From Robertmurraya sp. FSL R5-0851 (lineage in GTDB: Bacteria; Bacillota; Bacilli; Bacillales; Cytobacillaceae): DNA of 64,000 bases. The notes below the pieces were generated by a model. That model saw only the letters and a list, made by a program, of their open reading frames with translations, did not search any database and was not told the DNA's origin. The position numbers and the translations under genes are program-made. Below, one piece after another: positions 1 to 64,000 of the stretch. The DNA is taken from the NCBI RefSeq assembly GCF_038002965.1, contig NZ_JBBOOE010000001.1, forward strand, positions 4,569,001 through 4,633,000. Direction: 5' to 3'. The first letter of the stretch is position 1, and the number at the start of each line of letters is the position of its first letter.

Positions 1-971
1 TCCATAGAGCCCTGCATCGGTTCGAGCCTTAAGGTTTCTTTCCTTCCATCGATCTTGAGATAAGGAACCTTCAAAACGGGTGTGGATGCACCAACTGATA
101 TGGCTTTTGATGCCGTACCAGGAGAACCAACCGTCCACATATTCGGTCCCGAGTTTCCAGAAGAAGTAACCGCTGTGATCCCGTTCTCCACCGCTTTATT
201 TAACGCGAGCGATATGGGTAAATCCGGACCATTCACATTGTTCCCTAGTGAAAGATTCAAAATATCTACTTTATCTTTGATTGCCTTGTCTATTGCAGCA
301 AGCACTTGTTCCGTTGTTCCTGATCCACCCGGTCCAAGCGCACGATAGGCAATAATCTTTGCGTCAGGTGCGACTCCTTGGATCTTTCCATTTGCCGCAA
401 TAATGCCGGCCACATGCGTCCCATGTAAGGTACTTTGGCCGTACATACCCTTCGTTTCCATCGGATCATCATCAATATCGACGAGATCATAGCCCCTTTT
501 ATAGCTTCGTCTTAAGTCAGGATGATGGTAATCAATCCCTGTATCAATAACCCCGACGGTAATCCCCTTTCCGGTAAGCCGTTCGTCTTTCGGATCAAAG
601 TATCCTCGCACTTCCTCTGTACCAATGATTTCTATATTCGATTCTGACTGCACGCTGTAGGTTGTCACTGGAGAAACTGACTCGACTTTGGACGTTTGTG
701 CGAGCTTATCAAGAGATCCCTTCGTCCCTTTAACCGAAAAGCCATTCAGAGCCTCGGTGAAAATATGACGGAGCTCAAGGTCAGGGTATGGTTCGATGAG
801 TTGTTTGATTTGCTCTTCTGTCGCAAGTGTTGGTAGTGTCACGATCGCGACTTTTTCCGTTGTGAGGGGTTCTTCTGGGATGGGTGGATGAATGAGTGTT
901 TTAGCTGATAAAGCGGGAGTGCAAACAAATGAGAATAACAAGGCTGTTAAAAAAATGATTCTACGTTTCAC
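1..971 (-). CDS. Secreted S8 subtilisin-like serine protease, C-terminal part missing
   Basis: The reading frame is open from a GTG at 971 to the window edge, giving 323 residues. A GGAGGTG ribosome site lies about 10 nt upstream. The N-terminus is a signal peptide (KR, then a hydrophobic stretch ending ALSA). An inhibitor-I9-like propeptide follows, then the subtilase domain. The catalytic Asp (GVIDTGIDYHHPDL), the catalytic His (HGTHVAGIIAANG) and the oxyanion Asn (SSGNSGPN) are visible. The catalytic Ser lies beyond the window. After the Asn region the protein runs into what could be a PA-type insert, as in Vpr, but too little is present to name it. It would act outside the cell on proteins. 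The gene is divided from upp by upp's terminator. Confidence 0.85.
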   Translation of the reverse strand, partial: MKRRIIFLTALLFSFVCTPALSAKTLIHPPIPEEPLTTEKVAIVTLPTLATEEQIKQLIEPYPDLELRHIFTEALNGFSVKGTKGSLDKLAQTSKVESVSPVTTYSVQSESNIEIIGTEEVRGYFDPKDERLTGKGITVGVIDTGIDYHHPDLRRSYKRGYDLVDIDDDPMETKGMYGQSTLHGTHVAGIIAANGKIQGVAPDAKIIAYRALGPGGSGTTEQVLAAIDKAIKDKVDILNLSLGNNVNGPDLPISLALNKAVENGITAVTSSGNSGPNMWTVGSPGTASKAISVGASTPVLKVPYLKIDGRKETLRLEPMQGSM

Positions 972-1067
972 GCTTGTCTAGCACCTCCGAAGTTTTTTAC
1001 TATGTTTTGCCACTCGGTGGTGAGTTATGCGTATGTGGTGTGGGAGGTTTAAGTTTTGCATATAAAA

Positions 1068-1091
1068 AGCTAACCGCCCAAACGGTTAGCT
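1068..1091 (-). terminator. Rho-independent terminator of upp
   Basis: AGCTAACCG and CGGTTAGCT form a perfect 9-bp stem 7 nt after the upp stop. On the minus strand a T-run (TTTTTATA) follows. Confidence 0.85.
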
Positions 1092-1098
1092 TCATCTC

Positions 1099-1728
1099 TT
1101 ACTTCGTTCCAAACAAACGGTCTCCAGCGTCACCTAGTCCAGGGACGATGTATCCGTGGTCGTTTAATTTTTCGTCTAGTGCTGCGATATAGATATCTAC
1201 ATCCGAGTGCGCTTCTTTAAGAGCGTCCACGCCTTCTGGTGCTGCGATTAGGCACATGAATTTAATATTCTTCGCGCCACGCTTTTTCAATGAGTGGATC
1301 GCTTCAATCGCTGAACCACCTGTTGCAAGCATTGGGTCAACTACGATGAAGTCGCGCTCTTCTACGTCGCTTGGTAACTTAACGTAGTATTCAACTGGCA
1401 TCAATGTTTCTGGGTCACGATACAGACCGATATGACCAACCTTTGCTGCAGGGATAAGCTTTAAGATTCCATCTACCATTCCAATTCCCGCACGTAAAAT
1501 AGGCACAATTCCTATTTTCTTCCCAGATAACACATTTGATTTCATTGTGCTTACTGGTGTATCGATTTCGATTTCCTCTAACGGCATGTCACGAGTAATT
1601 TCGAACGCCATTAATGTTGCCACTTCGTCTACTAGCTCACGGAAGTCCTTAGTTCCTGTATTTTTTTCGCGGATGTATGTAAGCTTATGCTGAATGAGGG
1701 GATGATCAAACACATATACCTTTGCCAT
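1099..1728 (-). CDS. upp: Uracil phosphoribosyltransferase
   Basis: 209 aa, the usual length. It converts uracil plus PRPP to UMP in the cytoplasmic pyrimidine salvage pathway. The PRPP-binding loop [10 protein letters not shown] is at residues 131-140, and the C-terminus [13 protein letters not shown] is typical of the family. The start ATG follows an AGGAGAGA ribosome site. It lies downstream of glyA with that gene's terminator between them, so it is probably a separate transcript. The glyA-upp order matches B. subtilis. Confidence 0.97.
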
Positions 1729-1846
1729 CTAGCATCTCTCCTTTTCTAACTCGATTCATAAACACTTCGTCTAATTTTACAGAAAAAACTTCCCGTGGGC
1801 AACCTCGAACAGAAATTGGATATTACAATTCTAAGACAAAGTAAAA

Positions 1847-1875
1847 AGCCAGCCCGAAAAAACATCAGGCTGGCT
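1847..1875 (-). terminator. Terminator of glyA
   Basis: AGCCAGCC and GGCTGGCT form an 8-bp stem. On the minus strand it is followed by TTTTTAC. It sits 7 nt after the glyA stop. Confidence 0.85.
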
Positions 1876-1882
1876 AACAAAA

Positions 1883-3130
1883 TTAGATTTGTCTTTCAGG
1901 ATATAAAGTGAAACGGCTAGTAAGTGCAGATACACGCTCTCTTGCTTCTGCTAACTTCGCTTCATCTTCATGGTTTTTCAATGTAAAGCTAATGATGCTT
2001 GCGATTTCTTCCATTTCAGCCGCACCGAACCCGCGAGAAGTAACAGCTGCTGTACCGATACGGATACCGCTTGTTACGAATGGGCTTGCTGTTTCAAACG
2101 GAATCGTGTTTTTGTTCACTGTGATTCCTACTTCATCAAGTACGTGTTCAGCTACTTTACCCGTTAAGCCTAAAGAACGAACATCGATTAATAGAAGGTG
2201 GTTGTCTGTTCCACCAGATACTAGATTGATTCCTTCTTTTTGTAAACTTTCAGCTAAAGTCTTCGCGTTAGAAATAATGTTTGCTGCATATTCTTTGAAG
2301 CTGTCTTGAAGGGCTTCACCGAAAGCAACAGCCTTTGCAGCGATAACGTGCATTAATGGACCACCTTGAATTCCAGGGAAGATCGACTTGTCGATTTTCT
2401 TACCCCATTCTTCGCTCGTAAGGATCATACCACCACGAGGACCACGTAATGTTTTATGTGTAGTTGTTGTTACGAAATCAGCGTAAGGAACTGGGTTTTG
2501 GTGTAATCCAGCTGCTACTAAACCAGCGATATGAGCCATATCGACCATTAAGTAAGCGCCCACTTCATCAGCGATTTCTCTGAACTTTTTAAAATCGATT
2601 GCACGAGGGTATGCACTAGCACCAGCAACGATCATTTTCGGCTTATGCTCTAATGCTTTTTCGCGAACGATGTCATAGTTAATCGTTTGTGTTTGCTCGT
2701 CCACTCCGTATTCCACGAAGTTGTACTGAACACCACTGAAGTTAACCGGGCTTCCGTGTGTTAAGTGACCACCGTGAGAAAGGTTCATCCCAAGAACTGT
2801 GTCACCTTGCTCAAGAGCCGTAAAGTAAACTGCCATATTGGCTTGAGCACCTGAGTGAGGTTGTACGTTAACATGCTCAGCACCGAAGATTGCTTTTGCG
2901 CGGTCACGAGCGATGTCTTCTACCACATCAACATGCTCACAGCCACCATAATAACGCTTGCCAGGGTAGCCTTCTGCATACTTGTTTGTTAAAACAGATC
3001 CTTGCGCTTCCATTACCGCTTCACTTACAAAGTTTTCTGATGCAATTAGTTCAATCTTTGTTCTTTGACGCCCTAATTCGTCTTGAATAGCTTGTAAAAC
3101 TTGCGTATCTTGCTGTGCTAAATGCTTCAT
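1883..3130 (-). CDS. glyA: Serine hydroxymethyltransferase
   Basis: 415 aa, full length. This PLP enzyme interconverts serine and glycine with transfer of a one-carbon unit to tetrahydrofolate. The Schiff-base lysine is K226 in [14 protein letters not shown]. The N-terminal IELIASENF and the [13 protein letters not shown] loop are typical. ATG start after an AAGGGGGAT ribosome site. It lies downstream of rpiB-ywlG with a 183-nt gap, so it may have its own promoter. No convincing PurR box was found by eye. Confidence 0.98.
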
Positions 3131-3286
3131 CCGTAATCCCCCTTATATGTTAAAAACTAATTTATATAGCAGTTTTGAAAATTCCTACTTCATCTTAACA
3201 CACTCTCAGTATGACAGGCACGAAAAAAATATTTTTGAAAGCGTTATTTTCGTCTTTTTCCAACATTTTTCGCTAATCGAAAGAAA

Positions 3287-3313
3287 AAAGCCTCTGCAAA
3301 ATCTGCAAAAGCT
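3287..3313 (-). terminator. Probable terminator after ywlG
   Basis: On the minus strand, directly after the ywlG stop, an imperfect hairpin (AAGC..TTGCAG / CTGCAA..GCTT type, with internal mismatches) is followed by TTTTTTC. The stem is weak, so confidence is moderate. Confidence 0.5.
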
Positions 3314-3889
3314 TTATGAACAAGACTCATTACCCTTCGAATGTTCGTATATTGCTCGAGCCCCTCCAATTAACTTCGGACGTGTGCGAGCCAGTGTTAC
3401 ATGTGCACTGCCAAGCTCAGAAATCGACGCTCGAACCGGAACCGCTACATGTTTTACATGCATCCCTATAAAAGTATCTCCAATATCGATCCCCGCATCC
3501 GCTTGTATAAACTCAACAACTACCGGTTCAGAAAAATGATTATAGGCATATGTAGCCATCGCTCCCCCAGCCTGTCTAACCGGAACAACGGTTACTTCCT
3601 CCCAACCCTTTTGATCAGCAGTTGTTCGTTCAACAACAAGGGCACGATTTAAATGCTCACAGCACTGAAAAGCAAGAGCTACACCTGTTTGTTGACTGAA
3701 TTCACGCAGACTTGAAAAAATTAGCTCAGCCACTTCATTCGTTCCCGCTGTACCAATTTTCTTCCCAATCACCTCGCTCGTGCTACAGCCAATCACAAAA
3801 ACATGCTTGTCCGTTAACACTACTTGGTCCGAAAAATCTGCTAAAATCGTTTCCAGCTGGTTTTTCCAAATGGACAAATCACTTGTCAT
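3314..3889 (-). CDS. ywlG: UPF0340/TIGR01440 family protein YwlG
   Basis: 191 aa. This conserved Firmicutes protein has no firmly assigned biochemical role. Its C-terminal signature [34 protein letters not shown] is what identifies the family. There is no signal peptide or membrane segment, so it is cytosolic. It lies 19 nt after rpiB and is probably co-transcribed with it, as in B. subtilis (rpiB-ywlG-glyA). A link to sugar-phosphate or one-carbon metabolism is inferred only from neighbours. Confidence 0.88.
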
Positions 3890-3908
3890 TTGTTACCCCT
3901 CCATCAAC

Positions 3909-4352
3909 TTACTTGCTTTTTTCATAATCGCTTATTTTACCGATTCTGTTGGCATGTCTTCCGCCTTCAAATTCCGTTTCAAGCCAGGCAAGTGCAATTT
4001 CACGTGCAAGCCCAGGTCCGATGACTCTTTCCCCCATCGCTAGCATATTGCTGTCGTTATGCTGACGAGTTGCCTTCGCACTAAATACGTCATGAACAAG
4101 GGCACAGCGAATGCCGTTTACTTTGTTTGCCGCAATGCTCATTCCGATTCCTGTACCACAAATCAAGATTCCGCGATCGTATTCCCCGTTTGCCACCTTT
4201 TGCGCAACCGGTAAAGCAAAATCTGGATAATCGACTGATGTATCACATTCACAGCCAAAATCATCGTACTGAATGCCCATTTCGTCCATAAGACTTTTAA
4301 TTTCTTCTCGAATATTTACGCCACCGTGATCAGATGCAATTGCTACCTTCAT
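3909..4352 (-). CDS. rpiB: Ribose-5-phosphate isomerase B
   Basis: 147 aa from the ATG at 4352. That start is preferred to an in-frame upstream codon at 4367 because GGGAGGCG sits 6-7 nt before it. It interconverts ribose-5-phosphate and ribulose-5-phosphate in the pentose phosphate pathway. Family features are MKVAIASDHGG, the ICGTGIGMSIAANK catalytic loop with its Cys, and ATRQHNDSNMLAMG. The upstream neighbour is an MCP gene that ends in a terminator, so transcription of rpiB probably starts in the roughly 80-nt gap. Confidence 0.95.
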   Translation of the reverse strand: MKVAIASDHGGVNIREEIKSLMDEMGIQYDDFGCECDTSVDYPDFALPVAQKVANGEYDRGILICGTGIGMSIAANKVNGIRCALVHDVFSAKATRQHNDSNMLAMGERVIGPGLAREIALAWLETEFEGGRHANRIGKISDYEKSK

Positions 4353-4433
4353 CGTTACGCCTCCCATTTGTAAAAACTATCTTTATTTTGACATAACCTT
4401 ATATAAAGATAAAGCTAGTCAGTCAAAAAATAA

Positions 4434-4457
4434 GACCCTGCATCCGTTTGCAGAGTC
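4434..4457 (-). terminator. Terminator of the chemotaxis receptor gene
   Basis: GACCCTGCA and TGCAGAGTC form a stem with one mismatch. On the minus strand it is followed by TTATTTTTTGAC, 7 nt past the stop codon. Confidence 0.75.
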
Positions 4458-4464
4458 CTATCTC

Positions 4465-5760
4465 CTACATCTTAAATCTAGTAATCGTACCTTTAAGTTT
4501 AACTGCCTGATCATTCAATTCGTGCGCCAAGCGCTCAACTTTTTCGATGACCTCTGTTTGCTGTCCTACAGCGGTTGCTACCTCTGTTGCACCTGCTGAA
4601 GTTTCTTCGGCAATCGCAGCCACTTCCTGTGATTGCGTGGCAGTATGCTGAATTCCTTCCATTTGTCGGTCAACAAGAGTTGAGATCTTTTCTACCGCTG
4701 ACGCCATTTGAACGACGGTTCGTGTCATTTCTTCAATTGCTTGGTTCGTTGCATGGCCTTTTTCAGCTTGTCCAAGTGCTGTTTGTACTTGGTTTGTTAT
4801 TTGAGACACCACATTACGAACTTCGCTCTGTATATTTTGAATCAGTTCAGAAATTCCTTGAACCGCTTTTGCACTCTCATCCGCAAGCTTACGAACTTCG
4901 TCTGCTACTACCGCAAAGCCTTTTCCGTGCTCACCCGCTCGCGCCGCTTCAATCGATGCATTAAGAGCTAAAAGGTTCGTCTGGGCTGCGATATCTCCAA
5001 CCAACTGAATAATTTGTTCTACTTGCGCCGCATTTTCCTCTAGTTTTTTCACTGAGACAAGTGACTGCTTGTTATCTTCAGCAAGCGTTTGAATGCCTGA
5101 TACTAGCGAGAAAATCACTTTCTTAGACTCGTCTAGCTCTTCAACCATTTCATTGGAGATTTTTTGCGATTGCTGTGCCGTTAATTGTACTTCTTCGGCA
5201 ATATGAGTGACTTCATCCATCGAACTGGCTGTATTTTGCGTTGCTGCCGCTGAGTTTTCTGCTCCAAGCGAGATTTCATTAACCGTTCGATCAATCATGT
5301 CTGCTTTTTCTGATGCAATAGCACTTTCCCTTGATATCGCAATGACCTTCTCATTCGTTTGCTTAAAGTTCTCATCGATGGTTTGAACCATATCACGTAA
5401 ATTAAACAGCATATGATTAAACGCGACCCCTAACGATCGAATTTCATCATCCGATTTGGAAATCTCCACATCCTCACCAATGTCTCCGTGCGCTGCTTTT
5501 AATGTGACCCGCTCTAGCTTTTGAAGAGGTTTAATGATAAACCCCGCTGCTAAAAATGCTAGAATCCCGGACCAGAGGATCCCCATTAAATAAGTAATAA
5601 AAGAAAAGCCCGCTTTTTTCATCCCTATAAAGTCCTGAATCATCGGAAATAACATATCAATAAAAATCGCACTCGTTGTATACGTAATGACTGCTAAAAT
5701 CGTAGTAAATAATACAAGTTTTTTCCTAAGTCCAAACTTGTATGCCTTTTTCTCCCCCAT
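4465..5760 (-). CDS. Methyl-accepting chemotaxis protein without a periplasmic-type sensor domain
   Basis: 431 aa. Two membrane segments (about residues 14-35 and 52-74) are separated by only a short loop, so there is no large extracellular ligand domain. A HAMP domain (about 75-130), a long coiled coil and the MA signalling domain follow. The highly conserved hairpin tip [21 protein letters not shown] is intact, and glutamine/glutamate-rich methylation helices flank it. It is expected to signal to CheW/CheA; the stimulus is unknown and may be intramembrane or cytosolic. In B. subtilis ywlE and rpiB are adjacent, so this gene is an addition to the usual order. It follows ywlE by 21 nt and may be read with it. 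Confidence 0.93.
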
Positions 5761-5781
5761 AAAGCCTTCCCCCTGGTTGTA

Positions 5782-6213
5782 TTACGATAATTTGTGTATG
5801 CTTTTTTCAATCAGATCTTTCAGTTCTTCGAAGGTTTGTTGATAGACAGACAGAGATCCACCATAAGGATCACTCACGTCCCCAAATCCACCAGCAAATT
5901 CCTTTAGTGTAAAGGTTTTCACTTGCGCTGACGGGAACGTGGCAACAATATTCGCTTTATGACCCGCTGTCATCGTTAAAATATACGTGGCCCACTCGAC
6001 CTGCTGTTCCGTTAATAAAGAGGATTGATGGCTATGTTCCATCTTCTTGGCATCTAGTACTTTTTTTGCATGTGGAGATGCATCACTTCCATTCATAGCA
6101 AAAACACCTGAAGAACGAACTTCCACTCCGGGTATGTTTTTACTTTTTAAAATAGCCTCCGCCATTGGACTTCTGCACGTGTTCCCTGTACATACAAACA
6201 ATACATTTATCAT
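5782..6213 (-). CDS. ywlE: Low-molecular-weight protein arginine phosphatase YwlE
   Basis: 143 aa. The N-terminal CTGNTCRSPMAEA is the LMW-phosphatase P-loop C(X)5R. The Thr after the Asn in CTGNTCRS is the residue known in B. subtilis YwlE to select phospho-arginine. The general-acid Asp lies in the DVSDPYGGS loop. It counteracts the McsB arginine kinase in protein quality control and stress response. The ribosome site GGAGGAGAG lies 7 nt before the ATG. An insertion sequence begins only about 24 nt upstream, so the native upstream sequence has been displaced. Confidence 0.94.
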   Translation of the reverse strand: MINVLFVCTGNTCRSPMAEAILKSKNIPGVEVRSSGVFAMNGSDASPHAKKVLDAKKMEHSHQSSLLTEQQVEWATYILTMTAGHKANIVATFPSAQVKTFTLKEFAGGFGDVSDPYGGSLSVYQQTFEELKDLIEKSIHKLS

Positions 6214-6376
6214 ATGATTCTCTCCTCCATCTTCATCGTATTGTCAAAACTTTTATAAGAAATAGGTTATAAAATCCTATGATAGAGGGCTTTTTAAGCA
6301 AAAAAATTGCCACCCCCTGAATTCTGGAGATAATTGAGGTTACCACACACTCAATTCCCAGAAAGGAAGTGACAAG

Positions 6377-7816
6377 TTGTACCCTCAAATTATAACCTAT
6401 TTATTAACTTTTATAAACTATCAAGAACAACTCATTCGAACATTGCTTACTTTATTGATTGGTAAAAGCATGTTCGATAAACCTACTGAACAGCCCGTAA
6501 ATAAACCTTATCGAAAACTTCAAGTGGATGACCTTCCAGTCATTGAAGTTCTAGAACAGCTTGATTATCGAGTTCTTCTTAGTGAATATCAAGAGAAGAA
6601 CGGGAAAGCTCTCAAACCTGTTCAAAGGCGTAAGAATGCAAAAGTTTCCGTACCTAAAGCCATGAACTGTCCAAAGTGTGGTGCTCCATCGGATTATCTT
6701 TATGCCAACAATGGAGATAAAGGTCAGTATCAATGCAAGGTGTGTACAGAACTTTTCAGTGAAAAGAACCGTTACTCTAAGGAGGCCATCCTGAAGTGTC
6801 CTCATTGTTCCAAGACTCTCGAGAAAATAAAAGAAAGAAAAGATTTTCACGTGTTTAAGTGCAAGAACAATGACTGTTTTTATTATCAAAAGAAGCTCAA
6901 TGGGATGACTTCAAAAGAAAAGAAAAGGTTCAAAAAGGACCCTCAAGCATTTAAATTGAGATACATTTTCCGTCAGTTTTATATCGATTTCCAGCCGTTA
7001 TCCAAGGAATCACCAGAACTGCCGGCCGTGGACTTATCAAAGATTTATGCATCCCCACATACATTAGGATTGATCCTAACCTATCATGTAAACTATGGCC
7101 TTTCGGCCCGTAAAACAGCTGCGATTATGCAGGACGTACACGGAGTGATGATTTCACATCAGACTGTATTGAACTACGAAAATAGCGTAGCTTTATTACT
7201 TAAACCTTATGTGGATCACTATCCCTATGAACTTTCAGACCAATTCTGCGGTGATGAAACGTATATCAGAGTAAACGGTCGATGGCATTATTTATTTTTC
7301 TTTTTTGACGCCGTGAAAAAGATTATTCTTTCGTATCCGGTGTCGCCTAATCGAGACACAGCAACAGCCATTCGAGCAATTGATGAGGTCTTAATCAAGA
7401 TGAAAGAGATTCCAGAAAATCTGACCTTTGTGGTAGACGGGAATCCAATCTATCTTTTAGCCCAACATTTCTTCGCTCAACATGGGATTTCATTCGATGT
7501 GAAGCAGGTCATTGGATTAACCAATGAGGACCCTGTTTCGACCGAATATAGACCACTGAAACAAATAATTGAGAGACTTAACCGCACCTTTAAGGGCAAT
7601 TATCGCTCCACTCATGGATTCGGCTCTGAACATGGTTCCATTTCATACGTCACCTTATTTACGGCCTACTTTAACTTTTTGCGTCCGCATGCCGCCTTAG
7701 AAGGAAAAGTGCCCGTAGTGAATCCAGAACTCAAGGGGCTTCCAACAATGCCAGCACGTTGGACAAAGCTCATTGGATTAGCACAACAATGGATAGTAGA
7801 GCAAAGACAAGCCTAA
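6377..7816 (+). CDS. DDE transposase with N-terminal zinc-ribbon region and IS6/IS240-like catalytic core
   Basis: 479 aa from a TTG at 6377 preceded by GAAAGGAAGTGA. Residues about 95-160 hold CxxC pairs (CPKCG, CKVC, CPHC, CKNNDC), a DNA-binding zinc-ribbon region. The core resembles the IS6/IS240 DDE domain: first Asp in CGDETYIRVNGRWHYLF, second Asp in FVVDGN, Glu in IERLNRTFKGNYRS. All three acidic residues are present and the frame is intact, so the enzyme may be active. The zinc-ribbon extension makes it longer than classical IS6 transposases, and the exact IS family is not assigned. Confidence 0.88.
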   Translation: MYPQIITYLLTFINYQEQLIRTLLTLLIGKSMFDKPTEQPVNKPYRKLQVDDLPVIEVLEQLDYRVLLSEYQEKNGKALKPVQRRKNAKVSVPKAMNCPKCGAPSDYLYANNGDKGQYQCKVCTELFSEKNRYSKEAILKCPHCSKTLEKIKERKDFHVFKCKNNDCFYYQKKLNGMTSKEKKRFKKDPQAFKLRYIFRQFYIDFQPLSKESPELPAVDLSKIYASPHTLGLILTYHVNYGLSARKTAAIMQDVHGVMISHQTVLNYENSVALLLKPYVDHYPYELSDQFCGDETYIRVNGRWHYLFFFFDAVKKIILSYPVSPNRDTATAIRAIDEVLIKMKEIPENLTFVVDGNPIYLLAQHFFAQHGISFDVKQVIGLTNEDPVSTEYRPLKQIIERLNRTFKGNYRSTHGFGSEHGSISYVTLFTAYFNFLRPHAALEGKVPVVNPELKGLPTMPARWTKLIGLAQQWIVEQRQA

Positions 7817-7866
7817 CTTTTTGTTTAGCTGAGCCCTTAAGCTAATTCAGCAATCGGCGGAGCGAA

Positions 7867-7992
7867 CTCTTGACAAACCGAACTTGCCAATGGTTTAAAA
7901 TGGAAACAACCAAGGGCTTATTTGGTATGCCTTCTTTTGTTCCCTTCGCCCTTGTTAAACAATCCTCAAACCATTGGCGTGTTTGTCAAGAG
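7867..7992. repeat. Long interrupted inverted repeat inside the IS, downstream of the transposase
   Basis: CTCTTGACAAAC (7867-7878) pairs with GTTTGTCAAGAG (7981-7992), and GCCAATGGTTT (7886-7896) pairs with AAACCATTGGC (7968-7978). The loop of about 71 nt contains GGCTTATTTGGTATGC (7915-7930), which also occurs after the second transposase at 15375-15390. It could be a 3' RNA structure or a nested small element. Confidence 0.75.
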
Positions 7993-8124
7993 CGATTGCG
8001 GCGCATCTCCATCCAGTAAATAGGAGAGAAACTAACCCTTTAGGTAGTTTTCATAAATCTTTTGACACTACCATCTTCATTATATGACATAGTTCCATAT
8101 TACTAAAGTCTGATTTCTAACGAA

Positions 8125-8155
8125 AAAAGGTATTTTCATGAAGAAAACACCTTTT
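8125..8155 (-). terminator. Terminator of mntP
   Basis: AAAAGGT-TTTTC and GAAAA-ACCTTTT pair around a short loop, with TTTTTTCG on the minus strand. It lies about 20 nt after the mntP stop and on the mntP side of the IS. Confidence 0.7.
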
Positions 8156-8175
8156 CCACTATGTGTTCTAATTTA

Positions 8176-8730
8176 TTAGAATGGTAACAATAATTTAATC
8201 CCAAAGGCAAGCAAAATCGTGCCTCCCAACGCTTCACTGTACGTTCCAATCCAACCTTGGACTTTACGTCCCACAAGAAGACCTAACCAAGTTAAAATAG
8301 TGGCACCTATTCCGAAGCAAGTTAGGACTAGAACTGTTTTTGCACCATAAATACCTAGCGTTAATCCGACCGAAAAGCTATCAAGACTCACACTTAGTGC
8401 AAATACAAGTAAACCAAAACCTACCGGAGTGATAAATGAACTGTCGTCTTCCCTAAAGCATGACCAAAGCATTTGCAAACCTAACACAATTAAAAGGCCT
8501 CCGCCGCAATAAGCAGCAAATGCACCGAACTGCTCGGACAAAAATCTTCCTGCGATCATTCCTAATAACGGCATCCAAATATGGAATAACCCGATGGTGA
8601 TTCCAATTTTTAAGATTTGCCGAAGCCCGAGCCTGAACATTCCCATTCCCAAGCCCACAGAAAATGCATCCATTCCTAGTGCAAATGCCATTATTATTAG
8701 TGTGATCAATTCTCCAATCATTGATGACAT
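8176..8730 (-). CDS. mntP: Manganese efflux pump MntP
   Basis: 184 aa, six predicted membrane helices. The family signature with an Asp in each repeat half is present: [14 protein letters not shown] near the N-terminus and [16 protein letters not shown] in the middle. It exports Mn2+ to prevent manganese toxicity. Start is at 8730, with a second Met three residues later; GGGGGCG precedes the first. It lies downstream of ywlC in the B. subtilis order (ywlC-ywlD). No yybP-ykoY-type riboswitch is visible in the short gap before it, so control probably comes from the upstream transcript. Confidence 0.93.
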
Positions 8731-8800
8731 ACTTTCGCCCCCTTGGACTTGCTAATTCAGCATATGCACGTCCAAAAGGGTTTAGAATGAGAAAATTGCT

Positions 8801-9850
8801 TTATTCAATAATCTGGTTTCCTGCCGCCTTCATCAACCGGTTCATAATCGCCTCTCCTACACCGGTAGAAGGAAACATTTCACTAAAGATGATATCTACT
8901 TCTCTTTGATCGAACGATCGTAACACATCATATAAAGAGCTTGCCACAGTCGCAAGATTTTCTCTTGTTCCACAGAAAATCACTGCATCTGCTTGATAAA
9001 AGCCCTCATTTTCTGTCGTCGTTAACACGCCAACCTTTCGACCTTCAAGTTTTTCCTTATTAATCAGTTGCTGAAGTTTGTCACGGTCCCCTTTTACTAA
9101 AAAAAGAGGAGATTTTGGGGCATAATGACGATACTTCATGCCCGGTGATTTTGGTGCTTCGTTCTGATCCTTAAGAGCTGGGTCCACTTGAACCGTACCT
9201 ACTACTTCCTCAAGCTCGTCCCTTGTCACTCCACCCGGGCGTAGGATAATCGGAATCTCTTCTGTACAATCAATAACGGTTGATTCTACTCCAACTCCTG
9301 TCGCTCCTCCGTCCACAATGCCAGCGATTCTTCCATTTAAATCCTCTAGCACATGTGACGCTTTCGTGGGACTCGGTTTTCCTGAACTGTTCGCGCTTGG
9401 CGCTGCAATAGGAACTCCCGCTTCTTTAATCACTGCTAGAGCAACGGGATGATTGGGCATCCTTACTGCCACTGTGGATAAACCCGCTGTTGCTAACTGT
9501 GACAATTCAGAGCTCTTTTTTTCAAAGATGATTGTAAGCGGGCCCGGCCAAAACTGGTTCATTAGTTTGGTAGCCTTGTCTGGAATATGTGTAACAAATT
9601 CATTCAGTTGGTCCCTGTCAGCAATGTGAATAATTAGTGGATTATCGCTCGGGCGACCCTTTGCTTCATATATTTTGTGAATCGCTTTATCCGAATGGGC
9701 ATTTCCTCCGAGTCCGTATACCGTCTCCGTAGGAAATGCAACCACTTCATTTTCTCTTAAAAGTGATGCCGCCTGTGTGATTTGTGGATAGTTTTTTGGA
9801 TTATCCACATTTTTATCCACTGACCATAGCTTTGTTTGTATGTTTTCCAC
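8801..9850 (-). CDS. ywlC: L-threonylcarbamoyladenylate synthase (Sua5/YwlC)
   Basis: 349 aa: an N-terminal YrdC domain (about 15-210) plus the C-terminal Sua5 domain. It makes threonylcarbamoyl-AMP from Thr, bicarbonate and ATP, the first step of tRNA t6A37 synthesis. Visible family features are AFPTETVYGLGGNA, KGRPSDNPLIIHI and PSANSSGKPSPT, and the linker SPGMKYRHYAPKSPL before the Sua5 domain. GTG start at 9850 with GGGAGAAA upstream at a slightly long spacing. The first 70 bases of the gene overlap a cluster of DnaA boxes that continues into the upstream gap. Confidence 0.95.
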   Translation of the reverse strand: MENIQTKLWSVDKNVDNPKNYPQITQAASLLRENEVVAFPTETVYGLGGNAHSDKAIHKIYEAKGRPSDNPLIIHIADRDQLNEFVTHIPDKATKLMNQFWPGPLTIIFEKKSSELSQLATAGLSTVAVRMPNHPVALAVIKEAGVPIAAPSANSSGKPSPTKASHVLEDLNGRIAGIVDGGATGVGVESTVIDCTEEIPIILRPGGVTRDELEEVVGTVQVDPALKDQNEAPKSPGMKYRHYAPKSPLFLVKGDRDKLQQLINKEKLEGRKVGVLTTTENEGFYQADAVIFCGTRENLATVASSLYDVLRSFDQREVDIIFSEMFPSTGVGEAIMNRLMKAAGNQIIE

Positions 9851-10013
9851 CTTGAGTATTTCTCCCTATTTTTCTTGTAATACGTAAGAAAGTATAAAAG
9901 AAGATGGTGTATAACTCAAGTTTTATCCACAAATTGTGTACAACATTTGCTATTTTGTGGGTAACTTTGTGGATTAATCCAGTTTTAACTCCATAAACAA
10001 CGAGTTATCCACA
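9783..10013. promoter_or_regulatory. DnaA-box cluster between ywlC and ywlB
   Basis: Three perfect TTATCCACA boxes are at 9801-9809, 9923-9931 and 10005-10013. One-mismatch boxes are at 9783-9791 (minus), 9813-9821, 9956-9964 (minus) and 9968-9976 (minus). A further one-mismatch box lies at 10314-10322. DnaA-box clusters outside oriC, which bind DnaA stably and affect initiation timing, are known in B. subtilis. My recollection is that ywlC-ywlB is one of the reported loci, which would make this a conserved site. Binding here is inferred from sequence only. Confidence 0.75.
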
Positions 10014-10423
10014 GTTAAGATATGTTGCACATGAGCGGACTCAAATATTTTCTGATGCAGTGCTTTCTTTTCCACCTGTTGAAAACCCATCATCTCGAAA
10101 AATTGGACAGATCCCTTTTTATTTGTGGCTAAATACAATGATTGCATCTGTTTATCCTTTGCCAATAAGAGCATTTGTTCAAAAATTAACAGCAATTCCT
10201 TTTCACTCGCCTGTGATGTGATCGCTAAAGAGCGTAACAATCCGACCGGTCCATGCGGTTCGATTCCAAGAGTCGCTTCTATATTTCCAGCTTCGTCTTC
10301 TAATAGAAGAAAATAATCCACAGCCTCTTCTACTCCATCTGTTCCCAAGTTAGCCTTCTCTAAAAAGTTTACTAGTTTCTTTACATCCTCTACTTGTGCA
10401 CAACGAACCATCGTTTCCACCAA
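9974..10423 (-). CDS. ywlB: YwlB, GNAT-like acetyltransferase-related protein
   Basis: 149 aa. The pattern VRCAQVEDVKKLVNFLEKAN at the start and FFEMMGFQQVEK in the middle (the GNAT beta6 region, 'FYeklGF') points to the GNAT fold. The acetyl-CoA loop is weakly conserved, so enzyme activity is uncertain. Start is ambiguous: GTG at 10423 (AGAGGTG 5 nt upstream) or ATG at 10411 (GGTGG 5 nt upstream). Position between spoIIR and ywlC is as in B. subtilis. The substrate is unknown. Confidence 0.8.
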   Translation of the reverse strand: MVETMVRCAQVEDVKKLVNFLEKANLGTDGVEEAVDYFLLLEDEAGNIEATLGIEPHGPVGLLRSLAITSQASEKELLLIFEQMLLLAKDKQMQSLYLATNKKGSVQFFEMMGFQQVEKKALHQKIFESAHVQHILTVDNSLFMELKLD

Positions 10424-10561
10424 ATCACCTCTATTTTTTTTCTTGTTACTCTATGAATATGAAAAGGTAGAAAAAGTAGAACTAGATTTGGGGATAATTT
10501 TTTGCACGTAGATATTGATTGCAACGTCGGATGGAATCCGAGAATTTTTACATCATAAAAA

Positions 10562-10586
10562 AGATGCAACCACTGCAGTTGCATCT
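10562..10586 (-). terminator. Terminator of spoIIR
   Basis: AGATGCAAC and GTTGCATCT form a perfect 9-bp stem. On the minus strand it is followed by TTTTTTATG, 7 nt past the spoIIR stop. Confidence 0.88.
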
Positions 10587-10592
10587 CACTTC

Positions 10593-11264
10593 TCATGAAA
10601 AGATCTTAGCCCAAAGCTCTACAAGGAAAAACTTCACTTCCACTTCTTTTTCATCCTTCTTTTCCTCTACGAACACTGGCTCTTTTGCTTCTTTAGCTCC
10701 AACTTTTTGTTCCTCCACTTTTACCTCTTGCTCATCTGCCTCATCGACACCTTCTTTAACTGCTACTGAGTTCGAAAAATCAAGGAAACATAGAGGGGGG
10801 AATAACACGCACCACCAGTTGGCTCCTTCCCCTTCACCAAGTGTGATCAATACTGCTTCATACTCACCTGCTGGATACAAGAACTCACCATATAACTTCG
10901 TTGGAAACTCTACTTTTCCGAAATCGGTTTTTACGCTTTGGTCGGATCCATTCTTTTCTAGTACTTCTTCTGCAATCGCCTTAATTTCTGGTAAGCGTGA
11001 TTGAATTAAGTCGCGGGCTGCTTCTACGGAAGTTAATTCTGCTACCCATTCGGTGATTGCTGCGTTTACTTCATCTCGAACTTCTCGCTTAAGCTCTTGA
11101 TCTACTTCTAAGTCACTGTTTGCTAGAATTCGTAAGCGAATGGCTTCATTCGGAATGACGATCGCTTCGTTGGCGGTGACTTCATTTTTTGGTATGTATA
11201 GACTTAATATGGTTCCTATGGATAATATGATTATATATAATTTCGCAAGTGTTTTTGTTTTCAT
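10593..11264 (-). CDS. spoIIR: Stage II sporulation protein R
   Basis: 223 aa. A signal peptide (about residues 1-31) is followed by the conserved SpoIIR domain with IPNEAIRLRILANSD, KLYGEFLYPAGEYEAVLITLG and GANWWCVLFPPLCFLDF. A charged Lys/Glu linker and the C-terminal VKFFLVELW end it. In the family, SpoIIR is made in the forespore, crosses into the intermembrane space and triggers SpoIIGA to process pro-sigma E. A candidate sigma-F promoter lies upstream, as expected. Length matches the B. subtilis protein. Confidence 0.96.
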   Translation of the reverse strand: MKTKTLAKLYIIILSIGTILSLYIPKNEVTANEAIVIPNEAIRLRILANSDLEVDQELKREVRDEVNAAITEWVAELTSVEAARDLIQSRLPEIKAIAEEVLEKNGSDQSVKTDFGKVEFPTKLYGEFLYPAGEYEAVLITLGEGEGANWWCVLFPPLCFLDFSNSVAVKEGVDEADEQEVKVEEQKVGAKEAKEPVFVEEKKDEKEVEVKFFLVELWAKIFS

Positions 11265-11291
11265 TTACTAGCACCATCCCTTCACTATCAA

Positions 11292-11321
11292 CAGTGTGGA
11301 CAAGAGATGTTCATCTTAAAC
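11292..11321 (-). promoter_or_regulatory. Candidate sigma-F promoter of spoIIR
   Basis: On the minus strand GTTTA (11317-11321) matches the -35 consensus GywTA. A 15-nt spacer leads to GTCCACACTG (11292-11301), a partial match to the sigma-F -10 element. It lies 28 nt before the start codon. spoIIR is sigma-F dependent in B. subtilis. Confidence 0.5.
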
Positions 11322-11362
11322 TAGTAAATTGAAAAAAATAATAGAAAAGCAGTCTGGTTAGA

Positions 11363-11480
11363 TTTGCGCTGCGGCTGGACGCTTTCCGCGGGCGGGGCCG
11401 AGCCGCTTCCCTCGCTTCGCTCAGTCCAGGGTCTCGACTATCCCGCTTTTCCCGCAGGAGTCGCCAGCCTCCGCTCCAAT
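11363..11480. repeat. GC-rich dispersed Bacillaceae intergenic repeat
   Basis: This stretch is far richer in G and C than its surroundings. Its complement reads as the familiar pattern GGAGCGGAGGCTGGCGACTC, then CCTGCGGGAAAAGCGGGA, and ends in CCGCGGAAAGCGTCCAGCCG. I recognise very similar sequence from intergenic regions of many Bacillus-like genomes. CTGGACGC and GCGTCCAG-type pairings and repeated CGCTTCGCT-like words suggest strong folding. It sits between the prmC terminator and the spoIIR promoter. Function is unknown. Confidence 0.65.
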
Positions 11481-11510
11481 CAATTTAATAGAGTTCTTTT
11501 TATCGTAAAA

Positions 11511-11543
11511 AATGACTCAACCAGCAACACCTGTTGAGTCATT
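11511..11543 (-). terminator. Terminator of the prfA-prmC transcript
   Basis: AATGACTCAAC and GTTGAGTCATT form a perfect 11-bp stem with an 11-nt loop. It is followed by TTTTTTACG on the minus strand. Confidence 0.9.
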
Positions 11544-11550
11544 TCCAAAA

Positions 11551-12411
11551 TTAAAATCCAATTTCTGCAAATACCATTCGGTCCTTACCATTGATATCGT
11601 ATACGACCTCTACCAATGCAGTTGGGAATGTTTGTTGGAGCATTCCACAGACTGCTTCGGATTGTCCGGCTCCGATTTCAAATCCCACTAGTGCTTTGTT
11701 TTTTATCACTTGAGGAAGTTCATTCATGAAGCGGCGATACAAGTCTAAGCCGTCTTTTCCCGCAAATAAGGCTCGGTGTGGTTCGTGCTTTGTCACAACG
11801 ACTGACATTTCCTTCTCATCTCCAAGTGGAATATATGGAGGGTTAGAGAGAATCACATCAAATTTTTCTCCTGACTCGATAAATGGCAAGAGCAGGTCTC
11901 CTTGTGAAAATTCAACTTTAGCTCCAAGCTCTTCTGCATTTTTTCGAGCAACTTCGAGAGAAGGCTCAGCAATATCGGTTGCTGTCACCTGTAAAGCGGG
12001 ACGCTCAAGCTTCATCGTAATCGCGATTGCTCCACTTCCAGTTCCGATATCAACCAACTGAACCTGCTCCTCACCGAACAACCTTTTTATACGATCTAAT
12101 GCACCATACACTAACTCTTCGGTTTCCGGTCTTGGAATCAACACCTCTTGGTTAACGGAAAAACGACGGCCGTAAAACTCTTCATAACCGATCATGTATT
12201 GAACAGGAATTCCCTCGCCATGCTTTTTTACTGACTCCACAAACTGCTCCCATATTGCTTCTTCGACCACATCATGTAAACTCGCCAAAAGGCTTGACCG
12301 TGACATATTCATATAATGACGAAGCAATAATTCCCCGGCATTTTCGTCGCGGCTTTGCTCCTTTAAAAAAGAAGAAGCCCAAGCGAGGGCTTCGAACACT
12401 TTTTTACTCAT
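11551..12411 (-). CDS. prmC: Release factor glutamine methyltransferase PrmC
   Basis: 286 aa from the ATG at 12411, which overlaps the end of prfA by 8 nt. It methylates the glutamine of the GGQ motif in peptide release factors, using S-adenosylmethionine. The SAM loop ([12 protein letters not shown]) and the substrate-binding NPPY motif (SNPPYIPL) are intact, and the N-terminal helical domain is present. Translational coupling with prfA, its substrate's gene, is seen directly as overlap and is the conserved arrangement. Confidence 0.95.
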
Positions 12412-13477
12412 TAGATGCTTCTTCAAGCTTTCTTGATTGTTCTTCCACAATTAACGCTTCAAGTACTTCATCAAGCTTTCCTTGTAAAATTTGATCAAGC
12501 TTTTGAATCGTTAACCCGATGCGGTGGTCAGTCACACGGTTTTGCGGGAAATTATACGTACGGATACGCTCAGAACGGTCACCCGTTCCTACCGCCGATT
12601 TACGAACTTGGTCGTACTCTGCTTGTGCTTCACGTTGGAATTTATCGTACACGCGGGCACGAAGTACCTTCATCGCCTTTTCCTTGTTCTTAATTTGTGA
12701 CTTCTCGTCTTGACACGAAACGACAACTCCTGTTGGAATATGCGTTAAACGAACGGCTGACATCGTTGTATTAACGGACTGTCCACCCGCACCACTTGAT
12801 GCGAAGGTATCTGTACGAATATCTTTGTCGTGAATCTCTACTTCTAGTTCCTCTGCTTCTGGTAAAACAGCAACCGTTGCTGTTGATGTATGAATACGTC
12901 CGCCAGATTCTGTTTCCGGAACACGCTGTACGCGGTGAGCACCATTTTCGAACTTCAACTTCGAGTAGGCACTAGTTCCGTTAATCATAAAAATGATTTC
13001 TTTATAGCCACCAACGCCCGTCGTGTTAGCATCCATCACTTCTGTTTTCCAGCCTTGCGATTCCGCATATCTAGAATACATACGGTACAGGTCACCTGCG
13101 AATAAGGCAGCTTCATCTCCACCAGCCGCTCCACGAATTTCCATGATAACGTTTTTGTCATCGTTCGGGTCCTTCGGAATCAACAAGATACGTAGACGAG
13201 CTTGAAGCTCTTCCATGCGGTCTTCTAATTCACTTAATTCTTCCTTTACCATTTCACGCATATCTGCATCAAGCTTTTCTTCAAGCATCGCTTTTGCGTC
13301 TTGAAGCTGCTCTTTTACATCTTTATACTCACGATACGCTTCGACAGTTGCAGATAAATCTGACTGCTCCTTCGAGTACTCGCGTAATTTTTTAGAATCA
13401 TTTACGATCTCTGGGTCACTTAAAAGCTCGTTCAGCCTTTCATAGCGATCCTCTACTGATTGAAGACGATCAAACAA
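12404..13477 (-). CDS. prfA: Peptide chain release factor 1
   Basis: 357 aa. It reads UAA and UAG stop codons on the ribosome. The catalytic GGQ is in [21 protein letters not shown], and a PxT-type anticodon region ([16 protein letters not shown]) precedes it. First gene of the prfA-prmC unit. It starts 138 nt from the left end of the second insertion sequence, so its promoter must lie in that gap or inside the element. Confidence 0.97.
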
Positions 13478-13642
13478 AGTCCTTCACCTCTTATATTAGT
13501 CACGCGTGGTTACACGCTAGTTATTCCGAATCAAAAACTCAAATCTATAAGTGCTTAACATTTCTATTATAGTATAGGTGAAACACCTCGTCAAAACCAT
13601 CCTCCCCATAGAAAAATAGACTCTCGGCATTCGCCGAGTTAG

Positions 13643-13668
13643 ATGGTACAAGGATTTTCTTGTACCAT
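13643..13668 (+). terminator. Outward-shielding terminator at the left end of the second IS
   Basis: ATGGTACAAG and CTTGTACCAT form a perfect 10-bp stem with a 6-nt loop, followed by TTTTTATTT on the plus strand. It would stop transcripts entering the element toward the transposase gene. Confidence 0.8.
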
Positions 13669-13831
13669 TTTTATTTGATTCCTCCTACTTTTAGTAGGGG
13701 GATGTTTCACGTTTTATAAGAAGAATTGGAAATTCCTCAGTGAAATTTTGTTGATTTTTTTGTCGAAAATACTTGACTTTTTGAAAACACCACAATAATC
13801 GCCGGCGAAGGGATTTATTTCCTTATAAACC

Positions 13832-15349
13832 GTGAATTGGGGTGTTGAGGTGAAGCCAACTGTCGTTAGTCATGAAGATTACCAAAACTTCGTTTTAGAA
13901 CAATTAAGAAAGCATTACTCTGGTAACGTCCTTACTATTGTAAATAATGATTGGCCCATTATTTACAAGTTATGGATCACTGACCTTTCTCAGATTACCT
14001 CGTGGCTTCGGAGCTCTTATTCGAATAAAGGTCCGGAGCCTCGTGATCCGTCTTCTATGATGCGCTCTTACCTTTTGCTTCTTTTGGCTAAACCAACTCT
14101 CAGTATTACTGAATGGGTTGATGAATTGTATCGAGTGCCTTTCTATGCCATCATGAGTGGCTTTGAACCGGGGAAAGTTCCTGGTATAGGGACTTTCTAC
14201 GATTTTTTCCACCGTTTATGGGGAAGGGATAACGCTAATATAAAACCCAATATCAAACCGAAACGCCAAAAAAAGAAAAAGAAGAAACCCAAGAAAGGCG
14301 AAAAAGCGTCCCCATCAAGTCCAGGTATAGTTAGAAAGTTAATCGATCGTTTTTTTCGTTATGATGCTAAGAAAAAAGTGCTGCCAAGCGATCGATTATT
14401 TGAATTATTTCAATCTCAATTTCTCCATGTATCAGCGAACCTAGGCTTACTCGGAGACTTGGACGCTCTAGGGGTTGTCGGAGACGGTACCCCGATTGAA
14501 ACGGCTAGATTTCCAAGAAGCAAGCGTACTTGTGAATGCAGTGCCCAAGGACTAACGAATTGTAACCATCCTCGTCATTATTCCCAACCTGACATCGACT
14601 CAGGGTGGGACAGTTCACGGGAACGCTACTTCAACGGATACCATCTCTACATGTTATCCACTAGCGACAGTCGATACGACCTACCCTTGTATCCAAGACT
14701 TCAACCAGCTTCCCGGCATGATTCTGTCAGTCTTGTTGCCAGTTCTATTGAATTTTCGCAACGCACTACCTTGGGCACAATTGGTAAGATTCTCTTGGAT
14801 GCTGCTCATGATGCGGAACCTATTTATGAATTGCTAGATCATTATAATATCGAGCCTTTCATTGATCTGAATGTTCGAACCAAGAAAAATTTCAGCACTG
14901 AAAGCGATATACAAATATCTCCCGAAGGGACACCAATTTGTTCTGCAGGGTTAAAAATGAAGCCCAATGGTTTTGATAAATCCAAAAACCGGCAGAAATG
15001 GAGATGTCCACTCGCATGCGGCACAAAAATTACTTGTGAGAATCCCTGTTCTAAAGCTAAATACGGTCGAACATTTCATACATTCCGGAAGGACAACCTT
15101 CGGTTGTTTACTAAGACTCCGAGAACGTCTGAAAAGTGGAAGCTAACTTATAAGCGTCGTACATCTGTAGAACGGTCGAACAAACGTGAAAAGGTTGATT
15201 ATCATTTAGAATTAGGTCGTCATCGTTCCACGAAAATGTGGTACATTCGGACTTATGCCATTATGATGTGCCAACATATTGATGCTTGGTACGACGTTAA
15301 AAAAGAAAAGCTGAATCTCGAAAATGTCATTTTTAAAAAGTCTGCTTAA
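13832..15349 (+). CDS. DDE transposase (IS4/IS1182-like)
   Basis: 505 aa from a GTG at 13832; a second in-frame GTG at 13850 (VKPTVVSHEDYQNF) is an equally possible start. A helical N-terminal region is followed by a very Lys-rich linker (about residues 147-165) and a DDE domain. The first Asp is in GVVGDGTPIE, the second in LLDAAHDAEP, and the Glu in RTSVERSNKRE. A cysteine-rich insert (CECSAQGLTNCNH) lies after the first Asp. No frameshift is seen. Family assignment is by general pattern only. Confidence 0.85.
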   Translation: MNWGVEVKPTVVSHEDYQNFVLEQLRKHYSGNVLTIVNNDWPIIYKLWITDLSQITSWLRSSYSNKGPEPRDPSSMMRSYLLLLLAKPTLSITEWVDELYRVPFYAIMSGFEPGKVPGIGTFYDFFHRLWGRDNANIKPNIKPKRQKKKKKKPKKGEKASPSSPGIVRKLIDRFFRYDAKKKVLPSDRLFELFQSQFLHVSANLGLLGDLDALGVVGDGTPIETARFPRSKRTCECSAQGLTNCNHPRHYSQPDIDSGWDSSRERYFNGYHLYMLSTSDSRYDLPLYPRLQPASRHDSVSLVASSIEFSQRTTLGTIGKILLDAAHDAEPIYELLDHYNIEPFIDLNVRTKKNFSTESDIQISPEGTPICSAGLKMKPNGFDKSKNRQKWRCPLACGTKITCENPCSKAKYGRTFHTFRKDNLRLFTKTPRTSEKWKLTYKRRTSVERSNKREKVDYHLELGRHRSTKMWYIRTYAIMMCQHIDAWYDVKKEKLNLENVIFKKSA

Positions 15350-15507
15350 TCATTTTTAAAAATTTTATAAGCAAGGCTTATTTGGTATGCATTTTTTTGA
15401 AAAAGGAAATGAAAAAAAGGAATTTTCATCGAATCGAAGCTAATTTCCAGTTATTTTTTTACAAATCCCATAAAAATGACTTAGTTATTCCGAGAGTCTA
15501 TAAAAAT

Positions 15508-15530
15508 AACATGCCCTTTGGGACATGTTA
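15508..15530 (-). terminator. Terminator of the YlaJ/YhcN-type lipoprotein gene, T-run joined to the IS
   Basis: AACATGCC and GACATGTT pair with one mismatch around CTTTGG. On the minus strand ATTTTTAT follows, and its end is the terminal repeat of the second IS. Confidence 0.75.
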
Positions 15531-15971
15531 TGAGCGGTCTTCTTTGACCTGTACCTCGATTTCATAACGTGGGACAGCCTTGATGAGTTTTTTGTGTAAT
15601 CGCGCTTCGGCATCCACTCGTTCCTGACGTGACATCTGCCCTTTTTTATAAGCGGTCACCCACAGACGATTTCCATTCACCCAAATCGATCCTGCTTCGA
15701 ACTCATCGGTTGCATTCACCGTTTCTCTCGCTTTATCAATATAACCATCGTAATCCACTCGGCCACCATCGGTATTTAAAAAGTTTGGATTTTGATCGCC
15801 TCGTTGCCACCCTCTTGACTGGGTATTATCCTGCCCAGTATCTTTATTAGCAACAAACGACCTTCCCGCACGATCCTCCTGCTGATCAGACAAGCCTTTC
15901 GGATTATTATTACAAGCCGCTAAAACCAAAACCGTCAAAAGTATAAAAAGCCATCTTTTCACTGTCAACAC
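15528..15971 (-). CDS. YhcN/YlaJ-family sporulation lipoprotein
   Basis: 147 aa. Residues 1-20 are a lipoprotein signal peptide with the lipobox LAAC (Cys20). The rest is hydrophilic and fits the YhcN/YlaJ family: DGYIDKARETVNATDEF, VWVNGNRLWVTAYKK-like spacing and EARLHKKLIKAVPRYEIEV. Members are found in the inner spore membrane in Bacillus. The length and the DNPN/TDGG region look more like YlaJ than YhcN, but this is a judgement by eye. It stands alone between tdk and the IS. Confidence 0.8.
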   Translation of the reverse strand: MLTVKRWLFILLTVLVLAACNNNPKGLSDQQEDRAGRSFVANKDTGQDNTQSRGWQRGDQNPNFLNTDGGRVDYDGYIDKARETVNATDEFEAGSIWVNGNRLWVTAYKKGQMSRQERVDAEARLHKKLIKAVPRYEIEVQVKEDRS

Positions 15972-16046
15972 CTCCTATGGATAGTGTTGCAATCGCCTTT
16001 TGAAATTACTCTCGCTAATTATTTCCGGTTGCTCTTTTAACCAAAA

Positions 16047-16070
16047 ATCCACCCTACACATAGGGTGGAT
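16047..16070 (-). terminator. Terminator of tdk
   Basis: ATCCACCCTA and TAGGGTGGAT form a perfect 10-bp stem with a 4-nt loop. TTTTTGG follows on the minus strand. Confidence 0.9.
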
Positions 16071-16077
16071 ACAAATT

Positions 16078-16698
16078 TTATAATTTCGACTGTGTAAAAT
16101 CCGCTCGTTCAATTACATTTGGTGATTTGGGAACTTGATGGTGGTGGCGACAGCGCGGTTCGTATGCTTCTGATGCACCTACCAAGATAATTGGATCATC
16201 GTAGGAGGCTGGCTCTCCGTTAATAAGTCTTTGCGTTCGACTTGCAGGTGATCCACAAACCGCACATACGGCTTGCAGCTTTGTGACTAGCTCGGCAATA
16301 GCCATTAATGCTGGCATGACAGTAAATGGCTCACCACGGAAGTCTTGATCCAAACCTGCAGCAACCACACGATGACCGCTATCCGCTAAGTGCTGAATCA
16401 CTTTTACTACTTCCTCATCGAAAAATTGGACTTCATCAATGGCAATCAAATCAATTTCAGGATCAATATGCTGAAAAATCTCTGTTGAATGGGCAATTGG
16501 ACGCGCAATAAACGATGTGCCATTGTGAGAGACAACAGCTTCATCGCTGTATCTATTATCAATTTTCGGTTTAAAAACGGCAATGTTTTGTTTGGCAAAC
16601 TGGGCTCTTCTGACGCGGCGAATCAGTTCTTCTGACTTCCCAGAGAACATGCTACCACAAATCACTTCTACCCAACCATGGTGCTTCATTACATACAT
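16078..16698 (-). CDS. tdk: Thymidine kinase
   Basis: 206 aa, type II (TK1-like). It phosphorylates thymidine to dTMP for salvage. The P-loop GSMFSGKS is at residues 15-22, the DExQF motif is [10 protein letters not shown], and zinc ligands are CAVCG plus a C-terminal CRHHH. Transcribed alone, downstream of rpmE as in B. subtilis. Confidence 0.96.
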
Positions 16699-16885
16699 AA
16701 ACGGCCTCTCCTTCCGCTTCGCTCTCTATTTTAAAGTAGACAGTTTTCACATAAATTATCCTATCACTGTCTCACTATGTACGTTCATTTTCATAATGGC
16801 TGTTTTCACATAGATAGCCGTTAAAATCCTAAAGCCGATTTTAACGCGGAAACAAACTATTTTGCGCTTGAAATTAAGAATACAA

Positions 16886-16979
16886 GCTCTTTTCTTACAA
16901 TTTGAGTCCATTTTGCTACGAATTTTAGCTCAATCAAGCATTTTCCATCTCCAAAAGCAATGAAGTTTAGAAAAGAGCC
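16886..16979. repeat. Interrupted inverted repeat in the tdk-rpmE gap
   Basis: The gap 16699-16987 has no gene. GCTCTTTTCT (about 16887-16896) is matched by AGAAAAGAGC about 70 nt later. A smaller perfect hairpin, GTTAAAATC / GATTTTAAC, lies at about 16821-16845. These may be folded RNA in the tdk leader or remnants of a small repeat. A tdk promoter must also lie here but none stands out. Confidence 0.4.
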
Positions 16980-16987
16980 TCATAAAA

Positions 16988-17021
16988 AAACAGGCAAGGT
17001 CTGAAATCTTCTTGCCTGTTT
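16988..17021 (-). terminator. Terminator of rpmE
   Basis: AAACAGGCAAG and CTTGCCTGTTT form an 11-bp stem 11 nt after the rpmE stop. TTTTATG follows on the minus strand. Confidence 0.88.
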
Positions 17022-17031
17022 CTTTTTCTTA

Positions 17032-17241
17032 TTAGTTTGTAGCTTTGATTCCGTATTTCTTGTTGAAACGGTCAACACGTCCGCCTGCTTCAGCAAACTT
17101 TTGACGTCCTGTGTAGAATGGATGACATTCTGAGCAAGTTTCGATACGAAGTTCTTTCTTTACTGAACCAGTTTCGAATGTGTTGCCACATGCACAAGAT
17201 ACCGTTACTTTTTTATAGTTAGGATGAATTCCTTCTCTCAT
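17032..17241 (-). CDS. rpmE: Ribosomal protein bL31, zinc-binding (C+) form
   Basis: 69 aa. Four zinc-ligand cysteines (CACG and CSEC) mark the C+ type, as opposed to the zinc-free YtiA type. It is part of the 50S subunit and also serves as a zinc store in Bacillus. ATG start after a GGAGATGAAAGG-like site. A sigma-A-like promoter is visible upstream, so it has its own transcript separate from rho. Confidence 0.96.
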
Positions 17242-17325
17242 TACCTTTCATCTCCTTTTGCCCTGAGTCGTTCGAAACAGAGTTATTCATACACACTTGG
17301 TGTAATGGAAAAACACACTGATGTT

Positions 17326-17354
17326 ATTATAACAAGCAGGGAATGGTTTTGCAA
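17326..17354 (-). promoter_or_regulatory. Sigma-A promoter of rpmE
   Basis: On the minus strand TTGCAA (17349-17354), a 17-nt spacer and a perfect TATAAT (17326-17331) are present. The predicted start is about 75 nt upstream of the gene. Confidence 0.7.
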
Positions 17355-17369
17355 CATGGGATTTATTCC

Positions 17370-18638
17370 CTATGAATTCCTTTTTGCTTTCATCTCTTCG
17401 TCTAGCTTAGCAAAAAATTCTTCATTCGACTTCGTTTGCTTCAGCTTACGTAAAAATTTATCCACAAAGTCAGGTGTATCCGACATTGATTTACGGATCG
17501 CCCATAACTTATCCAAATGATCCTTCGGAATAAGTAGCTCTTCCTTACGCGTTCCTGAACGACGGATGTCAATCGCAGGGAAAATACGGCGTTCAGCTAG
17601 ACCACGATCCAGGTGAAGCTCCATATTACCGGTTCCTTTAAATTCTTCATAGATCACATCATCCATACGAGATCCTGTGTCCACAAGCGCTGTTGCAAGG
17701 ATGGTTAAGCTTCCACCTTCCTCAATGTTACGCGCCGCACCGAAGAATCGCTTCGGACGGTGGAAAGCAGCAGGGTCAATCCCCCCTGATAACGTACGTC
17801 CACTTGGAGGAATGACAAGATTGTACGCACGAGCCAGACGAGTAATACTATCCATAAGAATAATAACATCGCGCTTATGCTCCACAAGACGCATCGCACG
17901 CTCTAGCACAAGCTCGGCCACTTTAATATGATTTTCAGGCACTTCGTCAAACGTGGAGCTCACCACATCTCCAGCAACTGAACGCTCGATGTCTGTTACC
18001 TCTTCCGGACGCTCATCGATTAACAGAACAATCAGCTCTGCTTCTGGATGATTGGTCGTAATGCTATTAGCAATTTGCTTTAATAGCATCGTTTTCCCTG
18101 CTTTTGGAGGAGCAACGATCAATCCACGCTGACCAAAACCAACAGGAGAAATCAGGTCCATAATTCTCGTGCTCACATGCTTTGGTGATGTCTCAAGCTT
18201 CATTTGACGATCAGGATATAAAGGTGTTAACGCAGGGAAGTGAACACGTTCCTTTGCTGATTCCGGGTCATCGCCATTAACGGCACCAACCTGCAATAGT
18301 CCAAAATAACGCTCGTTTTCCTTTGGAGGACGAACCTTACCAGATACTTTATCACCATTTCTCAGGTCAAAACGTCTAATTTGTGAGGCTGAAATATAAA
18401 TATCCTCTGAACTTGGGGAATAGTTAATAGGTCGTAGGAAACCGAAGCCCTCAGACTGAATGATTTCAAGAACACCTTCCATAAAGAAAAAGCCTTCTGA
18501 TTCCGCACGTGCTTTTAAAATGGCAAAAATAAGTTCTTTTTTTGTTAGCTTGCTATAATAAGACACTTTAAAGGTCTTTGCTAGCTCATAAAGCTCTTTT
18601 AGCTTCATATTTTCCAGGCTTGAAATTGTTAACTCCAT
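17370..18638 (-). CDS. rho: Transcription termination factor Rho
   Basis: 422 aa from the ATG at 18638. This start ([21 protein letters not shown]) aligns with the known Bacillus N-terminus, while the longer frame upstream does not. It is a hexameric RNA-dependent ATPase that ends transcription. The N-terminal helical and OB-fold RNA-binding region ([20 protein letters not shown]) is followed by the Walker A loop [13 protein letters not shown] and Walker [17 protein letters not shown]. It lies downstream of murAB, in the conserved order. Confidence 0.97.
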
Positions 18639-18780
18639 TAGTACACCACTCTTTTTACAAAATAAGTTGTTCCACCACAAGCTTTATGATTTTGTTCGAT
18701 AAAATGGATGGAAAGGATTGAATGTTTGAGGCTTTCTAGAAGTATAAGAAGAGATAGAGAAAGTCATATTCTATAAAGAC

Positions 18781-18802
18781 AAGGCTTTTCTATGTAAGCC
18801 TT
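18781..18802. other. Hairpin in the rho leader region
   Basis: AAGGCTT and AAGCCTT pair around an 8-nt loop about 145 nt upstream of rho. The 315-nt gap between rho and murAB holds this, the murAB terminator and presumably the rho promoter. Rho is autoregulated through its leader in B. subtilis, but nothing here proves that for this gene. Confidence 0.4.
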
Positions 18803-18894
18803 TTTAAAAAACAATTTCTATTTTACCCTTTTTATTAATTATTAATCAACATTATTTTATAGGGAAGTTATTAGTAAGGAGGATAATTTTAAAA

Positions 18895-18920
18895 AAGGCA
18901 GACGAAAGCAGGTCTGCCTT
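18895..18920 (-). terminator. Terminator of murAB
   Basis: AAGGCAGAC and GTCTGCCTT form a perfect 9-bp stem. It is followed by TTTTTTAAAATT on the minus strand. Confidence 0.88.
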
Positions 18921-18953
18921 CTTTCTATTTTTTCTTTATCTATTGTTAAAAGG

Positions 18954-20240
18954 TTATGCGTTTTTCAGCTGTTCTAGCTCTTCTTTTGTCATCGCTTCAC
19001 GCCAAATGGTTGCACCAAGTCCATTTAATTTTTCAACAAGATGGCTGTATCCACGGTCAATATGCTCAAGGCCTGTTACTTCTGTAACTCCTTCTGCCAT
19101 CAACCCGGCGATCACTAAAGCTGCGCCCGCTCGTAAATCACTAGCCTTCACTTTGGCTCCCTGAAGTTTGACAGGTCCGTGAATAATCGCTGAGCGACCT
19201 TCGACTTTGATGTTGGCATTCATTCTTCTTAATTCATCGATATGCTTAAAGCGAGCTCCATAAATCGTATCCGTCACCATGCTTGTCCCAACAGCGCTAG
19301 TTAACAACGAGGTTAATGGCTGCTGCAAGTCGGTTGGGAAGCCAGGATAAACCAAGGTTTTAATATCAACTGCTTTAAAGGATTCGGCTTTTCCTACAAA
19401 GACTTGGTCATCGCTTGTTTCGATCGGTACACCCATTTCACGAAGCTTCGCAATTAACGACTCTAAGTGTTGAGGAATAATATTATCAATTAACAGCCCG
19501 TCTCCTACCGCTGCACCAAGAATTAAATACGTACCTGCCTCAATTCGGTCAGGAATAATCGTATGCTGGCAGCCATGAAGCTCGTCCACTCCGTCAATAC
19601 GAATAACATCTGTTCCGGCACCTTTAATCTTTGCCCCCATATTTGTGAGCAATGTGGCCACGTCAATGATTTCCGGCTCTTTTGCCGCATTTTCAATGAT
19701 CGTACGCCCTTTCGCACGAACAGCCGCAAGCATGATATTAATGGTTGCACCAACGCTCACCACGTCCAAGTAAATTCTTGCTCCACGAAGCTCGTCCGCA
19801 CGTAGATAGATCGCGCCCTGTTCATTGGTCACGGTCGCTCCTAGTGCTTCAAAGCCTTTGATATGTTGATCGATCGGTCTTGGCCCTAAATGACAGCCAC
19901 CAGGCAAGCCAATTACAGCCTTTTTAAAACGACCTAGCATCGCACCCATTAAATAATAGCTTGCACGAAGCTTCTTGACCTTTCCGTTCGGCAAAGGCAT
20001 AGAGATCATTTCAGAAGGATCCACCCACATTTCATTGTTTGTAAAAGTGACCTTCCCACCGATCTCCTCGAGCAACCCTTGTAAAATCTGAACATCGGAA
20101 ATATCAGGTAATCCTTCAATCGTTACTGGTGAATCGGCTAAAATGGTCGCTGGAATGAGTGCGACTGCACTGTTTTTGGCACCACTTATACGAACGGTTC
20201 CCTTTAAAGGGTCTCCACCGGCAATCATCAGCTTATCCAT
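18954..20240 (-). CDS. murAB: UDP-N-acetylglucosamine 1-carboxyvinyltransferase, second paralogue type (MurAB/MurZ)
   Basis: 428 aa from the ATG at 20240, chosen because GAAGGGAG sits 7 nt upstream. It transfers enolpyruvate from PEP to UDP-GlcNAc, the first committed step of peptidoglycan synthesis. The catalytic, fosfomycin-target Cys is C116 in [12 protein letters not shown]. Position between rho and fsa matches B. subtilis murAB (also called murZ). Confidence 0.95.
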
Positions 20241-20482
20241 CGTTGACTCCCTTCTAAGCCATATCAATTCACACAGAATACGTATTATATCTTGTACTGA
20301 TTTGGCTCATCTTTTTTATTTTTCCATATATGCTTTTACAATAAATCTATACGAGGTATATTCTTCCACTAAAAAAATACAAAAAACGACATATACCACC
20401 CTTAATTTATAGTTTACACGAAATTTCAAACTTCATGTATGGAATTATAAAAAAGTTATAAATAGGAAATATGTCCCACTTA

Positions 20483-21130
20483 TTAATTCTCTCTAGTTTT
20501 CCAATCAGCTAAAAAGGCTTCAATCCCTTTGTCTGTTAATGGATGATTGAATAATTGCATAATCACTTTGTATGGTATCGTAGCAATATGCGCCCCGCGT
20601 AGAGCTGCATCTGTCACGTGTTGCGGATGACGGATCGAAGCAGCAATAATCTCTGTTTCTAACCCATGAACCGCGAAAATATCTGCAATGGTTGAGATTA
20701 AATCAAGACCGTTGAAACCGATATCATCTAATCGACCAACAAAAGGAGATACATATGTAGCCCCAGCTCTTGCTGCTAGCAATGCTTGGTTTGCACTAAA
20801 AATTAATGTTACGTTTGTCTTGATGCCTTCCTTAGAAAAAGTAGATACCGCTTTTAAACCTTCTGGTGTCATTGGTACTTTAATTGTAATATTTGGAGCA
20901 ATGGCAGCTAGTTCGCGACCTTCACGAATCATACCTTCTGCATCAAGCGCGATCACTTCTGCACTAACCGAACCTGGAACTAATGCTGTAATCTCACGAA
21001 GACGATCTTCAAATGAAACATTTTTTTCTTTTGCAACTAATGATGGATTTGTTGTAACCCCTGCAACAACTCCTAAAGAATACGCTTCTCTAATTTCTTC
21101 CATATTTGCTGTATCAATAAAAAATTTCAC
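20483..21130 (-). CDS. fsa: Fructose-6-phosphate aldolase / transaldolase-like protein
   Basis: 215 aa from a GTG at 21130 with GGGAGAG upstream. The open frame extends 59 codons further up, but only this start gives the family N-terminus (K)[14 protein letters not shown]. The Schiff-base lysine is K84 in [11 protein letters not shown]. This subfamily (B. subtilis ywjH/tal) is annotated either as transaldolase or as F6P aldolase, and sequence alone does not separate them. A terminator separates it from fba, although read-through is likely. Confidence 0.9.
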
Positions 21131-21190
21131 CTGTTCCACTCTCCCTATTACATTATTCGACTTTTTTTTCAAAATGACATCAATACAATT

Positions 21191-21221
21191 GAAACCGCCC
21201 TTTTCAAGAAAAGGCGGTTTC
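21191..21221 (-). terminator. Strong hairpin after fba
   Basis: GAAACCGCC and GGCGGTTTC pair, extended by TTTTC/GAAAA, giving about 13 bp in the fba-fsa gap. The following T-run is weak (AATTGTATTG), so it may attenuate rather than stop transcription, or stabilise the fba mRNA end. Confidence 0.7.
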
Positions 21222-21245
21222 AACTTATGAAGCAAATAAATTCGA

Positions 21246-22103
21246 TTACGCTCTACCTGAAGAACCGAATTCGCGCATTTTGCCGATAACTGTTTCTTTA
21301 ATCGCATCGCGAGCTGGTCCTAAGTATTTACGTGGATCGTATTCATCTGGTTTCGCTGCTAACACTTCACGAACCGTTTTTGCAGAAGCAATTTGGTTCT
21401 CAGTATTTACATTAATTTTTGCTGTTCCAAAAGAGATTGACTTTTGGATGTCAGCTGTTGGGATTCCAGTTCCACCGTGTAGAACTAATGGTACACCAGT
21501 AGCTGCACCGATTTCTTCCATTTCTTTGAAGCCTAGGTTAGGTTCACCTTTGTAAGGACCGTGAACAGAACCAAGTGCTGGAGCCAAGCAATCGATACCA
21601 GTACGAGATACTAGTTCTTTACACTCTTGAACATCAGCATAGATAACACCTTCAGCAACAACATCATCCTCTTGTCCGCCAACTGTTCCAAGCTCAGCTT
21701 CAACAGAAACACCTTTTGAATGAGCATACTCAACTACTTTTGTTGTAGTTTCGATATTCTCTTCGAAAGGATGGTGAGATGCATCGATCATTACTGATGT
21801 AAAACCAGCATCGATTGCTTCTTTACATTTATCAAAGCTTGAACCGTGGTCTAAGTGGATAGCCACAGGCACAGTGATTTTGTAATCTTCTAAAAGACCT
21901 TCTACCATTTTTACAACTGTTTTGAAGCCACCCATGTAACGAGCTGCACCTTCAGAAACCCCAAGGATTACTGGAGACTTTTCTGCTTCAGCCGCTTGTA
22001 AAATTGCTTGTGTGAACTCAAGGTTGTTCAAGTTGAATTGTCCTACTGCATACCCTTCAGCTTTTGCTTTATTGAGCATGTCTGTCATAGATACTAAAGG
22101 CAT
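21246..22103 (-). CDS. fbaA: Fructose-bisphosphate aldolase, class II
   Basis: 285 aa. Zinc enzyme of glycolysis and gluconeogenesis that cleaves fructose-1,6-bisphosphate. Metal and substrate sites are visible: [36 protein letters not shown] and the INVNTENQ loop. ATG start after GGAGGAAG. It lies downstream of spo0F with a 240-nt gap that contains no gene and presumably its promoter. Confidence 0.97.
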
Positions 22104-22343
22104 TCTTCTTCCTCCTATTCATGATGACCTTTTATAGACAGGTTCCCTATTAGAGTTTTCCCTAAACAATTAACGTTATGTAATTTGAGACCCTGACTTT
22201 GATTGATCATCCGCTAAATTCATTTGTAATCATACCAAATAAAAATTAGAAATGCTATCAATCTTGGTCACTTTTAGAGGATGTCATAAAATAGATGAAA
22301 TGCAATCGCTACCATTTGTATATTTTGCCAAAATTTGTGGAAA

Positions 22344-22715
22344 TCAACTATTTTTTACTGGTAAATACTTCTTTACGGCTGCACGAATATCATCAATATC
22401 AAATGGCTTGGCAAAATGAGTGAGAGCTCCAAGATCCTTCGCTTCCTGAATCATATCTAGCTCTCCGTAAGCAGTCATAATGATGACACGAATATCTTTT
22501 TCAATGACTTTCATTCTTTTTAAAATTTCAATTCCGTCCATGCCAGGAATTTTCATATCTAGTAAAACAAGGTCTGGCGGGTTTTTCGTCACGATCTCTA
22601 AAGCTTGTACTCCATTTGCCGCTTGAAATGTTTCGTAGCCTTCCTTTTGAAGCACTTCATTTAACAGAATTCTTATACCAAATTGGTCATCTACTATTAA
22701 TATTTTGCCTTTCAT
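22344..22715 (-). CDS. spo0F: Sporulation phosphorelay response regulator Spo0F
   Basis: 123 aa, a single receiver domain with no output domain. Phosphorylation-site Asp53 ([13 protein letters not shown]), acidic pair D9-D10, switch Thr (VIIMTAYGE) and Lys (HFAKPFD) are all present. It carries phosphate from the sporulation kinases to Spo0B and on to Spo0A. The divergent neighbour ywjG and the downstream fba match B. subtilis. A sigma-H-like promoter is seen upstream. Confidence 0.97.
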
Positions 22716-22791
22716 GAAAAGCCACCCTCTTTTTCTGGATTTTTAATTTTTTGTATGTAAATAAACGATTAGGACTATCCACCTTCATGTA

Positions 22792-22819
22792 GTTCGATAC
22801 ACTACTTAATTTCTCCTGC
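22792..22819 (-). promoter_or_regulatory. Candidate sigma-H promoter of spo0F with possible Spo0A box
   Basis: On the minus strand GCAGGAGAA (22811-22819) resembles the sigma-H -35 element RnAGGAwWW. A 12-nt spacer leads to ATCGAAC (22792-22798), one base from RnnGAAT. TGTATCGAA at the -10 end matches 7 of 9 bases of the Spo0A box TTTGTCRAA. spo0F is sigma-H and Spo0A controlled in B. subtilis. Confidence 0.6.
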
Positions 22820-22922
22820 TAACATTTTACATCAAAATCATATAAATTTTTACAGTTTGTGATTTTACCTTCCTTGTCCGTTTCTTTTATAATATATGAA
22901 GATTACGATTTGGAGGCCATTT

Positions 22923-23450
22923 ATGTTAAAAATGTTCACAACCCAACTGACTGGATTATTAAAAAAAATCCAAGATAAAGAAGACCTTTCCATCGAGGAT
23001 GGCGCAAGACTTCTTGCCCAAGCACTTATTGGAGATGGTCATATATTTATTTATGCTGCAGACGAGTTGACTGCCGTTCAAGCGGAAGCCATTCATAGCA
23101 AGGAACCTTTACAACGCGCTCGTGTTCTTGAGGGTTTGGCACAACTGGATCAGGTGACAGTTGCTGACCGTGTACTGATTTTGGCTAGAACCACTCACGA
23201 TGACCGCGCAGTCGCTATTGGGAAAGCTCTTGAAGAAAAGGGAATTCCGTTTGTATCGGTTGCTACTTTAGATGAAGGTGAGGGAGAACCACTGAATGAT
23301 ATCGCTCACGCTCATATCGACCTTCAATTAAAAAAAGGACTGCTTCCCGATGAGGAAGGAAACCGCTATGGCTACCCCGCATCCATGGCCGCCCTATACG
23401 TTTATTATGGATTAAAATTTACGATTGATGAAATTATGGAAGAGTACTGA
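22923..23450 (+). CDS. ywjG: DUF2529 family protein YwjG
   Basis: 175 aa from the ATG at 22923, which has GGAGG 7 nt upstream. The family has a SIS-like fold: the sequence alternates hydrophobic strands with loops (GHIFIYAADEL, DRVLILARTTHDDRAVAIGKAL, IPFVSVATLDEGEG). No enzyme activity is established. It is the only plus-strand gene in this stretch and stands between spo0F and pyrG as in B. subtilis. Confidence 0.9.
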   Translation: MLKMFTTQLTGLLKKIQDKEDLSIEDGARLLAQALIGDGHIFIYAADELTAVQAEAIHSKEPLQRARVLEGLAQLDQVTVADRVLILARTTHDDRAVAIGKALEEKGIPFVSVATLDEGEGEPLNDIAHAHIDLQLKKGLLPDEEGNRYGYPASMAALYVYYGLKFTIDEIMEEY

Positions 23451-23522
23451 TAGAAAAGCGGAAGCGACTTGGTCAGCCCCGACAGGCACAAGACGAACCA
23501 CGTAAGGGTCCGCACTTATCTT

Positions 23523-23776
23523 TTGGAGATCAGGTTAAGCAACCGAGCTGAGAAATAGACGGAGAAATTCCGCTTAATTAGTAATTCTTATTAAAAAAGG
23601 CTTAAATAAACGGAGAGATTCCGCCTATTGGCTCAAAAAAATGGAAAATAGGAGATTTTGCTTTGCGTAAGCGGAAAACCTCCCCTTATTTACCCCAAAA
23701 CCAGGCTCCTTTTTGCATCTAACCGGAAATTCTCCGCTTATTTTACTCATGCTGGGTACCTGCTTAAGGACAAAAC
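23523..23776 (+). repeat. Interspersed repeat, copy 1 of 3
   Basis: It starts near GATCAGGTTAAGCAACCGAG and ends at TTAAGGACAA. Inside are several near-palindromic modules of the type CGGAGAAATTCCGC, and a GGAGATTTTGCTTTGC...GCGGAAAACCTCC pair. It fills the gap after ywjG, in the same orientation as that gene. Related copies are at 40531-40766 (+) and 60742-61014 (-). Sequence upstream (23453-23520, with GTCAGCCCCGACAGGC) looks like another common Bacillaceae repeat and is partly shared with copy 3 (GGTCCGC...TTATC). Confidence 0.85.
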
Positions 23777-23835
23777 ATCTTATTTATAAAGGAGTGAGGT
23801 TTTATATAAATTTTGTTTTTGTATTCATAATAAAT

Positions 23836-23864
23836 AAACTCGCCAATTTTACTATGGCGAGTTT
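23836..23864 (+). terminator. Terminator between ywjG and pyrG (probably bidirectional)
   Basis: AAACTCGCCA and TGGCGAGTTT pair around a short A/T-rich loop. On the plus strand it runs into TTTTACTTTTTT. On the minus strand it lies 50 nt after the pyrG stop. Confidence 0.75.
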
Positions 23865-23916
23865 TACTTTTTTATATACCCACAATGATGTTAACATCCG
23901 CGGGAGGCTTTCCATA

Positions 23917-25554
<1,638 letters not shown>

Positions 25555-25632
25555 TTAAATATCAATCCATTACATTGGCAAGGGGATAAAACGATTTTTG
25601 AAGACCGATTTTCACACCTATAAAAAATAAAA

Positions 25633-25666
25633 ACGCCCCTCCTGCTAGAAATAGCAAGGGGAGCGT
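25633..25666 (-). terminator. pyrG leader attenuator hairpin
   Basis: On the minus strand ACGCTCCCCTTGCTA and TAGCAGGAGGGGCGT fold with a TTTC loop, mostly paired, followed by TTTTATTTTTT. Its C-rich 5' arm could pair instead with a 5' poly-G tract. That is the known B. subtilis mechanism: low CTP stalls polymerase at GGGC, extra G residues are added, and the G-run blocks the terminator. Confidence 0.88.
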
Positions 25667-25695
25667 GAAATTACGTTTCGATTGTTCCTTTTTAA

Positions 25696-25738
25696 GGAGC
25701 CCAAAAAGTATTCTACCTACAGCTCTGTAAAAAGTCAA
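25696..25738 (-). promoter_or_regulatory. pyrG promoter with GGGCTCC initiation sequence
   Basis: On the minus strand TTGACT (25733-25738), a 17-nt spacer, TAGAAT (25710-25715), 7 nt, then GGGCTCC (25696-25702). The start sequence GGGC is the hallmark of CTP-dependent reiterative transcription in pyrG leaders. Confidence 0.88.
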
Positions 25739-25761
25739 GTCGAGATCCTACAAAATTCGAC

Positions 25762-26334
25762 TTAAAGCTTCTCGTCGTCCTCATCATCAAAATCATCTTC
25801 TTCATCGTCTTCATCTTCATCCAGATCGAATTCCTCATCATCTTCGAGAATGTCTTCATCATCGTCTTCTAAATCTTCATCAATGTCATCATCTACAAGA
25901 TCATCATCGTCGTCTTCGTCATCGAAGTCATCATCCACATCATCGTAATCGAGCTCTTCTTCCTCTAACTCGTCATACTCTTCAATGTCAAGATCCTCGT
26001 CCTCATCGACCACTTTCTTCGCCTTTTTCTTCTTCGGCTTCACGGCTGTTACATGTTCTTCTTCGGTTTGGTCAACTGGATACCAAACGCGAAGACCCCA
26101 GCGATTTTCACCGATTGTCATAAAGCGTCCATCTATATTTAAATCTGTATAAAATTGAGCAATTCTCGCTCTCACTTCATCTTCTGTTAATCCACGTAGT
26201 TCTGTAATTTCATCCATTAATTCTTTAAAAGAGACCGGCTGTTTCTTTTCCTTAAGCAATTCAAACGCAATCTCAATTAAGGACATTTCTTGCAATTCTT
26301 CTTGAGTAACTTGTTTCAAACTCAATATTTGCAC
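25762..26334 (-). CDS. rpoE: DNA-directed RNA polymerase delta subunit
   Basis: 190 aa. The N-terminal HARE-type winged-helix domain (about 1-90, ending GENRWGLRVWYPVDQ) is followed by a basic patch KPKKKKAKK. An almost wholly Asp/Glu tail of about 75 residues follows. This is the Gram-positive delta subunit, which helps recycle RNA polymerase and makes transcription sensitive to initiating NTP levels. ATG start after AAGGAAG. Transcribed before pyrG, which has its own promoter. Confidence 0.97.
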   Translation of the reverse strand: MQILSLKQVTQEELQEMSLIEIAFELLKEKKQPVSFKELMDEITELRGLTEDEVRARIAQFYTDLNIDGRFMTIGENRWGLRVWYPVDQTEEEHVTAVKPKKKKAKKVVDEDEDLDIEEYDELEEEELDYDDVDDDFDDEDDDDDLVDDDIDEDLEDDDEDILEDDEEFDLDEDEDDEEDDFDDEDDEKL

Positions 26335-26450
26335 TTCCTTTCGCTATGTAAAACACGACAAATAAAATATGTACACAATTATTGCATATTCTTCATTATA
26401 AACAAAATATGAACCTTTATGCTAGTTCTATCTAATCGATACCAAACTTT

Positions 26451-26627
26451 TTAGTACTTGCCCTCGCTTTTCTGCCTTTTTTTCTCCTTAACAAACAATC
26501 TGACCGCTAAATAGAAGAAAAAAAAGGCCAATAGAAAGAAAGGGATGGCACCAAGCTGCAATGAGTATAGATAAATAGCAGAAACAACAGTAAGAATAAC
26601 AGCAATAAATTGAAGAAGTTGTTTCAA
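26451..26627 (-). CDS. Small two-helix membrane protein, function unknown
   Basis: 58 aa from a TTG at 26627 with GGAAGTGAG upstream. It begins (M)KQLLQFIAVILTVVSAIYLY and continues to FFLLAFFFFYLAVRLFVKEKK, so two membrane segments are followed by a short basic tail. I do not recognise the family. It lies between rpoE and icmF on the same strand, about 116 nt before rpoE. Evidence for reality is the good ribosome site, the clean membrane pattern and a stop just after a positive tail. Confidence 0.6.
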   Translation of the reverse strand: MKQLLQFIAVILTVVSAIYLYSLQLGAIPFFLLAFFFFYLAVRLFVKEKKRQKSEGKY

Positions 26628-26742
26628 TTATCTCACTTCCCGTGAAAATGGTTAGGTCCTTTGTTTGAAAAAGAACTTTCAATCTTCTTCTATTATAGTA
26701 AAAATTAGGACATTTTAGGTATGAGTTATGTAAAAAAAGTGT

Positions 26743-26782
26743 AAAGAGCAAAGAGAAAGCGTTAGCTTTCACTTTGCTCTTT
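26743..26782 (-). terminator. Terminator of the TetR-icmF operon
   Basis: AAAGAGCAAAG-GAAAGC and GCTTTC-CTTTGCTCTTT form a long stem with one mismatch and a GTTA loop, 3 nt after the icmF stop. Its minus-strand tail is TACACTTTTTTT. Confidence 0.88.
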
Positions 26783-26785
26783 TTC

Positions 26786-29700
26786 CTACATATTCCGTCT
26801 ATACTGCCCGCCCACCTCATACAACGCACGGGTAATTTGACCGAGGCTTGCTACTTTTACTGTTTCCATTAGTTCCTCGAAAATATTGCCGTTGTTGACG
26901 GCTGTTTGTTTTAGTTTTTGCAACGCTGCAGCGATTTTGTCTTTGTTTCGCTCTTGGAATTCTCGTAAATTTTGAATTTGTAGTTCTTTTTCTTCTTTTG
27001 TTGCTCGTGCCAGCTCCATATTGTCTGTTTCTTCTTCTGACGGAGGATTCGGATTCAAGTACGTGTTGACGCCGATGATCGGTAGCTCCCCTGTATGCTT
27101 TTTCATTTCATAATACATCGATTCGTCTTGGATTTTCCCGCGCTGGTATTGTGTCTCCATCGCACCGAGTACTCCCCCACGGTCATTCAATCGCTCGAAT
27201 TCTTGAAGAACCATTTCCTCCACCAAGTCCGTAAGCTCCTCCACAATAAATGAGCCTTGAAGAGGATTTTCATTTTTCGATAAGCCATGCTCTTTTGTAA
27301 TAATCATTTGAATCGCCATCGCACGACGCACTGACTCTTCTGTCGGGGTCGTAATTGCTTCATCGTATGCATTCGTATGAAGCGAATTACAGTTATCCTG
27401 AAGAGCCATTAGGGCTTGAAGCGTGGTGCGGATATCGTTAAAATCAATTTCCTGTGCATGAAGGGAGCGCCCGCTAGTTTGGACATGATACTTCAGCTTT
27501 TGACTTCGCTCATTCGCCCCGTACTTCTCTCTCATCACGGTCGCCCAAATACGACGGGCCACACGTCCAATTACCGTATATTCAGGATCAAGTCCGTTAG
27601 AGAAAAAGAAGGACAAATTCGGAGCAAAATCATCAATATGCATACCACGGCTTAAGTAGTACTCCACATACGTCAATCCATTGGCAAGTGTAAAGGCCAG
27701 CTGAGAAATAGGATTGGCCCCAGCTTCAGCGATATGATAACCAGAAATCGAAACGGAATAATAGTTACGCACTTTATGATCAATAAAATATTGCTGAATA
27801 TCTCCCATCATTCGAAGCGCAAACTCTGTTGAGAAAATACATGTATTCTGCCCTTGATCTTCTTTTAAAATATCGGCTTGAACCGTGCCTCTCACCGTTG
27901 AAAGAGTGGCGGTTTTGACATGAGTCCATTCTTCAAGTGTAAGTGGTCGACCTAGTTCCTGCTCCTTTATTTCCACTTGCTGTTCAATGGCTGTATTCAT
28001 AAACATCGCCAAAATAATCGGAGCCGGACCGTTAATCGTCATCGACACAGATGTGGAAGGATGGCATAAATCAAAGCCATCATACAGCTTTTTCATATCG
28101 TCTAACGTACAGATGCTTACACCGCTTTCCCCAACTTTTCCGTAAATATCTGGGCGATAATCCGGATCTTCTCCATACAAAGTGACTGAGTCAAACGCCG
28201 TACTCAAGCGCTTCGCATCGTCATCCTTTGAGAGATAATGAAAGCGGCGATTTGTCCGTTCTGGTGTTCCTTCCCCTGCGAACTGACGCTTCGGGTCTTC
28301 CCCCTCACGCTTAAATGGAAACACTCCTGCAGTGTATGGAAATTCACCTGGAACATTCTCTTTGTACACCCAGCGAATAATTTCTCCATAATCCTTGTAT
28401 TTCGGTAGTACCACCTTCGGAATCAATAAGCCGGACAAGCTTTTGGTTTTTAAAATCGTTACGATTTCCTTGTCGCGGATTTTGGTCACAAAGTGGTCGG
28501 AGCTATAGAGCTTTTGTTTTTCTTCCCAAGAAGATAACACCTTTTTGGTTTCGGCAGTAAGCTTTGCCTCCACCCCAGCCTTGAGTTCCTCTAACGCCTT
28601 AATTACTTCTTGACCTGCACTTATTTCTTCAATAGCAGCAAGCGTCCCTTCTATTTGAAAAAGCTTTCGAGCAAGATTCGCCTGTTCCTCCGATTTTTTA
28701 TGGTAACCTCGAACCGCATCTGAGATTTCACGTAAATAGTAGCGGCGATCCGTAGGAATAATGACGCTCTGCTTTTCTACAAGAGCATTTTTGGAAAAAG
28801 TGGTCAGTAATGATGAGCCCGTTTTTTCATTTAATGTCTCAATCAATGCCGCAAACAGAGCATTTGTGCCCGAATCATTGAACTGGCTTGCAATCGTTCC
28901 GTATACCGGCATCTCATCCAGCTCTTTTTCAAAAAGCATGCGGCTTCGCTGATACTGCTTTTGCACTTGTCGAAGTGCATCTTCAGATCCTTTTCGTTCA
29001 AACTTATTGATCACGATTAAATCCGCGTAATCAATCATGTCTATTTTTTCAAGCTGTGATGGAGCTCCAAACTCACTCGTCATAACGTACATAGAGACAT
29101 CACAAATCTCCGCGATCTCTGCATCCCCTTGGCCAATCCCACTTGTTTCTACGATGATGAGATCAAAGCCAGCCGCCTTGACCACCGCAATCGCGTCTTG
29201 AATAGCAAGCGATAGCTCGGTCTTTGATTGTCTGGTCGCTAAGCTTCGCATATATACTCTCGGGGAAAAAATGGCATTCATTCGGATTCGGTCCCCGAGC
29301 AGTGCTCCCCCCGTTTTTTGCTTGGTTGGGTCAACCGAGAGTACCGCGACCTTTTGCTCCGGTACTTCATTAATAAAGCGACGAATCAGTTCATCGGTTA
29401 ACGAGCTTTTTCCCGCACCACCTGTCCCTGTAATCCCGAGGACAGGAACCGATTTTTGCCGTGCCTTGACCTGCTGCATCACGGTTTCTACCGCAGCGGC
29501 ACTTTCTTTATTAGCGCCCACCTGCTGCTCGGCAAACGTGATCAGCTTGGCTGTCGCAATCGTGTCACCCGAATCTAACTTTGAAAGATACGTATCCACC
29601 TCTGACGTAATAGTTGGATAATCGCACTCCTCTAGCATACGATCAATCATTCCCTGCAGTCCAAGCAATCGCCCATCCTCAGGTGAGAAGATGCGTGCAA

Positions 29701-30052
29701 TGCCATACTGATGAAGTTCCTTAATTTCACGAGGAATAATTACCCCACCTCCACCGCCATAAATACGGATATGAGTGGCACCCTTTTCCTTTAGAAGATC
29801 ATACATGTACTTAAAGTACTCCACATGTCCTCCTTGGTATGAGGAAATCGCAATTCCTTGAACATCCTCTTGAATCGCCGCATTCACCACTTCTTCAACC
29901 GAGCGGTTATGGCCCAAGTGGATCACTTCAGCTCCACTTGCCTGTAATATCCTTCTCATAATATTTATGGAGGCATCATGTCCGTCAAACAAGCTAGACG
30001 CGGTGACAAATCGGATATGATGCTTATGTGTATATGTTGGTTTCTTATTCAT
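26786..30052 (-). CDS. icmF: Fused isobutyryl-CoA mutase (IcmF)
   Basis: 1088 aa. The N-terminal B12-binding domain has DGHDAS with the cobalt-ligand His at residue 25. A MeaI/ArgK-type G-protein chaperone domain follows (P-loop [12 protein letters not shown] at 207-218). The rest is the large acyl-CoA mutase TIM barrel ([30 protein letters not shown]). It interconverts isobutyryl-CoA and n-butyryl-CoA, and in some species pivalyl-CoA. It overlaps the TetR gene by 4 nt, so the two are translationally coupled. Nearby beta-oxidation genes would use its product. Confidence 0.97.
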
Positions 30053-30684
30053 TGTTCTCCTCCCATCCTCGTTATGCCTGAAAACAATAGCTCTGTTTGA
30101 AGGGTGATGTATTCCTCAAGCGTGTAGAGCTTTTGGAGTGCCCAGCGTCTGAATCCCCACATTTGCCCTTGAACAAAAATATTATGAGCAATCATTTTCA
30201 CCTGTTTTTCAGTCAGATTGATTTCCCCATTTTCCACACAGCGGGCAATCACATCCTCAAACATTGCTACCATTTCCATTTCTTTTCTTAGTACATATGG
30301 AAGAGCATCCTTGTTCAGCGATTTTGCCTCCTGGTACATAACGAGCACTTCTGATTGAAGCTCATCCATGACGCGAAAATAGTTGGCAATTCCTCGCTCC
30401 AAGCTTTGTAACGTTCCCTTTTTCGTATCTAAATCCTTTTGCAACCGCTCCTGCACTTCGTCATAAATATGATCACAGACTAGGTACAACACATCCTCCT
30501 TCGTCCGTATATACTCATACAAGGTGCCAATGCTAAAGCCGGATGCTTTCGCAATTTCTCTAGTTGTAGTGCGATGAAAGCCCTTCTCTTTAAAAAGCGC
30601 AACCGCCCCTTTAATCATCTGGTCACGCCTTTTCACGACGAGCTGTTCATCCTTCACAGAGGCATGAACTTCTCTTTTTTTCAT
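30049..30684 (-). CDS. TetR-family regulator of acyl-CoA metabolism
   Basis: 211 aa. The N-terminal helix-turn-helix is typical of TetR ([39 protein letters not shown]). The C-terminal ligand domain resembles FadR/YsiA-type acyl-CoA sensors. It heads the operon with icmF. The palindromic operators at 38216-38229 and 35839-35856, upstream of fadF and thl, are plausible targets, but this pairing is inferred. No such palindrome was found in front of its own gene. Confidence 0.9.
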
Positions 30685-30761
30685 CGATTTTTCTACCCCT
30701 TTAGAGATTAGTTGGTTTTGTATGGCTGGGTTTTGTTAGCTTCGGTTTTTGTGGTTGGAAT

Positions 30762-31281
30762 TTTGTTCACCTAAGGATTTGGTTTGGTTACCACGAGATG
30801 TTAATTTTTTGGAGAACGGGAAGCTAACTGCTACTTGGGTTCCCATTGCTGCTTTTTTTCAGGTCCACGGGAACCTAACCAGCACTTTGGTTACCAGCGC
30901 GGCCCTTTTTTTAGGCCCACGGGAACCTAACAGGCACTTTGGTTACCAGCATTGCTCTTTTTTAAATCCCACGGGAACCTAACAGGCACTTTGGTTACCA
31001 GCTCTGCTCTTTTTTTAGGCCCATGGGAACCTAACCAGCACTTTGGTTACCAGCGCTGCTCTTTTTTTAGGCTCATGGGAACCTAACAGACACTTTGGTT
31101 ACCATCCCGGCTCTTTTTTTAGGATCACTGGAACCTAACAGACACTTTGGTTACCGCAGCCCCTGTAATTTTTAACACACGGGCATCAAACAGGAACTTA
31201 AGTGCCCGTGCAGCTCATTTTTTCGCTCGCATAGGCACTCAACCTCGATTTCAATTCCCATGAAGCCTTTTTTCCTCCCCC
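30762..31281. repeat. Tandem array, exact 52-bp period, about 10 units
   Basis: Units begin at 30762 (degenerate), 30814, 30866, 30918, 30970, 31022, 31074, 31126, 31178 and 31230 (degenerate), all exactly 52 bp apart. The central six share CACGGGAACCTAAC...ACTTTGGTTACCAGC then CTCTTTTTTT. Each unit holds two arms that can pair (GGGAACC with GGTTACC, one mismatch). The unit at 31178 has wholly different, perfectly paired arms CACGGGCA / TGCCCGTG. The array fills the 655-nt gap between acd and the TetR gene. No gene is present in it. Confidence 0.95.
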
Positions 31282-31339
31282 TCGGGCACTCAATTAACAA
31301 AAAGCCACTTATCAAAAACCAACCCCCATTTCCTCTTTC

Positions 31340-32479
31340 TTATTTCGTAATCATCCGCGAAATTACGAGTCTTTGGATTTCCTGTGTTCCTTCATAAATT
31401 TGTGTGATTTTTGCGTCACGCATATATCGTTCTACCGGATAATCCTTTGTGTATCCATAGCCCCCAAAGATTTGGACCGCTTCTGTTGTTACTTTCATGG
31501 CCGTGTCACCGGCAAACAACTTGGACATTGCGGATTCTTTTCCGTATGGAAGACCTTCCGACTCTAGCCAGGCCGCTTGATAGGTTAATAATCTAGCAGC
31601 TTCAATGCTGGTCGCCATATCCGCTAGCTTAAAGCCGACGCCTTGCTGCTGTGCAATTGGCTTTCCGAACTGAACACGTTCTTTGGCATAATCGGTTGCT
31701 GCATCCAGTGCACCTTGTGCAATTCCGACAGCTTGAGCCGCAATTCCGTTACGCCCACCATCAAGCGTCATCATCGCAATTTTAAACCCTTCTCCCTCTG
31801 CCCCGAGCATGTTAGCTGCAGGTACACGGCAGTCTTCGAAAATGATCTCTGTTGTTGGTGACGAACGAATGCCGAGCTTTTTCTCCTTTTTCCCGACCGA
31901 AAAGCCTGGTGTATCACTCTCAACAATAAAGGCCGAGGTTCCTTTATGTTTTTGTGTGGCATCAGTTACCGCAAAAACCACATAAATATCAGCAATACCG
32001 CCGTTCGTGATAAAGATTTTGGAGCCGTTTAAAATAAAATCATCACCATCTCGACGTGCCGTTGTTTTCATGCCACCTGCATCAGACCCGCTGCCAGGTT
32101 CGGTTAACCCGTAACCGCCGATTTTTTCACCTAATGCCATGGGACGCAAAAACTTTTGCTTTTGCTCTTCACTACCAAACTTATATATAGGCCAGCCTGC
32201 TAAAGAGGTATGAGCGGACAGCGTCACACCAGTTGAGGCACATACGCGAGATAACTCTTCCACCGCGATACAATAGGCTAAATAATCACTGCCAATACCA
32301 CCGTACTCTTCAGGCCAAGGAATCCCCGTTAAACCGAGCTCTGCCATTTTATCGAAAATCTCGCGATCAAATCGTTCTTCTTCATCTCTTTCTGCGGCAG
32401 TTGGTGCCACTTCATTTCTCGCAAAGTCACGAACCATCTTACGAATCATTTCATGTTCTTCTGACAATTTGAAATTCAT
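31340..32479 (-). CDS. Acyl-CoA dehydrogenase (second of a tandem pair)
   Basis: 379 aa, full length. FAD-dependent alpha,beta-dehydrogenation of acyl-CoA, passing electrons to ETF. Visible features are [17 protein letters not shown] near the [18 protein letters not shown], and the catalytic Glu in [15 protein letters not shown]. It follows a close paralogue by 25 nt. Chain length or branched-chain preference (butyryl-, isobutyryl- or 2-methylbutyryl-CoA) cannot be read from the sequence. Last gene of the thl-hbd-acd-acd operon. Confidence 0.95.
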
Positions 32480-32504
32480 CTTGTTCCCCTCGCTTTTTCA
32501 AAGT

Positions 32505-33623
32505 CTATAAATGCTTGCTAATAACGATGCGTTGAATTTCGCTCGTTCCTTCGTAGATTTCGGTCACTTTTGCATCTCGGAAAAAACGCTCAACTGGGTA
32601 ATCCTCTGTATAGCCATATCCACCAAACACTTGAATGGCCTCCGTTGTTACCTCCATCGCTGTTTTGGAGGCAAATAATTTGGCCATCGAAGCCTCTTTT
32701 CCACATGGTTGCCCTAAGGAACGAAGCTCGGCTGCTCGATAGATTAATAGTTTAGAAGCTTCAATATTCGTTGCCATATCAGCTAATTTAAAGCCGATTC
32801 CTTGCTGATGGGAGATCGGCTTTCCAAACTGGATACGCTGTTTCGCATAGTCGACAGCTGCCTCATAGGCTGCTTCGGCAATTCCAAGCGCTTGGGCTGC
32901 AATGCCGATTCTTCCAACATCCAAATTGCCAAGTGCGATTTTCAAGCCTTGGCCTTCTTCGCCTAGTAAGTTTTCTTCTGGCACCTGCATATCCTCAAAT
33001 GTAAGCTGAACCGTTCTTGACCCGTGCAATCCCATCTTATGCTCGTCTTTCCCAATCACAAGTCCTGGTGTATCTTTTTCAACGATAATGGCCGAAATTC
33101 CCTTATCCTCGATTAAGGCAAACACAATATAAATATCTGCTTCTCCACCATTTGTAATAAACACTTTCGAACCGTTGATCACATAATGATTCTCTTTTTT
33201 GACGGCACGTGATTTTAAACCCGCAGCGTCAGAGCCCGCACTTGGCTCGGTTAAGCAGAAGGCGCCCAAGTATTCCCCACTTGCGAGCTTTGGGACGTAC
33301 CTTTTCTTTTGCGCTTCATTACCAAAATAAAGAATTGGGTTCGTGCCAACCGATGTATGCACCGAGAGAATCACACCGATCGTGGCACTGACTTTTGAAA
33401 GCTCGTGAATCGCGATGATATATGAGGTGAAATCCATCTCCGCTCCACCGTACTGTTCAGGAACAGGGATCCCCATGAGGCCGAGTTCTCCCATTTGCTT
33501 AAGGATGCCTCTTGGAAACTCCCCTTGTTCCATTTTTTCAATAAATGGACTGATCTCGGTTCGGGCAAAATCCTGAACCATCTTTCTCATCATCTGCTGT
33601 TCTTCCGTCCATCGTAAATCCAT
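32505..33623 (-). CDS. acdA: Acyl-CoA dehydrogenase (first of a tandem pair)
   Basis: 372 aa, a few residues short of the usual 379. Same family signatures: FCLTEPSAGSDAAGLKS, FITNGGEADIYIVFALIE and catalytic Glu in YEGTSEIQRIVISK. ATG start with GGAGGAAAT upstream. It lies 26 nt after hbd. The pair probably differs in substrate range. Confidence 0.94.
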   Translation of the reverse strand: MDLRWTEEQQMMRKMVQDFARTEISPFIEKMEQGEFPRGILKQMGELGLMGIPVPEQYGGAEMDFTSYIIAIHELSKVSATIGVILSVHTSVGTNPILYFGNEAQKKRYVPKLASGEYLGAFCLTEPSAGSDAAGLKSRAVKKENHYVINGSKVFITNGGEADIYIVFALIEDKGISAIIVEKDTPGLVIGKDEHKMGLHGSRTVQLTFEDMQVPEENLLGEEGQGLKIALGNLDVGRIGIAAQALGIAEAAYEAAVDYAKQRIQFGKPISHQQGIGFKLADMATNIEASKLLIYRAAELRSLGQPCGKEASMAKLFASKTAMEVTTEAIQVFGGYGYTEDYPVERFFRDAKVTEIYEGTSEIQRIVISKHL

Positions 33624-33649
33624 ATCATTTCCTCCTGGAATCGGGGTAG

Positions 33650-34501
33650 TTAACTATACTCATAAAACCCGCGGCCTGATTTCCTTCCGAGCCAGCCAGC
33701 TTTTACGTATTTTCTGAGCAATGGGCATGGGCGATATTTGCTGTCGCCAAAGCCTTCGTAGAGAGTTTCCATAATATACAGACAAGTATCGAGCCCGATA
33801 AAGTCGGCCAAGGTGAGTGGTCCCATTGGATGGTTCATCCCAAGCTTCATGACCTCATCGATCGCTTCCTTCGTGGCTACTCCTTCATAAAGCGTATAGA
33901 TGGCTTCGTTAATCATCGGCATGAGAATTCGGTTGGATACGAACCCAGGGTAATCATTCACTTCAACTGGCACTTTTCCAATCGTTTTTGTCATCCCTTC
34001 GATCAGTTCATACACCTCGTCATCCGTTGCCAGACCACGGATGATTTCTACGAGCTTCATCACTGGAACAGGATTCATAAAGTGCATTCCGATGACTTTT
34101 TCCGGCCTTGAGGTTGCTGCCGCAATTTCTGTAATCGGTAGTGAGGAAGTGTTGCTCGCAAGGATTGCGTGATCAGGAGCGATTTTATCGAGCTCACGGA
34201 AAATCTTTGTTTTGACCTCCATGTTTTCCACTGCTGCTTCAATCACTAGGTCCACACCACTTGCGTTATGCAAATCAGTGGAAGGCTGGATGTAGGCTAA
34301 AATCACTTCCATCTGGTCTTGTGTCATTTTTCCTTTATCTACTTGACGCGCTAGGTTTTTCCGGATCACCCCAAGTCCACGTAAACAATAGTCTTCGTTT
34401 AGATCATGCAATAAACAATCGTAACCCGCTTGGGCACACACTTGAGCAATTCCAGCTCCCATCTGGCCAGCACCAATAACCATTACCTTTTTGATTTCCA
34501 T
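33650..34501 (-). CDS. mmgB: 3-hydroxyacyl-CoA (3-hydroxybutyryl-CoA) dehydrogenase
   Basis: 283 aa from the ATG at 34501. That start has AAGGGGGAT upstream and gives the proper N-terminus, whereas the open frame 34 codons longer does not. NAD-binding Rossmann loop VIGAGQMGAGIAQ, and the family motif HFMNPVPVMKLVEII with the catalytic His. It oxidises 3-hydroxyacyl-CoA to 3-ketoacyl-CoA. Second gene in the operon, after thiolase, as in the mmg operon. Confidence 0.95.
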   Translation of the reverse strand: MEIKKVMVIGAGQMGAGIAQVCAQAGYDCLLHDLNEDYCLRGLGVIRKNLARQVDKGKMTQDQMEVILAYIQPSTDLHNASGVDLVIEAAVENMEVKTKIFRELDKIAPDHAILASNTSSLPITEIAAATSRPEKVIGMHFMNPVPVMKLVEIIRGLATDDEVYELIEGMTKTIGKVPVEVNDYPGFVSNRILMPMINEAIYTLYEGVATKEAIDEVMKLGMNHPMGPLTLADFIGLDTCLYIMETLYEGFGDSKYRPCPLLRKYVKAGWLGRKSGRGFYEYS

Positions 34502-34583
34502 CTTATCCCCCTTTTCTACCATTAGAGTTCTTAAAAAAGGGGACATTCCGTACAAGACGATCGGAAATCCCCCCATAAAAATT

Positions 34584-35771
34584 CTACTGTTTTGGCACCT
34601 CAATCATAATCGCATCTCCTTGCCCTCCACCTGAGCAAATCGCTGCTACACCGATTCCACCGCCACGTCTCTTTAACTCGTACATTAACGTAATGATGAT
34701 TCTTGCCCCACTCGCACCGATCGGATGACCAATCGCTACGGCTCCACCATTTACATTGACCTTTTCATGATCAAGTCCAGCAATTTCTGCACTTGCTAAA
34801 GCAACCGCTGCAAAGGCTTCGTTGATTTCAAACAAATCAATTTCCTCGACTGATTTACCCGTTTTCTTTACCAATTCGTTAATCACGATTCCAGGCGTTT
34901 TCGGGAAATCCTTTGCTTCTACCGCGACAGCTGCCTGCCCGATAATATAAGCTTCTGGTGTTCTTCCTTCCCGAGCCGCTCGTTCTTCACTCATCAACAC
35001 TAGTGCTGCAGCTCCATCATTCACTCCTGGTGCATTTCCGGCTGTGATTGTTCCGTCTGAGTTAAACACTGGTGCAAGCTTAGACAGCTTTTCCATGCTA
35101 GTATCTTTTCTCGGTGACTCATCAGTTGACACCACAAGTGGTTCGCCTTTTCGCTGTGGAACTCGAACCGCTACCATTTCTTCGGCTAAAACACCAGATT
35201 CGATTGCTTGAACGGTACGCTGGTGGCTTCGAAGCGCCCATTGATCCTGCTCCTCGCGCGAAAGCTCCATTTCCTTTGCCACACCATTTCCGTATGTTCC
35301 CATATGAACACCCGTAAACGTACAAGTTAGTCCGTCATACACCATTAAATCCTTTACGGACGAATCGCCCATTCGTAATCCCCAACGAGCTTTTGGAAGA
35401 AAATAAGGAGCGTTGCTCATCGACTCCATTCCTCCGGCAACGATGACTTCTTCATCACCTAAACGGATGATTTGATCTCCTAACGTCACACTTCGCATCC
35501 CAGAAGCACAAACCTTATTGATCGTTTCTGTTTTCACATTCCATGGAAGTCCTGCCTTTTGAGCTGCTTGTCGTGATGGAATCTGACCCTGCCCCCCTTG
35601 CAGAACCGTTCCAAAAATCACTTCATCCACTTTTTCTGCTTCTACTCCTGCACGACCAAGTGCTTCCTTGATCACCAATCCCCCTAAATCAGATGCTGTA
35701 AATGCGCTTAAGCTTCCGCCCATTTTTCCAAAAGGTGTACGAACTCCGCTTAAAATAACTGTTTTCCCCAT
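34584..35771 (-). CDS. mmgA: Acetyl-CoA C-acetyltransferase (thiolase)
   Basis: 395 aa. Catalytic Cys in [12 protein letters not shown], His in [13 protein letters not shown], and second Cys in [14 protein letters not shown]. It cleaves 3-ketoacyl-CoA, or condenses acetyl-CoA in reverse. First gene of the thl-hbd-acd-acd operon. Upstream lie a TetR-type operator and a CcpA-box-like sequence, so expression is probably induced by acyl-CoA and reduced by preferred sugars. Confidence 0.96.
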
Positions 35772-35838
35772 GTTACTCTCCCCTTTTTCGTATTCATTTG
35801 TTTGGATTCTTTCTTTGTGTGATTCATTCTGTGATGTG

Positions 35839-35856
35839 ACTGAACGCTCGCTCAGT
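35839..35856. promoter_or_regulatory. TetR-type operator upstream of thiolase
   Basis: The 18-bp palindrome ACTGAACGCTCGCTCAGT has matching arms ACTGA.CG / CG.TCAGT. It shares the TGAA.G..C..TCAGT layout with the operator in front of fadF. It lies about 70 nt before the thiolase start. Confidence 0.65.
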
Positions 35857-35870
35857 ATGTGAGGTGGAAA

Positions 35871-35895
35871 AAAGGAGAATTTGAATTTCTCCTTT
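35871..35895 (-). terminator. Terminator of fadF
   Basis: AAAGGAGAA and TTCTCCTTT form a perfect 9-bp stem with a T-run on the minus strand. A second AT-rich 11-bp hairpin (AGAAATAATTT / AAATTATTTCT, 35961-35997) lies closer to the fadF stop. Confidence 0.7.
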
Positions 35896-35910
35896 GAAGG
35901 TAATTTAATT

Positions 35911-35924
35911 TGTAAGCGCTTTAT
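35911..35924. promoter_or_regulatory. cre-like (CcpA) site
   Basis: TGTAAGCGCTTTAT matches 12 of 14 positions of TGWAANCGNTNWCA. The B. subtilis mmg operon is under CcpA control. Here the site lies upstream of the fadF terminator hairpin, about 140 nt before thl, which is far for simple repression. Confidence 0.5.
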
Positions 35925-36004
35925 TGTCTTCTTTTATTTTACTATCAAAATAGTTAGAATAGAAATAATTTACATAAAAATCATGCAAATTATTTCTATC
36001 CTCT

Positions 36005-38113
36005 TTACGACACGATTTGTGCCTCTCCAATAACGGCTTTTTCTAGTAGCTCTGCCACGTCATACGTTGATACCGTTTCTTCGACTTCCTTTGCCTTTGT
36101 TCCATCTGAAAGCATGGTGAGGCAATACGGACAGCCTGATGAAATAACAGACGGTTTAACGGCTAATGCTTGCTCAGTTCTTGCTACATTGATACGATGG
36201 CCCGTTTCTTCTTCCATCCACATCAAGCCACCACCAGCTCCACAGCACATTCCCGTGTCTCTATTTCGAGCCATTTCTACGAGTGTGACGCCTGGAATGG
36301 CTTTTAATATATCGCGTGGTGCATCATACACCTCATTGTAGCGTCCTAAATAACAAGAATCGTGGAAGGTGATCGTTTCGTTCACTTCGAACTTCGGTTT
36401 TAGTCTTCCATCCTTCACAAGCTCAGCAAGTAGCTCGGTATGATGGTACACTTCCGCTTTTAATCCGAAGTCAGGGTATTCATTTTTGAATGTATTATAC
36501 GCATGAGGATCAATCGTCACGATCTTCTTTACTTCGCTCTTCTCAAATTCCTCAATATTCTTTGTCGCAAGCTCTTGGAATACAAACTCATTTCCTAGAC
36601 GTCTTGCGGTGTCACCGGAGTTCTTTTCCTTGCTTCCTAATATCGCAAACTTCACACCTGCTTCATTTAAAAGCTTCGCAAAGGACAAAGCAATTTTTTG
36701 ACTGCGGTTGTCATAAGAGCCCATTGACCCCACCCAGAACAAGTACTCAAACTCTTCTCCAGACTTTTTCATTTCTTTTACCGTTGGAATGAGAACATCT
36801 TCTCTCTCCGTGCGCCAGTTTTCACGCTCTTTGCGATTTAGTCCCCAAGGATTTCCTTGACGTTCGATGTTTTGCATCGCTCTTTGAGCATCGGCATCCA
36901 TTTTTCCTTCTGTTAAAACCAGATAACGACGAAGGTCAATAATTTTATCGACATGTTCATTCATGACCGGACATTGATCTTCACAGTTTCGGCAAGTAGT
37001 ACAAGCCCAAATTTCTTCCTCTGTTATCACATCTCCGATCAAGCTTGGACTGTAAGCTAGACTTGCCGCAGACTCCTGAACCCCTTTTCCAGCAGCTGCT
37101 AATGCGATTTGATTTCCTTTTGTATTGGAAAAAGCAAAGGTCGGAACCCATGGTTGCTTTTGCGTAATGGCTGCCCCATGATTGGTTAAGTGATCGCGCA
37201 TTTTTACAATCAAGTCCATCGGTGACAGCATCTTTCCTGTCCCTGTTGCTGGACACATATTCGTACAGCGTCCGCATTCTACACACGCGTATAAGTCAAT
37301 GAGCTGATGCTGAGTGAAATCTTCAATTTTCCCCACACCGAAGGTTTCTTGTGTTTCGTCTTCAAAATCAATCTTGGTTAATTTCCCTGGCTTTTCTAAG
37401 CGATTAAAATACACATTCGCTGGACCTGCAATCAAGTGCGCGTGCTTGGACTGTGGAACATACACAAGAAATGCTAGCAGGAACAAAAGATGAATCCACC
37501 AAGCCACATAGAAAATCGCGATGGAAGCTGTTTCTCCTATCCAAGAAAAAGCTAGGCTCACTAATGAGGCAATTGGCTCTGTCCATGAGGCTTCATGAGC
37601 ATGCCAGATGAGACTCATTCCATTTCCAAGTAGTACAGAAAGCATTAATCCACCGATAAAAATTAACACGAGTCCCGATTTAAAATTCCGTTTCAAACGA
37701 ACCAATTTTTCTACATATCGACGATGAAACGCCCAAAAAACCGCCACTAATATCATTAAGGTGACCATTTCCTGAAAAAACGTAAATCCTGGATACAGAG
37801 GTCCTAGTGGCAAGTGCGCACCTGGTACAAGACCTTTAATAATAAAATCGATCGCCCCAAATTGAACAAGAATAAATCCGTAAAAAAACATCACATGAAT
37901 CATTCCGCTTTTCTTATCCTTTAACAGCTTTTTTTGCCCGAATACATTAACCCAAATCTTATCGAGCCTTTCCTTCACTCGGGATTCAAACTCCACCTTC
38001 TTCCCAAGCTTTATGTACTCGATTCTCGTTTTGACTACATAAACAAACAGACTAACTGCGTAAGCGGTTACAATTAGAAAAGCAATCAAGTTGATCCAAA
38101 GCATGGCGTTCAT
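36005..38113 (-). CDS. fadF: FadF-type membrane iron-sulfur oxidoreductase
   Basis: 702 aa. Six or so membrane helices at the N-terminus (about 1-240, NarI/HdrE-like) are followed by two 4Fe-4S motifs (CVECGRCTNMCPATG, CTTCRNCEDQCPVM). Two cysteine-rich CCG domains end it (FHDSCYLGRYNEVYDAPR, MCCGAGGGLMWMEE). In B. subtilis the homologue ywjF/fadF belongs to the fatty acid degradation regulon. It likely passes electrons from reduced ETF to menaquinone. A TetR-type operator overlaps its promoter. Confidence 0.95.
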   Translation of the reverse strand: MNAMLWINLIAFLIVTAYAVSLFVYVVKTRIEYIKLGKKVEFESRVKERLDKIWVNVFGQKKLLKDKKSGMIHVMFFYGFILVQFGAIDFIIKGLVPGAHLPLGPLYPGFTFFQEMVTLMILVAVFWAFHRRYVEKLVRLKRNFKSGLVLIFIGGLMLSVLLGNGMSLIWHAHEASWTEPIASLVSLAFSWIGETASIAIFYVAWWIHLLFLLAFLVYVPQSKHAHLIAGPANVYFNRLEKPGKLTKIDFEDETQETFGVGKIEDFTQHQLIDLYACVECGRCTNMCPATGTGKMLSPMDLIVKMRDHLTNHGAAITQKQPWVPTFAFSNTKGNQIALAAAGKGVQESAASLAYSPSLIGDVITEEEIWACTTCRNCEDQCPVMNEHVDKIIDLRRYLVLTEGKMDADAQRAMQNIERQGNPWGLNRKERENWRTEREDVLIPTVKEMKKSGEEFEYLFWVGSMGSYDNRSQKIALSFAKLLNEAGVKFAILGSKEKNSGDTARRLGNEFVFQELATKNIEEFEKSEVKKIVTIDPHAYNTFKNEYPDFGLKAEVYHHTELLAELVKDGRLKPKFEVNETITFHDSCYLGRYNEVYDAPRDILKAIPGVTLVEMARNRDTGMCCGAGGGLMWMEEETGHRINVARTEQALAVKPSVISSGCPYCLTMLSDGTKAKEVEETVSTYDVAELLEKAVIGEAQIVS

Positions 38114-38206
38114 CTTCTCTACCCCTTTCTGGCTTACTTGAACTCCCCTTCAAGCAGCACAGGTTTTGCGTGAAAATGTGTAATTTTCTGAATTGTATCT
38201 ACTCCT

Positions 38207-38234
38207 ATTATATAATGAATGAGCATTCAGTCAA
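38207..38234 (-). promoter_or_regulatory. fadF promoter with embedded TetR-type operator
   Basis: On the minus strand TTGACT (38229-38234), a 16-nt spacer and TATAAT (38207-38212) are seen. The palindrome TGAATGAGCATTCA (38216-38229; arms TGAATG/CATTCA) fills the spacer, so a bound repressor would block polymerase. It resembles the known Bacillus FadR box (TGAATGA...TCATTCA). Confidence 0.85.
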
Positions 38235-38345
38235 TGTTTTTTTATCGCAACTTTCTGTCTTCATAGAAAGAACACTTACAGGAGATACTACAACGTACGA
38301 TCACTCCCGAACCAATGGGGTATCCTTTAGAAGGGAGAGAATTTG

Positions 38346-39548
38346 ATGAAGGTTATCGGTTTCATTCTACTTGCTTTCGTACTCATCCTATTGCTATTGT
38401 ATGTCGACTTTGTACTTGGCAGAAGACAACATTTATCTTCTATTTATCGAAAAAGTTATCCGATGAGGCAAAGTCATATTGATGTGTTTACAAGAGGAGA
38501 TGCCCTCTTCACGGACTTATTTTCAGAAATCGAACATGCAAACGAGCATATCCATGTTCTTTTTTATATATTAAAAGATGATCCATATGGCCGTAGGTTT
38601 CTTCAAATTTTAAAAAACAAAGCATTAGAAGGAGTGGAAGTTAGACTGCTCCTCGATTGGGCAGGATGCTTTAGTGTTCCACGTAAAATTGTAAATGAAG
38701 CCAAACAAGCCGGCATTCACTTTTCGTATAGCCATAAACCGAAATTTCCTTTTCTCTTTTACCGTTCACAAGTTCGAAATCACCGAAAAATTACAGTCAT
38801 TGATGGAAAGCTTGGCTATATTGGTGGTTTCAATGTCGGAAAAGAGTATTTAAATGAGGATCCAAAGCTGAACCCTTGGCGTGACTATCATTTAAAAGTT
38901 ATGGGTGAAGGGGTTCATGATCTACAACGTGAGTTCTTAAAGGACTGGGAAGAGGAGACGCAGGAACATCTTCTGAGTATTCCTACTTATTTTCCTGAAC
39001 CAGTTTCAGGACCAATTCGTCACCAAATTATCCCTTCAGAAGGGTTTTATCTCGAAGAAACCTTCTCCGGAATGATTCGAGGGGCTGAGACATCGATTCA
39101 CATCGGTTCTCCTTATTTCATCCCTAGCAAGCGCATCTTTCAAGATTTATTGGCTGCATTGGATCGCGGTGTGGAAGTGACTATCCTTGTACCGCAAACT
39201 CCTGACCACGCGTTTGTGAGAGAGGCCTCGTTTCCTTATTTGCGCACGCTTATTTCTAAAGGGGCGAATGTCTACGGTTATGCCAAAGGCTTTTACCATG
39301 CAAAAATCCTTATCATTGATGACCGGATTTGTGATTCTGGTTCAGCCAACTTTGACAAAAGGAGCTTCTTTTTAAATCATGAAATTAACTGCTATATGTA
39401 TGATCCAGACATCATCTCACTTATGAAAAATATTTATGAAACGGATGTAAAAGATGGAAAAAAATTATCCCTTCATGATTTGAACCATTTAAGCTTCAAG
39501 CAAAAAATAATGGAGTGGATCGCACGCCCTATTTCCTATTTTCTTTAG
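38346..39548 (+). CDS. ywjE: Phospholipase D-family protein, cardiolipin synthase-like (YwjE/ClsB type)
   Basis: 400 aa from the ATG at 38346 (GGGAGAG upstream). One N-terminal membrane segment is followed by two PLD half-sites: HRKITVIDGKLGYIGGFNVG and HAKILIIDDRICDSGSANFD, with all HKD residues present. Cardiolipin synthases join two phosphatidylglycerols. This shorter type has one membrane helix instead of two, so a related transferase activity is possible. Divergent from fadF and followed 18 nt later by uvsE, as in B. subtilis. Confidence 0.9.
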   Translation: MKVIGFILLAFVLILLLLYVDFVLGRRQHLSSIYRKSYPMRQSHIDVFTRGDALFTDLFSEIEHANEHIHVLFYILKDDPYGRRFLQILKNKALEGVEVRLLLDWAGCFSVPRKIVNEAKQAGIHFSYSHKPKFPFLFYRSQVRNHRKITVIDGKLGYIGGFNVGKEYLNEDPKLNPWRDYHLKVMGEGVHDLQREFLKDWEEETQEHLLSIPTYFPEPVSGPIRHQIIPSEGFYLEETFSGMIRGAETSIHIGSPYFIPSKRIFQDLLAALDRGVEVTILVPQTPDHAFVREASFPYLRTLISKGANVYGYAKGFYHAKILIIDDRICDSGSANFDKRSFFLNHEINCYMYDPDIISLMKNIYETDVKDGKKLSLHDLNHLSFKQKIMEWIARPISYFL

Positions 39549-39566
39549 TTAGGAGTTCATAAAACA

Positions 39567-40523
39567 ATGAAAATTCGCTTCGGCTATGTATCGACGGCCC
39601 TTTCTCTTTGGGAGGCATCGCCTGCAAGAGCCCTGACCTTTACCCGGTATAAGCAGCTTCCCGCTTCCGAACGCGAGGAAAAACTAATGGCTGTCACGGG
39701 TGAAAATATCTTTAATACGTTACGAATGGTTTGCTATAATATCGCTCACGGCATTCAAGTGTATCGCTTATCAAGCTCGATTGCCCCGCTTTCTACTCAT
39801 CCAGAGGTGAACTGGGACTTTGTCACCCCGTTTCGAAAGGAGTGGCAGGAGCTTGGCGATTTAATTCGAAGACATCAGATGCGTGTAAGCTTTCACCCAA
39901 ACCAATATACTTTGTTCACCTCTCCTCGTGAAGAAGTAACAAAGAATGCGGTGATTGATATGGACTATCATTACAGAATGCTAGAAGCAATGGGAGTGGA
40001 AAAAGAAGGGGTCCTCAATATTCATGTCGGAGGGGCCTACGGGGACAAAACACAGTCACTAAAACGATTTCACGAAAACATCCAATCTCTCCCCTCCCAT
40101 ATCAAAGAGGTCACCACCTTAGAGAATGATGATAAAACGTACACAACCGAGGAGACCCTTTCTGTATGTCAGAAAGAGGGCATTCGTCTGGTTTTTGATT
40201 ATCACCATCATATGGCCAATTTGAGTGAAGAGCCTCTCGATACTCTGCTACCAAAAGTTTTTCAAACATGGGAAGGTTGTTCTTTAAAACCGAAGATCCA
40301 TATTTCTTCCCCGAAGTCGGAAAAAATGTACCGAGCACATGCTGACTATGTGGATTTGGAATATATCATGCCCTTGATCGACCTTCTCCGTTCCATGAAT
40401 GTGGATGTTGACTTTATGATTGAAGCAAAGGCGAAGGATATGGCATGCCTCAAACTCGTAGAAGACATTAGCCGCATTCGGGGGGTGAAACGAGTGGGTG
40501 GGGCTGCGATTGAATGGAAATGA
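39567..40523 (+). CDS. uvsE: UV DNA damage endonuclease (UvsE)
   Basis: 318 aa. Member of the UvdE/UvsE family with a TIM-barrel metal site. The N-terminus IRFGYVSTALSLWEASPARALTFTRYKQLP and RVSFHPNQYTLF, NIHVGGAYGDK and LENDDKTYTTEE carry the metal ligands and substrate contacts. It nicks 5' of UV photoproducts, an alternative to UvrABC, useful in spores. It is probably co-transcribed with ywjE. An interspersed repeat starts about 8 nt after its stop. Confidence 0.94.
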   Translation: MKIRFGYVSTALSLWEASPARALTFTRYKQLPASEREEKLMAVTGENIFNTLRMVCYNIAHGIQVYRLSSSIAPLSTHPEVNWDFVTPFRKEWQELGDLIRRHQMRVSFHPNQYTLFTSPREEVTKNAVIDMDYHYRMLEAMGVEKEGVLNIHVGGAYGDKTQSLKRFHENIQSLPSHIKEVTTLENDDKTYTTEETLSVCQKEGIRLVFDYHHHMANLSEEPLDTLLPKVFQTWEGCSLKPKIHISSPKSEKMYRAHADYVDLEYIMPLIDLLRSMNVDVDFMIEAKAKDMACLKLVEDISRIRGVKRVGGAAIEWK

Positions 40524-40530
40524 CCCATTT

Positions 40531-40766
40531 TTTCGGTTGGGGGTTCAGATTAAGCACCCGAGCTGTTAAATAGCCGGAGAGATTCCGCTTAACTAGAAAT
40601 TATTCTTTAAAAACGCTTAAATAAACGGAGAAATTCCGCCTATGGGCTCGAAAAATTCAAAAATGGGGGATTTTGCTTTGCATAAGCGGAAAACCTCCCC
40701 CTATTTCCCTCGAAATGAGCTCCATTCTGCATATAACGGAAAAATCTCCGCTTATTAAGGACAAGA
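40531..40766 (+). repeat. Interspersed repeat, copy 2 of 3
   Basis: It carries the same landmarks as copy 1 in the same order: TAAGCACCCGAGCTG, AAATAGCCGGAGAGATTCCG, AAATAAACGGAGAAATTCCG, GGATTTTGCTTTGC, GCGGAAAACCTCCCCC, TCTCCGCTTATTAAGGACAA. It directly follows uvsE in the same orientation, so it would be in that gene's 3' untranslated RNA. Confidence 0.85.
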
Positions 40767-40780
40767 CTTTCAGGCTTCCC

Positions 40781-40960
40781 TTATTTTCCAAAACTTTGCA
40801 GCCATGGAGTTAACTGCTCAAACACTTTAAAACCTAAATAGATTCCAACAATTCCAGTGATACCTGCTAAAGCAGGTGGTGCCGGAATGGGCAGACGAAA
40901 GAGTGCAAAAATAAACCCGACGAAAAAACCCGTTACTAAAGATAAAAGGACAAGCTTCAT
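40781..40960 (-). CDS. XapX-domain small membrane protein
   Basis: 59 aa from the ATG at 40960 with GGAGGGG upstream; an open frame 15 codons longer lacks a ribosome site. MKLVLLSLVTGFFVGFIFALFRLPIPAPPALAGITGIVGIYLG is the XapX (DUF1427) pattern, two helices joined by a Pro-rich loop. The family is linked by name to xanthosine uptake but its function is unproven. It follows mnmH by 54 nt. Confidence 0.85.
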   Translation of the reverse strand: MKLVLLSLVTGFFVGFIFALFRLPIPAPPALAGITGIVGIYLGFKVFEQLTPWLQSFGK

Positions 40961-41014
40961 AGTACCCCTCCAAAAATCATCCGTATACCTTAAAGCATTC
41001 CCCACAAAGCTATT

Positions 41015-42085
41015 TTATACTTCGATTTTTGCTCTTCTTGATTGCTCAATAATCTCCGCTATCTTGTTTGTCGCCTCTAAAATCGAATCGCTGCAAACAA
41101 AAATTTCCGGGTTCTCATAGTCCCCTACTTTATTGCCGTAGCGCGGATCATAATAATGCTCCATTAACAGTCTGATAAGGGGCATATACTCTCTTTCTTC
41201 CACACATCTTAGGAGCTCCATTTGAATATCAAATGATTTTATTCTCTTAATAATCATCTTTAAAGCAAGCTCAACACGTTCATGAAAAGCATCTGAGTGC
41301 TCATAAGGCTTCACGTACTGCTCATAAATTCGTTCCATTCGTTTTTCAATGGAGGAATAGACGGTAATATGAAGTCCTTTCAATTTTTTCTCGGCTAACT
41401 CTGTTGGCTGCACAGCATGTCCAATTCGTTTGCTCTCTCCTTCCATAATGAAATATGGAGAGCCTTTGAGTTTCTTTAAATCTTCAAAAAGAAGAGCATC
41501 AAACATCTTTTGGTTATGTGGAACTTCCCCACCAATCGAGCCAAACACCGACCCCTTATGGTTTGCGTACTTTTCTAAATCGAGCACGGGATATCCTGCC
41601 GTTTTTAGATGCTGAAGAATGTCCGTTTTCCCTGTTCCCGTCATCCCGGTAATGACCACTGATTCAGCAGGAATTAAGTCAGAGAGATGCTCCACCACAT
41701 GCTCACGATAGGCACGGTAGCCCCCCTCAATCCTCCTAACATGAAGCCCAGCCAGTGTGGCAAATGTGGCAACGGATTGGCTTCTCATTCCACCTCTCCA
41801 GCAGTACACCATGGGCTCGCGACCAGACTCTTCAATCTCCTGAATTCGTGCAAGCATATCAGGAATTTTTGGACTAACAATCTCCATCGCCTTCCATTTG
41901 GCTTCCTTTTGGCCTTCTTGCTTATAAAGGGTTCCAATCAATGCCCGCTCTTCATTTGTAAAAAGAGGAATATTGACCGACCCAGGAATATGGCTATCAG
42001 CGAACTCACCTGGTGACCGTACATCGATCGTCGTATAGCGATGTTTATTTTCTAAAAACTTTTCAACTGAACAGTCTCTAATCAT
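41015..42085 (-). CDS. mnmH: tRNA 2-selenouridine synthase MnmH (SelU/YbbB)
   Basis: 356 aa from the ATG at 42085 (GGTGGAGG upstream; that site overlaps a GTG that opens the frame at 42097). The N-terminal rhodanese domain has the catalytic Cys95 in YCWRGGMRSQSV. The C-terminal P-loop domain has GMTGTGKT at 147-154. It replaces sulfur by selenium at position 34 of some tRNAs through a geranylated intermediate. No selD gene is seen in this window, so selenium supply cannot be judged. It may act only as a geranyltransferase. Confidence 0.93.
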   Translation of the reverse strand: MIRDCSVEKFLENKHRYTTIDVRSPGEFADSHIPGSVNIPLFTNEERALIGTLYKQEGQKEAKWKAMEIVSPKIPDMLARIQEIEESGREPMVYCWRGGMRSQSVATFATLAGLHVRRIEGGYRAYREHVVEHLSDLIPAESVVITGMTGTGKTDILQHLKTAGYPVLDLEKYANHKGSVFGSIGGEVPHNQKMFDALLFEDLKKLKGSPYFIMEGESKRIGHAVQPTELAEKKLKGLHITVYSSIEKRMERIYEQYVKPYEHSDAFHERVELALKMIIKRIKSFDIQMELLRCVEEREYMPLIRLLMEHYYDPRYGNKVGDYENPEIFVCSDSILEATNKIAEIIEQSRRAKIEV

Positions 42086-42112
42086 GTCTTCCTCCACCTT
42101 TAAGTTTCAAAA

Positions 42113-42135
42113 GAGGCTCCCCATCCGGAAGCCTC
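42113..42135 (-). terminator. Terminator of argS
   Basis: GAGGCT and AGCCTC pair around an 11-nt loop, with TTTTG following on the minus strand, 8 nt after the argS stop. Confidence 0.75.
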
Positions 42136-42142
42136 TCACTTG

Positions 42143-43813
42143 TTACATTTTTTCAGGAGCGGAAACTCCGATTAATTTCAGTGCATTCTTTAACGTCGTT
42201 TGAACCGCTTTAATTAATGAAAGGCGTGCCTTTGTGCGCTCCACGTTTTCCGCATCCAATACTTTTTCCGCATTGTAAAAGCTATGGAAAGTTGAAGCAA
42301 GTTCATAAATATAGTTCGTCACTCGGTGTGGCATGCGCTTCTCGGCGGCCTCTGCCACTGCTAAAGGAAACTCACCAAGCTTTTTAAGCACTTCAATTTC
42401 CTTCTCAGCGCCGATTAAAGAGAAATCAGCGTTCGTATCATACGTGAACCCATTCTCTTCCCCTTGACGAAGGATACTGCAAATACGAGCATGTGCATAT
42501 TGGGCGTAGTATACTGGATTTTCATTGGATTGTGATACAGCTAAGTCCAGGTCAAAGTCCATATGCGTATCTGCACTTCTCATCGCAAAGAAATATCGAG
42601 TCGCATCTAATCCTACCTCTTCAACAAGATCACGCATCGTAACCGCTTTTCCTGTTCGCTTACTCATCTTCATCTTTTCACCGTTTTTGTACAGGTGAAC
42701 AAGCTGGATGATTTCGACCTCAAGTACATCTTTTCCATACCCTAATGCTTCGATCGCTGCTTTCATTCTAGGAATATACCCGTGGTGATCGGCACCCCAA
42801 ATATTAATAAGCTTTTCAAATCCACGATCAAGCTTATTTTTATGATAAGCGATGTCAGGTGTTAAGTAGGTGTAAGAACCATCCTGCTTAATAAGCACGC
42901 GGTCTTTGTCATCTCCTAGATCGGTTGAACGGAACCAAGTGGCTCCATCTTCTTCGTAAATATAGCCATTTTCACGAAGTTTGTCTAAAGCTACATCAAT
43001 TTTTCCATCTCCATAAAGAGAGGTTTCAGAGTACCACACGTCAAATGGCACGCGGAAGTCCTCAAGATCCTGCTTCAGCTTGGCCATTTCCTCTTTTAAC
43101 CCGTAGCTACGGAAAAAGTCAAAGCGCTCTTTCTCATCCGCATTCACGAACTTGTCGCCATACTCTTCAGCTAAACGCTTACCGATTCCAATGATATCTT
43201 CCCCATGGTATCCATCAGCTGGCATGTCTTTTTCCAACCCAAGTGCTTGGAAGTAACGCGCTTCTACTGATAGGGCAAGATTATTGATTTGGTTTCCTGC
43301 ATCGTTAATATAATATTCACGAGATACATCGTAACCCGCTTTTGCTAACACATTACAAAGAGAGTCCCCAACAGCCGCTCCACGAGCATGACCAAGGTGA
43401 AGGTCTCCTGTTGGATTCGCAGACACAAACTCAACCTGAATTTTCTGTCCATTTCCAACTGTTGTTTCTCCGTATTTATCACCAGCTGTAAGAATGGTAG
43501 GAATTAAATCAGTTAAGTAATTATTGTTCATGTAAAAATTGATAAATCCAGGACCAGCAATATCAATTTTTTCAATGGACGCCTTTGATTGATCAAAGTT
43601 TGCCACAAGTGCGTCCGCAATCGCACGCGGTGCTTTCTTTGCTACTCTCGCTAGCTGCATCGCCATATTGGTCGAGTAGTCTCCATTTGCTTTATCCTTT
43701 GGTGTTTCTAAAATTACATCTGGAAGCTGCTCCTCTGTTGCTAACTCTGCTTTTATTACTGCCGCTCTTATTTCTTCTTTAAGTTTCAATTGTACCTGTT
43801 CAACGATATTCAA
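42143..43813 (-). CDS. argS: Arginyl-tRNA synthetase
   Basis: 556 aa. Class I synthetase. The HIGH-type motif is in [17 protein letters not shown] and the KMSKS-type motif is [15 protein letters not shown]. An N-terminal additional domain and C-terminal DALR anticodon-binding domain are present. TTG start at 43813 with GGAGGAAAAA upstream, overlapping the stop of the DUF1934 gene. No T-box leader was seen. Confidence 0.97.
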
Positions 43814-44277
43814 CGTTTTTCCTCCTCAAACACGATTTGCAATTTGTATGTACCTGCTTTTGAGCCTTGTATCGAAAGATCGTATAACACCTCAATCGTT
43901 CCTATACTACTCTCACTGTTCCATCTATGCTGAAGTTCTTTTGTATCTGTGATCATTAGCAGCTCTCCAAATGGAGTTGTATAGCTGCCACGATGCTGCT
44001 TCTGTTCTTCTAACAGCATTCGCATTTTCACCGAGCCACTTCTCATCAGAAGAATTCCATCATCTGTGAGCTTCATCGTGGTCTTCATCGGCCCCTCTTC
44101 TGTACTTTCCTCGTATTGAAGGTAGCCGCTCGCATTCTTTACATAGTATCGACCAAAAGTTGTGAGTTCAAAAGTTTCCTTTTCCCCACCATTCTCAATC
44201 GTCGTATGTACCTTAATTTTTACGGGAATTTGATCCGCTGGTTGAATCGGCAACGGCCATACACTTCCTTTTATCAT
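43810..44277 (-). CDS. ywiB: DUF1934 family beta-barrel protein YwiB
   Basis: 155 aa. Mostly alternating beta-strand pattern ([38 protein letters not shown]). The small calycin-like DUF1934 family is found next to argS in Bacillus. Function is unknown. The ATG at 44277 lacks a clear ribosome site, so the true start is uncertain. Its stop overlaps the argS start, coupling the two. Confidence 0.85.
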
Positions 44278-44362
44278 TGCATTCTCTATAACTTAATAAT
44301 TATAAAGATTTTGGAGGGGGAGCGCAAGGTGTGATGCTACTATTTGAGTTGTTGTATGCCTT

Positions 44363-44509
44363 TTATGACCTTATTGGAGGGGTAGCACCTTGTTTTCATG
44401 TCATAACTTTGTTTTTATGACATGAGTAACCTTGTTTTAGTCTATGTAAGGTCATAAAAAGAGCTTTATGACTTTAATACAATGCTATTTTTCCTGTTAC
44501 AGGTCATAA
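44363..44509. repeat. Tandem hairpin units with TTATGAC/GTCATAA arms, 51-52-bp spacing
   Basis: TATGAC occurs at 44364, 44416 and 44467, spaced 52 and 51 bp. GTCATAA occurs at 44400, 44451 and 44503, also 51-52 bp apart. Neighbouring arms form hairpins: CATGTCATAA (44397-44406) with TTATGACATG (44415-44424), 10 bp perfect, and GTCATAAA (44451-44458) with TTTATGAC (44466-44473), 8 bp perfect. This is the same spacing as the array at 30.8 kb but with different sequence. No gene lies in 44278-44734. Confidence 0.85.
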
Positions 44510-44612
44510 CTAGTTTTTTAGGGGTTTTAATGAGTGGCTTTTTGGCAATTCGTTTTTCCTCATTTGCCTGTGCCCACACGTTAAGTTCCCATGAGAACAC
44601 TTTTGCTACCCC

Positions 44613-44716
44613 AGCGGGAACCTAACCTCTACTTTGATTCCCGCTCGCACTTTTTTCCAGCCCACACGGGAACCTAACCCCTACTTCTCATAAAAAAACA
44701 CCCGCCAAATCCTGGC
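44613..44716. repeat. Second locus of the GGGAACCTAAC 52-bp repeat (two units)
   Basis: CGGGAACCTAACC occurs at 44615 and 44667, exactly 52 bp apart, each followed by CT-ACTT. The sequence is the same as the units of the 30.8-kb array. In the first unit the arms AGCGGGAA (44613-44620) and TTCCCGCT (44637-44644) pair perfectly, followed by a CTTTTTT run. The second unit is cut short and lies next to the end of speB. Confidence 0.85.
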
Positions 44717-44734
44717 AGGTGCACAACTTCATCC

Positions 44735-45607
44735 TTATTTCACCCATCCAAGAATCATTTCGCGGATGAGTTTGCTTGCTGTGTTTGCTGTTTGTTCAGA
44801 GTGGTCGTAAATTGGAGCTACTTCTACTAAGTCTGCTCCCACTACATTCACTTCCGAGCGTGCAATTTCGTGAATAGAAGCTAATAGCTCTCTAGAAGTA
44901 ATTCCACCTGCATCAACGGTTCCTGTTCCTGGTGCATGTGCTGGGTCAAGAACGTCGATATCAATCGTCACATACACGGGACGTCCTGCTAATGTTGGCA
45001 ATACTTTCTTTAAAGGCTCAAGTACTTCGAACGGAGAAATATGCATGCCGACTTCCTTCGCCCATTGGAATTCTTCCTTCATGCCGCTACGGATCCCAAA
45101 TGAATACACATTTTGTGGTCCGATTAAGTCTGCTACCTTACGAATCGGTGTCGAGTGAGATAATGGCTCTCCCTCATAGTTCTCACGAAGGTCTGTGTGT
45201 GCATCCATATGTATGATGGCTAAATCCGGATACTTTTTTACCATCGCTTTAAAAACGGGCCAAGAAACTAAATGTTCTCCACCCATACCAAGTGGGAATT
45301 TCCCTGCATCAAGAACCTGATCCACGAACTCTTCAATCATATCTAAACTACGCTGTGGATTTCCGAATGGAAGTGGAATATCACCTGCATCATAGTATTT
45401 CACATCTTCTAGCTCACGGTCTAAGTACAAGCTGTATTCTTCTAAACCTATAGATACCTCACGAATACGCGCTGGACCAAAACGTGATCCTGGGCGGTAA
45501 CTTACTGTCCAGTCCATTGGCATTCCGTACAATACCGCTTTACTTTCCTCAAAGCTTGGATGGCTTTTAATAAACACATTACCTGAGTATGCTTCATCAA
45601 AACGCAT
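44735..45607 (-). CDS. speB: Agmatinase (SpeB)
   Basis: 290 aa. Ureohydrolase family with dimanganese ligands GGEHLVSWP, IHMDAHTDLR and TIDIDVLDPAHAPGTGT. It hydrolyses agmatine to putrescine and urea. Placement after speE supports polyamine synthesis rather than arginase or guanidinase activity. ATG start after GAGGAGGAAAC. A 73-nt structured element ends 24 nt upstream of its start codon. Confidence 0.95.
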   Translation of the reverse strand: MRFDEAYSGNVFIKSHPSFEESKAVLYGMPMDWTVSYRPGSRFGPARIREVSIGLEEYSLYLDRELEDVKYYDAGDIPLPFGNPQRSLDMIEEFVDQVLDAGKFPLGMGGEHLVSWPVFKAMVKKYPDLAIIHMDAHTDLRENYEGEPLSHSTPIRKVADLIGPQNVYSFGIRSGMKEEFQWAKEVGMHISPFEVLEPLKKVLPTLAGRPVYVTIDIDVLDPAHAPGTGTVDAGGITSRELLASIHEIARSEVNVVGADLVEVAPIYDHSEQTANTASKLIREMILGWVK

Positions 45608-45630
45608 TTTGTTTCCTCCTCAAATTAAGA

Positions 45631-45703
45631 GGGGGTCAGTTTCATATCCGCCAGCTGGTGTTACTACGTAACAAAGGCTTCCTTCAGGCGGAAACTGCCC
45701 CCC
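45631..45703 (-). ncRNA. 73-nt structured element, member 3 (speE-speB gap)
   Basis: On the minus strand the ends GGGGG.CAGTTTC and GAAACTG.CCCCC pair, then CCGCC with GGCGG (ATAT bulge), then an inner hairpin TGTTAC-GTA-GTAACA. The plus-strand core GCTGGT [hairpin] AAGGCT..CTTC matches the cores of the elements at 50608 and 52728, and the length is identical. Strand and function are unproven. It is placed so as to lie in the speB leader. Confidence 0.7.
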
Positions 45704-45729
45704 ACAATCTAATTCTTTCACATTAAAAA

Positions 45730-45750
45730 ACGGAGGTAAGCTCCCCCCGT
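45730..45750 (-). terminator. Terminator of speE
   Basis: ACGGAGG-type and CTCC..CGT arms pair imperfectly, with TTTTTTAATG on the minus strand, 12 nt after the speE stop. Some read-through into speB is likely, since the two are usually one operon. Confidence 0.65.
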
Positions 45751-45761
45751 CTTATTTATTA

Positions 45762-46592
45762 TTATCCTTCGATTAAATCTTTAACAAACTTCGGTAGCAC
45801 GAATGCTGCATTGTGAAGTTCTTTTGTGTAATACTTAGTATCAATATCATGGAAACGTTCTTCAGCTACTTCAAGTGGATCATGCTTCTTTGATCCTAAC
45901 GTGAATGCCCACATTCCGCTTGGGTATGTTGGGATGTTTGCGATGTAAAGGCGAGTGATCGGGAAGATTTCCTTTACGTCTTTTTGTACAGAACGAATTA
46001 AGTCTGCTTTGAACCAAGGGTTATCTGATTGAGCAACAAAGATTCCATCTTCTTTTAACGCCTTAGAGATTCCTGCATAGAAACCTTTTGTAAATAGGTT
46101 TACTGCTGGACCAACTGGCTCAGTTGAGTCTACCATGATCACATCGTATACGTTTTCTGCAGTAGCTATGTGCATAAAACCATCATCCACTTTAACTTCT
46201 ACGCGTGGATCGTCTAGCTGTCCTGCGATCTCTGGAAGGTACTTTTTAGAGTACTCAATTACTTTTCCGTCGATTTCAACAAGTGTTGCTTTTTTCACGC
46301 TTGGGTGTTTTAGCACTTCACGAATAACTCCACCGTCTCCGCCTCCAACAACTAGTACGTTTTCTGGATTTGGGTGAGTGAATAATGGAATATGAGCAAC
46401 CATTTCGTGATATACGAACTCATCTTTAATAGACGTCATGACCATGTCATCTAAAAGAAGCATATTGCCCCATTCTTCTGTTTCTACCATATCTAACTTT
46501 TGAAAGTCTGTTTGCTCCGTATGTAATGTGCGCTTTACCTTCATTGTAATACCAAAATTCTCAGTTTGCTTTTCCGTAAACCAAAGTCCCAT
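45762..46592 (-). CDS. speE: Spermidine synthase
   Basis: 276 aa. Transfers an aminopropyl group from decarboxylated SAM to putrescine. The N-terminal [29 protein letters not shown] and the SAM-fold [18 protein letters not shown] are typical. The catalytic Asp is in [17 protein letters not shown] start after AAGGAAGGA. speE then speB along the minus strand matches B. subtilis. Confidence 0.97.
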
Positions 46593-46745
46593 TTACGCCA
46601 TCCTTCCTTATTTAAAAAATATCTATCGGTTTCAATACTAATTTCCTGTATTGTTATTCTTCCCCAAAAAAACTCAAACATGAGAAAAAGTATAGATGAA
46701 TCTAGCAAAATTGCAAGAAAAAAATTCTTTTTTTAATAGATAGGC

Positions 46746-46775
46746 GTTTAAAACAGCCTCTTTCTTTTCATACTA
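46746..46775 (+). promoter_or_regulatory. Candidate forespore (sigma-F/G) promoter of pbpG
   Basis: CATACTA at 46769-46775 is a perfect match to the sigma-G -10 element (CATWMTA). A weak -35 (GTTTA, 46746-46750) lies 18 nt upstream. pbpG is a forespore gene in B. subtilis. Confidence 0.45.
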
Positions 46776-46828
46776 GTAAGAAAGATGGGAAAACAGGAAA
46801 AATCTATCTGAAGGTGAGGTGTCAATCC

Positions 46829-48901
46829 TTGGAGGTTATTACGGATCAGCGGTTTAGAAGAACGATGAAATACATACGTGCCTTACTCATTCTTGGATCA
46901 ATCGGACTTGGTTTACTTGTTTTATTAGTAACCGGTGTTCTTATATACGCCAAGGTGCAGGGCCCTCCTCCTCTTGCCGTGCCTCAATCATCTCTATATT
47001 ACTCGGATGATGGGCAGGTTATCGGTGAAAGCAATAATGGAGAAAAAAGATACTGGGTAGGAATCGATGAAATTTCCCCCCATTTAATTGAAGCAACCGT
47101 GGCGATAGAGGACCGATCCTTTTACAAGCATAACGGATTTGATTTTAAACGAATTGCTGGTGCTGCTCTTGCTGACATCAAGGCAATGGCCAAAGTTCAA
47201 GGTGCAAGCACGATTAGTCAGCAGTATGCCCGAAATTTATTTCTTGAGCATGAAAAAACGTGGAAGCGTAAGCTACTAGAAGCTCTGTACACGATTCGAA
47301 TCGAAATGAATTATACTAAAAATGAGATTCTCGAAGGTTACTTAAATACGATCTATTATGGAAAAGGAGCATATGGCATTCAAGCAGCGAGTCAATATTA
47401 TTTAGGTAAAAATGCCGCTGACTTGACTCTAGCTGAAGCTTCTATGCTAGCTGGAATTCCAAAAGGACCGAGCATCTACTCTCCTCTTATTTCGGAGGAA
47501 AATGCAAAGAGCCGTCAAAAAATTATTTTGGATTCGATGGTAAAAAGTAAATATATTACTGAATCCGATGCAAACGCAGCTATTCATGAAACCTTATCCT
47601 TCATTGGTGAGCACTCCCATGCGGTGACACAAATTGCCCCGTATTTTCAGGATGCCGTCAAGCAAGCATTAAAAAATGATTTAGGTTTGGATGACCGAAC
47701 AATTGAGCTTGGTGGACTTCGTGTGTACACGACACTTGATACCGAACAGCAGGAGTTAGCAGAGAAAAATGTTTCTACTCATATGGCAAAGGAATCTGAA
47801 TTGCAGGTAGCACTTGTGTCGATGAATCCAAAAAACGGGTATGTTAAGGCGATGGTTGGTGGAAGAGATTACGTGGAAAGCCCGTTCAACCGTGCGGTTC
47901 AAGCGGTTCGTCAACCAGGATCTACCATCAAACCACTTCTGTATTATGCGGCGATATCACAAGGATTTACGCCAGCTTCATTAGTGAGAAGCGAAATGAC
48001 GACCTTCCGTTTTGACGATAACCGAGCGGAGTATACACCACATAATTTTAATAATAAGTACGCGGGAAAAGAAATTACGATGGCACAAGCGCTCGCCCTT
48101 TCCGATAATGTGTATGCGGTTAAAACACATTTATTTTTAGGCGAAGAAACACTCGTAAAAACAGCCAAGCAATTTGGAATTACAACTCCGATGGAAAAAG
48201 TACCGTCATTGGCACTTGGAACTAGTGGGGTAAAGGTGATTGATATGGCCAATGCCTATAGCTTGTTTGCTAACGGTGGAAAAAAAGTTAACCCGGTTCT
48301 TATAAAAAGAGTGGAAGACCATCGTGGGGAAGTCATTTACGAGTATGAAAAGAAAAATGAGCGTGTGTTAAAAGCTGAGGAAGCGTTCGTTATGACTCAT
48401 ATGATGACAGGAATGTTTGATAAGAAGCTCGATGGATACTCCAATGTAACCGGCAGCTCGATGATCAATGATATGACCCGAATTTATGCTGGAAAGTCTG
48501 GTTCCACTGATTCTGATAGCTGGATGGTCGGCTATTCTCCTCAGCTAGTGACCGCGGTATGGACCGGTTATGACCAAGGAAATCCAATTGAAATCGTTGC
48601 CGAGAAATCGTACGCGAAAAATATTTGGGTCAACTATATGGAGGACGCATTAGCTGACGAGCCGATCAAAAACTTCAAAGCCCCTAAAGGAACCGTTGGA
48701 GTATATATTGACCCTGAAAGTGGCCTTCTAGCAACCGATGACTGTCCAATCAAACGACTCACCTATTTTATTGCAGGCACAGAACCAACCAAGCACTGCA
48801 TCGATCATCTTGATCATGATGCCGAAAAGCCAACTGAAAAGAAAAAAGAAGAAAAGAAAGAGAAAAAGACGTGGTATAAGAGGATTTTCGATTGGAGCTA
48901 A
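46829..48901 (+). CDS. pbpG: Class A penicillin-binding protein PbpG (sporulation type)
   Basis: 690 aa from a TTG at 46829, chosen because AAGGTGAGGTG lies just upstream and the resulting N-terminus (MEVITDQRFRRTMK) resembles PbpG of B. subtilis. A membrane anchor comes first. The GT51 glycosyltransferase domain has ATVAIEDRSFYKHNGFD and GASTISQQYARNL. The transpeptidase domain has SxxK in GSTIKPLLYY, SDN, and a K-S-G box in YAGKSGSTDSDSWM in place of the usual KTG. The tail is Lys/Glu rich. It builds spore peptidoglycan. Confidence 0.94.
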   Translation: MEVITDQRFRRTMKYIRALLILGSIGLGLLVLLVTGVLIYAKVQGPPPLAVPQSSLYYSDDGQVIGESNNGEKRYWVGIDEISPHLIEATVAIEDRSFYKHNGFDFKRIAGAALADIKAMAKVQGASTISQQYARNLFLEHEKTWKRKLLEALYTIRIEMNYTKNEILEGYLNTIYYGKGAYGIQAASQYYLGKNAADLTLAEASMLAGIPKGPSIYSPLISEENAKSRQKIILDSMVKSKYITESDANAAIHETLSFIGEHSHAVTQIAPYFQDAVKQALKNDLGLDDRTIELGGLRVYTTLDTEQQELAEKNVSTHMAKESELQVALVSMNPKNGYVKAMVGGRDYVESPFNRAVQAVRQPGSTIKPLLYYAAISQGFTPASLVRSEMTTFRFDDNRAEYTPHNFNNKYAGKEITMAQALALSDNVYAVKTHLFLGEETLVKTAKQFGITTPMEKVPSLALGTSGVKVIDMANAYSLFANGGKKVNPVLIKRVEDHRGEVIYEYEKKNERVLKAEEAFVMTHMMTGMFDKKLDGYSNVTGSSMINDMTRIYAGKSGSTDSDSWMVGYSPQLVTAVWTGYDQGNPIEIVAEKSYAKNIWVNYMEDALADEPIKNFKAPKGTVGVYIDPESGLLATDDCPIKRLTYFIAGTEPTKHCIDHLDHDAEKPTEKKKEEKKEKKTWYKRIFDWS

Positions 48902-48926
48902 CCACCCATCACTATTCAAATATACG

Positions 48927-48960
48927 AAAAAGCCCCGAGTCACATGTACTCGGGGCTTTT
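48927..48960. terminator. Strong terminator after pbpG
   Basis: AAAAGCCCCGAGT and ACTCGGGGCTTTTT pair over 12-13 bp with a 7-nt loop. It is followed by TTTCTG on the plus strand and could also work for ywhD on the minus strand. Confidence 0.9.
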
Positions 48961-49070
48961 TCTGTCCTAGTGCTATAGCGTGTTATCGCTGTTTAAAGTT
49001 TACTTTTTTTAACGGAAAACGGCAAGTATTTCCTAACAATTTGTTAAAAAAACCTTTTTGGAATAATTTC

Positions 49071-49580
49071 CTATCCTTGAAGATCTGTCTTCAGTTTCTC
49101 TTCCGATCTTTCCCACATACCTGCATCATGATTTTTCAGAAAATCAGTTAGAATTCCTTTTGAACGACTATCCATATGATCGACGATGATCTGACGTTTA
49201 ATCGACTTATCCATGCGATTCACATGCTCAGGTAGTGACTTATAGCCACGACGAATTTCACGGTCTACGGTCATTTCGCAAGCCGTCACACCCGCATAAT
49301 AAGGTCCTTCCTGCTTTCGGTCAATTGTGACCCAAACCAACCAGTAGGGCTTGGCGTTTGGAACTTCTTCCTTTGTTTTTAAAAACTTAATCCCTTTTTC
49401 CACCACACTTCTTGCGTGCATGGCACCCACATCAATGATCGCATCCCCGGCATCCACATCAATAATAACCGGTGAAACATTATCTAAGGAGAGAGCTCCA
49501 ACACCAAATCCTCCATGCCCTTCGGTTGGATCACTTTTAATAATATTAAAACCAATACTCTTCTTCTTTTTTTCTTCCAT
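49071..49580 (-). CDS. ywhD: YwhD family protein
   Basis: 169 aa, about the usual size. It starts KKKKSIGFNIIKSDPTEGHGGFGVG and contains PYYAGVTACEMTVDREIRRGYKSLPEHVNRMDKS, the conserved middle of the family. No signal peptide or membrane segment. Function is unknown. It follows ywhC by 15 nt and is co-transcribed, as in B. subtilis. Confidence 0.88.
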   Translation of the reverse strand: MEEKKKKSIGFNIIKSDPTEGHGGFGVGALSLDNVSPVIIDVDAGDAIIDVGAMHARSVVEKGIKFLKTKEEVPNAKPYWLVWVTIDRKQEGPYYAGVTACEMTVDREIRRGYKSLPEHVNRMDKSIKRQIIVDHMDSRSKGILTDFLKNHDAGMWERSEEKLKTDLQG

Positions 49581-49595
49581 AAAAATGAACGCCTC

Positions 49596-50264
49596 CTACA
49601 AAAATAACTGATAAAAGAACTGATCTAAAGTCGAAAGAATCGACGGAACGACTGTCGAATACAATGGATCAATCGTATATTGATCAAGTGGAGTTATAAC
49701 TAAAATAAGAAAGATGAGTGCTCCATATTGCTCATACTGTGTCATTTTAGCCCGTACATTCACCGGTACGAGGTCTTCAATAATTCGATATCCATCTAAC
49801 GGTGGAAATGGCAGCAGATTAAACACAAATAAAGCAACATTTAAATACAAAAATATATTAAGAAACTCAAACACGTATGAGGGTAGAGTTTCCACCGCAC
49901 CAGTAGCCACCAATCCATACAATAACACAAAGCCAAGAACGGATAGCATTAGATTACTAAGGGGCCCTGCTATTGATACAAGAATACTTGCTAACCGAGG
50001 ATTTTTAAAGAAAAAGCGATTGACTGGAACAGGTCTTGCCCAACCGAAGCCTATAATAAAAATTAACAATGTGCCAAAGGGGTCCAAGTGCTTCATCGGA
50101 TTTAGAGTTAGTCTGCCCTGATTTTTCGCCGTATCATCCCCAAACTTATAGGCCACCCACGCATGGGCAAATTCATGGACAGAAAACGCTACGATCAACG
50201 TAATAACCACGTATGGAATCATTTCTATATCAAAAGCTAAAAACCTAGATAATTGCTCCAACAC
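49596..50264 (-). CDS. ywhC: Site-2 protease family membrane metalloprotease YwhC
   Basis: 222 aa, about five membrane helices. The zinc motif HEFAH is at residues 30-34, and the second metal site is NLLPFPPLDGYRI. This is the compact M50 type without a PDZ domain. It would cut proteins within the membrane; its substrate is unknown. The GRLTLNPMKHLDPFG motif is typical. It forms a unit with ywhD. Confidence 0.92.
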   Translation of the reverse strand: MLEQLSRFLAFDIEMIPYVVITLIVAFSVHEFAHAWVAYKFGDDTAKNQGRLTLNPMKHLDPFGTLLIFIIGFGWARPVPVNRFFFKNPRLASILVSIAGPLSNLMLSVLGFVLLYGLVATGAVETLPSYVFEFLNIFLYLNVALFVFNLLPFPPLDGYRIIEDLVPVNVRAKMTQYEQYGALIFLILVITPLDQYTIDPLYSTVVPSILSTLDQFFYQLFL

Positions 50265-50407
50265 GTCAACTCCTTTTCGAAGACTCTACTTAGCCAAATT
50301 ATACATGAAATATAGGATAAATGGAAAAATGAGTATTCCTTTCTCACGTTTGGAACATTATGATTAGGTTAAGAAGAACTTACATATCTCTCAAGGAGGC
50401 AATCATC

Positions 50408-50593
50408 ATGCCATACGTAACTGTAAAAATGCTAGAAGGCCGTACTGACGACCAAAAGAAAGCTCTTGTGGAAAAAGTAACCGCTGCTGTCGTGGAAACA
50501 ACGGGAGCACCTGCTAAGAAAGTCGTTGTATTCATTGATGAAATGACGAAAAATAATTATGGGATTGCTGGAAAAAGGCTGTCTGACGAGTAA
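50408..50593 (+). CDS. ywhB: 4-oxalocrotonate tautomerase family enzyme YwhB
   Basis: 61 aa from the ATG at 50408 (AAGGAGG 9 nt upstream); a frame 16 codons longer is not used. After removal of Met the chain begins with the catalytic Pro1 (PYVTVKMLEGRTDDQKKALVEKVT). Arg residues for substrate binding are in place. These small hexameric enzymes interconvert keto and enol acids; the natural substrate is unknown. Divergent from ywhC. Confidence 0.95.
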   Translation: MPYVTVKMLEGRTDDQKKALVEKVTAAVVETTGAPAKKVVVFIDEMTKNNYGIAGKRLSDE

Positions 50594-50607
50594 AATTAGT
50601 TTTTGGG

Positions 50608-50680
50608 TGTCGGTTGTTATGCATTCTCTTCGCTGGTATTCCTATTGGAATACAGGCTCGATTCTGCATAACAACCGACA
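50608..50680. ncRNA. 73-nt structured element, member 1 (ywhB-ywgA gap)
   Basis: TGTCGGTTGTTATGCA (50608-50623) and TGCATAACAACCGACA (50665-50680) pair perfectly over 16 bp. Inside is a hairpin GTATTCC-TATT-GGAATAC flanked by TTCTCTTCGCTG and AGGCTCGATTC. The inner sequence is nearly the same as in member 2 although the outer stem differs. On the plus strand it is followed by ATATTTTTTAC and might end ywhB transcription. Confidence 0.8.
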
Positions 50681-50696
50681 ACATATTTTTTACAAA

Positions 50697-50727
50697 AGAG
50701 GCTTGGACATAAAAAGTCCAAGCCTCT
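50697..50727 (-). terminator. Terminator of ywgA
   Basis: AGAGGCTTGGAC and GTCCAAGCCTCT form a perfect 12-bp stem 3 nt after the ywgA stop, followed by TTTTGTA on the minus strand. Confidence 0.9.
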
Positions 50728-50730
50728 CTT

Positions 50731-51240
50731 TTATACAGGGACCACTTTCCCCTTTAATGCTTCAATATATTCATACGCCTGCTTAATTTCGTCTTCGGTG
50801 TATTTTTGCTTGCTCTTTAGAGTAAAGATTTTTTCCTTTACTTCCTCTACTTCTAAATCGTCAAAGAAAAGTACGGTTGATACGAGTTCTAGAAACCTAG
50901 CATTCTGGCTATTCATGTCGGTTAAACAATCCTCTAAAGCCGGAAGTTCCACTAGGTTCATATTTAAAAATTCCATACCCTCATCTGTTAAGGAGTAGCG
51001 GTACTGCATGTAACCGCCCTTTTTCTCCTTCACCTCGTTAAGAAAGCCCATATTGCATAGCTCTTCTACACGAAGGGTCAACTCTTCGGAGTAAGGTCCA
51101 TAAAAGTGAAACTGAAACCTCTCTTGGAAAGGAAAATCTACTTTTTTCGCTATATAAATCATTTTTTGCAGTTTTTTCCGACCAACAATTTCCCCTGCCG
51201 CTGCAAAAGCTTGCATTATTTTGGCATGATCCTTTAACAA
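50731..51240 (-). CDS. ywgA: YwgA family protein
   Basis: 169 aa. N-terminal winged-helix-like segment (HAKIMQAFAAAGEIVGRKKLQKMIYIAKKVDFPFQERFQFHFYGPYSEEL) followed by charged helices. The GRKKLQK..Y..K and FxFYGPYS pattern resembles the DUF4065/antitoxin-like fold, but no partner toxin is nearby. Function is unknown. It lies 42 nt after ywfO on the same strand. Confidence 0.85.
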   Translation of the reverse strand: MLKDHAKIMQAFAAAGEIVGRKKLQKMIYIAKKVDFPFQERFQFHFYGPYSEELTLRVEELCNMGFLNEVKEKKGGYMQYRYSLTDEGMEFLNMNLVELPALEDCLTDMNSQNARFLELVSTVLFFDDLEVEEVKEKIFTLKSKQKYTEDEIKQAYEYIEALKGKVVPV

Positions 51241-51282
51241 TGAGACCCTCTCCTACTTCTATATTTATATCAAGCACCTATC

Positions 51283-52581
51283 TCATAGGTCTAGTAAGTT
51301 GCGAATTTGCTTTTTAATGTTCTTTTTAGATGAATCGTCCTTTAAAAGATCTGCAGGGAAATACAACTTATGGTCTGTTCTTCTTTTCCCTGAAATGGCA
51401 TCAACGATCTGAGATTCTCTTGAAAGCTCTCTTACTTCTCCATTTTTCATAAGAAGTTGAATCGGCAGGCGCTCTTCTTCCTCACCTGGTCGATAAAAGT
51501 CGTATGGTAAGTCTGACGAGGAATCAACGACTAAATAATACTCCGGGTCAAGACCCGCCTTAGCAAATAAGGTAGAAAGCTCGCTTAGCTTCTTATATTC
51601 TTTCGCTGGGTCAAACTCCACATATTTAAACAAATTTCGATCCATAAAACGGACACACAGGTCACGCAAGATCAAATCCTCTTCCTCTTCCCACATTTGG
51701 AAGTAATAGAGAATAACGGCTTCATCTAATTTCAAATAGTCATAAAGGGTAATATTTTCAGCAAATACAGAATAAAAGTGAATCGGTTCGTGCTTAAATT
51801 GGTAGCCTTTTTGGTACAAATGCTTGGCACGGTGGAGAATCTTGGTCAAAATGACCTCTGCACTACGAGTAACGGGATGGAAGTACACCTGCCAATACAT
51901 TTGGTATCGACTCATGATGTAGTCTTCCACTGCATGCATACCACTTTGCTTGATCACGACTTGATCTTCTTTTGGCCGCATCACGCGTAGAATCCGTTCC
52001 ATATCAAAATGCCCATAGCTCACACCTGTAAAGTACGCATCACGCTGTAAATAATCCATACGATCCGCGTCAATCTGGCTAGAAATCAAGCTAATCACGA
52101 GCTTGTTCGGTGAGGTTTTGGCGATCACCTCAGCGACCATCTTCGGGAAATCCTTGCTTACCTTTGTAAGAACCCTATTTACTTCTGTGTTGCCAAGAAT
52201 AATCTTTTGTGTAAAAGCTTCATGATCGAGGTCGAATACTTTTTCAAACGAATGCGAAAAGGGACCATGTCCGAGGTCGTGAAGGAGTGCAGCACAAAGT
52301 GAAAGCAAACGCTGCTCACTGTTCCACTCCGGTCGTCCATCAAATACATCATCAATAATGCGACGAATGATTTCATAGACTCCGAGCGAATGGTTAAAAC
52401 GGCTATGCTCTGCCCCGTGAAATGTAAGATATGTCGTTCCAAGCTGCTTAATCCGGCGTAGACGTTGGAATTCCTTCGTACCAATCAAATCCCAAATCAC
52501 ACGGTCTCTCACATGTACATAACGATGAACGGGATCTTTAAAAACCTTTTCCTCCACTAGCTTTTCCTGTGAATATGCCAC
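51283..52581 (-). CDS. ywfO: HD-domain phosphohydrolase YwfO
   Basis: 432 aa. HD-superfamily (dGTPase/SAMHD1-like). Metal ligands are visible: GAEHSRFNHSLGVYEI, AALLHDLGHGPFSHSFE and SQIDADRMDYLQRDAYFTGV. B. subtilis YwfO acts on nucleoside triphosphates in vitro as I recall; the true substrate is not certain. ATG start after AAGAGGGAT. A 73-nt structured element lies about 147 nt upstream of its start. Confidence 0.92.
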   Translation of the reverse strand: MAYSQEKLVEEKVFKDPVHRYVHVRDRVIWDLIGTKEFQRLRRIKQLGTTYLTFHGAEHSRFNHSLGVYEIIRRIIDDVFDGRPEWNSEQRLLSLCAALLHDLGHGPFSHSFEKVFDLDHEAFTQKIILGNTEVNRVLTKVSKDFPKMVAEVIAKTSPNKLVISLISSQIDADRMDYLQRDAYFTGVSYGHFDMERILRVMRPKEDQVVIKQSGMHAVEDYIMSRYQMYWQVYFHPVTRSAEVILTKILHRAKHLYQKGYQFKHEPIHFYSVFAENITLYDYLKLDEAVILYYFQMWEEEEDLILRDLCVRFMDRNLFKYVEFDPAKEYKKLSELSTLFAKAGLDPEYYLVVDSSSDLPYDFYRPGEEEERLPIQLLMKNGEVRELSRESQIVDAISGKRRTDHKLYFPADLLKDDSSKKNIKKQIRNLLDL

Positions 52582-52727
52582 TGTAGAATCCCTCTTCCTA
52601 TCTATCTTTAAACTATTATAACTTGATTCATTCTACAATTCACCCTAAAAAAGGAAAAAATCTACAGAATTTCGACAAATTTAGAAGACAACATTCAACC
52701 TTTTTCTCCCCAACTCGGGTAGTAACA

Positions 52728-52800
52728 TGTCTGATGGGCTGCATTCTCTTCGCTGGTATTTCTATCGAAATAAAGGCTCGATTTTGCATCCCATCAGACA
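52728..52800. ncRNA. 73-nt structured element, member 2 (upstream of ywfO)
   Basis: TGTCTGATGGGCTGCA (52728-52743) and TGCATCCCATCAGACA (52785-52800) pair over 16 bp with one mismatch. The inner 41 nt match member 1 at about 34 positions. Its hairpin TATTTC-TATC-GAAATA shows a compensating change from TATTCC/GGAATA. Confidence 0.8.
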
Positions 52801-52816
52801 AATAATCAAAGAAAAA

Positions 52817-52845
52817 ACCACCTATCTTCCGTACCAATAGGTGAT
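52817..52845 (-). terminator. Terminator of the DUF1450 gene
   Basis: ACCACCTAT and ATAGGTGAT arms pair with one mismatch just after the stop, with TTTTTTC on the minus strand. Confidence 0.78.
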
Positions 52846-52846
52846 T

Positions 52847-53071
52847 TTATTTTTTCAGCTTCTTATTAATTTTATCCATTAATTCTTCTTCTGTTAGCGC
52901 AGCAAGGGGACGGTTATTCACGAATGCGAATGTTTTCTTTCTCCCTGGTCCGCAGTATGATTGGCAGCCAATTTCAATCGTTGCCTCAGGATCCATATCC
53001 TTTAGTCGAGGAATCAACGTTTTTAAATTTACGGCCTGACAATCGTCACACACACGAAATTCATTTGCCAT
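52847..53071 (-). CDS. DUF1450 family protein
   Basis: 74 aa. Cysteines in CDDCQAVN and [23 protein letters not shown] are conserved in DUF1450 (YuzB-like) proteins and suggest metal or iron-sulfur binding in a thioredoxin-like ferredoxin fold. Function unknown. ATG start after AAGGGTTGTAA. It stands alone between ywfO and the divergent rsfA. Confidence 0.85.
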
Positions 53072-53262
53072 CTATATTACAACCCTTTCTTCGGTGCAAA
53101 CTAAGCCAAGTAAACTCTTTTTAATAATCTAAACGGTATTTTACCGTTTCTTTTCTCCTAATGCAAGCTGTAATCCTTAGCCGAATATCCATAAAAAACC
53201 TGTCTATCTAGTCAAATCTTAAATATTTTCGAAAAAAACTCTACTATCCTTGCAATCAATTT

Positions 53263-53292
53263 GTATAAAACCAGCCGCATGTGGTCATGCTT
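53263..53292 (+). promoter_or_regulatory. Candidate sigma-F promoter of rsfA
   Basis: GTATA (53263-53267) matches GywTA. A 15-nt spacer is followed by GGTCATGCTT (53283-53292), a partial -10. rsfA is sigma-F dependent in B. subtilis. Confidence 0.45.
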
Positions 53293-53337
53293 TAACTAAG
53301 AACTTGAAAATGTATTCTGGTTAGGGAGTTGAGTAGA

Positions 53338-54093
53338 ATGAAAGTTAGACAAGATGCATGGACAGATGAAAATGACTTATTACTAGCTGAAACCGTTTTA
53401 CGACATGTTAGAGAAGGAAGCACACAGCTAAATGCATTTGAAGAGGTTGGGGACAAGCTTAATCGTACCTCTGCAGCATGTGGTTTCCGCTGGAATGCCG
53501 TTGTAAGGCATCGCTACGAAAAAGCATTACAATTAGCTAAAAAGCAACGAAAGCAGCGTCAAAGAATACTAGGAAAAGACCAGGGTGGGAAAAAGAAACT
53601 ATTATACTCACCACCAGTTCCAACACTAGAAGAAGTTGGCCCAATTGCAGCAGCTGAAGTAGAAACTTATGAAGTACCAAATTTCTCAGAAGAAATGGCT
53701 ATTGAGCCAGCAGAGATCGCTCAAAGCGTTACACAAGTGGCCTTACCAAGCCCGGTCGCATCACAAACGCAAGCTCCAAGAGACATGAATATGGAAACGG
53801 TAATCTCGTATCTACGATCACTAGGTGGGTCTAATATTCAAGTGGATATTTTAAAAAGTGAGAATGAGAGACTGAAGCGCGAAATCGCTTCATTGAAGAG
53901 ACGTAATGAAGAGCTAGAAGGAAAAATTAATCATCTTGAGCAAAATACAGAAATCATCCAGGAAGATTACGAGACATTAATGAAAATCATGAATCGCGCT
54001 CGTAAACTAGTGGTGTTAGAGGAAGAAGAAGACCGCCCAGCCACTAAATTCAAAATGGACCGAAATGGAAATCTCGAAAAGATTGCTGAGTAG
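53338..54093 (+). CDS. rsfA: RsfA-family forespore transcription regulator
   Basis: 251 aa from the ATG at 53338 (GGGAG about 11 nt upstream); a TTG three codons earlier is too close to the ribosome site. The N-terminal Myb/SANT-like DNA-binding domain is VRQDAWTDENDLLLAETVLRHVREGSTQL...GFRWNAVVRHRYEKA. A flexible Pro/Ala-rich middle is followed by a coiled coil (about 160-210: ILKSENERLKREIASLKRRNEELEGKINHLEQ). B. subtilis RsfA tunes sigma-F genes in the prespore. Confidence 0.92.
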   Translation: MKVRQDAWTDENDLLLAETVLRHVREGSTQLNAFEEVGDKLNRTSAACGFRWNAVVRHRYEKALQLAKKQRKQRQRILGKDQGGKKKLLYSPPVPTLEEVGPIAAAEVETYEVPNFSEEMAIEPAEIAQSVTQVALPSPVASQTQAPRDMNMETVISYLRSLGGSNIQVDILKSENERLKREIASLKRRNEELEGKINHLEQNTEIIQEDYETLMKIMNRARKLVVLEEEEDRPATKFKMDRNGNLEKIAE

Positions 54094-54139
54094 AAAATAG
54101 ATATATTTTGGGAGAGTAGGCAATAATATCTCTTAGTTG

Positions 54140-54170
54140 AAAAGCCGTACCTTTATTGGGTACGGCTTTT
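54140..54170. terminator. Bidirectional terminator between rsfA and lipL
   Basis: AAAAGCCGTACC and GGTACGGCTTTT pair over about 12 bp around a short loop, with A/T-runs on both sides, between two converging genes. Confidence 0.88.
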
Positions 54171-54179
54171 GTACTTCTC

Positions 54180-55028
54180 TTATTCATTCGCCTCAACTAA
54201 AAATTTATCATTCCGCTCCACGACTCTTAAGACATACGAATCAAGCATTTGCAATTCTTCTTCCGTTAACACGCCCGCTTGCAAGATCCCTGCCTTCTTT
54301 TTCAAGGTGAGCAATAGCCTTAGCATTACATCTTGAACCGTAAGTGAAACCCCAAACAATTCAGATAAAGAAGCCATAACCCTTGGCTTTATTTTTGGAT
54401 AAGAGAATTTCGTCTCTTCCCCCTTAGTAGCTCGATTATAAAACTCTTGAATAACCTTGGCACGTTCGCTTCCACTTCCCGTTACACAAAGGTAGATTTG
54501 AACCGCCACACCGCCTCGCAAACGCCGCTGTGAGATTCCAGCAAACTTTTTTCCATCAATGCTTAAGTCATAGCTTCCCGGACAATATGATCCTACAATT
54601 TCTCGAGCCTCAATCGAGCGTTCAAAATCAGCAAACATCTCTTGAATAAGCGTCCACATCGCATCGTATCCGCGATTGATATCAATTCCCTTTTCCTGTT
54701 CTGGGAGAATAATTGATAGATTGAGAACTCCCTCGTCGAGGACAACAGCTAATCCACCTGAGTTCCGAACGATATACTCGTAGTTTCGACCTTTCAAGTA
54801 CTGTAATCCATCACTTATATAAGGCAATCTAGTATCTTGGATTCCAAGTACAATGGTATCAGCATGAACCCAAGCCCGAACCGTCGCTGGTGCTCCCTTG
54901 GTACCAATCGAGGCGCAGAGCGTATCATCATACCCAAACGAATGAAGAGCACTCATATGAAGTCCCGTACTTGATTGATCAATAATTCGCCAGGTAGGCT
55001 GGTTTAATAGTTTCTGCGCTTCTTCCAT
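54180..55028 (-). CDS. lipL: Octanoyl-[GcvH]:protein N-octanoyltransferase LipL
   Basis: 282 aa. Member of the lipoate-protein ligase A/B fold. The active-site Cys is C149 in [27 protein letters not shown], with the conserved Lys161 (GKKFAG). It moves octanoyl groups from GcvH to the E2 subunits of 2-oxo-acid dehydrogenases, the amidotransfer step known in B. subtilis. ATG start; GGAGAC upstream. It follows pta on the same strand, past pta's terminator. Confidence 0.94.
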
Positions 55029-55075
55029 CGTTTCCGTCTCCTCGTGTTTTCTTGCCTTTATTTTACCATAGAAAA

Positions 55076-55099
55076 GAGCCAGTTAAAGAGAACTGGCTC
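55076..55099 (-). terminator. Terminator of pta
   Basis: GAGCCAGTT and AACTGGCTC form a 9-bp stem 8 nt after the pta stop, followed by TTTTCTA on the minus strand. Confidence 0.88.
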
Positions 55100-55107
55100 A
55101 CTAGTAA

Positions 55108-56085
55108 TTATTGACTTAATGCTTGAGCAGCTGTGATAAGTGACAGCTTGTATACATCTTCCTCGTTACAACCGCGAGAAAGATCGTTCACAGGGCGGTT
55201 TAAGCCTTGTAAAATAGGTCCAACTGCTTCAAAATTTCCTAAACGCTGAGCAATTTTGTAACCAATATTACCAGCTTCTAAGCTTGGGAAAACAAATACG
55301 TTCGCATCCCCTTGAATTACTGAGTCTGGAGCTTTTTTCTTTGCTACAGAAGGAACAAACGCAGCATCAAATTGGAACTCTCCATCTAATACAAGAAGAG
55401 GATCTCTAAGCTTTGCTTCTTGAACAGCAGCAGATACCTTTTCCGTTTCTGGAGATTTCGCAGAACCCTTTGTTGAGAAGCTAAGCATAGCCACTCTCGG
55501 CTCGATATCAAACATTCTTGCTGTTTTTGCACTTTCTACAGCGATTTCAGCTAAGTCTTGTGCATCTGGAGCAATATTGATTGCACAATCAGCAAACACA
55601 TACTTTTCCTCTTCGCGTACCATAACAAATACACCTGATGTTTTACGAACGCCTTCTTTTGTTTTGATGATTTGAAGCGCAGGTCTTACCGTATCAGCTG
55701 TTGAATGGGCTGCACCACTTACTAGTCCGTCCGCTTTGTTTGAATAAACAAGCATCGTTCCAAAGTAATTTTCATCAAGTAAAATCTTGCGTGCATCCTC
55801 TTCCGTTACTTTCCCTTTTCTTCTTTCAATAAAAGATGCCACTAACTCATCCATCATTGCAAATTGACTTGGATCGTAGATTTCAGCCTTCTCTAAAGAC
55901 ACGCCTAATTCTTTTGCCTTTGATTCAATTGCTTCTATATTTCCTATTAAAATAGGCGTTAAAACATTCTCTTCAGCTAAACGTCCAGCTGCATTAATAA
56001 TTCTTTCGTCTAAACCTTCAGGAAAAACGATTTTAATGTTTTGTCCACTTACTTTTTCCTTCAGTCCTGTAAATAGGTCGCTCAT
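55108..56085 (-). CDS. pta: Phosphate acetyltransferase
   Basis: 325 aa, the short bacterial form. Converts acetyl-CoA plus phosphate to acetyl phosphate for overflow acetate production. Typical stretches: KIVFPEGLDERIINAAGRL, DGLVSGAAHSTADTVRPALQIIK, VFPSLEAGNIGYKIAQRLG and GLNRPVNDLSRG. ATG start after GGGAGGA. A good cre site upstream of the promoter suggests activation by CcpA in excess sugar, as known for B. subtilis pta. Confidence 0.97.
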   Translation of the reverse strand: MSDLFTGLKEKVSGQNIKIVFPEGLDERIINAAGRLAEENVLTPILIGNIEAIESKAKELGVSLEKAEIYDPSQFAMMDELVASFIERRKGKVTEEDARKILLDENYFGTMLVYSNKADGLVSGAAHSTADTVRPALQIIKTKEGVRKTSGVFVMVREEEKYVFADCAINIAPDAQDLAEIAVESAKTARMFDIEPRVAMLSFSTKGSAKSPETEKVSAAVQEAKLRDPLLVLDGEFQFDAAFVPSVAKKKAPDSVIQGDANVFVFPSLEAGNIGYKIAQRLGNFEAVGPILQGLNRPVNDLSRGCNEEDVYKLSLITAAQALSQ

Positions 56086-56156
56086 GACGAATCCTCCCTT
56101 ATGTACTATACCTTTAGCATACGCTTACCACATAAAATTTCAACCGTTTCACAGAT

Positions 56157-56170
56157 TGTTACCGTTTCCA
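56157..56170 (-). promoter_or_regulatory. cre site (CcpA) upstream of pta
   Basis: On the minus strand TGGAAACGGTAACA matches 13 of 14 positions of TGWAANCGNTNWCA. It lies about 65 nt before a start point predicted from TATAGT at 56105-56110. That upstream placement fits activation rather than repression. Confidence 0.7.
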
Positions 56171-56361
56171 CATAAAAAGTTTTTGTTTTCTGAATAGTCC
56201 ACAAAAATCCTTATCTTCTTTACTATCTGCCATTCTCATTAAAAATATCCTTTTTAAATCAAACCATAGTGAAAATTCAGGTTTTATTCACACGTTTACT
56301 GGTGAAACTATGGTATAGTATGTTTTGTACATTATAATAATTCTAATAAGGAGTGAAACAA

Positions 56362-57108
56362 ATGGCAGAAGCAGCACAAACCCTTGATGGCTGGTATTGT
56401 TTACATGACTTCCGTACAATTAACTGGAGTGCTTGGAAATTACTATCAAGCGACGACAGACAAACCGCGATTCATGAATTTTTAGGTTTAGTAGAAAAAT
56501 GGAATGCCACTCAAGATAAGAAAGAAGGCAGCCATGCTTTATATACAATTGTTGGTCAAAAAGCTGATTTTATGATGATGATTTTACGTCCAACGATGGA
56601 AGAATTAAATGAAATCGAAACAGAATTCAATAAGACGATGCTTGCTGAATATACCATTCCAGCTCATTCTTATGTATCTGTAGTAGAGCTAAGCAACTAT
56701 CTTCCAGCTGATCAGGACCCTTATCAAAGCCCTGAAATCCTTGCTCGTTTGTATCCAACTCTACCAAAAGCAAAGCATGTGTGCTTCTATCCAATGGACA
56801 AGCGTCGCCAAGGAAATGACAACTGGTACATGCTACCGATGGAAGAACGCCGTTCCATGATGCGCAGTCACGGGATGATTGGTAGACGGTATGCAGGAAA
56901 AGTAAAGCAGATCATTACCGGATCTGTTGGCTTTGACGATTACGAATGGGGAGTAACACTCTTCTCAGATGAAGCTTTACAATTTAAAAAGCTCGTGTAC
57001 GAAATGCGCTTTGATGAAGTGAGTGCACGTTACGGTGAATTTGGTGCCTTCTTTATAGGAAATTTACTAGAAATTGATCGTCTACATAGCTTCTTACACG
57101 TAAACTAA
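56362..57108 (+). CDS. hemQ: Coproheme decarboxylase HemQ (chlorite dismutase-like)
   Basis: 248 aa from the ATG at 56362 (AAGGAGTG 7 nt upstream). It decarboxylates coproheme to haem b, the last step of the Gram-positive haem route. The haem-ligand His is H170 in [16 protein letters not shown], and the C-terminal [31 protein letters not shown] is the family signature. Divergent from pta. Earlier annotations call it chlorite dismutase, but the Firmicutes lineage acts as HemQ. Confidence 0.96.
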
Positions 57109-57117
57109 GCATTTATG

Positions 57118-57143
57118 AACCCTCTAGCTTTTGCTAGGGGGTT
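57118..57143 (+). terminator. Terminator of hemQ
   Basis: AACCCTCTAGC and GCTAGGGGGTT pair with a TTTT loop, followed by TTTTCTA. Confidence 0.88.
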
Positions 57144-57158
57144 TTTTCTATTTCCTAG

Positions 57159-57187
57159 GAATAAAAGAATTTCCCTTCACATACGAA
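57159..57187 (+). promoter_or_regulatory. Candidate sigma-E promoter of cwlJ
   Basis: GAATAAA (57159-57165) is a partial match to the sigma-E -35 (KMATATT). A 14-nt spacer leads to CATACGAA (57180-57187), 6 of 8 to CATACAHT. cwlJ is sigma-E controlled in B. subtilis. Confidence 0.5.
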
Positions 57188-57263
57188 TGAATTAGTGAGC
57201 TGTTCCTTTATTTGACCCTTTCATCTCACCACAGAAGGTACAACACGAAGAGAGGTGAAATTC

Positions 57264-57686
57264 ATGGGTGTGATCCCTTACACAGAAGAGCATGTAAAGC
57301 TTTTGGCCCGATTAATTCGAGCAGAAGCGGAAGGCGAAGGAAATTTAGGTATGCTGTTAGTTGGAAATGTTGGTGTGAACAGAGTAAGAGGACAGTGTCT
57401 GGATTTTAAAGACATTCGTGACATACAAAAAATGGTCTTTCAGCGTCCGGGTGGATTTGAAGCAACCGTCAAAGGTTACTTTTACCAAGCTGCAAGAAAA
57501 AATGAGATAAAGCTTGCAAGACGTGTAATAAAAGGGGAGCGATTTCATCCCGCTTCAAATGCTCTTTGGTTTTTTAGACCATCGGGCCCTTGTCCCGCTC
57601 AGTGGTATAACCAGTGGAACACAGGTCGTTTTAAGGCACACTGCTTCTTCAGTCCATCCCAGCAGGATTGTCCAAAAGTATATTAA
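57264..57686 (+). CDS. cwlJ: Spore cortex-lytic enzyme CwlJ
   Basis: 140 aa from the ATG at 57264 (GAGAGGTG upstream; a GTG three codons earlier overlaps that site). Hydrolase_2/SleB-type domain, RLIRAEAEGEGNLGMLLVGNVGVNRV with the catalytic Glu, and the C-terminal CPAQWYNQWNTGRFKAHCFF. No signal peptide, which is typical of CwlJ as opposed to SleB. It degrades cortex peptidoglycan during germination and needs GerQ, whose gene follows 27 nt later. Confidence 0.95.
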   Translation: MGVIPYTEEHVKLLARLIRAEAEGEGNLGMLLVGNVGVNRVRGQCLDFKDIRDIQKMVFQRPGGFEATVKGYFYQAARKNEIKLARRVIKGERFHPASNALWFFRPSGPCPAQWYNQWNTGRFKAHCFFSPSQQDCPKVY

Positions 57687-57713
57687 ATACGATTACTAAT
57701 TGGAGGGATTTCT

Positions 57714-58259
57714 TTGTCACAAAATTATGATCCAAATGCTTTCTACAGACAAACAGGGTACCAACAACCTTATTTTGGAGCCCCCATCCAGCCAAGTGCA
57801 CCAAAATATCCGCCAGCAGGCCAAGTAGCCGGCGCTGGCACCGGTGCGCCTACATACGGTGCACCCCAAGCATATCCTACTATGCCAGCGGGTTCAACAC
57901 TTCCACCTGCTGGAGCTGTTCCAGGTTACACAGGCGCCTTTAACGCGCCAACAGCTGGTCCTCAAGTGCCAGGTATGCTGCCGCTAGAGGAATCGTATAT
58001 TGAAAACATCTTTCGTCTAAACAAAGGAAAGCTAACTACTGTGTACACCAATTTTGACGGAAACGATGAAGGCTTAGCAAGGACCTTTAAGGGAATTATT
58101 GAAGCTGCTGGGCGTGATCACTTAATCTTAAGCGATCCACAAACCGGTATGCGATACTTAATTCCAATGGTATACTTCGCCTATGCAACCTTTGATGAGG
58201 AACTTGAGTATGACTATCCTGGCTTTGTTCCTGGATTAGCTTCTTATCCTCCTCGCTAA
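57714..58259 (+). CDS. gerQ: Spore coat protein GerQ
   Basis: 181 aa from a TTG at 57714 with TGGAGGG upstream. The first 85 residues are Pro/Gly/Tyr/Gln-rich and disordered. The conserved C-terminal domain is LPLEESYIENIFRLNKGKLTTVYTNFDG...YLIPMVYFAYATFDEELEYDYPG. In B. subtilis GerQ is crosslinked by transglutaminase into the coat and is needed to localise CwlJ. Co-transcribed with cwlJ. Confidence 0.95.
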   Translation: MSQNYDPNAFYRQTGYQQPYFGAPIQPSAPKYPPAGQVAGAGTGAPTYGAPQAYPTMPAGSTLPPAGAVPGYTGAFNAPTAGPQVPGMLPLEESYIENIFRLNKGKLTTVYTNFDGNDEGLARTFKGIIEAAGRDHLILSDPQTGMRYLIPMVYFAYATFDEELEYDYPGFVPGLASYPPR

Positions 58260-58274
58260 TAACGCATAAAAACA

Positions 58275-58302
58275 GGAGCATCCTTCAATTGCAGGATGCT
58301 CC
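58275..58302. terminator. Bidirectional terminator between gerQ and ywdK
   Basis: GGAGCATCCT and AGGATGCTCC form a perfect 10-bp stem with an 8-nt loop, T-rich on both sides (TTGTTGTTT plus; TGTTTTTATG minus), between converging genes. Confidence 0.9.
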
Positions 58303-58309
58303 TTGTTGT

Positions 58310-58690
58310 TTACAAATATTTTACTGCTGCTACTATGATTAAAATCCATGCAGCTAAAAACGCCAAGCCCCCTAATGGTGTAATTGCACCAAGGATGCTA
58401 ATTTTCGTTAATGTCATAACGTACAAGCTACCTGAAAAAAGAATGATACCAATTAACATCATCCAGCCTGACCAAGATAAAAGCGCGTTTGCCGGCAAGC
58501 GTCCAAGCAATACACCTACAATCAGTAAGCCAGTAGCATGAAACATTTGATACGTGACTCCGGTTTTCCAAATCTCTAAATATTTTTGTTCCACTCGACC
58601 TTCTAGACCATGGGCCCCGAAAGCCCCCAATGCCACTGCTAAAAAAGCATTAATGGCTCCAATGATAATAAATGTTTTCAACCTCTCCAC
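58310..58690 (-). CDS. ywdK: DUF423 family membrane protein YwdK
   Basis: 126 aa, four membrane helices. IGAINAFLAVALGAFGAHGLEGR and the second-half AITPLGGLAFLAAWILI are the DUF423 signature. Function unknown. Start is GTG at 58690 or TTG at 58681; both share the GAGGTGGAGAGG region. It follows ywdI by 9 nt. Confidence 0.9.
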   Translation of the reverse strand: MERLKTFIIIGAINAFLAVALGAFGAHGLEGRVEQKYLEIWKTGVTYQMFHATGLLIVGVLLGRLPANALLSWSGWMMLIGIILFSGSLYVMTLTKISILGAITPLGGLAFLAAWILIIVAAVKYL

Positions 58691-58699
58691 CTCATTATG

Positions 58700-58996
58700 T
58701 TAAAAATCAAACAGTGAATCTCCATTGCTTTCATCGTCTATTTGCAACTTTTTCGGCTGTGTTTGAAGGGGTGAAGGAGTTAGAATTTGCCTTTCGTTTG
58801 TTGGAATCACAGGATTTACTCGAGGTAGCTCACGTCTGGTCTCACCCGATTGGCTTTCAAGGACAAGCTCGCATAACGTTTTGATCGCTTGAACTCGTTC
58901 TCTCACTTGTGAATTCGTCCCACTTGCTTTGGCTGCCAGCAGCTCCTGTTCCATTTTTAAAAGTAGCTTTTGCACACTAATATCCAATTCATTCAC
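58700..58996 (-). CDS. ywdI: YwdI (DUF5327) family protein
   Basis: 98 aa. It starts with amphipathic helices (ISVQKLLLKMEQELLAAKASGTNSQVRERVQAIKTLCELVL) and ends in a low-complexity acidic tail with GDSLFDF. Only Bacillaceae carry this family. Function unknown. Short, cytosolic, and co-transcribed with ywdK. Confidence 0.85.
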   Translation of the reverse strand: MNELDISVQKLLLKMEQELLAAKASGTNSQVRERVQAIKTLCELVLESQSGETRRELPRVNPVIPTNERQILTPSPLQTQPKKLQIDDESNGDSLFDF

Positions 58997-59066
58997 CTCA
59001 TACCCTTGTCTACCCTATAGTATACGACCTGTCACTGATATTTCCAAAGAATAGCGTTACTTTTTC

Positions 59067-59225
59067 TCAAAACGAAGGCAAGCCTGTCCCGAAGCTTTTC
59101 ATTACTTCTACCGACGGAAGCTGCCTTGTTTTAAATCCAAATGCTTTGCATCCCTTTGGAAAATGAGGATCCCAGGTCACGTAGAAATACTGACACTTAA
59201 AGCAGTCCTTTCTTTCTACCTTCAT
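59067..59225 (-). CDS. Small Cys-containing protein downstream of ung
   Basis: 52 aa from the ATG at 59225 (AGGAGGGG upstream). It reads MKVERKDCFKCQYFYVTWDP and then HFPKGCKAFGFKTRQLPS. The CxxC plus a later Cys and several aromatic residues suggest metal binding. The ribosome site lies in the tail of ung, so the two are co-transcribed. I recognise it only as a frequent ung neighbour in Bacillus; function unknown. Confidence 0.82.
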   Translation of the reverse strand: MKVERKDCFKCQYFYVTWDPHFPKGCKAFGFKTRQLPSVEVMKSFGTGLPSF

Positions 59226-59241
59226 GTAATCCCCTCCTATC

Positions 59242-59907
59242 TCATTTGATGGTCCAATCAATCTCTGTGTAGCCCTTCTCTTTCAGCCAGTCATTTGCCT
59301 TTGAAAACGGTCGGCTCCCAAAGAAGCCACGATGAGCAGAAAGTGGGCTTGGATGCGGAGCTTCAATGATATGATGGTGGTCCGAAATCAATCTCTTTTT
59401 CTCTTGTGCAGGTTTCCCCCATAGCACAAACACCATCGGTTTCTGTCTTTCACTAAGCTTGGTAATCACTGCATCCGTGAAGATTTCCCAGCCCATTTTT
59501 TTATGAGAATGTGCCTGACCTGATCGAACGGTTAAGACCGTGTTTAACAAAAGAACCCCTTCATCGGCCCATTTTTTTAAATACCCGTGGTTTGGTACGG
59601 GTGCGCCAACATCATTCTGTAACTCTTTGAAAATATTTTTTAACGATGGAGGCGTAGGAACACCTGGCAGGACCGAGAAGCTCAGGCCATGAGCTTGCTC
59701 TGGGCCGTGATAAGGATCCTGACCAAGTATGACGACCTTCACCTGCTCATACCTTGTGTACTGTAATGCAGAAAAGATGTGCTCTCTTTTCGGATAGACC
59801 GTATACTGTTCATACTCCTCTTCAATCATGTGTTCTAGCTTAGTGAAGTATTCCTTTTTAAACTCGTCCCCGATGTAGGACTCCCAGCCATTCCAATTAC
59901 TCTTCAT
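59242..59907 (-). CDS. ung: Uracil-DNA glycosylase
   Basis: 221 aa. Family 1 UDG. The water-activating loop [21 protein letters not shown] and the Leu-intercalation loop [18 protein letters not shown] are both intact. It removes uracil from DNA. Its start overlaps the end of the DUF4230 gene by 11 nt. Confidence 0.97.
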
Positions 59908-60631
59908 ATGTGATCACCGTTCGATATCCAAGGGCTGAGAAAAACTCCGTAAATGTTTTCTCTGCATTTTGTTCTGCCACCTGAATGAGCCCTTGAGAAA
60001 TGGCCTCTTCCTTTACAAGCCCCTTGGCCTCCTCTGCGAGCTCGTAAGCCTCATTCCAATTCACTTCATTCCGAAAGATTCCTTCCACGGAAAACACCTG
60101 AGCTTGGTCAAAATCTAGTGTGGGCTCTTGGATAATAGAGGCTTGTGGAAGCTTGATTTCTATTATCTTCTCTTCTTCGTTAACATGGAGATTGGTCTCA
60201 GTGATTCCCGCTAAGTCGACTCCCGCTGTAACAGTGCCTGGGATAATAAGAAGAAACTTTCTTTTTGTTCCCGGAAGATTTGTGCTAATATCCTTCCCAA
60301 ACAGCTGGTTGTCCTCTTTTTCAATTACCGCCTTCACGTACGCCTGTGATGACGCTAGGGACGACAAGTCTTTTATTTGCTCTATGAAACTACCCGATTG
60401 TACGGTAGCTTGATGGGTCCCTTTTATCGTGAAAATGATTCCGATTATAACTAGAATGGAGAGGACCATTCCCAACAACTTCCATACTATTGATTTCGGA
60501 ATACCTCTCACTTTTGATTGATTGTGATGGTGTATCTCGTTGAATGCAAGCGAGGCCGCCATTTGTTGCTTCGCTTCCGTAAGCTCCTTCTGCAAGGCCT
60601 CTAATTGCGACTGTACCTCTTTCTCGTTCAT
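59897..60631 (-). CDS. DUF4230 membrane-anchored protein
   Basis: 244 aa from the ATG at 60631 (AGGAGGG 6 nt upstream). N-terminal coiled coil (about 1-35), one membrane helix (about 52-70, [20 protein letters not shown]), then an extracellular DUF4230 domain ([35 protein letters not shown]). The domain has unknown function. It is translationally coupled to ung, which does not by itself imply a repair role. Confidence 0.87.
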
Positions 60632-60741
60632 CTTCACCCTCCTTACAAACTCCTAGAATTTATTATAACGGTTGACGATGGATTTTGTAGAATTTTGCAG
60701 AAAGAAGTCGTATAGAAGATATTAGTAGATTAAATATGATG

Positions 60742-61014
60742 GCTTGTCCTTAATCGAGTGACCAGCAAAAGTGGAATAAGCGGAGAATTTCCGGTTAGAT
60801 ACAGATTGGAGCTTATTTCGGGGGAAATAAGCGGAGGTTTTCCACTTATGCAAAGCAAAATCTCCTTTTTTTCGTAGTTTTTGAGCCAATAGGCGGAATC
60901 TCTCCTTCTATTTAGGGCTTTTTTAACCATAATCACTATTTAAGCGGAATTTCTCCGTCTATTTACCAGCTCGGGTGTGCTTAACCTGATCTGCCAACCG
61001 ATAAATGCGCGGAC
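60742..61014 (-). repeat. Interspersed repeat, copy 3 of 3
   Basis: On the minus strand the order is GGTCCGC, CAGATCAGGTTAAGCA, CCGAGCTGG, AAATAGACGGAGAAATTCCG, GGAGAGATTCCGCC, GGAGATTTTGCTTTGCATAA, TTATTTCCCC, CTCCGCTTATT and TTAAGGACAAG, as in copies 1 and 2. It fills most of the 486-nt gap between the moeB terminator and the DUF4230 gene and has the same orientation as the genes on both sides. Confidence 0.85.
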
Positions 61015-61040
61015 CGAATGTAGAAATGTTAATAAATAAA

Positions 61041-61066
61041 GAAAAGACGTATTCATACGTCTTTTC
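61041..61066 (-). terminator. Terminator of the molybdopterin gene cluster
   Basis: GAAAAGACGTA and TACGTCTTTTC form a perfect 11-bp stem with a TTCA loop, followed by TTTATTTATT on the minus strand. Confidence 0.87.
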
Positions 61067-61117
61067 TTGTGTCTTTTAATAAGTAAGCACTCAAAAATCG
61101 TCTCTCCTACTACCAAA

Positions 61118-62137
61118 CTACCCCAACAATCTCTGATAAATTGACCGCGCCTGACTCATATCCTTCGTCCCATGAACAAGCCCCCGACCGTCTTTAAAAA
61201 GAACCACACGCTGCTCGTCCATTTCAACCGAAAGCAAATACGGATTTGCCTTCACCACGTACCCCAACCTTACTAGTTGATCCGCTAAGTCCGCTAAATT
61301 CAACTCACTTTGTCGTGGAGGGCGAATTTGCACCGTATCACGACCACAAAGGACTGTTGAGCGTGAAAGATTCTCCTTATCGAGATACGGATACTCTCGA
61401 AGATCCCCACAAGACAAGCATCCCGGGTCCTTCGCTTTTCCCATTTTCATGCTCGTGTATTGATTTCGCCATAAATCAAAGCTCGCGAATGAATCACGAA
61501 CCGCCTCCCAATCTTCCACCAGAATCTTCAGAACCTCTGCTGATTGATGAGCAATGACCATCTGCACAGCCGGTCCAATGATTCCTCCTGTATCACAGGT
61601 CATTCCTTGAATAGGAATTCTTTTCAGCAAACAATTCAAGCAAGGAGTTTTGCCAGGAATGATCGTAAAGCTCATACCAAAGCTTCCTACACATGCACCA
61701 TAGATCCAAGGGATTTTATACTTTTGAGAAATATCGTTAATGGCCATTCGCGTTTCAAAATTATCCGTCGCATCCAAGATCAAGTCCACATCCACAACAA
61801 GCTCCTCTAAGATGTCAGGCGATGCGTCGCCAACAATCGGCACAATCTCAATCTCGCTGTTTATAGCTCTCAATCTCTTTTCAGCTGCAATCGCCTTCGG
61901 AAGCTTCTCTCGAACATCTTCTTCTGTGTACAGCTGCTGTCTTTGGAGATTGCTCGCTTCCACATAATCTCGATCCACAATCGTTAGCTTCCCTACACCC
62001 GCGCGCGTAAGCACTTCACCATTTCCCGATCCAAGTGCACCAGCACCGATCATCAGCACATGCTTAGAGCCTAGCTTGTCCTGTCCACTTTTTCCAATCG
62101 GTGAAAAAAGAATTTGCCTCGAGTACCGATCATCCAT
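61118..62137 (-). CDS. moeB: MoeB/ThiF-type adenylyltransferase
   Basis: 339 aa. E1-like domain with the nucleotide loop GAGALGSGNGEVLTRAGVGKLTIVDRDYVE, zinc cysteines CLNCLLKR and CLSCG, and a catalytic Cys region MTCDTGG. It adenylates the C-terminal Gly of MoaD (or ThiS). There is no rhodanese domain; a C-terminal region of about 90 residues (SRSTVLCGRDTVQIRPP..) resembles the extension seen in Bacillus MoeB/ThiF. Location beside moaD supports the molybdopterin role. GGAGG upstream of the ATG. Confidence 0.92.
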   Translation of the reverse strand: MDDRYSRQILFSPIGKSGQDKLGSKHVLMIGAGALGSGNGEVLTRAGVGKLTIVDRDYVEASNLQRQQLYTEEDVREKLPKAIAAEKRLRAINSEIEIVPIVGDASPDILEELVVDVDLILDATDNFETRMAINDISQKYKIPWIYGACVGSFGMSFTIIPGKTPCLNCLLKRIPIQGMTCDTGGIIGPAVQMVIAHQSAEVLKILVEDWEAVRDSFASFDLWRNQYTSMKMGKAKDPGCLSCGDLREYPYLDKENLSRSTVLCGRDTVQIRPPRQSELNLADLADQLVRLGYVVKANPYLLSVEMDEQRVVLFKDGRGLVHGTKDMSQARSIYQRLLG

Positions 62138-62177
62138 GCTAAAAACCTCCTTCCTCTGTCCAGCTCAGCTATTCTAC

Positions 62178-62408
62178 TTAGCCCCCACTAACTGGTGGTA
62201 TAAACGCAACCACATCTCCATCAATCAACACATCTTCGTCACCAGCAAATTCTTCATTTACAGCTGCCATAACGGAATCCAAATTCACTCCATACTGCTC
62301 ACTTAGAATTACTTTAGACTCTGCAACAGTTTTCCCTGTAAGGTCTACCGATACCGATTCTTCCCCAACCGCATCACGCAGATGAGCGAAAAACATGACT
62401 TTATTCAT
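62178..62408 (-). CDS. moaD: Molybdopterin synthase sulfur-carrier subunit MoaD
   Basis: 76 aa, ubiquitin fold, ending in the required Gly-Gly (IPPVSGG). It carries the thiocarboxylate sulfur to MoaE. Its start overlaps the moaE stop by 8 nt. Confidence 0.95.
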   Translation of the reverse strand: MNKVMFFAHLRDAVGEESVSVDLTGKTVAESKVILSEQYGVNLDSVMAAVNEEFAGDEDVLIDGDVVAFIPPVSGG

Positions 62409-62865
62409 TTAGATCACTCTCCTCTGGTTTTCCTTTTGGATAAGCAACCGTTTCAAGTTGATTTCCGATCCATTCTTCTCCGTCTTCCCAATGCTCTTTT
62501 TTCCAAATAGGAACAATCTCCTTGATTCGCTCAATGGCATAACGATTGGCCTCATACGCATCTGCACGATGGGGGGTAGATACAGCAATGACAACAGCTA
62601 TATCCGTAATTTCTAGCTTCCCCACTCGATGCGAGATCGCCACCTTTGCTCCCGGCCAGCGTTCTTCGATTTCACGTCCAATTTGCTCCAGCTTTTTAAC
62701 AGCCATGCTCTCATATGCTTCATAAATTAAGTATAAAGTCTTTTTTCCAGCGGTTAATTCTCTTACCGTACCAATAAACGTCGTAATAGCTCCCGCTTCC
62801 CTTTGAACGACTTTATCAATAATCGATTGCGTATCAAGGGGCTCTTTAGATATTTCAAAATTCAT
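62401..62865 (-). CDS. moaE: Molybdopterin synthase catalytic subunit MoaE
   Basis: 154 aa from the ATG at 62865 (GGGAGGTG upstream); a longer frame to 62910 is not used. The catalytic Lys region is PIWKKEHWEDGEEWIG, and GAITTFIGTVR and HRVGKLEITDIAVVIAVSTPHR are typical. It adds two sulfurs to cPMP to form molybdopterin. Middle of mobA-moaE-moaD-moeB. Confidence 0.96.
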   Translation of the reverse strand: MNFEISKEPLDTQSIIDKVVQREAGAITTFIGTVRELTAGKKTLYLIYEAYESMAVKKLEQIGREIEERWPGAKVAISHRVGKLEITDIAVVIAVSTPHRADAYEANRYAIERIKEIVPIWKKEHWEDGEEWIGNQLETVAYPKGKPEESDLNE

Positions 62866-62906
62866 GTCTGCACCTCCCTTTCGTTCTTTAAACTGACTCG
62901 ATTGTA

Positions 62907-63539
62907 TCATATTCCTCCGCTGTTCTCACAAAACGAGGTTCCATCACGATCCAGCTTTAACGCTTTTTCATACTCTATTTGATCATTCATATTAAAAACA
63001 GCGGTTTCCTTTATAAGGATGCCTTTTCTATTCAAGATATCTTCTGAAATATATCTCACCTGAAGGTTTTGAAGGAGGCTCATGATACGAAGCTCGTTCT
63101 TTTCTAAAGACTGCGAAACTGCTTGTAATGCATCCTTTCGATACGCACCAAACAAAGGATGCATTCGACCTTCAAGCTTTGGTATGGCTACTTGGTAGTC
63201 TTTTAACTCCTCTAGTAAAAAATCCCCCAGGCTTGAAGAGATAAACGGCATATCACAGGCCACTATTAAGTTTTTCTCGGACCTGGAAGCTTTAAGCCCT
63301 GCTTGTATTCCGGCAAGGGGACCTTTCCCCTTTTGCTCGTCTTCAACCATCGGTATGTTCAAATATTCATACGTTTGAAACGTGTTGGTGACGATAAGAA
63401 GTTCATCCGTGATTTTTTCAAGTTCGTTTGCAATTCTGTCGATGACCCGCACACCATCTATCATCATCAATGCCTTGTTTTGTCCCATACGACTTGATTG
63501 TCCACCTGCTAAAATAATCCCTGTTCTACTCAGGCTCAT
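62907..63539 (-). CDS. mobA: Molybdenum cofactor guanylyltransferase MobA
   Basis: 210 aa. Nucleotidyltransferase start motif GIILAGGQSSRMGQNKALM, with the metal Asp in VACDMPF. It converts Mo-molybdopterin to the guanine dinucleotide form. First gene of the cluster here; moaA, moaC and moeA are not within the window. ATG start with AAGGTGGACG upstream. Confidence 0.94.
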   Translation of the reverse strand: MSLSRTGIILAGGQSSRMGQNKALMMIDGVRVIDRIANELEKITDELLIVTNTFQTYEYLNIPMVEDEQKGKGPLAGIQAGLKASRSEKNLIVACDMPFISSSLGDFLLEELKDYQVAIPKLEGRMHPLFGAYRKDALQAVSQSLEKNELRIMSLLQNLQVRYISEDILNRKGILIKETAVFNMNDQIEYEKALKLDRDGTSFCENSGGI

Positions 63540-63730
63540 CGTCCACCTTTCTTAAAGAATATATGCCTCTATTTTAATATGGAAAGAGGAGAAAGACTAT
63601 TAAGTGTGCTCGCCTTTATTTACAAATTCAGCACAGTTTATTACTAATTTAGGTAACCGAAAGAAAATACTAGAAACATCTAGGAAACTAGACTATGATG
63701 AAAAAATAAAGCTCATAGGAGGTTCAACAC

Positions 63731-64000
63731 ATGACATTAAAAAAGGTAATGACAATCGCTGGTTCTGACACAAGCGGAGGCGCTGGCATTCAGGCAGATT
63801 TAAAAACATTCCAGGAGCTTGGTGTATATGGAATGACCGCTCTAACAACGATTGTAACAATGGATCCTAAAAATCATTGGCATCACCATGTGTTCCCTAT
63901 CGCGATTGAAACGCTAGAAGCACAGCTTGAAACGATTCTTTCCGTAGGAATCGATGCAATGAAGACAGGCATGTTAGGTACAGTAGAAATCATTGAACTA
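63731..64000 (+). CDS. thiD: ThiD-family kinase (pyridoxine/HMP kinase), 5' part only
   Basis: The first 90 residues are present and the frame runs off the window end. ATG at 63731 with AGGAGG 8 nt upstream. MTIAGSDTSGGAGIQADLKTF and VYGMTALTTIVTMDPKN are the ribokinase-like family start, and MKTGMLGTVEII follows. In B. subtilis the gene at this locus (thiD/pdxK) mainly phosphorylates pyridoxine and also hydroxymethylpyrimidine. It is divergent from mobA. Confidence 0.92.
   Translation, partial: MTLKKVMTIAGSDTSGGAGIQADLKTFQELGVYGMTALTTIVTMDPKNHWHHHVFPIAIETLEAQLETILSVGIDAMKTGMLGTVEIIEL

Follow-up and report, generated by a model that had tools for sequence, protein, structure and literature searches.

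Two 73-nt hairpins, lying on either side of a gene pair resembling ywgA and ywfO in Robertmurraya sp. FSL R5-0851, share their unpaired core and differ in their stems, which raises the question of what kind of sequence they are and whether they belong to those genes. A first-pass annotation of the same DNA (a stretch of 64,000 nt, referred to here as the window) had read them as a selected structured RNA flanking the ywgA-ywfO pair. The reading at which we arrive, and to which we assign a probability of roughly 0.6, is that each is a copy of a structured, non-autonomous mobile repeat, dispersed and ~130 nt long, that is similar in kind to BOX.

Two Hairpins with Different Stems and Identical Cores

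Both elements were present where they had been reported (Table 1), and the pairing of their outer stems, 16 of 16 bp in copy 1 and 15 of 16 in copy 2, was reproduced. The main hairpin (hp1) of copy 1 consists of a 16-bp outer stem, a kink-turn-like internal loop and a 7-bp inner hairpin; between the two copies the inner hairpin changes from CC/GG to TC/GA with pairing kept, and both unpaired stretches are identical. When folded as RNA, copy 1 gave -40.1 kcal/mol on the minus strand (z -11.6) and -38.6 on the plus strand (z -10.1), and copy 2 gave -32.6 (z -8.2) and -33.0 (z -7.1) respectively; in each of these four cases, none of 200 shuffles matched the native fold. Folded as DNA, copies 1 and 2 also beat their shuffles on either strand (z -6.1 to -10.1).

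Three copies had been counted in the window. Two of them are strong matches to a covariance model described below (R2), and the third is a weak and divergent one, also matched by a smaller model, R1 (C1:4614627-4614708, E 0.048). It lies between the speE and agmatinase genes, immediately before the agmatinase ribosome-binding site. The divergent sub-type, seen also at loci L055, L241 and L244, keeps GCCTTTGTT..AACA(C)CAGC and has an altered adjacent loop, which in L055 and L244 could form a short helix (CGAG/CTCG and CAAG/CTTG); such a helix would remove the kink-turn there.

Table 1. Features in the window (positions are those of the window; sense of the repeat is the minus strand)
Feature	Positions	Strand	Basis
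Copy 1, main hairpin hp1 (site a)	50608..50680	minus (sense)	R2 match 50604-50685 minus, 80.3 bits
Copy 2, main hairpin hp1 (site c)	52728..52800	minus (sense)	R2 match 52724-52805 minus, 80.0 bits
Copy 3, divergent sub-type with GGGGG-type outer stem and GCCTTTGTT..AACACCAGC core	45626..45709	minus	R2 17.8 bits, E 0.05
Possible remnant of second domain (hp2 region), 3' of copy 2	52690..52727	minus	alignment of orthologues compared with consensus
Terminator-like hairpin and T-run behind ywgA-like gene, directly 5' of copy 1 (minus sense)	50694..50730	minus	by eye
Terminator-like hairpin and T-run, directly 5' of copy 2 (minus sense)	52812..52848	minus	by eye
Terminator-like hairpin and TTTTTT behind speE, 5' of copy 3 (minus sense)	45725..45750	minus	by eye
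ywgA-like gene, upstream neighbor of copy 1 (minus sense)	50731..51240	minus	name from first-pass annotation; NCBIfam match weak only
ywfO-like gene, downstream neighbor of copy 2 (minus sense)	51283..52581	minus	name from first-pass annotation; dGTPase-like below cut-off
L31-Firmicutes ribosomal protein leader	17252-17282	minus	Rfam RF03156, 37 bits
Transposase-like ORF, 479 aa	6377-7816	plus	IS6/IS66-like matches below cut-off

The Hairpins Belong to a Dispersed Family

Covariance models were built from 17 copies (R1) and from 61 copies (R2). The former are 17 of 18 oriented copies, the near-identical L006 having been omitted and the partial L013 and reverse-strand matches left unused, and the latter are 61 of 77 distinct copies, 16 having been omitted by hand (from G090, G100, G110, G106 and G077). 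A larger set of 115 copies, used for analyses of position, comprises all but one duplicate of 116 listed, and includes 62 of the 64 in one listing (without L120 and one reverse match) and 36 of the 48 in another (without duplicates, reverse matches and some weak ones). Reverse-strand matches, e.g., L005, represent the palindrome read backwards.

A DNA search gave five matches in the organism's own genome, one of which was such a reverse reading, and across 61 genomes it gave matches in five (own included), all of the same genus. R1 matched all five Robertmurraya genomes and 18 of 193 genomes of the family (own included), in five of its 25 genera. With R2, matches were obtained in seven of the 397 genomes sampled across the order (own included), adding the families f8, f17, f20 and f29 to f1, and in one of 398 sampled genomes of the class, this being the own genome. 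In a single genus, g17, eight of 36 genomes had 2, 4, 5, 9, 10, 11, 19 and 40 R2 matches, and the other 28 had none at E 0.001. Copy number thus ranges from zero, in most genomes, to 40 (G090); scans of more than 40 genomes used stricter filters and missed copies, G078 being absent from the family scan yet giving five matches in the g17 scan. The covariance search returned matches with covarying stems and the same core, and the stems were not all identical.

The seven R2 matches in the own genome lie within 478 kb (C1:4143989-4621805) of a 4.76-Mb chromosome, i.e., in one tenth of it, an arrangement with a chance of ~7e-6 when calculated post hoc with neighboring copies treated as independent. 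This clustering may reflect local spread, and we have no other explanation at hand.

At gathering thresholds, no Rfam 15 family fell on the element in a search of the whole window, the sole match being the L31 leader elsewhere (Table 1). A permissive search (E up to 10) of positions 50500-50800 gave 15 matches, all sub-threshold; the one that spans the element, MIR825, scored 16.4 bits where its threshold is 160. On 11 element loci Rfam 15 gave only a T-box and an FMN riboswitch, both beside the element; the repeat itself matches no family in that release. With one g17 copy as query, blastn at E up to 0.01 did not find the element in plasmid and phage records, and of two pattern matches in viral contigs R2 scored one at 17.2 bits and did not match the second. 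A pattern scan yielded 21 matching stretches; those in Duganella, a proteobacterial MAG and Burkholderia (L250, L259 and L264) had no R2 match, and L260 was matched by R2 in part only, at 25.3 bits. In the open-licence full-text literature we found no paper recognizably describing this family. It is a real and apparently undescribed family of dispersed, strand-specific folded repeats.

Pairing Is Selected on the Minus Strand

In the alignment of 17 copies, 88.2% of cells in the proposed stems were paired, compared with 78.0% in shuffles, and 39 cells had changed on both sides, compared with 13.3 (neither value was reached by any of 500 shuffles). Two other measures were less discriminating, the number of pairs with a change on both sides being reached by 32 of 500 shuffles and the number of further pair types by 225. 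With 61 copies the structure formed in 84.4% of cells against 67.8% after shuffling, and both-sided changes numbered 277 against 89.6 (0/500); pairs with a both-sided change were 21 against 17.3 (12/500). Controls in which the structure was slid along the same 61 copies had at most 39.3% paired cells and 85 both-sided changes. Pairing was less well kept in the helix of the inner hairpin (74.2%), the length of which varies.

These results bear on the idea that the hairpins are chance palindromes, or bidirectional terminators of the ordinary kind. That idea would lead one to expect strong hairpins between genes, as are seen here, but the shuffles and the slid controls disfavor it, the unpaired core is conserved across five families, no consistent T-run lies directly behind hp1 (by eye), and separate terminators adjoin the element. 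We regard it as scarcely credible, and the earlier statement that these are neither plain terminators nor a recent duplication is borne out by stems that covary across genera around a fixed core.

An A-C mismatch on one strand of a palindrome is a G-U pair on the other, so that a comparison of the two reveals the strand on which selection for pairing acts. Read on the minus strand, the outer stems of the 61 copies contained 82 G-U and 17 A-C combinations; counted as distinct events of group, pair and type, the numbers were 46 and 14 (p = 4e-5), and copies found later gave 36 and 15 (p = 0.005). Selection on pairing is thereby placed on the minus strand, opposite to that read in the first-pass annotation. 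An early idea, that the rarity of G-U on the plus strand indicated a DNA hairpin, was dropped after the minus-strand count. Since the asymmetry could fit either RNA or single-stranded DNA, the description "selected structured RNA" holds as regards a selected single-stranded structure, and both RNA and folded single-stranded DNA fit it.

The Core Resembles a Kink-Turn

On the minus strand one side of the core loop has the sequence 5'-C-R-A-G-C-C and the opposite side 5'-A-G-C-G-M-A-G-W-G, which together suggest a kink-turn-like loop. In the position nomenclature of PMC5061560, 1b.1n is G.A in 59 of 61 copies (columns 29/63, A.G), so that a three-nucleotide bulge followed by G.A, as in standard kink-turns, is present; the three loop nucleotides are GAA or GCA in 54 copies, and 3b-3n is G-C in 58. 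At 2b.2n there is A.G in 19 copies and A.A in 20, the latter having a structural precedent described in PMC3985660, so that 39 of 61 agree at this position with the kink-turn RNAs described in these sources and in PMC4382518. By contrast, 22 of the 61 lack A at 2b, having U (20) or G (2), and the C helix has no more than 2 bp, followed by C.A (60/61) and mostly U.C mismatches. According to PMC4382518, kink-turns with a Watson-Crick 3b.3n pair are predicted to fold only when protein is present; the repeat shares that pair with protein-dependent kink-turns, and the G-C pair flanking its core accordingly predicts protein-dependent folding.

hp1 Lies within a Longer Unit

Besides the strand, the first-pass annotation had missed that hp1 forms one segment of a longer repeat unit. 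In g17, homology reaches past hp1 on both sides, and a DNA search with one g17 locus (query about 927-1059) gave a repeat length of ~133 nt. Read in sense, the g17 unit comprises a T-run, a short leader ..CTGTGTAAAAAC, hp1, TTTACATACTNGGTTG, a second hairpin (hp2) and ATGAATGTTTT, the full unit ending ..GAATGTTTT after hp2. The second hairpin is small, e.g., GAGC-AGAT-GCTC or, elsewhere, GATT..AATC, and is dissimilar to hp1. In a test on 41 chosen copies that included column pair 24/40, which is mostly unpaired, it was paired in 157 of 205 cells against 139.7 in shuffles (0/2000), and strand asymmetry was absent (G-U 13, A-C 18). Part of the unit is missing in many copies. Beside copy 2, the stretch in the hp2 region differs between species at the same site in the alignment of orthologues, and comparison with the consensus suggests that it is possibly a remnant of that domain (Table 1).

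In family f29 some units are arranged in tandem at a spacing of about 125-137 nt (L238 and L242 in G396, L232 in G346), and L086 (G090) has two units 128 nt apart, the second of them weak; a direct-repeat search at three loci found repeats in L238 and none in L236 or L239. Low-complexity tracts resembling TTGGTTAGTTGG lie upstream of units at L223, L228, L232, L236, L238 and L239 (G346 and G396). No terminal inverted repeats were seen in the alignment of the g17 unit. In one genome, G063, most copies (L128-L136) have longer outer inverted ends (TTTTTCGACATA / TAYGTCGATTTAAYAAG), unlike those of other genomes. No clear target duplication was seen in unit alignments, tandem arrays or orthologous sites. 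TTTT is found at both ends of the unit and could belong to the unit or to the target.

An element moved as single-stranded DNA by a Y1 (IS200/IS605-type) transposase could account for some of these features. Such elements carry a cleavage tetranucleotide and a guide next to a hairpin, and the g17 consensus has the layout TTTT-N6-AAAA-hairpin, in which TTTT would be the cleavage site and AAAA by hp1 the guide; unit junctions lie in TTTT within the tandem arrays, and G-T pairing in single-stranded DNA could produce the same preference for one strand. Nevertheless, hp1 is unlike hp2, the Y1 transposase domain PF01797 gave no match in G090, G110 or G095 (with 40, 11 and 2 copies), and it occurs in five of eight element-bearing g17 genomes compared with 18 of the other 28. 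We consider a Y1 element very doubtful.

Copies Lie in Sense, Often behind Terminators

All three copies in the window sit behind terminator-like hairpins (by eye), and the end of copy 1 lies close to a tautomerase gene. In a scan of the 115-copy set, a terminator-like hairpin with a T-run lay within 100 nt upstream in sense of 49 copies, and in 45 of these the T-run ended 17 nt or less from the start of the model; the remaining 66 copies had no such upstream terminator. In the same upstream stretch read antisense the count was 19, which is partly expected from bidirectional terminators, and a control stretch 60-160 nt downstream gave three in sense and five in antisense. With one copy counted per known orthologous site and ORFs called mechanically, 53 of 104 copies were in sense to both neighbors and 15 antisense to both (p = 4e-6). 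At locus L121 a T-box leader on the same strand immediately precedes the element. Replication-strand bias, examined by eye, is confounded with gene direction and was set aside.

Retro-insertion of an RNA by a group II intron reverse transcriptase would explain the sense orientation together with docking at the T-run of a terminator, and also why folding is favored on one strand. Group IIC introns prefer terminators. Against this, the group II maturase domain PF08388 gave no match in G090, G100, G078 or G095, which have 40, 19, 5 and 2 copies, and within g17 it was found in four of eight element-bearing genomes versus 16 of 28 others, so that we hold this route to be highly improbable.

Occupied and Empty Sites

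The supposed tie to the ywgA-ywfO pair gives way to a dispersed repeat, the neighbors being varied, the presence patchy and some orthologous sites without the element. The cleanest absence is at site e in G000, where a conserved neighboring box abuts the sequence beyond with nothing in between. In G003 (site d) and G001 (site c) the element is missing and other sequence is in its place, and it is missing at the L109 locus in G083, G099, G101 and G104 (flank identity 70-74%). The own genome lacks it at a site, beside a small phosphatase-like ORF, that is occupied in G001 and G004. The transposase-like ORF of the window lies near this empty site (Table 1). In G001, AT-rich repeats with units like AATCGCAAGTAAATTTT are found at about 3900-4300 of L156, at a site where G004 has the element.

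Other sites have been retained. Five Robertmurraya genomes have the element at site a, the match in G003 being weak, and four have it at each of sites c and d; at site c, paired changes have occurred in place in the stem (TCTGATGGG/CCCATCAGA versus TCGGTTGG/CCAACCGA). That orthologous copies keep their pairing while the letters of the stem change suggests local selection. Loci L016 and L089, from different genera, have the element at the same point, and L014, L021 and L125 share an intergenic region between genera; such correspondence suggests either long inheritance or hot spots. When g17 copies were compared between genomes, both flanks matched only for L094/L117.

An alternative is a structured RNA that benefits its host; it would be transcribed when the upstream terminator is read through, or within a 5' leader, would bind a protein of the L7Ae/YbxF kind and would affect the stability or expression of the RNA that carries it. 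The paired changes at fixed Robertmurraya sites, the excess of G-U over A-C on one strand, the prevailing sense orientation and the placing of the L121 element after a T-box leader are all in its favor, as is a kink-turn-like loop whose Watson-Crick 3b.3n pair, by the account in PMC4382518, goes with folding only in the presence of protein. However, no neighboring gene is common to the copies, 28 of 36 g17 species have no match, the element is missing at orthologous sites and 15 copies are antisense to both neighbors, while the departures at 2b and the short, mismatched C helix weaken the kink-turn itself. On balance we think a host function rather unlikely.

Comparison with Known Repeats

By analogy, the nearest kinds of repeat appear to be BOX, RUP and SPRITE of Streptococcus pneumoniae, as described in PMC3049150, and bcr1-bcr3 of the Bacillus cereus group, as described in PMC3446304 and PMC3733652. 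The former, judged likely parasitic by their authors, are likewise small and intergenic, with a predicted RNA fold, many copies and modular units (boxB in tandem); their turnover is slow, and one BOX copy is combined with T-box riboswitches (PMC3049150). Set against that description, the present repeat differs in having no visible terminal inverted repeats and a kink-turn-like core, in docking in sense behind terminators, and in being patchy over several families. The bcr repeats are similarly interspersed, intergenic and MITE-like, and often lie in UTRs, whereas bcr1 is characterized as confined to the B. cereus group, which sets it apart from the present repeat (PMC3446304, PMC3733652). Bhal-1 of Bacillus halodurans, listed in Table 3 of PMC2267715 as a 74-nt stem-loop family of 36 copies, is by that description nearly the length of hp1, intergenic and a stem-loop from a related host, and it could be the same family.

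Discussion

The repeat is dispersed and patchy, lies mainly in sense and frequently behind intrinsic terminators, is sometimes arranged in tandem and is absent from some orthologous sites; hp1 covaries, and one strand is favored. Being dispersed, structured, intergenic and modular, it has the features of BOX-like interspersed structured repeats. If it is a mobile repeat, the unit would spread in the form of its sense strand, folded and single, with roughly even odds for RNA and single-stranded DNA. Recognition in trans would keep the stems paired and the kink-turn-like core fixed, the T-run behind a terminator would be a preferred landing site, and any effects on adjoining genes would be incidental.

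Several observations count against mobility. A comparison of the ORFs around 60 loci identified no autonomous partner, the most widely shared set of related ORFs being found at six loci in five genomes at varied distances and on varied strands; the neighboring ORFs included no IS partner that would suit a MITE; and neither PF08388 nor PF01797 is found in the 40-copy genome. The g17 unit shows no inverted ends and no clear target duplication, corresponding places are occupied in different genera, pairing is kept at orthologous Robertmurraya sites, hp2 shows no strand asymmetry, and more than half of the copies scanned (66/115) are without an upstream terminator. We also considered integron attC sites, which have conserved R boxes in their stem; the stems here change wholly between genomes (by eye) and contain no conserved R boxes, and this candidate was rejected. 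A SINE-like version, in which an RNA of ~130 nt with a protein-dependent kink-turn would be bound by a kink-turn protein, copied into DNA and inserted in sense into terminator T-runs, giving tandem arrays, seems to us distinctly improbable.

Small structured repeats of bacteria have often been recognized by inverted ends that point to a transposase, and none are visible in the unit studied here. Its copies dock behind terminators in the sense orientation, and their kink-turn-like core has persisted through wholesale change of the stems. In palindromic repeats, a count of G-U against A-C offers an easy way to tell on which strand selection acts. Annotation of the family is desirable, since its copies might otherwise be mistaken for many separate RNA genes in relatives of Bacillus. 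If the kink-turn is real, it would connect a mobile element with a class of proteins that bind RNA.
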